Shown in pieces: positions 1-36,810 of a stretch of 36,810 nucleotides of DNA. This stretch comes from Bacteroidales bacterium. GTDB taxonomy: Bacteria; Bacteroidota; Bacteroidia; Bacteroidales; P3. The stretch's first letter is position 1. Each line of letters starts with the position of its first letter. The notes below the pieces were generated by a model. That model did not search any database. It was not told the DNA's origin and worked only from the letters and a program-made list of their open reading frames with translations. The stretch is taken from assembly GCA_017428115.1 (NCBI GenBank), contig JAFRRK010000002.1, positions 1-36,810 on the forward strand, read 5' to 3'. The position numbers were made by a program, and so were the translations under genes.

Positions 1-105
1 ATCAACAACAAAATCAAAACCCTCAAACGCATGGCTTACGGATTCCGTGACGATCACTATTTCAAACTTCGTCTTCTCGCCTTACATGACTTTAAGGTCG
101 CTTGA
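1..105 (+). CDS. ISL3 family transposase, C-terminal fragment
   Basis: The first 34 codons of the window, in frame 1 to a TGA at 103-105, encode a basic tail with the segment KRMAYGFRDDHYFKLRLL. A lysine-rich helix followed by MA(Y/F)GFR...YFKLR is the recurring C-terminus of ISL3 (IS204/IS1001/IS1165) DDE transposases, so this should be the end of an enzyme of about 400 residues or more; the catalytic residues are upstream of the window. The 3' end overlaps, on the opposite strand, the last codons of the surface-protein reading frame, which reads into the element. Whether the transposase is intact cannot be judged here. Confidence 0.75.
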   Translation: MNNKIKTLKRMAYGFRDDHYFKLRLLALHDFKVA

Positions 106-140
106 TGGCTTGTTCCACCTAAGCAATAATCGGATGAACC
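1..140 (+). mobile_element. Right end of an ISL3-type insertion sequence (partial)
   Basis: The window opens inside a transposase C-terminus (stop at 105), followed by about 35 non-coding bases ending in GGATGAACC at 140. Read on the minus strand this terminus begins GGTTCATCCG, and a GG start is typical of ISL3-family terminal repeats. The boundary at 140/141 is inferred because the neighbouring surface-protein gene is colinear with its family up to position 142 and carries foreign sequence after it. The left end and the target duplication lie outside the window, so neither the IS name nor the target-site duplication can be checked. Confidence 0.7.
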
Positions 141-3100
141 ACTTTTTTACTATCTTCTTGTAGAACACCTGTTCCCTGTCTCCGGCTGCTATGCGGATGC
201 GGACGATATAGGCCCCCGTCGGCAGGCGCGTGATGTCCGCCACCTCTGTCCCCGTATAGGTCGCCACCGTGCGCCCCGTCATGTCCATCAGCACCAGCTC
301 CGCCACCTCTCCCCCCACATACTCCACCACAAACTCCCCCGTTGTCGGGTTGGGCTTCAGTACCGGCTCGGCAGCTGCCGCCAACGCCTTTCCGAGTCCG
401 TACGACAGCCCGGCATCGATAAGCATGGCGTACAGGTCGGAGGCCTTGATGCAGTACTGTCTCTTGCACAGCATATCGTCCTTGCAGACGACAGCATAGA
501 AGCAGATGTTCTCGCCATCGTGCGCCATCTGCGACAGCCGCGCCACGTCGAACATGCCGAGGCCGTTCACCAAGTTGTAGCCGTCGAACAGGTAGTCGAA
601 CACCATGGGTGGCTCGCTCCAGAATGCCAGCACGTTGTCCGCCGACCCCACGTCGGCGGAGAAGTCGAAATAGCCCGTCCCCGCGCTCGAGAGGAGCGCG
701 TTTATCTCTATTTCGAGACCATCCATTTCCGTACCCATGTCGGGAGGGCACGACATCGGGGGCATCAGCTCCACATAGAAGTCCTTGTAGCAAATCGGAC
801 ACTCCAGATAGATACGGAAATCCGCCACCGAGGGCATCAGGCTGGATGTCACCAGATACAGGTTGAATGTGTAGGTCTCACCAGGATTGAGACCGACGGG
901 AACAAAATTGCTGCTCATCGCCATGTTGGGGTCGCCCGACTCCAGGTCGACGCTGTCGAGACACGCCTGGCGGACCATCTTGTTGGTCACCCTCACCTGC
1001 ACGGTATAGTTCAGCTTGCAGTTTTCGACCGTGAGGGTGGTGTCGAATGCTATCTCCAGCGAGTCGCACAGGCAGTAGTCCGTGCCCAGAATGTCGAGCA
1101 GGGGCGAGTCGGCATGGCAGACGTTTCCGTTGTAGTCCACGTGCAGCTGGTAGCTGCCTATGGAATAGAGTGGCTGCGTTAGCGGCGACAGGGTGTAGTT
1201 CCCATTCCCACTACTCACAGACAGGCCGTTGAGGTCCCATTTCCAGCGCACCTCCTCGTTCCCCCTTGTCAGCCCGTAGATGGGCAGCTTGAAGGGAGGG
1301 TCGAAGAACAGCGAGCACCGCTCGTAGCAGCCCGTCAGCATCCCGTCGAAGTCCGGGGCGGAGGGGATGTACAGCTCGCCCGCGTCGGAGAGGCAGCCCG
1401 TGGCGGCGTCGTAGTAGCGGGCGGTGGCGTAGCCGGGGGTGAAGTAGTGCGCCACAGAGCCGTGGTCGCCGTTGCTCCACAGGAAGGTGGGCGTGCCCGA
1501 CGGCACGGGGGCGTTCAGCACCACGGGCGGGTCGCCTATGCAGCGGTTGCCACCGTAGGCGAGGGTCGGCGCGGCAGGCGTGGGCTGTACCACCAGCGTC
1601 TTGATTTCCCGTCCCGCGCAGCCGGTGCCGGTGCCCGTCACGGTAAGCTCCACGGTGTAGCTGCCGGCCTGCTGCGGGGTGAAGGTGACGGTGGAGCTGG
1701 TGCCGGTGAAGACGGTGCTGCCGCCGTTAGAGACAGTCCAGCCATATTGGAACTGGCCGGGGTTGGGTCCGGACTCGCCATGCAGCACTATCGGCATCCC
1801 GGCGCAGAAGTGCCCGTTCTCATAGCTGATAACCGCCTCGGGACTGGGTAGGAACTCGACGTTCAACATCTTCTGTCCCTGGCAATAGTTTTCATTGACA
1901 GCGTAGGCATAGTAGTCGTCAGTGTGATTTGCAAGGTGTGCTACCCCACTAGTATTGCCATCACTCCACCACCAGTTGGTATTATCGAAACCTAACGTGG
2001 AGGGTATTTGGGCATTTCCGTATCGTAGGTTAATTGGGGTTGAATATGGACAAACATTAGTTAGTGGAGCTCTATGGATTTGACCATTTCTCATTATATC
2101 ATAATATGAATTAATGTTTAACGTAGTATTATAAGTACATCCATTCTCATCATTGGATGTAGCGATAATGGAGTAAGCCGTGGCGTCGGTAGGAACATAA
2201 AAATAATTATTGACACTAACGTTATTATTGCCGTCATACTCAAACGTATGAGAAACACTCCCCCCACTCACATCCAAGTACGAGTTGTCGCCAAACTCCC
2301 AGTGTGTCGAAACGATGCTGTTGCCCGACGTGAGCTTGGCGGTCAGCTCTATCGGCGTGTTGTCGCAGGTCTGATTCTGGTAATTCTCGTTGGCGGTTTC
2401 TATTTCCAACAAGTCGCCATTCGGCGGCGTGGTCATGGTCACCTCGCCGAGGTAGCAGTTCATGGCGTTACCATTGTAGTCCCTCAGCCAGAAGGTGTAG
2501 GTGCCCGAGTAGGTGTTGTTGAACTTCACGGTCGGGCTGGCGACCAACGTGGTGCATGAGGTGGCGTTATTGTTCTGGTCTATCATCGTGATGACGCAGC
2601 CATGGCTTGCATCAGTATACGACGAATGGTTGCGTACGATGATCTTGTCGCACGCCTTCTCAAGCGTGAACTTGGGGACAAATGGTGCGATGAAGGTGTA
2701 TCGGCTGTAGTGGCACACTCCCAAGTCCCTGTAGCTCACTTCGACCTCGAACTGTTCGTCAGCATCGATAGTGGTTTCAAAGTCTTTGTTGTACAGTCCT
2801 GACACGACAGGGCTGCCAACGCCTCCCTCCATTATGGTCCATGACACCGAGGAGGGTGGAGAAACCTGCAGCCTCAGCCTCCTCGTGCAGCAGTCGTAGC
2901 CTACCAGCCGCACGTTGATGTCGTCGACACAGTCGTGGTCGAGGTCCAATGGGTCTATATATTTATCAAGGACTATATTACACCCAAATGTAGTATTATT
3001 AAATGAGGTGGAGCAGGGTCTGTCTATATAGCACTGATATGTGCCCGAACCGTATGTGGCAGGGTTGATGTAATAGGTGGTCTCAGTTGGTAGGTTGATG

Positions 3101-5457
3101 CCGTTCAACTCCCAAGAATACTGACAGGTTCCGCACGGCCCCGGATAGGCCGAGAGCAGGTTGGTAGAGGGATTGTACACCAGCCTGTCGTACGGCGGGT
3201 TAGGGCATGCGGTAACAAGGGCGGAGCCTTTGTGGTAGTAGTTGGTGTCGCTACAGAAGTGGTAGGGGCTGTGGTATGCCGTGATGCGGTGCTGCCCACT
3301 ATGATTCAGTGCAAAGGGATACGGCTCGTTCATTGGCACTACGGCGTCGTCGTCCACCCGCCACAGGTAGGGGCTGGGGTAGCCGTGCGTTTCGTAAATA
3401 AATAATGTTTGGCCCATGCAGCCAATATTATCGGGGTCGGTGTCGAGCGTCAGGCTCCCAGGTATCAGGCTCTGGTCGATTGTGATGGTCTGGGATACCG
3501 TACTGCCGGAGCAGTAATCGCGTTCCAGCGTCACGGTGAACGGGTTGTACGTACCGCTGTTGAGATGGTTGAGCTGCAGGCGTATCGAACTCTCCAACGC
3601 GCTGCCCTGCACCGAGGCATATTCCTGGGCAGTGTTCTGTATGCTCCAGCGGTACAGCACCCCCTCCTGGTCGGGGGCTTTCAGTTCCACCTCCGCGCCG
3701 GGACACGCCCTCACGGGGTTGGGCGGGGTGTACGTGGCCAAGGCGAACGGTGTTATGTTGATTGGCAGCGGCGCGGCCGACAGGCAGCCGAGGAGGCGGT
3801 CGTAGTTGTACACGTCCACGCTGCACACCGTCGGACCGTAGCTGAATGTGGCCTCGTTGCCCGTCGCCTCCTGCAATGGGTCGTCGGGGGAGCACTGCAT
3901 GGTCCAGTAGAGCGAGTAGTTGGGGTTGGAGGGCTGTCCCTTGAGCCGGATGGCGCTGTTGGGACACGCCGTGGTGGGATTGTCGGGGTCCATGTCCGCC
4001 GTCGTGGGCGCGGGCGGTGGCGGTAGCACGTTTACCGCATGTGGCGCCGACTTGCAGAAGCTCGGACTCTCGGCAATCACGTGGTACTGACCCGTACTGG
4101 GGAAGGTATAGACAAACTGGTTGGAGGCTGTGACCGTGTGTATGGCGTTTCCCGACGCGTCGTACACAGTCCAGTCGGCCGGCACCGAGGGGTCGGTGGC
4201 AAGGTTGCACTGATTAGACAGACACCCCCTCTCGTCGCCCGTGATACTGAGTGGCGGCAGCACCGATACCGTAAGCGGCTGCGAGGTGAGCGTGCCGCAT
4301 TGGAGGAAGGGGCATCCGTAGGTGGCATTGACGGTGTAGGTGTTCGGCTGATCGAAAACCAGCGTCAGCACATTGGGGCCTTGGCCCTGCTCCATCGTCA
4401 CGCCCGTGGCGGGTGTTACCGACCAATGGTAATCGGTGGAGCCGAAGAGCGGCAGGCTGTACTGCACCGCGTCGCCCACGCACGCAGTCGTGGAACCGCC
4501 GATACCGATGCCGCCGTGCATCACGGGAACCTTGCGCGTCATCAGGTTGGGACACGTCAGCCCCCCGCACAAGCTGCCGTCCAGCGCGACGGTGCCGTAG
4601 CCGTTCTGCGGGTCGTCCCACACCACGGTGACACTGGAGGTGCCTTGCCCGCCGATGATGGTTCCGCCGTCCACATACCAGCGGTACTGCCCGCAAGTGG
4701 TAGGACTCGTGGCACGGTAGGTGACGGTGGCGTCCTCGCAGGCAGTGCCGTAGCAGTCCAGCTCCAGACGGTCGCCCGACAGCACCACTATCTGGTACGT
4801 CTCGCTGTCATAGCAGCCGCAGTTGTTGTAGACACGGTGCACCACCACGTCGTTGTTGTTCACTGCCCCGATTGTGAAACTGGGGGTTGTGGCATGCGCT
4901 GTCGCGCTGCTCCAGTAGTGCCCGGCGATGTCCTCATCACCTGCCGTCGACTGGTCGACGAACGACACCGGTTCGCCCTGGCACACGCGTATGACCTTGT
5001 TGCCCGAGGCATCGACGCTGTACATCGGCACTGAGAGCGAAGCAGCCGTAGGCCGCTCCACAAGCGTGACGTGCTTCGACCAAAAGCAACGATAGCCCGT
5101 CACGCTGGTGACAGTGACCCCCAATGTCCCGTTCGTGCCACCGCCCCACGTCACGGTGACACTTCCGTCCGGATTGGTGGTGTAAGAGTCTTCTCCCCAT
5201 ACATCCCAGACCACGCTGGCCATGGCGGAAGCGGCCAGATTGGTGAAGGCGGTATAGGTGCAGGTCATACCCTGGCACGCTATGAGGTCGCGCTCGTTCA
5301 TGTCGAGAAACAGGCATTTGTCGCCCAGGACGCATTGCGCCTCGAAGTCGCTGGTGACGGTCACGGCACAGGGTGCCTGTCCGTGCGTCACCGTGGGCAG
5401 CATGCACAGCAACGCGCACAGCGCCCATCCGACTCTTTGACAAAATTTCTGTTTCAT
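82..5457 (-). CDS. Giant T9SS-exported surface protein with PKD/Ig-like repeats; 3' end read into an IS
   Basis: A 1791-residue minus-strand protein. Residues 1-26 form a Sec signal peptide (basic start, hydrophobic core, cut near THG-Q). The body is a chain of beta-sandwich-like modules rich in aromatic, Gly, Thr and paired Cys residues, several beginning C-x-G/C-P-G-A/N. A PKD-like unit (WEFGDNS...SHTF) is visible and another starts around PEAVISYENG. Residues about 1695-1772 are a type A T9SS sorting domain (LKPNPTTGEF, then LPTGAYIVRI and KKIVKK). Such proteins are exported through the type IX system, processed and anchored at or released from the surface; adhesion is likely, but no ligand can be named. 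The last 19 residues (1773-1791) are not family-like and are encoded by the adjacent IS end, so the natural stop appears lost. Composition is mosaic, with an AT-rich block around 1890-2250. Its own promoter lies at 5574-5605. Confidence 0.9.
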   Translation of the reverse strand: MKQKFCQRVGWALCALLCMLPTVTHGQAPCAVTVTSDFEAQCVLGDKCLFLDMNERDLIACQGMTCTYTAFTNLAASAMASVVWDVWGEDSYTTNPDGSVTVTWGGGTNGTLGVTVTSVTGYRCFWSKHVTLVERPTAASLSVPMYSVDASGNKVIRVCQGEPVSFVDQSTAGDEDIAGHYWSSATAHATTPSFTIGAVNNNDVVVHRVYNNCGCYDSETYQIVVLSGDRLELDCYGTACEDATVTYRATSPTTCGQYRWYVDGGTIIGGQGTSSVTVVWDDPQNGYGTVALDGSLCGGLTCPNLMTRKVPVMHGGIGIGGSTTACVGDAVQYSLPLFGSTDYHWSVTPATGVTMEQGQGPNVLTLVFDQPNTYTVNATYGCPFLQCGTLTSQPLTVSVLPPLSITGDERGCLSNQCNLATDPSVPADWTVYDASGNAIHTVTASNQFVYTFPSTGQYHVIAESPSFCKSAPHAVNVLPPPPAPTTADMDPDNPTTACPNSAIRLKGQPSNPNYSLYWTMQCSPDDPLQEATGNEATFSYGPTVCSVDVYNYDRLLGCLSAAPLPINITPFALATYTPPNPVRACPGAEVELKAPDQEGVLYRWSIQNTAQEYASVQGSALESSIRLQLNHLNSGTYNPFTVTLERDYCSGSTVSQTITIDQSLIPGSLTLDTDPDNIGCMGQTLFIYETHGYPSPYLWRVDDDAVVPMNEPYPFALNHSGQHRITAYHSPYHFCSDTNYYHKGSALVTACPNPPYDRLVYNPSTNLLSAYPGPCGTCQYSWELNGINLPTETTYYINPATYGSGTYQCYIDRPCSTSFNNTTFGCNIVLDKYIDPLDLDHDCVDDINVRLVGYDCCTRRLRLQVSPPSSVSWTIMEGGVGSPVVSGLYNKDFETTIDADEQFEVEVSYRDLGVCHYSRYTFIAPFVPKFTLEKACDKIIVRNHSSYTDASHGCVITMIDQNNNATSCTTLVASPTVKFNNTYSGTYTFWLRDYNGNAMNCYLGEVTMTTPPNGDLLEIETANENYQNQTCDNTPIELTAKLTSGNSIVSTHWEFGDNSYLDVSGGSVSHTFEYDGNNNVSVNNYFYVPTDATAYSIIATSNDENGCTYNTTLNINSYYDIMRNGQIHRAPLTNVCPYSTPINLRYGNAQIPSTLGFDNTNWWWSDGNTSGVAHLANHTDDYYAYAVNENYCQGQKMLNVEFLPSPEAVISYENGHFCAGMPIVLHGESGPNPGQFQYGWTVSNGGSTVFTGTSSTVTFTPQQAGSYTVELTVTGTGTGCAGREIKTLVVQPTPAAPTLAYGGNRCIGDPPVVLNAPVPSGTPTFLWSNGDHGSVAHYFTPGYATARYYDAATGCLSDAGELYIPSAPDFDGMLTGCYERCSLFFDPPFKLPIYGLTRGNEEVRWKWDLNGLSVSSGNGNYTLSPLTQPLYSIGSYQLHVDYNGNVCHADSPLLDILGTDYCLCDSLEIAFDTTLTVENCKLNYTVQVRVTNKMVRQACLDSVDLESGDPNMAMSSNFVPVGLNPGETYTFNLYLVTSSLMPSVADFRIYLECPICYKDFYVELMPPMSCPPDMGTEMDGLEIEINALLSSAGTGYFDFSADVGSADNVLAFWSEPPMVFDYLFDGYNLVNGLGMFDVARLSQMAHDGENICFYAVVCKDDMLCKRQYCIKASDLYAMLIDAGLSYGLGKALAAAAEPVLKPNPTTGEFVVEYVGGEVAELVLMDMTGRTVATYTGTEVADITRLPTGAYIVRIRIAAGDREQVFYKKIVKKWFIRLLLRWNKPSSDLKVM

Positions 5458-5573
5458 TTACTGTGTTTTTAAAGGTTAATAATCTGTGTTTTTTCAGAGA
5501 GAAAGGCATACCGACTAGGCGAAAGGAGGGGATGGTTTGAAGTAAGAACTAAGAAGCAAATGCAATTCCGCTG

Positions 5574-5605
5574 CAAATATACAACTATTTTTTCCAACTG
5601 GCAAA
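5574..5605 (-). promoter_or_regulatory. Bacteroidetes-type promoter of the giant surface protein
   Basis: On the minus strand a TATATTTG box (plus-strand 5574-5581) matches TAnnTTTG, and a TTTG (plus-strand CAAA, 5602-5605) sits 20 bp upstream of it, the normal -33/-7 spacing of the phylum. The implied transcript starts near 5567, leaving a leader of roughly 110 nt before the ATG at 5457. Confidence 0.75.
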
Positions 5606-6180
5606 GCACCCATCCAGACATTAAATGTTAATTAAATTTAAAATCTTTTGACAATGCTGGAGCACAAGCGATTACAAAATGCATTTTTTTTCAAAAACAC
5701 ACCATTTTTATATCCCATTTTCAACCCTATTTTACCCCTTCTCACACCCTTCCGCCAAAGAAGTTATCAACAACTTTTCAACCACCCGCTACTCGTCGCG
5801 ACTTTCCATCCCAACTTTGCCCCAGCACCTGACCTAACTGCCAAAAATTCAATATTTTTGCTCACAACTGATTTTTACCTCTATCTGCCTCTTACTATAT
5901 AATAGTACTTTAACATTACATCAACGGTATTTCGACGCTTTTTAAAGCGTCGAAATACCGTTGAAATAGCGTCGAAATACCGTTGAAGTACAGTTGATAT
6001 AATCGAACCACTCGGAGGCGATGAGTGAAGAAAAAGGGAGGCAAACGGAGTTCGTTTGCGCTCGGCTATCGAACTTCCATGGATTAATTCATGGTAAATT
6101 AATGATCGCTCTAGTACAATAATGGACTAATTTTTTCGTTATCTCGTTATGAAGACCGAAAACACACAGCAGAAAGCATC
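5606..6180. other. Gene-free AT-rich spacer with repeats
   Basis: The stretch between the divergent surface-protein gene and the plus-strand secreted cluster has no convincing gene. The first 300 bases are AT-rich and low in complexity. Then come the hairpin/direct-repeat element at 5921-5987, a short GCAAACG...CGTTTGC hairpin at about 6042-6060, and an imperfect motif (ATTCATGGTAAATTAATGAT, about 6086-6105) resembling part of the hairpin at 12566-12613. The last feature suggests that pieces of dispersed intergenic repeats lie here. I see no clean TAnnTTTG promoter for the downstream genes. Confidence 0.5.
5921..5987. repeat. 21-bp perfect inverted repeat plus an extra direct copy of one arm
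   Basis: Positions 5921-5941 and 5944-5964 are perfect reverse complements separated by 2 nt and would form a 21-bp stem. The right arm is repeated directly: AGCGTCGAAATACCGTTGAA occurs at 5946-5965 and again at 5968-5987, a 22-bp period, with a degenerate remnant (CAGTTGATA) just after. There is no T-tract on either side, so it is not a normal intrinsic terminator. It may be a dispersed REP-like or MITE-like element. Confidence 0.85.
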
Positions 6181-6726
6181 ATGGAGCTGATAAACAGTCT
6201 GCACCTGTCCAACTGCGTTCCTAGGTATGTCGACATTGATATGGATGATGCCCAATTGTTGACCACAGGCTTGTTGAAGACAGCACAATACTCACTGTGG
6301 GAGATGCGCTACGCCACGGCGGCCAACACCATTGCCATGCTGCATGGTACAAAAACAGAAAATGGGGGGATGTGGAGCATTCTGCAGGTCGCGTCGTGGA
6401 GTCCGACCTGGGTGCCACACAGTGTCCAAGCTGACTATAGGGCGTTAAAGTCGATGGATGTCGGGGCTAACGGGTGGGCTTATTTGGCAGGACGGAGTAT
6501 GCCGGACAAAACGCTTCTCCATTTCCGACAGGATGCGGGCATGATGGAACGGTCGTGCTACTCAACGCGGCCTGCCACCGTCGTGGAAAATATGACATTG
6601 AATCCTGGTGAAGAGCCTGTGTTGGTAGAACCGTCATCCATCCCGATAGGCACAATCACCCCAACCTACATTCAGATAAATGTTACAACCCCGGGATACT
6701 ACCCCCAATGCAATACTTCATATTGA
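6181..6726 (+). pseudogene. Truncated paralogue of the neighbouring secreted hypothetical protein
   Basis: A 181-residue frame with no signal peptide. It resembles the last part of the protein encoded by 6747-8265: both have an ADYR...S(L/M)DV segment, then an LxGxSxxDxxxLHxxxxxxxxxxSCYSTRP block, followed by a similar tail. The match covers only the C-terminal region, so this is best read as the 3' remnant of a paralogue whose 5' part was lost. The frame stays open upstream to 6115 without a better start, and the junction lies next to the repeat-rich spacer. The ATG at 6181 may not be used. It ends 20 bp before the next gene. Function is unknown. Confidence 0.6.
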
Positions 6727-6746
6727 CCGAGAAAAACCAATAATTC

Positions 6747-7265
6747 ATGAAAAAAACGATTCTACTACTGACAATATTGGTATGCTGTGCAGAGATGCCG
6801 CACATCGCGGCACAGACTGTCGCTAACGCGTCTGTCGAGAGCGAATACCCAACAGAATATGGGAAAAACGTCCGTATATGCGTCAATCCCACCGACGGGG
6901 CCACCGTGATCTACTACAGGGATACCGTCCTTGATACGAACTGCTTTATCTACCACAAGCAGGGGGCAACCTCCGACAACAAGTTTGTATGGCCTCCCAT
7001 TCCCGAAGGCACAGGCACTGCCACCTGCACGGTGGAGGACATGAAGATTATCGGCGACACCCTCTACTTCTGTGGAGCGGCGGACTACCCCGACGGTAGT
7101 GTACGAAAACAGAAAGGCTATCTCGGCTGGGTCAGGACATTCCAATTAAAGAGCCCCTTTGGGGGAGTGAGCTTTCAATATCATTCGGATTTTATAGACT
7201 CAGCCCCCCCCTCAAAAAAAGATTGTTGGACTCTCCCACATAGACGGATATTTCGATATAACTGA
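6747..7265 (+). CDS. Secreted hypothetical protein, N-terminal part (frame broken at a C8/A7 tract)
   Basis: A 172-residue frame starting with a clear signal peptide (MKKTILLLTILVCC, cut after HIAAQ). It continues with a Trp/Tyr-rich extracellular-looking sequence. From 7204 it reads through eight C and then seven A residues, after which the product (CWTLPHRRIF) loses its protein-like character and stops. The downstream frame is open from 7198 and reads PPPQKKIVGLSHIDGYF without interruption into the 7270-8265 frame. One base fewer in either tract would join the two into a protein of about 505 residues. I therefore treat this and the next entry as two halves of one gene, either phase-variable, mutated, or affected by a sequencing error. 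No known domain is recognised; the start 20 bp after the truncated paralogue suggests co-transcription. Confidence 0.7.
   Translation: MKKTILLLTILVCCAEMPHIAAQTVANASVESEYPTEYGKNVRICVNPTDGATVIYYRDTVLDTNCFIYHKQGATSDNKFVWPPIPEGTGTATCTVEDMKIIGDTLYFCGAADYPDGSVRKQKGYLGWVRTFQLKSPFGGVSFQYHSDFIDSAPPSKKDCWTLPHRRIFRYN
7204..7220. repeat. C8 + A7 homopolymer pair at the frameshift
   Basis: Eight consecutive C (7204-7211), TC, then seven consecutive A (7214-7220) lie inside the only interval (7198-7265) where the two halves of the secreted gene overlap in open frame. Loss of one base in either run restores a continuous frame; C7 gives Ala-Pro-Pro-Gln-Lys-Lys-Ile at the joint. Confidence 0.9.
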
Positions 7266-7269
7266 CAAT

Positions 7270-8265
7270 ATGGTAAAGATAGGTCTTGTGGGAAAATATG
7301 AATATACTGCAACCGACACAACATCATGCCTACTGCTGGTGAAAACGTCGAGTGGGAGTTGGCCCTACCAATTCCACTACCTGACAGACCCCAAAGAGAC
7401 ATTCACTGACATCGTATTCATTAAAGACAAATGGCTGGTTGTCCCTTCCCGGTTTGAGCATGTGTATCAGGACCACTACAGCTTCGGAATCAGGTATGAG
7501 TCTGTTAGCATCGCTTTTGGAATGTCTAATGCTACCCTACCTCTATTTCAGACCGTACAGAAATTCAATACATACTATATGAACACATCATCCTCTGTCA
7601 GTCAACACCCGACATGGCACAGAAGCGATGTGGATATACACATAGTCGACGACCCTACCTGCACAGCCTATGCAATAGTGGCATACGAATGCGAGGACAC
7701 TGCCATGCAGTGCGATAACCCACAGCAGACAGCCCTCTTCAAATTGAACCTTAATTCGTCACCGAACATCACAATTGATGCCTCACAGTTGGTACACGGA
7801 TATTTCAGGAGTCCGCGTACATTTGTAGGGATTAAAAATGTGCTGGACGACCCTGCGATGGTGCTGCTTCACAGAGGTCTTTGGGACGACGGAGAGATGG
7901 CAAGCGCCCTCCTCTTCCCAACATGGAGCCATTATGGACAGATTGACGGCCTGTTGGCGGACTACCGTAGCAACACCTCCCTGGATGTATACAAGAACCG
8001 ATACATTCGATTGGGTGGGACATCTTTGATGGACAACTACGTCCTTCATTATCATCTGAACAGGCAGCAGATTACTTCGTCGTGTTATTCTACAAGACCG
8101 ACTTTTTTATCCGAGGAATTAAAAGAAAAAGACTCTAGTAATACGTTCATTATTATCCCCGAGTGGATAAATACGTCTCCTATTTTATGGTCATCTTATG
8201 CCATGACATATACATCAATCACCAATAAAAACAGTTGCGAAACAAATTATCTTTTGAAGCAATGA
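7270..8265 (+). CDS. Secreted hypothetical protein, C-terminal part (continuation after frameshift)
   Basis: A 331-residue frame without its own signal peptide. The annotated ATG (7270) is internal: the frame is already protein-like from about 7204 (KKIVGLSHIDGYFDITDN). It contains long beta-rich stretches (for example WLVVPSRFEHVYQDHYSFGI) and a C-terminal region homologous to the truncated paralogue at 6181-6726, sharing the SCYSTRP motif. There is no T9SS sorting domain and no lipobox, so a restored product would be a periplasmic or released protein of about 505 residues. Its stop overlaps the start of the next gene (ATGA at 8262-8265), which suggests translational coupling and a joint role. 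No family is recognised. Confidence 0.7.
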   Translation: MVKIGLVGKYEYTATDTTSCLLLVKTSSGSWPYQFHYLTDPKETFTDIVFIKDKWLVVPSRFEHVYQDHYSFGIRYESVSIAFGMSNATLPLFQTVQKFNTYYMNTSSSVSQHPTWHRSDVDIHIVDDPTCTAYAIVAYECEDTAMQCDNPQQTALFKLNLNSSPNITIDASQLVHGYFRSPRTFVGIKNVLDDPAMVLLHRGLWDDGEMASALLFPTWSHYGQIDGLLADYRSNTSLDVYKNRYIRLGGTSLMDNYVLHYHLNRQQITSSCYSTRPTFLSEELKEKDSSNTFIIIPEWINTSPILWSSYAMTYTSITNKNSCETNYLLKQ

Positions 8266-9794
8266 AACCAATGAAAAGAATTATAGTACTATTTTTAACC
8301 GCATTATGTGGAACGGTCTGTGCCCAGACCTACGATACCATTGGTGGAAAAGATGGCAAACTTCCGTATTATTTCTACCCTAATGGATGGTTTGATACCT
8401 GCCTTTGCTATCATGAAGGTAACCTTAAAAATGGATATGAACCTAGTGGATATGCAGAGGGACCAAACATTCCCCCCTCCACCCATCCTCGTTGGATGGC
8501 TATCGAATACCGTGTAGATGGTCCCGTGGCCTTTGTCGGTGTGGCCGTAATGATAGAAGATTTATATGGATATGGACTAGGTGATTCTATATATAATGAC
8601 ACTGTCTATCCAGACACCATAAGTGTTATTTGTAGGGACTCGTCCGGTGTGCTGAACGTGGTGGCCTCTGTCAGCACACAATGGGACACGGCACCACGCA
8701 GAGTGCTAAAAATCCCACTCAGTGCAGATTCATTAGTAGACGGTTTTGCGTACACGTTTCTGTACGATCTGAAGTTTGACCACCCTGTTGTTGCTGATTC
8801 CGTATATTATCTTTTTGGTACTGAATGGAACATTACTAGGTGGTATAATGGTCCCTATGCATATTGGAAATCGCACCCCTATTCGCATGTTATCATAACT
8901 CCAAATAGATGTCCCCCAAATCCTGTACATCCTTGGGAACTGCCACCTGCATGCGACTCTTCTCAGCTTCGCTTCGCTGCCTATATGCATGGGGATAAGT
9001 GTGTCATAGATTCTACTCCAGAATGGCCAAGAGGCCTTACTGACATTTGGGGTCCGTATCTGCTGATGATAGACTCTTGTACGATAGAGGTGGGGTCGGC
9101 GAACCCTGAGAAGGGGACGGCGGGGCCGACGCGGAGCATGTCGAAATGGGTGACGCAGACCATCACCGCCACGCCGGAGTACGGCTACCGCTTCAGCCAC
9201 TGGAACGACGGCAACACCGACAACCCGCGCGACGTCTACCTGACGCAGGACACCGCGTTCACCGCCTACTTCGAACGCAACCCCCGCTACATGGTGCAGA
9301 CCCGCTGCGTGCCGGAGGGCAAGGGCTTGGTTTGGGGCGACGGGCAGTATTGGTGCGGCGACACGGTGACGCTGACCGCCACAGGGGCCATCGCCCCATA
9401 CTTCTTTTACGGATGGAACGACGGCAACACCGACAACCCACGACGCTTCGTGATAGGGCAGGACACCTCGTTCACCGCCTACTTCGCCCGGCGGATCGTA
9501 GGCATCGACAGCACGGCAGATGCCGAAGCACTCTTCACCCTCACCCCCAACCCCACGACGGGGAGGGTGACAGTGGAAATAGACCTTCCCCTGTTGCTCC
9601 GCGACGACACCCCCGGCACGGGTGAGGCTTTAATCACATTCCATGACGTTGCCGGTCACGAGGTGCTGCACAGAGCCGTCACTGCTGCACAGAACGCCGT
9701 CGAGATAGACCTCTCGTCCCTTTCTGCCGGAACCTACTTTGTCACGCTCACCACCCCAAAGTGCGTCACCTCCCGCCGTCTGGTGGTGAAGTAG
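8262..9794 (+). CDS. T9SS-exported protein with InlB-like B-repeats
   Basis: The chosen start is the ATG at 8262, which overlaps the preceding stop (ATGA); a start at 8235 would put nine polar residues before the signal peptide. Product of 510 residues: signal peptide 1-21 (MKRIIVLFLTALCG, cut at VCA-Q), an uncharacterised N-terminal region to about residue 270, and then two divergent InlB-type repeats (about 275-410). Each repeat carries the block WNDGNTDNPR and ends DT(A/S)FTAYF. A type A T9SS sorting domain follows (LTPNPTTGRVTVEI ... LSAGTYFVTL ... RRLVVK). It is likely surface-attached. The first part is AT-rich, whereas everything after about 9080 is GC-rich and resembles the giant protein's C-terminal coding, so the gene looks assembled from two sources. 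The ligand is unknown. Confidence 0.85.
   Translation: MKPMKRIIVLFLTALCGTVCAQTYDTIGGKDGKLPYYFYPNGWFDTCLCYHEGNLKNGYEPSGYAEGPNIPPSTHPRWMAIEYRVDGPVAFVGVAVMIEDLYGYGLGDSIYNDTVYPDTISVICRDSSGVLNVVASVSTQWDTAPRRVLKIPLSADSLVDGFAYTFLYDLKFDHPVVADSVYYLFGTEWNITRWYNGPYAYWKSHPYSHVIITPNRCPPNPVHPWELPPACDSSQLRFAAYMHGDKCVIDSTPEWPRGLTDIWGPYLLMIDSCTIEVGSANPEKGTAGPTRSMSKWVTQTITATPEYGYRFSHWNDGNTDNPRDVYLTQDTAFTAYFERNPRYMVQTRCVPEGKGLVWGDGQYWCGDTVTLTATGAIAPYFFYGWNDGNTDNPRRFVIGQDTSFTAYFARRIVGIDSTADAEALFTLTPNPTTGRVTVEIDLPLLLRDDTPGTGEALITFHDVAGHEVLHRAVTAAQNAVEIDLSSLSAGTYFVTLTTPKCVTSRRLVVK
9201..9439 (+). repeat. Identical 26-bp blocks inside the InlB-like repeats
   Basis: The DNA encoding WNDGNTDNP is identical over 26 bases at 9201-9226 and 9414-9439 (213 bp, 71 codons apart), although the flanking repeat sequence has diverged. 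This points to recent duplication or gene conversion between the two modules. Confidence 0.85.
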
Positions 9795-9914
9795 GGGCAG
9801 GGCATGAGAGGCACATGAGACAGGTGGTACGTCAACAACATGCGCAAGAATCCCCTAGGCAGGGATAGGCCTACAGCTATACTATTATTACGGGTGTGGG
9901 GACTTGCAATGCGA

Positions 9915-10799
9915 CTACTTCAGGGGCTCGACGTGGAGGGTGATGTGGGTGGTGGGGCCGAAATGGGCTTTCAAGGCCTGCTCAATCTCACATGTGCGGG
10001 CGTGGGCGGTGCTGAGGGGGAGACTGCCGTCCATGCGGATGTGCAGCTCGATGGCATAGCGGCTGCCGATGCGGCGGGTGCGCAGGTGGTGCGGGTCGTG
10101 CACGTCGGGAAAGGTGGCTATGATGTCGAGTATCTGGCGTTCCACCTCGTCGGGTAGCGAGGCCTCGAGCAACTCGTCGACACCCTGCTTGAGGAGCCGC
10201 CACGACACACGGAGGATGAAGAAAGTGACGACGAGCGACGCCAAGGGGTCGAGCACCGTCCAGCGGTCGCCGAGGAGGATGGCACCGCCAATGCCCACAA
10301 GGGTGCCGAGCGAAGAGAGGGCATCGCTGCGATGATGCCACGCGTTGGCCTCGACGGCGGGCGAATGGAGCGTGCGGGCACGGCGAACGGTGTATTGGTA
10401 CACCACCTCCTTGAGCAGCACCGAGGCCACTGCCGCCCACAGGGCCACCATGCCGGGAGCAGCGATGGCGCCACCGCGGTACCAGAAGAGCAGCGTCGCG
10501 ACGGCCTTGTAGCCGATGCCCACAGCCACAGCCGCCAAGGCGACGCCGATAAGGGTGGTGGCAAGGGTTTCGTACTTGCCATGACCGTAGTCGTGGCTGC
10601 CATCCTCGGGCTTGCCACTGATGTGGACAAAGAGCAGCACCACGGCATCTGTGAGGAGGTCGGAGAGGGAATGGACCGCATCGGCCATCATGGCAGCACT
10701 ATGGCCCACGATGCCGGCAATGAACTTGAAAAGGGTGAGCAGCACGTTGGCCGCGCTGCCCACCAAGGTCACCTTGAATATCTCACGCTCACGAGACAT
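9915..10799 (-). CDS. Cation diffusion facilitator (CDF) family metal transporter
   Basis: A 294-residue inner-membrane antiporter of the CDF family, which exports divalent metals in exchange for protons. It starts with a short cytoplasmic segment, followed by about six membrane helices. The transport-site motifs are HSLSD (H43, D47) in TM2 and HHRSD (H155, D159) in TM5. This HxxxD/HxxxD arrangement is usually linked to zinc preference, whereas FieF/YiiP has DxxxD in TM2. A cytoplasmic C-terminal domain from about residue 205 ends with an HITLHVE strand. Length is typical. It lies downstream of acetate kinase on the same strand, separated by 138 bp with a hairpin, so it may have its own promoter. 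Zinc efflux is the best guess; Fe, Cd or Co cannot be excluded. Confidence 0.9.
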   Translation of the reverse strand: MSREREIFKVTLVGSAANVLLTLFKFIAGIVGHSAAMMADAVHSLSDLLTDAVVLLFVHISGKPEDGSHDYGHGKYETLATTLIGVALAAVAVGIGYKAVATLLFWYRGGAIAAPGMVALWAAVASVLLKEVVYQYTVRRARTLHSPAVEANAWHHRSDALSSLGTLVGIGGAILLGDRWTVLDPLASLVVTFFILRVSWRLLKQGVDELLEASLPDEVERQILDIIATFPDVHDPHHLRTRRIGSRYAIELHIRMDGSLPLSTAHARTCEIEQALKAHFGPTTHITLHVEPLK

Positions 10800-10869
10800 G
10801 ACGATATATACAGCAGTTAAAAAATGAGTGAGAGAATGACAGGTAAGGTCTGGGGTAGAAAAGAGATTT

Positions 10870-10914
10870 GAGATTTGAGAACCGCCCTGGTGGACAGGTC
10901 AATTCTCAAATCTC
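10870..10914 (-). terminator. Hairpin after acetate kinase
   Basis: GAGATTTGAGAA (10870-10881) pairs perfectly with TTCTCAAATCTC (10903-10914), 24 bases downstream of the ackA stop. Both arms carry additional near-copies of GAGATTTGAGA/TCTCAATTCTC, so alternative pairings exist. There is no long U-tract; it may be a repeat-derived hairpin stabilising the ackA 3' end. Confidence 0.5.
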
Positions 10915-10937
10915 AATTCTCAACTATCACAGTTCAC

Positions 10938-12134
10938 CTATTTCGTAACCAGGCGATAGGTGTCGCTGGCGATGACGTACTCTTCGTCGGTGGTGACGAC
11001 GACGGTGGCCACCTTCGAGTCGGGGGTGCTGAGGATGACATCCTCGCCCATCACCTTGTCGTTGAGCTCGAGGTCGACCTTGATGCCGAGGCACTCGAGG
11101 CCTTCGAGAATTGGACGGCGCATGAACCAGGCATTCTCGCCAATGCCGCCGGTGAAGAGGAGGAGGTCGCAGCCGCCCATCTCGGCCATATAGCCTCCGA
11201 TGTAGCGTTTGACACGCTGTGCGAACATGTCGAAGGCATAGGTACAACGCTCGTCGCCTGCGTCACGTCCGGCACGGATGTCGCGCATATCCTGCTTGTC
11301 GCCACTGATGCCGATGAGGCCGCTCTGCTTGTAGAGCACCTTGGTGAGTTCCTTGGAGGTCATGCCCTGGTCCATGAGGTAGAGGAGCACGCCGGGGTCG
11401 ACATCGCCGCAGCGTGAGCCCATCACAAGGCCTTCGAGGGCAGTCATACCCATGGTGGTGTCGAAGCTCTTGCCGTGGTCGATGGCGGCAATGGAGGCAC
11501 CGCTGCCGAGGTGGCAGGAGATAATCTTGAGGTCGTTCCAGTCGCGGCCAATCATCTTGGCGGCCTTCTCGGCGACGAACTTGTGGCTGGTGCCGTGGAA
11601 GCCGTAGCGACGGATGCCATACTTCTGATAATACTCATAGGGCAGACCATAGAGGAACGACTTGGGGGGGAGGGTGCTGTGGAAGGCGGTGTCGAAGACG
11701 ACGGCCTGTGGCACGTTGGGCAGCACCTCGCGCATGGCGTAGATACCGGCGAGGTTGCCGGGGGTGTGCAGCGGGGCGAGGTGCTCGAGGCTCTTGATTT
11801 GCTCGATGACCTTGTCGGTGACAAGGGCGCTGTCCTTGAATATTTCGCCACCATGGGCTACACGGTTACCGACGGCACTGACCTCGTTGATGTCCTTAAT
11901 GACGCCAATCTTGGGGTCGACCAAAGCGGCGAGAACCATCTTGATACCCTCGGTGTGGTTGGGGATGGGACGCTGCTCGTAGTGCTTTTCGCCACGATAC
12001 TTGTGTGTAAATTCACCCATTTCTAAACCGATACGCTCCAAAAGACCCTTAGCCATTACTTCGGCGTTGTTGGCCATGTCAATCAGCTGATATTTGATTG
12101 ACGAACTGCCGCAATTGAGAACTAATATTTTCAT
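10938..12134 (-). CDS. ackA: Acetate kinase
   Basis: A 398-residue cytosolic enzyme interconverting acetyl phosphate + ADP and acetate + ATP, the final ATP-yielding step of acetate fermentation. The N-terminal ASKHA signature KILVLNCGSSSIKY is intact. So are NRVAHGG, the VVFDTAFHSTLP loop, RRYGFHGTSH, the phosphate-binding SCHLGSGAS and the late LLFTGGIGEN. Length is normal for the family. Phosphotransacetylase (pta) is often adjacent in Bacteroidetes but is absent: upstream lies an 868-bp non-coding region. The start at 12134 is supported by the N-terminal motif and a promoter 65 bp upstream. Confidence 0.97.
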   Translation of the reverse strand: MKILVLNCGSSSIKYQLIDMANNAEVMAKGLLERIGLEMGEFTHKYRGEKHYEQRPIPNHTEGIKMVLAALVDPKIGVIKDINEVSAVGNRVAHGGEIFKDSALVTDKVIEQIKSLEHLAPLHTPGNLAGIYAMREVLPNVPQAVVFDTAFHSTLPPKSFLYGLPYEYYQKYGIRRYGFHGTSHKFVAEKAAKMIGRDWNDLKIISCHLGSGASIAAIDHGKSFDTTMGMTALEGLVMGSRCGDVDPGVLLYLMDQGMTSKELTKVLYKQSGLIGISGDKQDMRDIRAGRDAGDERCTYAFDMFAQRVKRYIGGYMAEMGGCDLLLFTGGIGENAWFMRRPILEGLECLGIKVDLELNDKVMGEDVILSTPDSKVATVVVTTDEEYVIASDTYRLVTK

Positions 12135-12198
12135 AGACGGTATTTAATTATTTGATATTAATATAATTCTGCGAATACGAGGTATTAATTCGAATTTT

Positions 12199-12206
12199 CA
12201 AAGATA
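12199..12206 (-). promoter_or_regulatory. ackA promoter (-7 box)
   Basis: The plus strand reads CAAAGATA, that is TATCTTTG toward ackA, an exact TAnnTTTG match 65 bp upstream of the start codon. No clear TTTG at the -33 position was found. Confidence 0.6.
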
Positions 12207-12301
12207 CGAAAAAAAATGGAAATAAAAGTTAAAAATGATAACAATCCACGTGAGACACTGGAAATCTGCAATATTCCAAAGTAACCTCCAATTTTTATTA
12301 T

Positions 12302-12361
12302 GAACACGAATTACACAAATATAACGAATTGTTATTCGTGTCATTCGTGCTATTCGTGTTC
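12302..12361. repeat. ATTCGTG-type hairpin element, copy 1
   Basis: Perfect 10-bp arms GAACACGAAT/ATTCGTGTTC enclose 40 bases with two more ATTCGTG words and an internal ACGAAT/ATTCGT pairing. No T-tract follows. Confidence 0.75.
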
Positions 12362-12391
12362 GAAAAAAAACGAATATTTAGTGGTTACCTA

Positions 12392-12467
12392 AAGTATACT
12401 TTGCAGAAACGATAAATTATTGTGAAGTATACTTTGTTAAAATGCGAAATTATTATGAAGTATACTT
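12392..12467. repeat. Three palindromic AAGTATACTT iterons at exact 33-bp spacing
   Basis: The perfect 10-bp palindrome AAGTATACTT occurs at 12392-12401, 12425-12434 and 12458-12467. Both intervals are exactly 33 bp, about three helical turns, so all sites face the same side of the helix. The spacers of units 1 and 2 are related (each ends AAATTATT(G/A)TG). This looks like a binding array for a dimeric DNA-binding protein. It sits between ackA (minus) and the 6S-like RNA and CsgG-like gene (plus). Confidence 0.85.
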
Positions 12468-12565
12468 AAGAATATTTTCGGCGGCATATTGTTTGCATGT
12501 GTAACTGTACGGTGAAGGTGGTGGGGGAAAAAACTGAAAAAGCACACGAATTATCATAAATTGGT

Positions 12566-12613
12566 CACGAATTATTCATGAATAAATTTACGGTAAATTC
12601 ATGATTATTCGTG
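12566..12613. repeat. ATTCGTG-type hairpin element, copy 2
   Basis: An imperfect hairpin: the left arm begins CACGAATTATTCATGAAT and the right arm ends TAAATTCATGATTATTCGTG, around a CGG loop. Part of the sequence (ATTCATG..GGTAAATT) recurs in degenerate form near 6088-6103. Confidence 0.65.
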
Positions 12614-12663
12614 TTCTACGAACACTTTTTCATTTGGATGTGTGTGAATTAATATTTTATTCG

Positions 12664-12671
12664 TATCTTTG
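12664..12671 (+). promoter_or_regulatory. Promoter of the 6S-like RNA
   Basis: TATCTTTG is an exact -7 box. The -33 region is weaker; a TGTG lies 19 bp upstream at 12641-12644. The predicted start is about 12678. Confidence 0.65.
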
Positions 12672-12677
12672 CAACCG

Positions 12678-12921
12678 CTTACGAGAGTGAAGTAAGTACT
12701 TTGCAAGAAAAGCATTGCGATATTGTCCTTTATCTGGAATTCGCCAATATTCATACGGGAGGATTGAGCATTATTGCTTTCGCTTGTTGTGTATGCTATA
12801 GGCTCTCACGCCAAGGCATATCCACAGGCGTGAGATATGTTCTATAAACCCGTTCCCGTAAAGGTGTTTGGCGATACCTCAGATAAGACGGACATGAGCA
12901 CATAAGTCTCATGCCTTTTTT
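12678..12921 (+). ncRNA. ssrS: 6S-like RNA (Bacteroidales-1 type)
   Basis: A promoter box and an intrinsic terminator bracket about 240 nt that fold into one long rod and encode no protein. The closing stem pairs 12725-12736 with 12880-12893 (GTCC/GGAC, TTATCTG/CAGATAA). The stem continues with CGCCAA (12742-12747)/TTGGCG (12868-12873) and TACGGGA (12754-12760)/TCCCGTA (12854-12860). Next is a large asymmetric internal bubble, then TATAG/CTATA and a perfect apical stem TCTCACGCC (12804-12812)/GGCGTGAGA (12827-12835). A rod with a central bubble is the hallmark of 6S RNA, which binds housekeeping RNA polymerase and mimics an open promoter. From memory, the Bacteroidales-1 motif is regarded as the 6S RNA of this order; the exact family was not checked. 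The 3' hairpin CATGAG/CTCATG plus T6 (12893-12921) ends transcription. Confidence 0.6.
12893..12921 (+). terminator. Terminator of the 6S-like RNA
   Basis: CATGAG (12893-12898) pairs with CTCATG (12908-12913), followed by CC and six T. The stem is short but the U-tract is well placed. Confidence 0.65.
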
Positions 12922-13002
12922 ATTTGCTGCCTATTGGAGACTTGGGGCAGGGAAATCGAATAAACATAACATATCAAAAAAAATATCCAAAAACTTCTAA
13001 TC

Positions 13003-14352
13003 ATGAGAAAAATAGTAATTTGCGCGATTCTAATCATTGTGTCACTATGTTGTTCGGCACAAACAAAAGTGGCCGTGTATGTAACATCATCTGATGATAC
13101 AGAAAAAGGAATATTAAAAATAATCGGCAGTGAATTAACATCTGCCATTGTCGCAACAAAAGAATATAGTGCAGTCGAACGTACATCAGACTTCTTGTCT
13201 AAGATAGCCGAGGAGCAAGCCTTTCAAAGGACAGGTGCAGTCGATGACGCTCAAATTAGTGCATTGGGAAAACAATTTGGTGTAGATATGGTATGCGTTG
13301 TAGATGTCATCAAATTTAAAGACATATACTATATCAATGCAAGATTAATAGACGTTGAAAAAGCCACGGTCTTTGCCACTTCCCGAGAGTCCTCTTCACT
13401 AGCAGACATGAATTCTATTATCTCTATGTCTGAGAATTTAGCCAATTCATTGTTCTCAAAAAAAGAAACGACAAAAAATGAGATAATCTACTCAAAGGAG
13501 GTGTCTACTTGTTTATACCAACCAGAAAGATGCCAAATTCGTAGCATTGAGAATAATACAGATTATACTATAGTACATTTTGTATTTGACTTTCAAAATA
13601 GCCCCTGGATCCAAATAAACGAAGGAACTTATATTGTTGACAAAGAAAGAGGCACACGATATGGGTTAGTGAAAGCAGAAAATATTGATGTTTCGCCAAA
13701 ACGAACAATGAGAAAACAAAACGAGATACAACACAATTTTACTTTATATTTTGAGCCCATACCAGATAGTGTTCGAAAAATTGACATTATAGAAACCACA
13801 ACTGAAGGTACAGAAACTTCATGGGTTTGGAAAACCATTAGATTGATGCCGTATGGTAAATCAGGTTTATATATTTTTGATGTTGAACCAGTAAAGAAGA
13901 TAACTAAAGAAGAGCCTTTCAAGCCTACACTGAAAATGTCGACATGCCTCTCCTGTCCATCGTACTTAAAAATAAAAAAGATAATAGCCACTTCTGAAAG
14001 TACTACAGTATATTGCACCTTTAAAAATCATAACGATGCAGATTATATTTCTGTTAGTAAAAAAATGTACCTCTTGGATGAAACCACAAAAAAGAAATAC
14101 ATGCTCAGAAACACAAAAGACATCACTGTCTATCCAAAAGTTAAGTCTGTAAATTTATACGGTAATTACGAATTTGAACTTCAATTTGACCCAATCCCAT
14201 TAAGTAGTAAAGTCATTAGCATTGTTCATCCCGATGAGCGAAATGCCCTTCAGAAAATCGCTGATGCAGGAAGGACAGTATTCTTTAATTGCTATAGTAT
14301 TACATTGTATCCATATAGCAAACCTGGAGAATATATTCTAAATTTCTTCTAA
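13003..14352 (+). CDS. Secreted CsgG/LpoB-like protein with a duplicated C-terminal module
   Basis: A 449-residue protein. Residues 1-19 are a signal peptide (cut at SAQ-T); C16 and C17 lie near its end, but there is no clear lipobox. Residues 22-150 match the Bacteroidetes CsgG/LpoB-like domain: KVAVYVTSSDD opening, YSAVERTSDFLSKI, FQRTGAVDDAQIS, GKQFGVDMVCVVDV and ARLIDVEKATVFATS are its characteristic blocks. This fold occurs in curli secretion pores and penicillin-binding-protein activators; the role here is unknown. The rest is two copies of an unrecognised beta module, about 168-292 and 313-447. They share STCL, then F(T/E)L(Y/Q)F(E/D)PIP, a helix-like stretch, and L(M/Y)PYxKxGxYI. It has no operon partner; a hairpin terminator follows the stop. 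Confidence 0.8.
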   Translation: MRKIVICAILIIVSLCCSAQTKVAVYVTSSDDTEKGILKIIGSELTSAIVATKEYSAVERTSDFLSKIAEEQAFQRTGAVDDAQISALGKQFGVDMVCVVDVIKFKDIYYINARLIDVEKATVFATSRESSSLADMNSIISMSENLANSLFSKKETTKNEIIYSKEVSTCLYQPERCQIRSIENNTDYTIVHFVFDFQNSPWIQINEGTYIVDKERGTRYGLVKAENIDVSPKRTMRKQNEIQHNFTLYFEPIPDSVRKIDIIETTTEGTETSWVWKTIRLMPYGKSGLYIFDVEPVKKITKEEPFKPTLKMSTCLSCPSYLKIKKIIATSESTTVYCTFKNHNDADYISVSKKMYLLDETTKKKYMLRNTKDITVYPKVKSVNLYGNYEFELQFDPIPLSSKVISIVHPDERNALQKIADAGRTVFFNCYSITLYPYSKPGEYILNFF

Positions 14353-14383
14353 CGAACTACACACTTGTTGTCATAACGTCAAG

Positions 14384-14413
14384 GACGCTGCAAGGTTGCT
14401 TGCAGCGTCATTT
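14384..14413 (+). terminator. Intrinsic terminator after the CsgG-like gene
   Basis: A perfect 10-bp stem GACGCTGCAA (14384-14393)/TTGCAGCGTC (14400-14409) with a 6-nt loop, then ATTTT. It separates two convergent genes. In the minus direction the following bases are not T-rich, so it mainly serves the plus-strand gene. Confidence 0.8.
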
Positions 14414-14436
14414 TACTTATGGACAATCCATAGAGG

Positions 14437-15678
14437 TTATAGGTTGATGCTGTTCTCGTCAAGGAGGAACTGGCGGAGTCCGAGAGTGGTGATGCCACGG
14501 TCGTCGCGGCGCAGGAGAATGTCGTCCTTGACAATGACTATCTTTTTGAACGAGTCGCCTACAGCTTCCAACGGCCTAGTCTCCTGCCACCACTTTTCTT
14601 CGGATGGAATGGCATAGGCGGATTGGATATAATAGCGTTGGCTCCCACGGTTGACGACAAAGTCTATTTCGATTTGCTTGCGGTCGTCGCCCTGACGGAG
14701 TTCCACCACTCCGACATCAACGTTGTAGCCCCTCATGAGAAGTTCGTTATAGATGACATTTTCCATAATATGGTTTTCTTCTATCTGTCGGAAGTTGAGG
14801 CGGGCATTGCGCAGCCCGATGTCGCTGAAATAGTATTTGTATGGTGTAGAGATGTATTTCTTACCCTTTATGTCGAACCGCATGGCACGATGTATGAGAA
14901 AGGCATCTTCGAGGTAGCCAAGGTATTCCTTGATGGTAGCGGATGACAGGGTTGTGCGGCTCAGGCTGTTGAAGGTGCGTTCCAGTTTCGAGGGATTGGT
15001 CAGCGACCCGACAGAGGAGGACATTATATCGAGGATGGTTTCGAGTGCCATGTCGTTGCGGACATTGTGCCGTTCCTTTATGTCGCGCAGGTAGGTTTCG
15101 CGAAACAGCTGTTTGAGATAGGAAGACTTCTCGTCGTCGGACTGGAGTTGCAAAGTGAAAGGCAGTCCTCCATAGGTGAGGTACTGTTGCCACAACTGCT
15201 CCCAACCAAGATGAGGAACTGCTTCGGCTATCTCTAAGACAGAGAGCGGATAGAGGTGTATTTCATCGCCACGCCCGCGAAATTCGGTGATGACATCGCG
15301 GGAGAGGAACTTAGAGTTGCTCCCCGTCACATAGACATCGGCATTGTCTATTTTGGTGTAACTGTTGAGGACATCTTCAAATTCCGGCACCATCTGCACT
15401 TCGTCAAGCATGATATAGTAGGTGTCGTTGTCGGTCATCAGGCTGTCGATGTGTGCAATAAGTGCATCGGGGTTACGAAGGGATTTGTTTCGACGATTTT
15501 CCAAGTCAATACGGATAATGTGGTCGTCGGTAACGCCTTCACTCCTTAAATGCCTGTAGAAAATATCGAACAGCAGGAACGACTTCCCCGAACGACGGAT
15601 GCCAGTGATGACCTTTATTAAATGGTTATTCTTGTGGGCGATGAGTTTGTTGAGATAACGTTGTCGTGAGAAATACAT
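14437..15678 (-). CDS. AAA ATPase with DUF4143 domain
   Basis: A 413-residue protein of the widespread AAA_14 + DUF4143 family, very common and often multicopy in Bacteroidales. Walker A is GIRRSGKS (26-33) and Walker B is YYIMLDEVQ (D92, E93). A sensor-like TGSNSKFL and a conserved TEFRGRGDEIHLYPLS follow. The C-terminal DUF4143 part from about residue 195 ends with a nuclease-like EIDFVV strand near residue 335. Members are P-loop proteins of unknown function, sometimes suggested to act in DNA repair or mobile-element biology. It stands alone between a convergent gene and a 557-bp spacer. Upstream are a TATCTTTG promoter box and two copies of a TTCCGT/ACGG dyad, the nearer one about 24 bp before the start codon, which could be an autoregulatory operator. 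Confidence 0.92.
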   Translation of the reverse strand: MYFSRQRYLNKLIAHKNNHLIKVITGIRRSGKSFLLFDIFYRHLRSEGVTDDHIIRIDLENRRNKSLRNPDALIAHIDSLMTDNDTYYIMLDEVQMVPEFEDVLNSYTKIDNADVYVTGSNSKFLSRDVITEFRGRGDEIHLYPLSVLEIAEAVPHLGWEQLWQQYLTYGGLPFTLQLQSDDEKSSYLKQLFRETYLRDIKERHNVRNDMALETILDIMSSSVGSLTNPSKLERTFNSLSRTTLSSATIKEYLGYLEDAFLIHRAMRFDIKGKKYISTPYKYYFSDIGLRNARLNFRQIEENHIMENVIYNELLMRGYNVDVGVVELRQGDDRKQIEIDFVVNRGSQRYYIQSAYAIPSEEKWWQETRPLEAVGDSFKKIVIVKDDILLRRDDRGITTLGLRQFLLDENSINL

Positions 15679-15701
15679 GATGATAGCCTATTTAATATTT
15701 T

Positions 15702-15715
15702 TTCCGTTTACGGAA
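15702..15715. promoter_or_regulatory. Operator-like dyad upstream of the AAA ATPase, proximal copy
   Basis: TTCCGTTTACGGAA (15702-15715) is a perfect 6+2+6 dyad between the ATPase start codon (15678) and its -7 box (15733-15740), so a protein bound here would overlap the transcription start. It sits in a longer block (about 15689-15730) that recurs at 15864-15908. Confidence 0.6.
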
Positions 15716-15732
15716 CTTTTCTAAAACAGGTG

Positions 15733-15740
15733 CAAAGATA
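15733..15740 (-). promoter_or_regulatory. Promoter of the AAA ATPase (-7 box)
   Basis: The plus strand CAAAGATA gives TATCTTTG toward the ATPase gene, 55 bp before its ATG. The -33 element is not obvious. Confidence 0.6.
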
Positions 15741-15863
15741 CAAATTATTTTTTAATTGATGATAATTCAAAACAAACAATATTGTAATCAGATTGATTTA
15801 TAATAATATAAAACATAATTTAAATAAGGTCATGCATGTAGTTATCTTGGTTTTTAACTAGTT

Positions 15864-15908
15864 CCTATTTTATATTTTTTCCGTTTACGGCATTTTTCTA
15901 AAATAGGA
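15864..15908. repeat. Second copy of the TTCCG/CGG block
   Basis: The block CCTATTTTA...TTTTTTCCGTTTACGG...TAAAATAGG is itself a near-palindrome with 9-bp outer arms (CCTATTTTA/TAAAATAGG). It repeats the proximal block (15689-15730) in the same orientation about 180 bp away. Its core ends CGGCA instead of CGGAA, which weakens the dyad. It may be an upstream operator or the boundary of a small duplicated element. Confidence 0.7.
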
Positions 15909-16180
15909 AATAAGTAGATCGGTACAGCTAAAACAAAGCCGTCTTCAGGAATCCCATATTTTATCCACGTTTGCGGCATCGCTGAACGTCGCGACGAAAA
16001 GTCTTGGTCACTCGAAACCTGCTACGCAGTCGCCGACCTATTATTGATGAGGTGGCTGGAGAAGGAGTATTAGGCCCTATCAATGAGCGATAGTGAGCAC
16101 CGACATTAGGCACCTTTGCGTTGCAAAAATGGCATGAGTGACCTTGTATTTTCACACAGCCACATATAATTCAAAAATAA
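15909..16180. other. Spacer with a decayed coding-like or repeat fragment
   Basis: No intact gene. A plus-strand frame without a start codon runs from 15918 to a stop at 16071-16073 and includes YFIHVCGIAERRDEKSW. The minus strand carries a 64-codon frame (15961-16155) rich in Arg. Both look like two readings of one dispersed repeat or gene remnant rather than functional genes; the composition is more GC-rich than the surrounding spacer. Confidence 0.35.
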
Positions 16181-16185
16181 TTGTG

Positions 16186-16193
16186 TAAATTTG
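16186..16193 (+). promoter_or_regulatory. Promoter of the cysS operon (-7 box)
   Basis: TAAATTTG matches TAnnTTTG, 42 bp before the cysS start; transcription should begin near 16200 with a leader of about 36 nt. No clear -33 TTTG is seen. Confidence 0.6.
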
Positions 16194-16235
16194 CATTTTG
16201 TTTAATCGGTATTGTAACCTTCATATTTTATTGAT

Positions 16236-17717
16236 ATGCAACCTTTATTGATATACAACACGCTTTCGCATCAGAAAGAACTTTTCAAACCGCTCACTCC
16301 CGACCATGTGGGAATGTATGTGTGCGGGCCTACCGTATATGGCGACGGACATTTAGGCCATGCCCGTCCCGCCATCACGTTCGATGTGGTGTTTCGCTAC
16401 CTGCGGCACCTAGGCTACAAGGTGCGCTATGTGCGCAACATCACCGACGTGGGCCATCTGGAGCACGACGCCGACGAGGGCGAGGACAAGATAGCCAAGA
16501 AGGCACGCCTCGAACAGCTGGAGCCGATGGAGGTGGCACAGTACTACACCAACCGCTACCATGCCGCCATGGACGCCCTGAATGTGTTGCGCCCCAGCAT
16601 CGAGCCGCACGCCAGCGGACATATCCTCGAGCAGATTGAGTTGGTGCAGAAGATACTAGACGCAGGCTATGCCTATGTGAGCAACGGCAGCGTATACTTC
16701 GACGTGCGCAAATATCAGGAGGACACGCACAAATACGGCTGCCTGAGCGGCAGGGTGATAGACGAGATGCTGTCGACCACCCGCGAGCTGGACGGACAGG
16801 ATGAGAAGCGTTTCAGCGGTGACTTTGCACTATGGAAGAAGGCAGCTCCGGAGCACATCATGCGCTGGAACTCGCCATGGAGCGTGGGATTTCCCGGCTG
16901 GCACACGGAATGCACCGCCATGGGCACCAAGTATCTGGGCGAGACCTTTGACATTCACGGCGGCGGCATGGACCTGATGTTTCCCCACCATGAGAGCGAG
17001 ATAGCACAGCAGACATCGGTGTGCGGCCACGGCCCATGCAAGTATTGGATGCACAACAACATGATTACCATCAACGGACAGAAGATGGGCAAGTCGCTGG
17101 GCAACTTTATCACCCTCGACGAGTTCTTCAGCGGCAGCCACAAGGACAAGGACGGCAAGGAGATGTTGGACCAGCCCTACACGCCCATGACCATCCGTTT
17201 CTTCATACTACAGGCGCACTACCGCAGCACCGTAGACTTCAGCAACGAGGCCTTGATTGCCGCCGAAAAGGGCTACAACCGCCTGATGCAGGCCTATAAG
17301 ACCCTAGGCCGTCTGCAACCCTCGAAGAGCAGCAGCGTGGATGTGAAGGAGTACCGACAGAAGTGCTACGATGCCATGAACGACGACTTCAACACCCCCA
17401 TCGTCATCAGCCACCTGTTCGACATGGCCAAGGTCATCAACACCGTGAACGACAAGAAGGCCACCCTCACCCAGGCCGACATCGACGAGCTGAAGGGAGT
17501 GATGGATACCTTTGTGTTCGAAATCATGGGGCTGCGCGACGAATCGAGCAGCGACAACACCGCCCTCATCGACGGACTGATGAAGATGATACTGGACATC
17601 CGCGCCACCGCCAAGGCCAACAAAGACTGGGCCACCAGCGACAAGATACGTGACGAGCTGGGCACGCTGGGCGTGACGGTGAAGGACGGCAAGGACGGCG
17701 CCACATGGGAGATATAG
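16236..17717 (+). CDS. cysS: Cysteinyl-tRNA synthetase
   Basis: A 493-residue class I aminoacyl-tRNA synthetase that charges tRNA-Cys with cysteine. The first cysteine is C30 in MYVCGPTVY. The HIGH-type motif is GHLGH (38-42) and the KMSKS-type loop is KMGKS (283-287). The zinc site that reads cysteine is intact: C30, C226 (GWHTECTAM), H251 and E255 (HHESE). The C-terminal DALR-like helical domain starts near residue 360. Length is usual for Bacteroidetes. It is the first gene of a seven-gene run on the same strand, and its last 13 bp overlap the Nudix gene. A leader promoter lies at 16186. Confidence 0.98.
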
Positions 17718-18145
17718 TGTACACTTATAAATACCCCCGCCCTGCTTTGACAGCCGACTGTGTGGTGCTGGGGCGGGAGGACAACGGAAGTCGCAAGGTG
17801 CTGCTCATTCGTCGAGCCCACCCTCCTTATGAGGGCTGCTGGGCTTTGCCTGGCGGGTTTATGGAGATGGATGAGACATTGGAGCAATGCGCCTTGCGAG
17901 AGCTTCAAGAGGAGACGGGACTTTCACCCATAGGGAAAATAGAGGAACTGAAAAGTTTCAGCACCGTAGACCGTGACCCTCGCGGACGTACCGTCACCGT
18001 TGCCTATCTGATAGAGATGCCCCTGACAAAGGTAAAAGGCAGTGACGACGCAGCCGAAGCCCGATGGTTTCCACTTGACGAACTGCCCCCCCTGGCATTC
18101 GACCATGAGGAAATAATGAAAGTGGCATTGGGTCGAATACAATAA
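17705..18145 (+). CDS. Nudix hydrolase
   Basis: A 146-residue cytosolic Nudix enzyme that hydrolyses a nucleoside diphosphate linked to another moiety. The complete Nudix box occupies residues 51-73 (G51, E57, R65-E66, E69-E70, G72), so the Mg2+-binding catalytic helix is intact. The preceding CWALPGGF is the standard substrate-side loop. The opening [15 protein letters not shown] resembles the ADP-ribose pyrophosphatase/YjhB-like branch, but the substrate cannot be fixed. Its start overlaps the end of cysS by 13 bp in another frame and it ends 29 bp before the protease gene, so it is co-transcribed. Confidence 0.92.
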
Positions 18146-18174
18146 AAAAAAACAGATATCGTTATAGCACTACT

Positions 18175-19803
18175 ATGACTCAAAAGAAGAAGACAACCTT
18201 TTCCTTAGGCATCGTACTGCTTGCCATGCTGTTAGGACTCCTAATAGGGGTGATGACCGCCCCTAAGCTCGATGCCGACTATTGGCGCCAACAAGAGGCT
18301 CAAAACACTATGAGCCTCCGGCTTAACTCATTGATGGAAATGGTCGACGACTACTATGTAGACGAGGTGGACTATGACTCAGTCACCGACCTTATGATGA
18401 ATGCCATACTCTCCACCCTCGACCCCCATAGCTGCTACCTCTCCCCCTCTGCCTTTGAGAAAGAATCAGAGACTCTGAATGGCAAGTTCGAAGGTATAGG
18501 GCTGCTCCTCACCTCCTTGGGCGACACCGTATATGCCACCCATGCCATCCCTGGCACGCCTGCCGCCAAGGCGGGGCTACGTGCAGGAGACCGCATTATG
18601 CGTGTAGACACCACTTTGGTTTCGGGCTCAGGAATGACAGCCGAACTCTCGTCGGTGGTGAACCTCATACGAGGTCCACGCCACAGCACAGTAAACCTCA
18701 CCATACAACGGCAAGGCTCTGAGAAGCTGCACACCTTCAAAGTAAAACGAGACATGATATACACCAGCAGTGTGCCGGCACATGTCATGCTTAACGATAA
18801 AACAGGCTACATCTATATTTCGCATTTCGGTTCAGCCACTGCCACAGAGTTCCACTCCGCCCTATTGCAACTGCTGAATGAAAAAATGGAGTGCCTAGTG
18901 CTCGACCTGCGCGACAATGGTGGCGGCTCGCTTGAGTCTGCCATAGGTGTGTGCGACGAACTGCTACCCAACAACGACCTAATTGTGTACACTCAAGGAG
19001 CCCACATGCCACGCAGCAACATCTATGCCACACGCGGAGGTCTATTTGAGACAGGCCGCCTAATAGTGCTCGTCGACGAGGGTTCCGCCAGCGCTAGCGA
19101 AATAGTGGCAGGAGCCATTCAGGACAACGACCGTGGCACCATAGTTGGCCACCGCACTTTCGGCAAAGGTTTGGTGCAGGGACAGTTCCCACTACCAGGG
19201 GGAGCCGCTGTGCTACTGACCACCGCCCGCTACTATACCCCGTCAGGTCGCTGCATACAACGACCTTACGACAAAGGGAGCGACGAATATTACAAACAAT
19301 ACATCTCACGCGTCATCCAAGACTACACCTTGGCCGATTCAATATTGGATGCCGACTACGACACCTCGCAAACCTACCTTACGAAAAAAGGACGCAAGGT
19401 GTATGGCGGTGGCGGAATAAGGCCTGATATCAAACTGGCCTACTTCAGCGACACCAACCTAGTCTATTACAACCGCCTTATCAGCAATCGGGTTCTTGAA
19501 GAGATTGCATACAACCAGCTTTTTGAACACTACGACCAGATTATCAAACGCTACCCGACCATCGAACTGTTCTTGAAAAACTACCAAGTGGACGATGCCA
19601 CATGGCAGACAATACTTGCTCTAGCCGACAAAAAGAAGATACCACGCCACGCAGGATGCATCAACAAATATGGCAATGATATCCGCAATCGTTTCAAGGC
19701 CATCCTTGCCAGTTCCCTCTATGGAGAAAACGCCTACTACCAAATATCCCTCCAAGGCGACATAGAGTTACAAAACGCACTTAGAAAGCTAAAAATCAAA
19801 TAG
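18175..19803 (+). CDS. Carboxyl-terminal processing protease, S41 family
   Basis: A 542-residue envelope protease of the CtpA/Prc type. One N-terminal hydrophobic segment (10-29) works as a signal anchor, so the enzyme faces the periplasm. A tail-interacting helical region is followed by a PDZ domain (about 105-190, GIGLLLTSLGD ... AGLRAGDRIMRVD). The S41 catalytic core has LDLRDNGGG, EGSASASEIVAGA with catalytic S306, and FGKGLVQ with catalytic K331 of the Ser-Lys dyad. The C-terminal 150 residues are a Bacteroidetes-type extension. It trims or degrades periplasmic proteins from their C-termini. Third gene of the cysS operon. Confidence 0.95.
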   Translation: MTQKKKTTFSLGIVLLAMLLGLLIGVMTAPKLDADYWRQQEAQNTMSLRLNSLMEMVDDYYVDEVDYDSVTDLMMNAILSTLDPHSCYLSPSAFEKESETLNGKFEGIGLLLTSLGDTVYATHAIPGTPAAKAGLRAGDRIMRVDTTLVSGSGMTAELSSVVNLIRGPRHSTVNLTIQRQGSEKLHTFKVKRDMIYTSSVPAHVMLNDKTGYIYISHFGSATATEFHSALLQLLNEKMECLVLDLRDNGGGSLESAIGVCDELLPNNDLIVYTQGAHMPRSNIYATRGGLFETGRLIVLVDEGSASASEIVAGAIQDNDRGTIVGHRTFGKGLVQGQFPLPGGAAVLLTTARYYTPSGRCIQRPYDKGSDEYYKQYISRVIQDYTLADSILDADYDTSQTYLTKKGRKVYGGGGIRPDIKLAYFSDTNLVYYNRLISNRVLEEIAYNQLFEHYDQIIKRYPTIELFLKNYQVDDATWQTILALADKKKIPRHAGCINKYGNDIRNRFKAILASSLYGENAYYQISLQGDIELQNALRKLKIK

Positions 19804-19848
19804 TCATATAATAACTGATAAAACACACAAACAAGCATCAAACACCGT

Positions 19849-20883
19849 ATGAAACGTATACACCTTCTCATCTTATTGGCGATTTTTACATCGTGCAGCC
19901 TCTCGGCGCAGAGAGCCACCGTCACCGGTACTATCACAGGGATTCCCCAGGGCACCATTGTTGTAATTAACGAGATAGCAGGTGACCAGCTACAACCAGT
20001 TGACACAATTCGACTTGACGAGTCGGGAGCCTTCAAACTCACCCTCTCGCCATCCTCCCCCACTCTCTACATCCTGAACACCAACAGCCGCGACATTGGT
20101 ATCTTTCACCTAATGGTAGCCCCAAAAGAAAAGATTGCCATAGACCTGGCTTATCAACCCGAACACAAAATATTCAAGATAAATCGCTGCAAAGGCTCCC
20201 GCAACATGGAGCTATACCGACAGTTCTACGACATCATTCTCAATGCCAACACCCCTGCCCAACAATCCGAAAAGGCAGGACAAATTGAACAACTACTGTT
20301 GCAAAACAAACAGTTGCTGATGAGTGCTTTCCTTGTCACATTCTTTGAACAAGACTTCGAGAATCATGCCGCCCTTTATTCCGACATACGCAACGCACTA
20401 GTAAAGGACCATCCTGACGACCCCTTCGTAAAACACCTTAACGACAGGCTGAAAAACGTGCTACTACCAGGCATGGAGGCACCTGAGATAAGCATGAAGG
20501 ATACTGAAGGCAACATACGGAATCTTAGCGACCTACGCGGCGATGTAGTACTCATCGACTTCTGGGCATCATGGTGCGGGCCTTGTCGCAGGGAAAACCC
20601 AAATGTGGTGCGTCTATACAAAAAATACCACGACAAGGGGTTTGAGATATACAGCGTTTCGCTCGACAAGGAACGCTCTGCCTGGCTCAAAGCCATCAAG
20701 GACGACGGACTAATATGGCCCAACCATGTGAGCGACCTCAACGGGTGGACCTCCTCCGGTGGTAAGACCTACGGCATCATGTCGGTACCGTCCACCGTGC
20801 TCATAGACCGCCAAGGCAAAATAATAGCCCGCAACCTGCGCGGACCAGAACTAGAACGCAAACTGGCAGAATTATTCCAATAA
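19849..20883 (+). CDS. TlpA/ResA-like thioredoxin-fold protein with DUF4369-type N-terminus
   Basis: A 344-residue exported thiol-disulfide protein. Residues 1-20 are a signal peptide; C16 in FTSC could be a lipobox, but a signal peptidase I cut at SAQ-R is equally possible. Residues 22-190 form the beta-sandwich and helical linker typical of Bacteroidetes DUF4369-thioredoxin fusions (ATVTGTITGIPQGTIVV). The thioredoxin domain from about 205 has the active site WCGPC (C243, C246), FWASW before it and the cis-proline SVPSTVLID. It probably keeps periplasmic cysteines reduced or isomerises disulfides. Gaps of 45 bp to the protease and 29 bp to mrp indicate the same operon. Confidence 0.9.
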   Translation: MKRIHLLILLAIFTSCSLSAQRATVTGTITGIPQGTIVVINEIAGDQLQPVDTIRLDESGAFKLTLSPSSPTLYILNTNSRDIGIFHLMVAPKEKIAIDLAYQPEHKIFKINRCKGSRNMELYRQFYDIILNANTPAQQSEKAGQIEQLLLQNKQLLMSAFLVTFFEQDFENHAALYSDIRNALVKDHPDDPFVKHLNDRLKNVLLPGMEAPEISMKDTEGNIRNLSDLRGDVVLIDFWASWCGPCRRENPNVVRLYKKYHDKGFEIYSVSLDKERSAWLKAIKDDGLIWPNHVSDLNGWTSSGGKTYGIMSVPSTVLIDRQGKIIARNLRGPELERKLAELFQ

Positions 20884-20912
20884 CCCATCCGAATAAATAA
20901 AAAAATACAAGA

Positions 20913-21989
20913 ATGATTACCTCTACCATGATAGAAATGGCCTTGAGCCATGTAAACGACCCTGACATCGGGCGCAGCCTCACCGAGCTGGGCATGATTG
21001 AGAACATTGCCATAGATGGCAAAAAAGTATCCTTCGACCTGGTGCTCACCACCCCTGCATGCCCCATGAAACAACGCATGAGCGACGAATGCGTCAACGC
21101 CATACATGAATACGTCGACCGCGAAGCCGACGTGACCGTCAACCTCACCTCCCGACCTGTTGTCATGCCCGACCCACACGAGCTGGTACCCGGCGTGAAA
21201 AATGTCATCGTTGTCGCCTCTGGCAAAGGCGGTGTCGGCAAAAGCACTGTCGCTGTCAACCTGGCAGTGTCGCTTGCCAAGACTGGAGCCTCCGTCGGCC
21301 TCATCGATGCCGACATATACGGCCCATCTATCCCCATTATGTTCAATGTGGGCGAAGAAGACATCTATGGCGAACAACACAACGGCAAGACCTATATGCA
21401 GCCTATCGAACGATACGGCATCAAGCTCATGTCTATTGGATTCCTTGTCGACCGCGACAAAGCACTTGCCTGGCGAGGCCCCATGGCATCGGGTGCCCTC
21501 AAGCAGATTGCCACCGAGACATGGTGGGGCGAGATAGACTATCTAGTAGTCGACATGCCCCCGGGAACAGGCGATGTGCAACTCACCCTTGCCCAGACCC
21601 TACCCGTCACAGGTGCCATCATTGTCAGCACACCTCAACAGGTGGCGTTGGCCGATGTGGTGCGTGGCGTGGAGCTGTTCAATAACCCCAACCTCAATAT
21701 ACCAGTATTGGGTTTTGTAGAAAACATGGCCTACTTCACCCCTGCTGAACTGCCCGACCACAAATACTACATATTCGGCAAGCAGGGCTGCCGCCGTCTT
21801 GCCGAAGAGATGAACATACCACTACTGGGCGAGATACCACTGGTACAAAGCATCGCCGAAAGTGGCGACAGCGGACGCCCCGTTGCATTGTGGAGCGATG
21901 TGGAAACACCAGAAAGCAAAGCATTCATGCAAGTGGCTGAAAACACCATACGCGCCATCTGCAAACTCAACAACTCCTCCAAGAATTAA
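20913..21989 (+). CDS. Mrp/NBP35-family Fe-S cluster carrier ATPase
   Basis: A 358-residue cytosolic protein that binds and transfers Fe-S clusters. The N-terminal MIP18-like (DUF59) domain covers about 1-85 and has the conserved Cys in TTPACPMK (C50). The deviant Walker A SGKGGVGKS (103-111) and the downstream DMPPGTGD motif mark the ParA/MinD-type ATPase. The family's usual CxxC bridging motif, expected after VENMAYF, is absent: the segment reads FTPAELPDHKYYIF. I recall the same replacement in other Bacteroidetes members, so cluster binding may rely on other cysteines. It is followed 13 bp later by nfu, which fits a joint Fe-S role. Confidence 0.92.
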   Translation: MITSTMIEMALSHVNDPDIGRSLTELGMIENIAIDGKKVSFDLVLTTPACPMKQRMSDECVNAIHEYVDREADVTVNLTSRPVVMPDPHELVPGVKNVIVVASGKGGVGKSTVAVNLAVSLAKTGASVGLIDADIYGPSIPIMFNVGEEDIYGEQHNGKTYMQPIERYGIKLMSIGFLVDRDKALAWRGPMASGALKQIATETWWGEIDYLVVDMPPGTGDVQLTLAQTLPVTGAIIVSTPQQVALADVVRGVELFNNPNLNIPVLGFVENMAYFTPAELPDHKYYIFGKQGCRRLAEEMNIPLLGEIPLVQSIAESGDSGRPVALWSDVETPESKAFMQVAENTIRAICKLNNSSKN

Positions 21990-22002
21990 AACATTCAAGA
22001 TT

Positions 22003-22248
22003 ATGACCGACCAAGAAAAAAACATTGTTGAGACACGCGTAAAAAACGCCCTCGACCAAATACGCCCCTACCTCCAACAAGATGGAGGCGACGTTGAATA
22101 CGTCGATATGACCAACGAAGGTGTTGTCATGGTACGCCTCAAAGGCCACTGCGGCAGCTGCCCTCATGCCTTACAAACACTCAAACAAGGTATAGAAACA
22201 TCCATCAAACGCGTCATCCCAGAAGTAAAATCAGTCGAAAGAATATGA
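22003..22248 (+). CDS. NifU-like C-terminal domain (Nfu) Fe-S scaffold
   Basis: The true start is the ATG at 22003; the longer frame from 21862 lies inside mrp. The 81-residue product is a stand-alone Nfu domain with RPYLQQDGGDVEYVD and the cluster-binding CGSC (C50, C53). Such proteins hold a 4Fe-4S cluster between two subunits and pass it to target enzymes. It sits 13 bp after the Mrp carrier and its stop overlaps the next start (ATGA), so the three genes are translationally linked. Confidence 0.93.
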   Translation: MTDQEKNIVETRVKNALDQIRPYLQQDGGDVEYVDMTNEGVVMVRLKGHCGSCPHALQTLKQGIETSIKRVIPEVKSVERI

Positions 22249-22814
22249 TATACACCAAGACTGGCGACATGGGTACCACCTCACTCATCGGGGGTACGCG
22301 TGTTGCTAAATGTCACTCAAGAGTGGAAGCCTACGGCACCGTCGACGAACTAGGGGCCCAGATAGCACTACTCACCGAGCAAATGGCACAGCACCCCGTT
22401 TTTGCCACCCCCTGCACACTACTACGACAGGTTCAGCGGCAGCTATTCACCATCCAGACACTTCTGGCCCTTGAACCCGACCCCATCCACCCTGTCGGCA
22501 TAGACATAGAAGCATACAGCACACAACTCACCGCCCACTGCGCCGATGTCGAACACGCCATCGACCACCTGCAGGCCACCCTACCACCCTTTCGAGGCTT
22601 TGTTATCCCTGGAGGCAATACACTTTCAGCGCAAAGCCATGTGGCACGCACCGTCTGCCGCCGTGCCGAACGCCGCATTGTGGCACTTTATAACGAACAG
22701 CCCCAATCCGCCAATGCTGCCGTGCTCTCATACGTCAACCGACTATCCGACTACCTCTTTGTCCTATCGCGCCACATCCTGGCAGCTCTTGGCAACGACG
22801 AATGTTTCCTGTAG
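22245..22814 (+). CDS. Corrinoid adenosyltransferase, PduO type
   Basis: A 189-residue cytosolic ATP:cob(I)alamin adenosyltransferase that makes adenosylcobalamin from ATP and reduced corrinoid. The N-terminal ATP loop IYTKTGDMGTTSLIGGTRV is the PduO-type signature, followed by RVEAYGTVDELGAQI. The later five-helix-bundle motif FVIPGGN...SHVARTVCRRAER is complete. Length matches the family. Its start overlaps the nfu stop (ATGA, 22245-22248). It is the last gene of the operon; no good terminator is seen after it. Confidence 0.93.
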   Translation: MIYTKTGDMGTTSLIGGTRVAKCHSRVEAYGTVDELGAQIALLTEQMAQHPVFATPCTLLRQVQRQLFTIQTLLALEPDPIHPVGIDIEAYSTQLTAHCADVEHAIDHLQATLPPFRGFVIPGGNTLSAQSHVARTVCRRAERRIVALYNEQPQSANAAVLSYVNRLSDYLFVLSRHILAALGNDECFL

Positions 22815-22959
22815 GCCAGCCCTGCCAGCCCTACACCTCGGACAACAACAACCTTTACGCCCACCATCACAAACCCATGAGGGCAATATAGTTATGCACA
22901 CCGACAGAGTGAGTGCAATCCATCATGCAGCAATCAGAAAAAGCATCTAAAAAAAATAA
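22815..22959. other. Spacer after the cysS operon
   Basis: A non-coding stretch before the DUF2795 promoter. A short GCCAGCCCT direct duplication lies just after the stop. No hairpin with a T-tract is visible, so how the long operon transcript ends is unclear. Confidence 0.4.
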
Positions 22960-22990
22960 TTTGCACATATCAGAAAAAAACGTACTTTTG
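22960..22990 (+). promoter_or_regulatory. Near-ideal Bacteroidetes promoter of the DUF2795 gene
   Basis: TTTG (22960-22963), a 19-bp spacer and TACTTTTG (22983-22990) match the TTTG-N19-TAnnTTTG consensus. Transcription should start near 22997, giving a leader of about 125 nt before 23122. The leader contains two GAGTAAG words and a weak 5-bp hairpin GACTT/AAGTC (23061-23074) followed by ATTTTT. Confidence 0.8.
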
Positions 22991-23121
22991 CAAAGGAAAA
23001 AAAATGCGTGGTATATAGATTGTGTTTTATAAACGAGTAAGTTATAAGCTTTATGAGTAAGACTTGACAAAGTCATTTTTCATTAAAACGCCAACAACTT
23101 ACACATAGGAGACAGATAAAT

Positions 23122-23343
23122 ATGTATTGGACACTAGAATTGGCAACAAAGTTAGAGGATGCTCCATGGCCTGCCACCAAGGACGAACTGATAGACTACG
23201 CCCAACGTACAGGAGCCCCCATGGAGGTGATTGAAAATTTAATGGAAATTGAAGACGAGGGTGACCCCTACGACAGTATCGAAGACCTCTGGCCCGACTA
23301 TCCCACCAAAGAGGACTTCTTCTTCCAAGAAGACGAATACTAA
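23122..23343 (+). CDS. DUF2795 family small acidic protein
   Basis: A 73-residue, strongly acidic cytosolic protein. The opening MYWTLELATKLEDAPWPATK and the ending WPDYPTKEDFFFQEDEY are near-invariant in the Bacteroidetes members I recall, which are annotated as DUF2795. The function is unknown. High conservation, a strong dedicated promoter and a long leader suggest an abundant housekeeping product. It is probably monocistronic: the next gene is 157 bp away. Confidence 0.88.
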   Translation: MYWTLELATKLEDAPWPATKDELIDYAQRTGAPMEVIENLMEIEDEGDPYDSIEDLWPDYPTKEDFFFQEDEY

Positions 23344-23500
23344 TCCCCCTCCCGACTAGGAGCCAGGTAAGCCACCGTTTCCGCTCTCATCCAGCGAAAC
23401 AGCCACACACATATCTGACCCACACCATCATCAGCCAAATCATGAGCCCGCCACTCATGGCATGGCTGCATATAACTGACATTAACTAACATCACAAACT

Positions 23501-24265
23501 ATGCGTATTTCTTTTATTGGTTCAGGCAATGTGGCAACTCACTTGGCTTTGGCAATGCGGCAAAGAGGACATGTTGTAGCGCAGATATGGTCGCGCAACC
23601 TCCAACACGCGCAGGCTCTTGCCAACCGTGTTGAAGCACAGCCCATCGACGATCTTTCACTACTGGACACCAAAGCCAACGTATACATCTTGGCTGTGTC
23701 TGACGATGCCCTTTTCGACATTGCCCCTCTCCTTCACCTAGGCAATGCCGTAGTAGTACACACCTCTGGTGCCACCTCAATGGACATACTCAAAGACACC
23801 AGCACACGCTACGGCGTAGTATGGTCTCCGCAGAGTTTCGTGCGCGACGTGGCAATCGAGTACAATGAGCTGCCCTTCTGCATCGAGGGGTGCGACAAAG
23901 ACACCGAGGACTATATCGAGGAGTTTATCGGCATGATTTCCACCCACATCTATCGCACCACCCACCAGCAGCGGCAATACCTCCACCTTGCCTCAGTCTT
24001 CGTCAACAATTTCACCAATGGCATTTATGCTGTTGCACAACAACTTTGCTGGCAGCATAATGTCCCCTTCGAAATCCTCTACCCCATCATCAACACCACC
24101 GCCAAGCGGATACAATGGGGTGACGTCCGTTACCAACTGACAGGCCCCGCCATCCGTGGTGATGAGAAGACCCTCGCCACACACAGGCAGCTACTCGCCG
24201 ACGACCCTCAAACCCTGATGTTCTACGACGAGTTCACCAAGCTGCTCCAGCTCATCAAGCTATGA
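23501..24265 (+). CDS. Rossmann-like and DUF2520 domain protein
   Basis: A 254-residue cytosolic protein. The N-terminus is a dinucleotide-binding Rossmann fold with ISFIGSGNVATHLALAM, of the F420:NADP oxidoreductase-like type. It continues to VVHTSGATSMDIL and then YGVVWSPQSF. The C-terminal half (about 125-250, HLASVFVNNFTNGIYAVAQQ and TGPAIRGDEKT) is the all-helical DUF2520 domain. It resembles pyrroline-5-carboxylate and ketopantoate reductase architecture, so an NAD(P)H-dependent reductase is likely, but the substrate is unknown. Its stop overlaps the TatD start (ATGA), indicating translational coupling. Confidence 0.88.
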   Translation: MRISFIGSGNVATHLALAMRQRGHVVAQIWSRNLQHAQALANRVEAQPIDDLSLLDTKANVYILAVSDDALFDIAPLLHLGNAVVVHTSGATSMDILKDTSTRYGVVWSPQSFVRDVAIEYNELPFCIEGCDKDTEDYIEEFIGMISTHIYRTTHQQRQYLHLASVFVNNFTNGIYAVAQQLCWQHNVPFEILYPIINTTAKRIQWGDVRYQLTGPAIRGDEKTLATHRQLLADDPQTLMFYDEFTKLLQLIKL

Positions 24266-25029
24266 TAGACACCCACTGCCACCTCTACGACGAAGCTTTC
24301 GACAACGATCGCCACGAGGCCGTACTACGCGCTCTAGAGGCAGGAGTACACACCATGCTATTGCCAGCAATCGACAGCCTCAGCCACCAACGCCAAGAGG
24401 CTCTCGCCAACGCCTACCCTCAGCACTTCCGACAAATGATGGGGCTTCACCCCACCTCAGTAACTGCACACTTCGAGGACGAACTCGACATCGTGCACAA
24501 CAAACTCTTCACCTCTCCCACCACCTATGTCGCCGTAGGTGAGATAGGTCTAGACCTCTATTGGGACCAAAGTTTCCTCGACCAACAGCTTCACGTACTA
24601 CGCCAACAACTTCTCTGGGCAGAACAACTAGAACTGCCCGTATGCCTGCATGTCCGCAAAGCGCACAACCATCTCTTCGGCCTGTTGCGCGACCTCAACC
24701 GTCCCTCATATCAGGGTGTCATGCACTGTTTCGGCGGTAGCCTGCAGGAAGCTCACCGCGCCCTCGAAATGGGGTTCCATATCGGCATTGGAGGTGTAGT
24801 CACCTACAAAAACGCCACCCTTGCCGATGTGGCACGTGCCGTACCCCTCGAACGCATACTCCTAGAAACCGATGCACCCTACCTTCCACCCGTACCACAT
24901 CGGGGACATCGCAACGAGAGCGCCTATATACCCATCATCGCCACCCACATAGCAGCCCTCCGCGGCATCACAGTCCAAGAGGTAGACGAAACCACTACAG
25001 CCTCGGCCCGTGCACTCTTCCACCTCTAA
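24262..25029 (+). CDS. TatD family metal-dependent hydrolase
   Basis: A 255-residue cytosolic TIM-barrel hydrolase. Metal ligands are visible in order: H5 and H7 (DTHCHL), E94 (GEIGLDL), histidines in LHVRKAH and HCFGG, and D204 (LETDAPYLPPVPHRGHRNES). These are the complete TatD signatures, so a 3'-5' exonuclease or related deoxyribonuclease activity on damaged DNA is expected. It overlaps the preceding DUF2520 gene by 4 bp. The 3' side is a short convergent spacer to a minus-strand gene. Confidence 0.95.
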   Translation: MIDTHCHLYDEAFDNDRHEAVLRALEAGVHTMLLPAIDSLSHQRQEALANAYPQHFRQMMGLHPTSVTAHFEDELDIVHNKLFTSPTTYVAVGEIGLDLYWDQSFLDQQLHVLRQQLLWAEQLELPVCLHVRKAHNHLFGLLRDLNRPSYQGVMHCFGGSLQEAHRALEMGFHIGIGGVVTYKNATLADVARAVPLERILLETDAPYLPPVPHRGHRNESAYIPIIATHIAALRGITVQEVDETTTASARALFHL

Positions 25030-25173
25030 ACCCCTTACTACACTACAACATCAGCCATACCCCTCTCCCATAACCAAGACACCGGCCTTCGCCCCACCCC
25101 CTAACAACGCCCAAACAACAACACAGGTCTCCTCAGATGAAGAAAGTTTGGTAGACTTTCACCCTTTATCCAC

Positions 25174-25701
25174 TCATCCAGTCATCAACTCATCAGCCAG
25201 CCGTTTCGCCTCGGCACTGAAAGGCAGCATATAATACACCGACATACCATCGCGATAAAACTCTACCGCCCCCCACCGCTTCCAATAGCTGTGTGTCTTT
25301 AAGCGGTGCATAACCGGTATAAACACAAAATCAAAGGTCTGCAGATCGTCCCAAATATGTCTAATCATGTCGTAGTTGAGCCGTGTGCCTCGGTAAGGCT
25401 CAGCCACAATAAAGGAGAACACAGCCACATATCTCAGCTCGTTCAGCTGCGACAACAGCAAAGGCTGCTCCACAATCATCTGCTCAGTCTCCTCCTCAAT
25501 GCGATAGTCGCTCATATTAAGTAGCCCTATAGCCCTCCCCTCCACATCTAGTGCTTTCACACTCAAATCCCAATTAAAATGCAGGCACCTTACCCACCAC
25601 CGCACCTCATCAGGGTCAAAACCATACTGGCTTACCATCCAATCGACAGTCAACCCAGCATCGGACTCAGTCATCCGTCGCAGCAAATAGTCTAACGGCA
25701 T
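25174..25701 (-). CDS. GNAT-fold N-acetyltransferase-like protein
   Basis: A 175-residue cytosolic protein with a degenerate GNAT pattern: a polar N-terminal beta-alpha start (MPLDYLLRRMTESDA), a central strand YVAVFSFIVAEPYRGTRLNY in the place of the acetyl-CoA binding motif A, and a late THSYWKRWGAVEFYRDG like the end of GNAT domains. The usual RxxGxG/A loop is reduced to YRGTRLN, so the cofactor use is uncertain. It starts 10 bp inside the end of the DUF2156 gene and is surely co-transcribed and translationally coupled with it. The pair may modify the same substrate. Confidence 0.6.
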   Translation of the reverse strand: MPLDYLLRRMTESDAGLTVDWMVSQYGFDPDEVRWWVRCLHFNWDLSVKALDVEGRAIGLLNMSDYRIEEETEQMIVEQPLLLSQLNELRYVAVFSFIVAEPYRGTRLNYDMIRHIWDDLQTFDFVFIPVMHRLKTHSYWKRWGAVEFYRDGMSVYYMLPFSAEAKRLADELMTG

Positions 25702-26621
25702 GATATGGTAACATTATTAAAACCTAGCAACGTGTGAGGATGATACGACAACTTCGATTTCCTCAAACCCTCCAAACCCATATCCTCCTCGCGATTCACA
25801 TAAACATACTGTTCGGGTAGGTGCGAGGCAAATTGTTGGTTGATGATATTAAACGCCCCATCAATAGTGCGGTCTGCCTTCTCAACACACACATCAAACG
25901 TGTCGTATGTCACTGCTGCGCCATAGGTAAACGCCACCATCCTCCCACCATCGTAGATACAACCACCCCTCATGCCCAACTCATCCCAATGAGCCAGCAC
26001 AGTCTCCATTGCACGCCGCTCGGCACGCACCGTCTCGTCATAAAAAGGGGTGTCCTGATGTACCTCGTTACGCCAAAGCATCGACAATTCGCGACATTCA
26101 CCAAACCGCTCGGGCGTTAAATCCACATACTCAAATGCCGGGTGCTCCGACAGAAATTTATTCACGTGGTTGCGCTTCGCCTTGAGGTTCTTGCCCTTCA
26201 TCTCCGCCAACTCTTGCCTCAAATAGATATAGTCATATTGGCTCCTCCGAGGCTCTATATCCACCCTGTCGGGCATTAGCGACTTAACATAGTCGGCATA
26301 GTCATCCTCCAATCCTATTATCCTCAGCTCCGACCCCCATTGGGCGGCATCGGCACACAACAGACCCAGCAACCGTTCAGAAGGTGGCTCGGCGCAACAA
26401 ACCATATACGCCCGCCTTCCATCCATATTAAAACGAAACACCGCCACATCCCCCTTCACACACACCTCGGTATTAAACCAAAACTGCCACCCAATCAAGT
26501 TGGCAAAAGTCAGATTACAATTCCTCAGCCCTGCCGCAAGCGTCACCTCCTGCACCACCCCCCTGTCCTCGACGGTCAACATGTGAAAATCCATCTGTCC
26601 CGCACTATTTTCAATCAGCAT
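25692..26621 (-). CDS. DUF2156 family protein (aminoacyl-phosphatidylglycerol synthase C-terminal-like)
   Basis: A 309-residue protein, soluble by sequence, with the double GNAT-like fold of the DUF2156 family, related to the catalytic part of MprF. The family block KGKNLKAKRNHVNKFLSEHP lies near residues 140-160. Others are CIYDGGRMVAFTYGAA and the C-terminal NREEDMGLEGLRKSKLSYHP. MprF-like enzymes move an amino acid from tRNA to a lipid; stand-alone Bacteroidetes members have no proven activity and lack the membrane half. It is first in a two-gene minus-strand operon with the GNAT-like gene, with a -7 box 55 bp upstream. Confidence 0.85.
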   Translation of the reverse strand: MLIENSAGQMDFHMLTVEDRGVVQEVTLAAGLRNCNLTFANLIGWQFWFNTEVCVKGDVAVFRFNMDGRRAYMVCCAEPPSERLLGLLCADAAQWGSELRIIGLEDDYADYVKSLMPDRVDIEPRRSQYDYIYLRQELAEMKGKNLKAKRNHVNKFLSEHPAFEYVDLTPERFGECRELSMLWRNEVHQDTPFYDETVRAERRAMETVLAHWDELGMRGGCIYDGGRMVAFTYGAAVTYDTFDVCVEKADRTIDGAFNIINQQFASHLPEQYVYVNREEDMGLEGLRKSKLSYHPHTLLGFNNVTISCR

Positions 26622-26675
26622 AACACTATATTTATCAAATCATTACTTATAAATATCTTCCATTTTTTGCGACCG

Positions 26676-26683
26676 CAAAAATA
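26676..26683 (-). promoter_or_regulatory. Promoter of the DUF2156-GNAT operon (-7 box)
   Basis: The plus strand CAAAAATA gives TATTTTTG toward the DUF2156 gene. It is back to back with the threonine dehydrogenase promoter 64 bp away. Confidence 0.55.
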
Positions 26684-26746
26684 CAAAAAAGAATCGGGAT
26701 TAAAAGATTCAAACAAGCAGCGACACACTATATCAGATTATTTTTG

Positions 26747-26754
26747 TATATTTG
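26747..26754 (+). promoter_or_regulatory. Promoter of the threonine dehydrogenase gene (-7 box)
   Basis: TATATTTG matches TAnnTTTG; the predicted leader is about 97 nt. No -33 TTTG at the right spacing. Confidence 0.55.
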
Positions 26755-26857
26755 CTCGTTCAAATCGTGCCGCAACATCCGCACAACACATTGAACATGC
26801 AACACTTATACAACAATAGACTATTTTTTATAAGATAATTTTTAATATACAAACACA

Positions 26858-27805
26858 ATGAAAAGAATACTTATAGTAGGTGCAGGCGGACAGATAGGCT
26901 CCGAACTGACACGCAATCTTAGAGACATCTATGGCGACAACAACGTAGTATGCAGCGACCTTCGTCCCCTCAAGGGCGACCCCTACGAGCGCGGCCCCGT
27001 AGAGCGTATCGACTCCACCCAAATCATGCAGATAGCCACCGCCGTAAAGCAGTATAACATCGACACCATCTACAACCTCGCAGCCATACTCAGCGCCACT
27101 GCAGAGCTGAACCCAATGCTAGGCTGGAACGTGGGCATCGGTAGCCTAGTCAACTGCCTCGAGGTGGCACGCCTCTTCGGCTGTGCCGTGTTCACACCCT
27201 CCTCCATAGGAGCCTTTGGACCCAGCACACCCCACGACAACACCCCGCAGGACACCATCCAGCGCCCCAACACCATCTACGGTGTCACCAAAGTGACTGG
27301 CGAACTACTCTCCGACTACTATTTCACCCGCTTCGGTGTCGACACCCGCAGCGTCCGCTTCCCAGGTCTCATAAGCTATCAGACACTCCCAGGCGGTGGC
27401 ACCACCGACTATGCTGTTGAAATCTACTATGCCGCTGTCAAAGGCGAAAAGTTTGTCTGCCCCCTCAATAAAGGCACCTACATGGACATGATGTACATGC
27501 CCGATGCACAGAAAGCCATGATCGACATCATGGAAGCCGACCCCAGCAAACTGGTCCACCGCAACAGCTTCAACGTAACAGCAATGAGCTTCGACCCAGA
27601 AATCATATACAACACCATTCGTAAACGCTACCCCAACTTCGAAATGGTCTACGAGCCCGAACCCATCAAACAGGCTATCGCCGACAGCTGGCCCAACAAG
27701 ATGGACGACTCATGCGCCCGCAACGAATGGGGCTGGAATCCTCAATATGACCTTGAGCGCATGACCGACGACATGATTCTCAACCTAAAGAAGAAACTGC
27801 TCTAA
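26858..27805 (+). CDS. L-threonine 3-dehydrogenase, SDR (epimerase-like) type
   Basis: A 315-residue cytosolic NAD-dependent enzyme of the extended SDR family. It has the nucleotide loop GAGGQIG (8-14), an S-x(n)-YxxxK catalytic set with SSIGAFGP and Y141/K145 (YGVTK), and family blocks NLAAILSATAE, RFPGLISYQTLPGGGTTDYAVE and WPNKMDDSCARNEWGW. These match the SDR-type threonine dehydrogenases of Bacteroidetes and trypanosomes, which oxidise L-threonine to 2-amino-3-oxobutyrate. The partner kbl (glycine C-acetyltransferase) is not in the window. A nested hairpin follows the stop. Confidence 0.92.
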   Translation: MKRILIVGAGGQIGSELTRNLRDIYGDNNVVCSDLRPLKGDPYERGPVERIDSTQIMQIATAVKQYNIDTIYNLAAILSATAELNPMLGWNVGIGSLVNCLEVARLFGCAVFTPSSIGAFGPSTPHDNTPQDTIQRPNTIYGVTKVTGELLSDYYFTRFGVDTRSVRFPGLISYQTLPGGGTTDYAVEIYYAAVKGEKFVCPLNKGTYMDMMYMPDAQKAMIDIMEADPSKLVHRNSFNVTAMSFDPEIIYNTIRKRYPNFEMVYEPEPIKQAIADSWPNKMDDSCARNEWGWNPQYDLERMTDDMILNLKKKLL

Positions 27806-27826
27806 CACCATATAAGCACTATCAAT

Positions 27827-27873
27827 AAAGTGAATAGCCCAACCAACCCTATGGTTGTCGAGCTATTCACTTT
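27827..27873 (+). terminator. Nested hairpin terminator after threonine dehydrogenase
   Basis: AAAGTGAATAGC (27827-27838) pairs perfectly with GCTATTCACTTT (27862-27873). Inside the loop CAACC (27844-27848) pairs with GGTTG (27853-27857). The A-start/T-end arms make it potentially bidirectional. It separates the gene from the lipoprotein pair. Confidence 0.75.
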
Positions 27874-27903
27874 ACTAATCCACTCACTCCTATAGCCATA
27901 ACG

Positions 27904-28728
27904 ATGCCAATCACGCGCACACATGTCGTCGTCTTGCTAATTAGCATGCTAGCTCTTTCGGCATGCGACAATAGTAACAATCCTCTTAGCCAGCCAATGG
28001 ACAACAATGAATGCCTTATCTGCGGAGCACCATTAGAGTACCTTGACAACGACACCTTGATGGAATGCGCCATCTGCCACCAACAGGAAATGAGCAAGGT
28101 CCGTTGTAACAAAGGTCATTATGTCTGCAACAACTGCCACATGACCGGCATGGACTCCATCATAGCGCTCTGTCTTAGCGACACATCCAAGAATCCCATC
28201 GACATACTTGAGCGGATGATGTCGCAACCCTTCTGCCATATGCATGGCCCCGAACACCACGTCCTAGTAGGAGCCGCCCTTCTAGTGGCCTACCACAATG
28301 CCATTTCGCCCGAAACCGACAGCCTCGACCTCCCCTCCGCACTGCTAGAAGTGATGAGCCGCGGCCGCCAAGTACCCGGTGGGGCATGCGGCTATATGGG
28401 AGCCTGCGGAGCAGCCATCAGCACCGGAATATTCATGTCCGTCGTAACTAGCAACACCCCTCTCTCTACCGACAGCTGGAGGCTCTGCAACCTAATGACT
28501 GCCCGCGCACTCGAGCAAGTGGCCCTCAACGGTGGCCCCCGTTGCTGCAAACGAGACTCATACATATCAATCCTCACGGCAGTCGACTTCGTCAAAGAAC
28601 ACTTAGGAGTGGAGATGATCAAACCACAAGTAACCTGCTCACGCAGTCAATTCAACAATCAGTGTATAGGACATCAGTGCCCCTTTGCACCTGCCAACCG
28701 TACAAACCACAAAAGACAAACTGAATAA
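27904..28728 (+). CDS. DUF5714 domain lipoprotein
   Basis: A 274-residue protein. Residues 1-20 are a lipoprotein signal with lipobox LSAC (C21), so the product should be anchored in the envelope. The rest, from ECLICGAPLEY near residue 36, is a full DUF5714 domain. It has a double CxxC zinc-ribbon-like start (CLIC, CAIC), GHYVCNNCHMTG, PFCHMHGPEHHVLVGAALL, SRGRQVPGGACGYMGACGAA, GGPRCCKRDSY and a C-terminal CIGHQCPF. At least 15 cysteines, many paired, suggest metal or Fe-S/zinc binding. DUF5714 proteins I recall from archaea and anaerobes begin near the CxxC and have no signal peptide, so export is unusual. An internal start at residue 32 (MDNNECLIC) would give the cytoplasmic form. The flavin-reductase-like lipoprotein follows 26 bp later. 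The function is unknown. Confidence 0.8.
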   Translation: MPITRTHVVVLLISMLALSACDNSNNPLSQPMDNNECLICGAPLEYLDNDTLMECAICHQQEMSKVRCNKGHYVCNNCHMTGMDSIIALCLSDTSKNPIDILERMMSQPFCHMHGPEHHVLVGAALLVAYHNAISPETDSLDLPSALLEVMSRGRQVPGGACGYMGACGAAISTGIFMSVVTSNTPLSTDSWRLCNLMTARALEQVALNGGPRCCKRDSYISILTAVDFVKEHLGVEMIKPQVTCSRSQFNNQCIGHQCPFAPANRTNHKRQTE

Positions 28729-28754
28729 TTATTAATCAATTAAAAATCATATTC

Positions 28755-29474
28755 ATGAAACGTATCCTTCTTACCTCTATTGCCTCACTGGCACTGGCAT
28801 TGTCGATGTCGGCCTGCTGTGGCGACAAAAACGAAACCGAAGAGGCCGCCAACTGCTGTGGCAACAAAGAGCAGTGTGCCAAGTTGCAACTTGCTCCAGT
28901 AGCCGAACGCACCAACATGGGTGCCAAAATATTCGTCACCCCCCAGCCGGCCCTAATGATCGGCACCTACGACGAGCAGGGCAACCCCGACGTGATGATG
29001 GCTGCCTGGGGCGGCCAGTGCGACGGCAACCAAGTCTGCTTCCGTCTCTCGCCCCACCGCACAACCACCAACCTGCGTGCCACCCGCGAGTTCACCCTCA
29101 GCTATGCCACCATACGCGATGTGGCCGAGAGCGACTACTTCGGCACCGTCTCTGCCAACGACGTGCCCGACAAGATTGCCCGCACCAACTTCACCGTCAC
29201 CAAGAGCCAAAACATCAACGCCCCCATCATCGACCAATATCCGCTGACGCTTGAATGCCGCGTGATTGAGATAATGGAGCGTGGCAACGACGGCTGCTTC
29301 GTCATCGGCGAGATAGTCAACACCATCGCCGACCCATCCATCCTCACCGACGGCCGCATCGACCTCGACAAACTTCAGCCCATCGTCTTTGATGCCGCCA
29401 TCCCCGCCTACCGTTCCGTTGGCGACACCGTAGGACGTGCCTGGGGTGCCGGTCAGAAATTCATCGAGAAATAG
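28755..29474 (+). CDS. Flavin-reductase-like (FMN-binding split barrel) lipoprotein
   Basis: A 239-residue protein. Residues 1-20 are a lipoprotein signal with lipobox MSAC (C21, followed by C22). A Cys-rich acidic linker to about residue 45 contains CC, CC and C. From residue 46 on it is a typical flavin-reductase/NADH:FMN oxidoreductase-like split barrel: TPQPALMIGTYDEQGNPDVM, MAAWGGQCDG, SPHRTTTNLRATREFTL, SYATIRDVAESDYFG. Such domains bind FMN and are usually cytoplasmic. Here an envelope location is predicted, and the gene lies 26 bp after the DUF5714 lipoprotein gene, so both likely form one redox-related unit. A strong terminator follows. Confidence 0.85.
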   Translation: MKRILLTSIASLALALSMSACCGDKNETEEAANCCGNKEQCAKLQLAPVAERTNMGAKIFVTPQPALMIGTYDEQGNPDVMMAAWGGQCDGNQVCFRLSPHRTTTNLRATREFTLSYATIRDVAESDYFGTVSANDVPDKIARTNFTVTKSQNINAPIIDQYPLTLECRVIEIMERGNDGCFVIGEIVNTIADPSILTDGRIDLDKLQPIVFDAAIPAYRSVGDTVGRAWGAGQKFIEK

Positions 29475-29500
29475 CTGCTGACCACAACAGCAAATCATTT

Positions 29501-29544
29501 AAGAACCACACCCTTGTCAAAAGCCAGGCAAGAGTGTGGTTCTT
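29501..29544 (+). terminator. Intrinsic terminator after the DUF5714/flavin-reductase operon
   Basis: AAGAACCACAC...CTTG (29501-29516) pairs with CAAG...GTGTGGTTCTT (29529-29544), with one internal C/A mismatch and a 12-nt loop. The following bases are CTTTC. Confidence 0.8.
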
Positions 29545-29661
29545 CTTTCGCTCAACCAACTTTTTTTGCTCGTCAGTTAGCCAATCCCTCACAATACTCT
29601 TGCCTCTCCCTTACCAATCATAAAGTGGCATAAGACAGCTTGACAAGGCTCGAACAACTTG

Positions 29662-30564
29662 TTATACAGCGATTGCTATTCCCACGCCTGCCAAGAGAGC
29701 AAAGAGAAAAGTGCCTATCACCAACAGGGGGAGCATAGGGTCGAGAGCACAACCTGAGCGGTGCCACACACCTACCAAATGTTTCACAAACAGTGGCAAA
29801 GAGAGTAGCCATAGCCACGACCACCCACCCAGGCCGGCAAGCAGAGTATACAACGCCATTGATACCCAGCCCAAAGCTATCAGTATCGTCTGATAGATGC
29901 GGGCGCCGCGCTCACCCAGCAGCAACGCCACGGTTGTGCGGGTGGCGGCATCGGTAGACATGTCACGTATATTATTCACATTCAGCACTGCCATACTAAA
30001 CAGACCGATAGCACTAGCAGCAATCAGCAGCATGGGTTGAGGCAATTGGCACAGACAGACATAGTAGCCGCCACATACCGACACTAGTCCAAAAAAGATA
30101 AAGACAAAGAAGTCGCCCCAGCCTCTGTAGCCATAGGGATTTTTACCAAGAGTGTAGCGCATGGCGGCCGTCATGGCTGCGGCACCCAAAAGCACCAGCA
30201 ACAGCTGACGCCACCCTATCCATGAGCCAAAAGTGGAGGCTATCATGCCCAACCCGCTGACAGCACAGGCCACAGCCACAAATGTTATAAGCTTACGCAT
30301 TTGGGCCACTGTCATATCGCCATCTTGCAATGAGTAACGCATGCCTTGACGGTCGGCAGTATCGGTTCCGTGGAGGGTGTCGCCCAGCTCGTTGGAGAGG
30401 TTGGAAAGTATCTGCAACAAAGCCGTGGTGAGCATCAACAATGCCACCGTGAGGGCCGAGAGAGTCTGATGGCTGGCAGCGACAAAGGTGCCCAACATCA
30501 CACCCGACAGTGAGAGCGGCAGAGTGCGCAGCCGCATGGAACGCAAACAAGATTTCAGTGTCAT
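29662..30564 (-). CDS. menA: 1,4-dihydroxy-2-naphthoate polyprenyltransferase
   Basis: A 300-residue inner-membrane UbiA-superfamily enzyme that prenylates 1,4-dihydroxy-2-naphthoate to demethylmenaquinone. It has about eight or nine hydrophobic helices. The first Asp-rich motif is NLSNELGDTLHGTD (55-68) and the second is NVNNIRDMSTDA. The intervening TLGKNPYGYRGWGDFFVFIFFG is the MenA-specific loop that distinguishes it from UbiA. It starts 2 bp after menG ends, so the two last menaquinone steps are made from one transcript. No terminator is clearly seen after it. Confidence 0.95.
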   Translation of the reverse strand: MTLKSCLRSMRLRTLPLSLSGVMLGTFVAASHQTLSALTVALLMLTTALLQILSNLSNELGDTLHGTDTADRQGMRYSLQDGDMTVAQMRKLITFVAVACAVSGLGMIASTFGSWIGWRQLLLVLLGAAAMTAAMRYTLGKNPYGYRGWGDFFVFIFFGLVSVCGGYYVCLCQLPQPMLLIAASAIGLFSMAVLNVNNIRDMSTDAATRTTVALLLGERGARIYQTILIALGWVSMALYTLLAGLGGWSWLWLLSLPLFVKHLVGVWHRSGCALDPMLPLLVIGTFLFALLAGVGIAIAV

Positions 30565-30566
30565 AA

Positions 30567-31274
30567 TTATTTCTCTCCTATATACATTCTACAAATGCCG
30601 AGGGTGAATGCACGGTGGCTCACATTGCGGTAGCCGCACGACAGCATCACCTTCATCCACTCACTCTTTTCAGGGAAAGCCAAGACTGAGGCAGGCAGGT
30701 AGCGATATGCATGCCTGCTGCCCGATATCCATCCGCCTATGAGAGGCAGCAACTTGGTGAAATAAAACCGATAACACCCTCGCACTATGGGGATGGTGGG
30801 TGTCGACAATTCGAGTATCACCAGCCGTCCGCCGGGTCTGAGCACGCGCAATATCTCACACAACGCCTGCTCGCGATGCTCGAAATTACGAATGCCGAAG
30901 GCTATTGTTGCACAATCGAAACTGGCTGTGGCAAAAGGGAGGTGCTCGGCGTTGCCCTGCTCAGCGGTAATGCAGTGTGAGAGACGAAGCCGCTCCACCT
31001 TGCACCGCATCACCTGCAGCATCGCCTCCGTAAGATCGAGGCCATGCACCTTGGTTTGGGGATGGGCATGACGGGCAATAGCTATAGCATAGTCGCCAGT
31101 GCCACAAGCAATGTCGAGAATTTGCTGGGGACGGTGGCGGTCCACAACCCAGCGCAGTGACTTGCGTCGCCACCCTCGGTCAATACCCAAGGACAGAAGG
31201 TGGTTGAGGGTGTCGTAGGTAGGGGCTATCGAATCAAAAAGCTTTTCGGTCTTGTCTGTTGTGGGGCCTTGCAT
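30567..31274 (-). CDS. menG: Demethylmenaquinone methyltransferase (MenG/UbiE)
   Basis: A 235-residue SAM-dependent methyltransferase that completes menaquinone synthesis. The UbiE signature FDSIAPTYDTLNHLLSLGID starts at residue 13. The SAM loop is LDIACGTGDYA, the acidic strand is VHGLDLTEAML, and FGIRNFEHREQAL and RVLRPGGRLVILELS follow. Length is typical. It is the first gene of the menG-menA pair, and a TATCTTTG box lies 56 bp upstream. Ubiquinone is not expected in this phylum, so MenG is preferred over the UbiE name. Confidence 0.95.
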   Translation of the reverse strand: MQGPTTDKTEKLFDSIAPTYDTLNHLLSLGIDRGWRRKSLRWVVDRHRPQQILDIACGTGDYAIAIARHAHPQTKVHGLDLTEAMLQVMRCKVERLRLSHCITAEQGNAEHLPFATASFDCATIAFGIRNFEHREQALCEILRVLRPGGRLVILELSTPTIPIVRGCYRFYFTKLLPLIGGWISGSRHAYRYLPASVLAFPEKSEWMKVMLSCGYRNVSHRAFTLGICRMYIGEK

Positions 31275-31329
31275 ACAATTGGGTGTTGCTCATCACTTTG
31301 CACAAAATGTGCATTGACGATTGACAATG

Positions 31330-31337
31330 CAAAGATA
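31330..31337 (-). promoter_or_regulatory. Promoter of menG-menA (-7 box)
   Basis: The plus strand CAAAGATA gives TATCTTTG toward menG; the predicted leader is about 50 nt. Confidence 0.6.
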
Positions 31338-31339
31338 CA

Positions 31340-31733
31340 CTTTTTTATCCACATACCTCATTGTAATTTTACTAAAGTTTGACAAGCCATTTTTCCTTCA
31401 AAGAGTGACATGATTTCTTTTACAAATAGCATTTCCATGGTATTATTTGCAATAAAAATCAGTAGGTTGCCAACATGTCTGTTCTAATTTGTCACCGAAG
31501 GGGCTATACATGCATCCATCCCTATTGTCATCGTCATCGTCATCATGTCCCACTTTACTTCGTGACGTTGCTTTGGCTCGACAAAGAAAGCTAGCTTTCA
31601 TTGTTCTCGCTTTGTAGAACGTTGTGCCACTTTTTTCTCCTTAATTCCGCAAGCTCGGTGTTAATAAATTAAGCGACATACTGTTGACAACCATTGTGTC
31701 AATCTGTCGCCTGTTTTCATAATTGTTAATATC
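31340..31733. other. Gene-poor spacer with short repeats and remnants
   Basis: No convincing gene. Contents: a trinucleotide-rich TCATCG run (about 31528-31545), a 14-bp perfect palindrome GAAAGCTAGCTTTC (31586-31599), a short minus-strand frame (31443-31601) and a 19-codon minus-strand frame (31661-31720) placed where a gene driven by the repeat-borne promoter at 31777 would start. A plus-strand TATCTTTG at 31730-31737 has no gene after it. Confidence 0.5.
31443..31601 (-). CDS. Possible 52-residue protein with a poly-Asp tract, or repeat-derived frame
   Basis: A minus-strand ATG frame encoding a basic start (MKASFLCRAKATSRSK), a run of six Asp and a Cys-containing tail (CMYSPFGDKLEQTCW). 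The Asp run comes from the TCATCG repeats, and the start overlaps a 14-bp palindrome. The basic half could be just one reading of a dispersed intergenic repeat. No homologue is recognised, there is no obvious ribosome-binding context and the nearest promoter is the orphan one at 31777. Probably not a real gene, but recorded because nothing else explains the segment. Confidence 0.2.
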   Translation of the reverse strand: MKASFLCRAKATSRSKVGHDDDDDDNRDGCMYSPFGDKLEQTCWQPTDFYCK

Positions 31734-31908
31734 TTTGCAATTGACAAAAAAACAATAAACGATACAATTACAGGTGCAAAAATACAAATAAAAAATGATT
31801 TGGTAAAAAACTTCGGCGGATTTTACTTTTTCTCGACCATTTCTGCTATATCAGACATAGAGTGGTATAAACAAATGGAGTACTTCAAACCCCGCCTATC
31901 TGCAGCTG
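31734..31908. repeat. Duplicated promoter module, copy 1 (orphan)
   Basis: This 175-bp segment and 32586-32761 are imperfect direct repeats, beginning TTTGCAATTGA and ending CCCGCCTATCTGCAGCTG; most positions are identical. The unit includes a minus-strand -7 box, here TATTTTTG (plus-strand 31777-31784). In this copy no intact gene follows in the direction of transcription. Confidence 0.9.
31777..31784 (-). promoter_or_regulatory. Orphan promoter box in repeat copy 1
   Basis: The plus strand CAAAAATA gives TATTTTTG toward lower coordinates; it corresponds to the TATCTTTG of copy 2. The first ATG downstream (31720) opens only 19 codons. Confidence 0.45.
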
Positions 31909-31942
31909 AAGGTGTGGCAGAGATTTCTTGCGGGCAACACTC

Positions 31943-31967
31943 CGCCCCCCATGGGGGAAAGGGGGCG
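31943..31967. repeat. GC-rich alternative hairpins
   Basis: CGCCCCC (31943-31949) can pair with GGGGGCG (31961-31967), or CCCCC with GGGGG around AT (31946-31957). It lies about 155 bp past the end of the BACON-like lipoprotein gene on its transcript side, without a T-tract. Confidence 0.5.
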
Positions 31968-32121
31968 TATTATAGAGGTGCCTTAATATCCGTTAAACAC
32001 TGACTTTTTTTTGTCTTGTACACCGCTTAGACGCGCCCTGAATACGCTTCAGACAGTCCTAGTAGTCGGCTTGCGGTATTGAGGAGAATACAGAATTCAG
32101 AACTGGAATTTGATGTTTTTT

Positions 32122-32580
32122 TCATTCCGCTGTTTTACAGTTCTGAATGCAGTCAATAATGGAAACTCCAAGTTCGGAAAAACCGTCCCGTACTACAACT
32201 CTGACTGCACGTTTGCGGGTTGTGTTGTTCTCATCTACTTGAAGGGTGACGGTGCAGTCTTTGGCGGTTGCAACGAACCAGTCGCCAACAATTTTTCCAT
32301 CGGCTGGAGTTATCTTGTCACTTTTGTATATAACTGAATCTCGATTCCCGTCTACCGTCTCATAAATCCAATATTCGGCATCGCGCAACCACATTTCAGC
32401 TTCATGGACTAATGTGTATTCGATAGACAGCGCCTCATAACTGATTTCCGTCGGACCGTCAAACCAATTGGCAGGGCTTTTTCGTCCACAGCTCGTGGCG
32501 ATTAAACATAAAGTTATTAGTACGATGGATAATGGCAACTTGGAGGAATGATACCACTTGGCAAAAAATAAATATTTCAT
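32122..32580 (-). CDS. Small lipoprotein with a BACON-like C-terminal domain
   Basis: The chosen start is the ATG at 32580; a longer frame from 32637 would begin upstream of the likely transcription start. The 152-residue product has a long signal with lipobox IATSC (C31). A short linker follows, then a region with WLRDAEYWIYETVDGNRDSV. A C-terminal segment, DWFVATAKDCTVTLQVDENN followed by TRKRAVRVVVRDG, has the pattern of BACON-type Ig-like domains (WF-x-A ... sensitive NT ... R ... V-V). BACON domains usually precede enzymes in surface glycan systems; here the protein is free-standing. The promoter (TATCTTTG at 32627-32634) lies inside a ~175-bp segment that is repeated downstream of the gene. 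The function is unknown; no partner genes are nearby. Confidence 0.7.
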   Translation of the reverse strand: MKYLFFAKWYHSSKLPLSIVLITLCLIATSCGRKSPANWFDGPTEISYEALSIEYTLVHEAEMWLRDAEYWIYETVDGNRDSVIYKSDKITPADGKIVGDWFVATAKDCTVTLQVDENNTTRKRAVRVVVRDGFSELGVSIIDCIQNCKTAE

Positions 32581-32585
32581 AATGA

Positions 32586-32761
32586 TTTGCAATTGAAAAA
32601 AACAATAAACGATACAATTTCGGGTGCAAAGATACAAATAAAAAATGATTTGGTAAAAAAATATCGGCAGACTTTATCTTTTTCTCGAGCATTTCCGCTA
32701 TATCAGACATAGAGTGGTCTAAACAAAGGGAGTACCTCAAACACCCGCCTATCTGCAGCTG
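32586..32761. repeat. Duplicated promoter module, copy 2 (drives the lipoprotein gene)
   Basis: Direct repeat of 31734-31908, 852 bp away. It ends 6 bp before the lipoprotein start codon and holds its promoter. Homology stops sharply at CTGCAGCTG on the outer side. Confidence 0.9.
32627..32634 (-). promoter_or_regulatory. Promoter of the BACON-like lipoprotein gene (-7 box)
   Basis: The plus strand CAAAGATA gives TATCTTTG toward the gene, 46 bp before its ATG; the predicted leader is about 40 nt. Confidence 0.65.
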
Positions 32762-32764
32762 CAG

Positions 32765-33166
32765 AATTCAGCAATCAAATTTAAACAGCTTCTAAAAAAT
32801 GGCAACCTAATTTGTGCCTTTTTCGGTATAATTGTATCAGACGGACTTCATCACTCACCTCAATCGCACGCCATGCCTTCGTCGTGCCTTCGTCGTGCCT
32901 TCGTTTCCGGAGACGAAAACAGGGCGAACGCATGAAAAAGGCAGGCAGCCTCCAGCACTAAACAACCCGACTAATGGCCGTGAAACGAGAACCGACAGTC
33001 TTGTCCCTACGCAAAAAAATAATATTCATTCAGTTGTATACAACTCCCCTTTTTCGCTACAAATGATTTTGTTAGAAAACGTTTAGGACATTATTGGACA
33101 AAGGGGCAGAGTAAAAGGTGGTAAAGTTTTTTTTCGCCAGTTTGTGATTAATTGTGGATTTTTATG
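32765..33166. other. Gene-free spacer before the C69 dipeptidase
   Basis: No credible gene. An 11-bp unit GCCTTCGTCGT is tandemly repeated at 32875-32885 and 32886-32896, with a third partial copy following. A TTCGTTTCC...GGAGACGAAA inverted pairing lies just after. The rest is unremarkable, becoming AT-rich toward the promoter. Confidence 0.5.
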
Positions 33167-33174
33167 TATATTTG
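33167..33174 (+). promoter_or_regulatory. Promoter of the C69 dipeptidase (-7 box)
   Basis: TATATTTG matches TAnnTTTG; a TTTG at 33141-33144 lies 22 bp upstream, slightly far. The leader is about 80 nt. Confidence 0.6.
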
Positions 33175-33258
33175 CATTTCTAAAAAAAGCCATTATGGCA
33201 GGGTATTTTGGAATAGACAATTGAATATCAGCAAACAAATAACATTAATACTATCGAT

Positions 33259-35019
33259 ATGAGAAAACCACTTTCACTTATGCTTATGGGCGCTATCCTT
33301 ATGATGGGATATGAAGCCTCGGCCTGTACAAATTTTCTTTTCACCAAGGGTGCCACCAAGGATGGAAGCACCATGATAACCTATGCAGCAGACAGCCATG
33401 TGCTGTATGGCGAGCTATACTACCGCAAGGCTGCAGACTACGCCGCCGGCACAATGTTTATGCTGGTGGACTGGGACAGCGGCCGCAAGCTGTTTGAAAT
33501 ACCGCAGGTGGCGCACACATACAGCGTAGTGGGCAACATGAACGAACACCAGTTGGCCATTGGCGAGACCACCTACGGCGGCCGCGAGGAGTGCTGGAAG
33601 GACGAGGTGAAGGGCATCGACTATGGCTCGCTCATCTACGTCACCCTTCAGCGTGCCAAGAATGCCCGCGAGGCCATCTACTGGATGACCAAAATGGTGG
33701 CGGACTATGGCTACTGCAGCGAGGGAGAGAGTTTCTCCATCTGCGACCCCAACGAGGTGTGGATTTTGGAACTGATTGGCAAGCGCGGAGCACCTGTGAA
33801 GGCCGATGTGGCGAAGAAACTCAAATATAAGTACACCGATGGCGCAGTGTGGGTGGCACGCCGCATTCCGGACGGCTATGTGAGCGGCCATGCCAACCAG
33901 GCACGCATCACCCAGTTTCCTCAAGAGGGTGCCAAATTCAACAAGGCCAAGGGAAAAGGATTGCACACTGTGATAAGCAGCGCACACATGGATTATCTGT
34001 ATGAGCCCGAGGTGGAGTGTGTGTATGCCGCCGACGTGGTGACCTATGCCCGCGCCTGCGGCTGGTTTAGCGGCAAGAACGAAGAGTTTAGCTTTGCAGA
34101 CACATATGCCCCCCTCACCTTCAGCGGCATCCGTGGCTGCGACGCACGTGTGTATGCTATGTTCAACCGTGTAAATCGCGAGATGCGCAAATATGAGAAA
34201 TACGCCATGGGCGACCCCAAGGCAGAGCGTCTGCCACTATGGATTAAGCCCGACCATAAGGTGGATGTGCACGAGGTGATGAACCTGATGCGCGACCACT
34301 ATGAAGGCACCGCCATGGACATGAGCAAAGACAAAGGGGCAGGCCCATTTGCATGTCCCTATCGCTGGCGCCCAATGGGTTTTGAGGTGAACGGACAAAA
34401 GTATGTGCACGAACGTGCCACCTCCACCCAGCAGACCGGTTTCAGTTTTGTGGCACAATGCCGCGGCTGGCTGCCTGCCAAGGTGGGCGGCATACTGTGG
34501 TTTGGCGTGGACGACACCTACAGCACCTGCTACTGCCCCATGTATTGCGGCATTACTAAGATACCTGAATGTTTCCGCGAAGGCAATGGCGATATGCTGA
34601 CCTATAGCGAGACGGCCGCCTTCTGGCTGTTCAACCGCGTGACTAACTTTGTTTACAGCCGTTATAACGACATGATTGTAGACCTACAGAAGGTGCAGAA
34701 CGAGCTGGAAGAGGGATTTATCAAAGAGGTGGCTCGCTTTGACGACCGCGCCAAGAGGACTGATAAAGACGATGCCCTGGTGGAGCAGCTGAACGACTTT
34801 TCGAACCGTCAGGCCAAACGCATGATGCGCGAATGGAACAAACTTGACCACTATCTGCTAGTGAAATATATCGACGGCAACATCAAGAAGGAGAAGGATG
34901 GCAAGTTTGAGCGTACCGAAACTGGCAATCCCGCATTCCCAATGCAGCCTAAGTATCCCGACTGGTACTATAAGATGATTGTGGAAGACCACGGCAACGT
35001 AGTGCGCGAAACGTTCTAG
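33259..35019 (+). CDS. C69 family (dipeptidase A-like) peptidase, exported
   Basis: A 586-residue exported peptidase. Residues 1-22 form a signal peptide ending EASA, and the next residue C23 (ACTNFLFTKGATKDGS) is the expected N-terminal nucleophile of the Ntn-hydrolase fold; the enzyme becomes active once this Cys is exposed. Further family blocks are YAADSHVLYGELY, NEHQLAIGETTYGGRE, IDYGSLIYVTLQRAKNAREA, EGESFSICDPNEVWILELIG and HANQARITQFP. Members cleave dipeptides or small peptides in the periplasm or cell surface. The C-terminal 200 residues are the usual helical extension. The Cys is placed like a lipidated one (SAC), but the catalytic role is the family rule. It has its own promoter and a strong hairpin terminator. 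Confidence 0.93.
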   Translation: MRKPLSLMLMGAILMMGYEASACTNFLFTKGATKDGSTMITYAADSHVLYGELYYRKAADYAAGTMFMLVDWDSGRKLFEIPQVAHTYSVVGNMNEHQLAIGETTYGGREECWKDEVKGIDYGSLIYVTLQRAKNAREAIYWMTKMVADYGYCSEGESFSICDPNEVWILELIGKRGAPVKADVAKKLKYKYTDGAVWVARRIPDGYVSGHANQARITQFPQEGAKFNKAKGKGLHTVISSAHMDYLYEPEVECVYAADVVTYARACGWFSGKNEEFSFADTYAPLTFSGIRGCDARVYAMFNRVNREMRKYEKYAMGDPKAERLPLWIKPDHKVDVHEVMNLMRDHYEGTAMDMSKDKGAGPFACPYRWRPMGFEVNGQKYVHERATSTQQTGFSFVAQCRGWLPAKVGGILWFGVDDTYSTCYCPMYCGITKIPECFREGNGDMLTYSETAAFWLFNRVTNFVYSRYNDMIVDLQKVQNELEEGFIKEVARFDDRAKRTDKDDALVEQLNDFSNRQAKRMMREWNKLDHYLLVKYIDGNIKKEKDGKFERTETGNPAFPMQPKYPDWYYKMIVEDHGNVVRETF

Positions 35020-35032
35020 AAAAACAATATAC

Positions 35033-35091
35033 TAAAAGGTAAAAACTAAAAGTTGCATGAAAACAAACCTCCTTTTAGTTTTTACCTTTTA
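35033..35091 (+). terminator. Long perfect hairpin between the dipeptidase and ureohydrolase-like genes
   Basis: TAAAAGGTAAAAACTAAAAG (35033-35052) is the exact reverse complement of 35072-35091, a 20-bp stem with a 19-nt loop. The bases after it repeat CCTTTTA. It lies 13 bp after the dipeptidase stop and 18 bp before the next start, so it likely ends the first transcript and could also be a leader structure for the second gene. Confidence 0.75.
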
Positions 35092-35109
35092 CCTTTTACT
35101 GTACATACT

Positions 35110-36312
35110 ATGTCTATAAAGAAATATCTCTCACCTATAAACCCCGACGAGCTGGGGTACCGTCCCACTGAGAATGCCACCACGATAGGGGAAAAAGTGA
35201 AGGCATACATCCCGAACACAAATCCACCTGCCATACATAAAGACGGGCTGGTGATACTGGGTGTGGGCGAGGACCGAGGCGCTGAACTGAATGCCGGCTG
35301 CGGCACAGCACCTAACGAAATACGCCGATATCTATACCAGCTGGCATTGCCTACAGACGATACCGACATAACCGACCTAGGCAACATCGTCTTGGGGCAG
35401 ACTGCCGACGACACCTACTATGCTGTGGCAGAAGTGGTGCAGGCAGTAATCGGTAAGGGGGGCACTCTTATCTTGTTGGGTGGGAGCCAAGACCTCACCT
35501 TCGCCATCTACAAGGGCTACGAACGACTGAACCGCATCCACAACATCACCACTATCGATGCACGTTTCGACCTTGAGGACAACGATGAGATAACATCGCG
35601 CACATGGCTGAGGAACATCATCATGCAGTCCCCCAACTACCTCTTCTTCCATGCCAATATTGGCTATCAAACCTATTTCGTAGGGCAGAGATACGTCGAT
35701 CTTATGGACGAGCTGAAGTTTGACGCTTATAGGTTAGGAGATGTGCAAACATATATTGAGCGGGCAGAAGCGTTGATACGCAATGCCGACATAGTGAGTG
35801 TGGACCTCTGTTCGGTGCGCCAGAGCGATGCGCCAGGTCATGGAGCGCCCTCACCCCACGGCCTGTATGGCGAAGAGCTATGCCAAATGATGCGCTTTGC
35901 CGGGCTCAGCGATAAGACACACTGTTTAGGCCTGTTTGAGGTCAATCCGCTGTATGATATCCATGGTCAAACTACACATATGGTGGCTCAGGCACTATGG
36001 TATTTCATCGAAGGGTTTTTCGGGCGCAAGCACGACAACCCGTTGGTCTACCCCGAAAGCTGTGTACACTACCTTGTGCCTCTAGAACAGATGGGGATGG
36101 ATATACACTTCTATAAGAGCAAAACGGGCGACCGCTGGTGGGTGCATGTACCTTGCAACAATGTCGATTTACAAAATCTATATTCTCCCCAACTGATGCT
36201 GCCCTGCACTTATGCCGACTACCGACAGTGTATGGAGGGCGGCAATGTGCCTGAGCTTTGGTGGCGCTACTACCGTAGGCTAAACGTTCCTACTGCCACA
36301 CTTTCAGATTAG
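35110..36312 (+). CDS. Ureohydrolase-fold (arginase/formimidoylglutamase-like) protein lacking key metal ligands
   Basis: The start at 35110 (MSIKKYLSPINPDELGY) is preferred; the in-frame ATG at 35053 lies in the terminator hairpin. The 400-residue product follows the arginase/agmatinase/HutG fold to about residue 310. The three metal-binding motifs are altered: GGxH is GGSQD, DAHxD is DARFD, and SxDxDxxDP is SVDLCSVRQSDAP. Three of six ligands remain (D, D, D) and three are replaced (H to Q, H to R, D to C), so a two-Mn hydrolase activity is unlikely. The C-terminal extension (WYFIEGFFGRKHDN, SKTGDRWWVHVP) is absent from true arginases. I recall similar sequences across Bacteroidetes, so the change looks conserved rather than decay. 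The role is unknown; binding or scaffold functions are possible. Confidence 0.85.
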   Translation: MSIKKYLSPINPDELGYRPTENATTIGEKVKAYIPNTNPPAIHKDGLVILGVGEDRGAELNAGCGTAPNEIRRYLYQLALPTDDTDITDLGNIVLGQTADDTYYAVAEVVQAVIGKGGTLILLGGSQDLTFAIYKGYERLNRIHNITTIDARFDLEDNDEITSRTWLRNIIMQSPNYLFFHANIGYQTYFVGQRYVDLMDELKFDAYRLGDVQTYIERAEALIRNADIVSVDLCSVRQSDAPGHGAPSPHGLYGEELCQMMRFAGLSDKTHCLGLFEVNPLYDIHGQTTHMVAQALWYFIEGFFGRKHDNPLVYPESCVHYLVPLEQMGMDIHFYKSKTGDRWWVHVPCNNVDLQNLYSPQLMLPCTYADYRQCMEGGNVPELWWRYYRRLNVPTATLSD

Positions 36313-36340
36313 TTATTATTACCTGAACACAGAAAAAAGA

Positions 36341-36369
36341 AAGAGGATGCCCCGCTTAGGCATCCTCTT
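36341..36369. terminator. Bidirectional intrinsic terminator
   Basis: AAGAGGATGCC (36341-36351) pairs with GGCATCCTCTT (36359-36369) around a 7-nt loop. On the plus strand TCTTCTTT follows; on the minus strand TCTTTTTT follows. It serves both the ureohydrolase-like gene and the small convergent minus-strand gene. Confidence 0.88.
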
Positions 36370-36379
36370 CTTCTTTGAA

Positions 36380-36541
36380 CTAGTTGAGATAAACTTTAAT
36401 GTTCACATCTCCTATGCGAATGTTTTGGTAACACCGCGCATACTGGAGAATGTTTTGTACAACGTGCGGCGACGGCTGTACAGTGGTGCTTGCTGTTTCA
36501 AAAGATGTAATGCTGTCAGTAAAGTCGTAGTCCTGCATCAT
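36380..36541 (-). CDS. Small hypothetical protein
   Basis: A 53-residue frame starting at a double ATG (36541/36538); a GTG at 36598 would add 19 residues but lies within a 5' hairpin. The product, ending QNILQYARCYQNIRIGDVN then IKVYLN, has an acidic first half and a PSPHVVQNILQYAR helix. It resembles the small 50-75-residue Bacteroidales proteins I recall with a P-x-I-x-x-I-x-x-YA/FA core, of unknown function. The well-placed minus-strand U-tract of the terminator at 36341-36369, only 10 bp after its stop, supports real transcription in this direction. No clear TAnnTTTG box was found upstream. Confidence 0.5.
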   Translation of the reverse strand: MMQDYDFTDSITSFETASTTVQPSPHVVQNILQYARCYQNIRIGDVNIKVYLN

Positions 36542-36562
36542 ACGCGCCTTTTTAAGTTGAAC

Positions 36563-36603
36563 ATAGGGTGAAATCTCTATTCTTTTGCAAGAATTCACCC
36601 TAT
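36563..36603. repeat. 10-bp inverted repeat in the leader of the small gene
   Basis: ATAGGGTGAA (36563-36572) and TTCACCCTAT (36594-36603) are perfect complements, upstream of the ATG at 36541 and overlapping the alternative GTG start at 36598. Confidence 0.7.
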
Positions 36604-36634
36604 AAACTCAAAATGGCCATATTTATTGCATGCA

Positions 36635-36654
36635 AAAATGTTAATTAACATTTT
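36635..36654. promoter_or_regulatory. 20-bp perfect palindrome, operator-like
   Basis: AAAATGTTAATTAACATTTT is a perfect palindrome about 94 bp upstream of the small minus-strand gene. It has the size and symmetry of a dimeric regulator site; no regulator is known. Confidence 0.55.
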
Positions 36655-36745
36655 GAATTAAAATTAAGAATTACAATACTTCGGAAATATTTGATTTATA
36701 TGTTTGATATACAATAATTTATTTATATTTTTTTAACTTTAAAAA

Positions 36746-36777
36746 TTTGGTCAAGTGGCTGAAAATGAGTATCTTTG
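36746..36777 (+). promoter_or_regulatory. Strong promoter for a gene beyond the window
   Basis: TTTG (36746-36749), a 20-bp spacer and TATCTTTG (36770-36777) form a consensus Bacteroidetes promoter. Transcription should start near 36784, leaving only about 27 bases in the window, so the gene is not seen. Confidence 0.75.
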
Positions 36778-36810
36778 TAGATGTTTTCAAGTAAGCACAA
36801 AAACACCGCA

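Follow-up and report, generated by a model that had tools for sequence, protein, structure and literature searches.

Exported DUF5714 and flavoredoxin-like proteins in a Bacteroidales genus, and an arsenic neighbourhood for the cytoplasmic DUF5714 form

Known flavoredoxins are cytoplasmic proteins, and covalent flavinylation by ApbE takes place at the motif Dxx[ST]GA[ST]. The function of the Pfam family DUF5714 (PF18978) is unknown, and in the one open-access literature collection searched neither name occurs in any paper. Among described proteins, the metal-binding double selenoprotein MbdU (NF045648), listed with a 'CU' motif in an excerpted review table (PMC13188914), resembles the DUF5714 protein studied here: residues 31-269 of the latter, i.e. 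its ribbon and DUF5714 domain, align with positions 35-273 of the MbdU profile (E 8.7e-38). However, this match reaches 130.4 bits against a curated cut-off of 600 and leaves the C-terminal part of the profile unmatched. Our protein also differs from MbdU in that codons 214-215 are TGC TGC (Cys-Cys), its 274-aa ORF has no in-frame TGA, and it carries an export signal. From the alignment, we infer that the CU of MbdU corresponds to the CC pair at residues 214-215.

Other systems offer partial parallels. Cytoplasmic DUF5714 proteins of Clostridia that lie beside, or are fused to, ArsC-like proteins share the core and the conserved Cys/His set of our protein, but have no signal peptide, and arsenic genes adjoin or are fused to them in some loci. 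For the flavin protein encoded next to DUF5714, the flavoredoxins of Desulfovibrio (2d5m) and Methanosarcina (3bnk) are similar in sequence and are the top Foldseek matches; unlike these cytoplasmic proteins, it is a predicted lipoprotein, with FMN binding as a prediction. Exported flavoproteins are not odd in this genus, because it also encodes lipoprotein flavodoxins (PF12682), which are lipobox-bearing electron carriers of flavin type and a precedent for export, although they belong to another family with another fold. ApbE-flavinylated FMN-bind proteins differ from our protein in their flavinylation motif, for which its 239 residues contain no match.

The window, i.e. the whole stretch of 36,810 nucleotides analysed here, belongs to a genome of 103 contigs that is ~80% complete. 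On its forward strand, the gene for the DUF5714 lipoprotein (27904..28728, 274 aa) is followed by the gene for the flavoredoxin-like lipoprotein (28755..29474, 239 aa) after a gap of 26 nt (28729..28754, +) in which the hairpin scan found no hairpin. A recheck of the sequence bore out the earlier note on this arrangement, including the lipoboxes at Cys21 of both ORFs (LSAC and MSAC). The same note had placed the pair between two terminators. Strong hairpins do flank it on both sides, one upstream (27826..27874; -23 kcal/mol, z -8.2) that is a candidate terminator of the preceding SDR/epimerase-like gene (26858..27805, +), and one downstream (29501..29544; -25.2 kcal/mol, z -5.9), also a candidate terminator, but a consensus terminator scan of the forward strand lists nothing at either. 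That these hairpins act as terminators is plausible. Neighbours in the window scanned with Pfam and NCBIfam profiles comprise SDR, MenA, MenG, LPG_synthase_C and one unnamed protein. Upstream, the opposite strand (25692-26621, -) encodes a protein whose C-terminal domain is of phosphatidylglycerol lysyltransferase type (PF09924), and the SDR genes of L245, L307 and L073 likewise have such a gene nearby.

The DUF5714 domain covers residues 86-261 of the first protein and positions 1-172 of the 173 in the profile, with a score of 228.2 bits (E 6.1e-68; gathering cut-off 26.2). Its core (28159..28686, +), delimited by the profile match and an alignment of divergent members, contains H119, C162, C168, C214, C215, C245, C254 and C259. 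All eight are present in the window protein and in 31/31 valid rows of the divergent alignment, which had 32 rows with L024 discounted as wrongly extracted, and which did not include L018. This last protein is an exported orthologue with Tyr at position 215, so the Cys/His set is not absolute. Upstream of the core, two alignments mark a zinc-ribbon-like CxxC..CxxC..C..C segment at residues 37-78 (28012..28137, +), which is optional in exported orthologues. The description of the family as rich in paired Cys therefore holds for the window protein, where the ribbon is present, but not for several exported orthologues that lack it; the conserved residues lie in the core. The predicted structure is confident and mainly helical, with an N-terminal beta ribbon, and the searches found no solved structural relative of DUF5714.

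DUF5714 was found in 22/59 genomes of the genus, 46/190 of the bacterial family and 9/395 of the phylum, as well as in 35/391 genomes of the class to which L137 belongs (34 above cut-off). Close matches include Bacteroidales MAGs from rumen and horse faeces. In the other loci of an 80-locus set of matches, DUF5714 usually begins with M-x-EECLIC, straight at the zinc-ribbon-like segment. Degenerate copies with an in-frame TGA are present at L234:4800-5300 (G628) and L296:3722-4394 (G906).

The second protein has a Flavin_Reduct domain (PF01613, E 2.3e-12) at residues 63-192 (28941..29330, +), and profile, solved relatives and predicted fold agree on a split barrel of FMN-binding type. Its best solved relatives are the flavoredoxins 2d5m (E 1.5e-25) and 3bnk (E 4.8e-17), and 2d5m is also the top Foldseek match (E 1.9e-10) when the predicted model, whose confidence is low (mean pLDDT 57.5), is used as the query. 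Among the residues that we take to be the FMN contacts of flavoredoxin (N29, W35, T56, K92 and H131), the window alignment retains W35 and K92 only. The Cys-rich linker to which the earlier note drew attention (residues 21-41; 28815..28877, +) is present in the window but is not kept among orthologues. Lipobox-bearing Flavodoxin_4 proteins are encoded near DUF5714 genes of the genus at L064:8279-9088 and L075:10076-10900.

Each of the two window proteins starts with the features of a bacterial lipoprotein, i.e. an n-region with positive charge, then a hydrophobic stretch, then a lipobox whose last residue is Cys21. In DUF5714, the signal peptide (residues 1-20, LSAC; 27904..27963, +) precedes Cys21 at 27964-27966 and is recognized from the sequence, by comparison and by rule; in the flavoredoxin-like protein it also covers residues 1-20 (MSAC; 28755..28814, +). 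Our lipobox rule, which was written after the family sequences had been inspected, scores n-region charge, a hydrophobic stretch and a lipobox before a Cys in the first 36 residues. It is passed by 41/48 DUF5714 ORFs of the bacterial family (51 match rows minus two G906 fragments and one G871 fragment), compared with 0/69 in a first control (L100-L168 without L106, which is a genus member) and 0/29 in a second (L180-L208). Four of the seven failures (L005, L016, L263 and L286) have no signal. Of the other three, L259 carries a signal of ordinary type, L295 is truncated at the end of its contig, and L289 combines a lipobox with an acidic residue, which the rule does not allow.

The rule is likewise passed by all 42 examined close orthologues of the flavoredoxin-like protein. 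The set scanned, which took in part of the homologue rows, comprised 61 loci and 59 rows, of which 42 resemble lipoproteins, 7 carry an ordinary signal peptide as judged visually, and 10 have neither. In the sister genus g179, seven of the eight separate flavoredoxins examined, L297-L303, have an ordinary signal peptide ending in '..NAQ', and the eighth (L304, 41% identity) has none. No export signal was found in the 10 rows below 49% identity (9 genes, L304 included).

The lipoprotein signals of DUF5714 diverge in sequence across the family. For example, the signal sequence of the window protein is unlike that of L014, its closest relative with the paired arrangement, but the two share 84% identity from about residue 32 onward, a pattern that fits a signal of which the function alone is preserved. 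A tree of 74 of the 75 chosen DUF5714 cores, built by a quick method with L289 labelled as a lipoprotein by eye, requires four changes of the lipoprotein label, at least two of which are forced by well-supported branches. Export status has thus apparently changed more than once, in a tree that does not separate gain from loss, and three genomes (G020, G032 and G882) each hold a cytoplasmic and a lipoprotein copy. Given these conserved yet divergent signals on both proteins, the envelope location proposed earlier is well supported, and we regard it as nearly certain that both are envelope lipoproteins by prediction.

Cytoplasmic DUF5714 is an arsenic-neighbourhood family, a link that was absent from the earlier note. 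ArsC-type or ACR3 genes, the only matches counted, lie within 1.5 kb of DUF5714 in 22/110 cytoplasmic-form neighbourhoods. Beyond that distance there are none, although the sequence covered there is more than double in length (binomial P = 2.5e-12, with the 1.5-kb limit chosen after part of the data had been seen). Four duplicate-genome loci were dropped from this count and near-copies (such as L222/L223 and L150/L151) were kept, and the loci are not independent. The other 88/110 have no ArsC-type or ACR3 gene nearby. The ArsC-type partner, related to arsenate reductases of thioredoxin type with the LMWPTP fold, is fused to DUF5714 in 7/80 loci and near it in 6 more; we name these partners ArsC-like because they score under the NCBIfam arsenate reductase cut-offs. 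The fusions are from gut Clostridia (L135, L145, L148, L150, L151, L155 and L158), and the ArsC-like part of the L150 protein matches with E 1.3e-23.

Larger arsenic clusters are also found. In L220, DUF5714 faces ACR3, ArsC, ArsA and ArsD, with ArsD, ArsA and ACR3 above the NCBIfam cut-offs and ArsC under, and the order in L133 is ACR3-ArsC-DUF5714, with ACR3 above its cut-off. Three annotated plasmid regions were read: that of L. eligens has ArsR-DUF5714-LMW phosphatase, that of P. bifermentans (Paraclostridium) has DUF5714 convergent with arsM, ACR3 and ArsR, and that of Selenomonas has no ars gene. A radical SAM domain is joined to a C-terminal DUF5714 in L225:3701-6073 (+) and L231:5650-8109 (-), with an ArsM-query match just upstream; the L225 neighbourhood contains an ArsR-type regulator, a thioredoxin-thioredoxin reductase protein and a methyltransferase that is ArsM-like but scores under the cut-off. 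Radical SAM and DUF5714 genes are present unfused in L222/L223. Matches to ArsR and ArsM queries also occur at larger distances from DUF5714, some of them merely menaquinone-type methyltransferases.

Given these neighbourhoods, the reading that we favour, with confidence a little short of even, is that a domain whose Cys/His residues handle arsenic or a different thiophilic element has been moved to the envelope together with a flavoprotein electron donor. It starts from what the sequences themselves contain, i.e. the two families, their export signals and the conservation of these, the arsenic genes near cytoplasmic members, and a fusion of the two proteins in genome G947. The mainly helical DUF5714, with its eight conserved Cys/His, would bind or turn over a thiophilic metalloid of arsenite type at the Cys cluster, or the cluster may instead be a dithiol redox centre. 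That DUF5714 is a thiolate domain of one kind or the other, whether it handles a thiophilic metal or metalloid or serves in thiol redox, is probable. The second protein would be an electron carrier of flavoredoxin type with a presumed FMN, and would hand electrons either to the substrate or, by a supposed direct contact, to the thiols of DUF5714; electron flow in this direction, with the flavoredoxin as donor, is proposed only tentatively. As both proteins are lipoprotein-signalled in this uncultured genus, the same chemistry would run at the envelope.

The starting point of this reading could be questioned if DUF5714 were translated from Met32, its apparent signal peptide being non-coding and the protein cytoplasmic, a condition that the earlier note had named as refuting its proposal. 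Cytoplasmic DUF5714 proteins do begin exactly there, and the row nearest to the window protein (L263, from G973, another genus of the family), with a core 84% identical, is cytoplasmic and has no signal. Against this stand the divergent lipoboxes of most family ORFs and the exported orthologues L007, L010, L017 and L019-L021, in which the ribbon is absent and only a short linker separates the signal peptide from the core, leaving nothing that corresponds to Met32; the internal start is highly improbable. A stronger challenge is that the two are unrelated envelope lipoproteins, with DUF5714 inserted in one lineage between the SDR gene and a flavoredoxin that does some other envelope redox task, and the operon incidental. 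Among the nearest flavoredoxins, which form a subclade of 89-100% identity, the SDR gene is upstream in 8/8 loci, from abutting to ~0.5 kb away, and DUF5714 lies between the two only in the window and G006. The SDR neighbour is constant in this subclade only, because it flanks 15/52 flavoredoxin rows above 50% identity, duplicates included. Among the 59 genus genomes, DUF5714 occurs in 22, the flavoredoxin lipoprotein in 29 and both in 11, which is the level of chance (10.8 expected; Fisher P = 1.0) and speaks against an obligate partnership, and in the 20 other genus genomes with DUF5714 no flavoredoxin lipoprotein was seen beside it in the flanks examined, some contigs ending nearby. Across the 46 family genomes with DUF5714, the two genes are adjacent in two (the window and G006) and fused in one, a count that also weighs against the favoured reading and may hide a few cases where contigs end near the gene. 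However, the genes are linked elsewhere. In G947, of genus g179 in the same family, a single 405-aa ORF (L259:931-2145, -) consists of a signal peptide, DUF5714 (E 6.3e-71) and Flavin_Reduct (E 8.5e-9), with a C-terminal end shorter than in relatives. L137, from Oscillospiraceae, has a run of three genes in which the one for a cytoplasmic DUF5714 overlaps the ArsC-like one and a flavoredoxin homologue comes next. L137 is the only scanned cytoplasmic-form locus with such a homologue within 0.5 kb; L150 has one 3.9 kb off. From these gene arrangements, the fusion and the L137 run favour a real link and, set against the rare adjacency and chance-level co-occurrence, they indicate genes that are linked in some lineages and are not obligate partners. 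A functional pair is plausible, and the incidental operon is possible but doubtful. The metal/flavin redox pair suggested earlier thus stays reasonable as an idea for a pair that is hardly conserved: the search for a signal-bearing DUF5714 beside a flavin reductase yielded G006 and the G947 fusion, but not the other family genomes. Within the searches made, no described system matching the exported pair was found, in agreement with the earlier note.

If the favoured reading is kept, its substrate has to be weighed as well. ArsC-type or ACR3 genes are near 0/46 exported DUF5714 loci, window included, compared with the 22/110 of the cytoplasmic form (Fisher P = 2.8e-4), and no ArsR or ArsM match was found in the scanned exported-form loci, so that no arsC, arsB/acr3, arsR or arsM cluster like that of an arsenic resistance operon was seen in them. 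ACR3 is above cut-off in just 3/59 genus genomes. Because of these two observations, an arsenic role for the exported form stays an extrapolation from the cytoplasmic one, and arsenic specifically as its substrate is rather unlikely. Together with L018, which lacks C215, the empty neighbourhoods weigh against the favoured reading and are in line with an exported DUF5714 that acts on another thiophilic metal (Hg, Cd, Zn or Cu) or in disulfide/thiol redox, the arsenic link being confined to the cytoplasm. Cytoplasmic DUF5714 of other Bacteroidales (L104) beside CrcB and ZIP genes points the same way; at L104:7590-9507 and similar loci, the gene lies between CrcB-like and ZIP-type transporter genes. 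By contrast, the core Cys/His set is common to exported and arsenic-linked members. We consider such a non-arsenic role a serious possibility, while leaning somewhat against it.

The most useful new lead is that an arsenic-neighbourhood family appears, from sequence comparison, to have gained export signals in this bacterial family. In its boldest form, i.e. that DUF5714 is an unrecognized arsenic-handling component which gut Bacteroidales relocated to the envelope, perhaps repeatedly, together with a flavoredoxin, this idea is improbable. If true, arsenic or a similar thiophilic element would be captured or reduced outside the cytoplasm, ahead of its uptake, by a system that runs on flavin. 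For a Pfam family of unknown function, the arsenic neighbourhoods and ArsC-like fusions offer a testable role. If flavin is bound by the second protein, a flavoredoxin-type class would be added to the exported flavoproteins. An exported DUF5714, once fused to flavoredoxin, suggests that metalloid or metal redox chemistry may take place outside the cytoplasm in bacteria of the animal gut.
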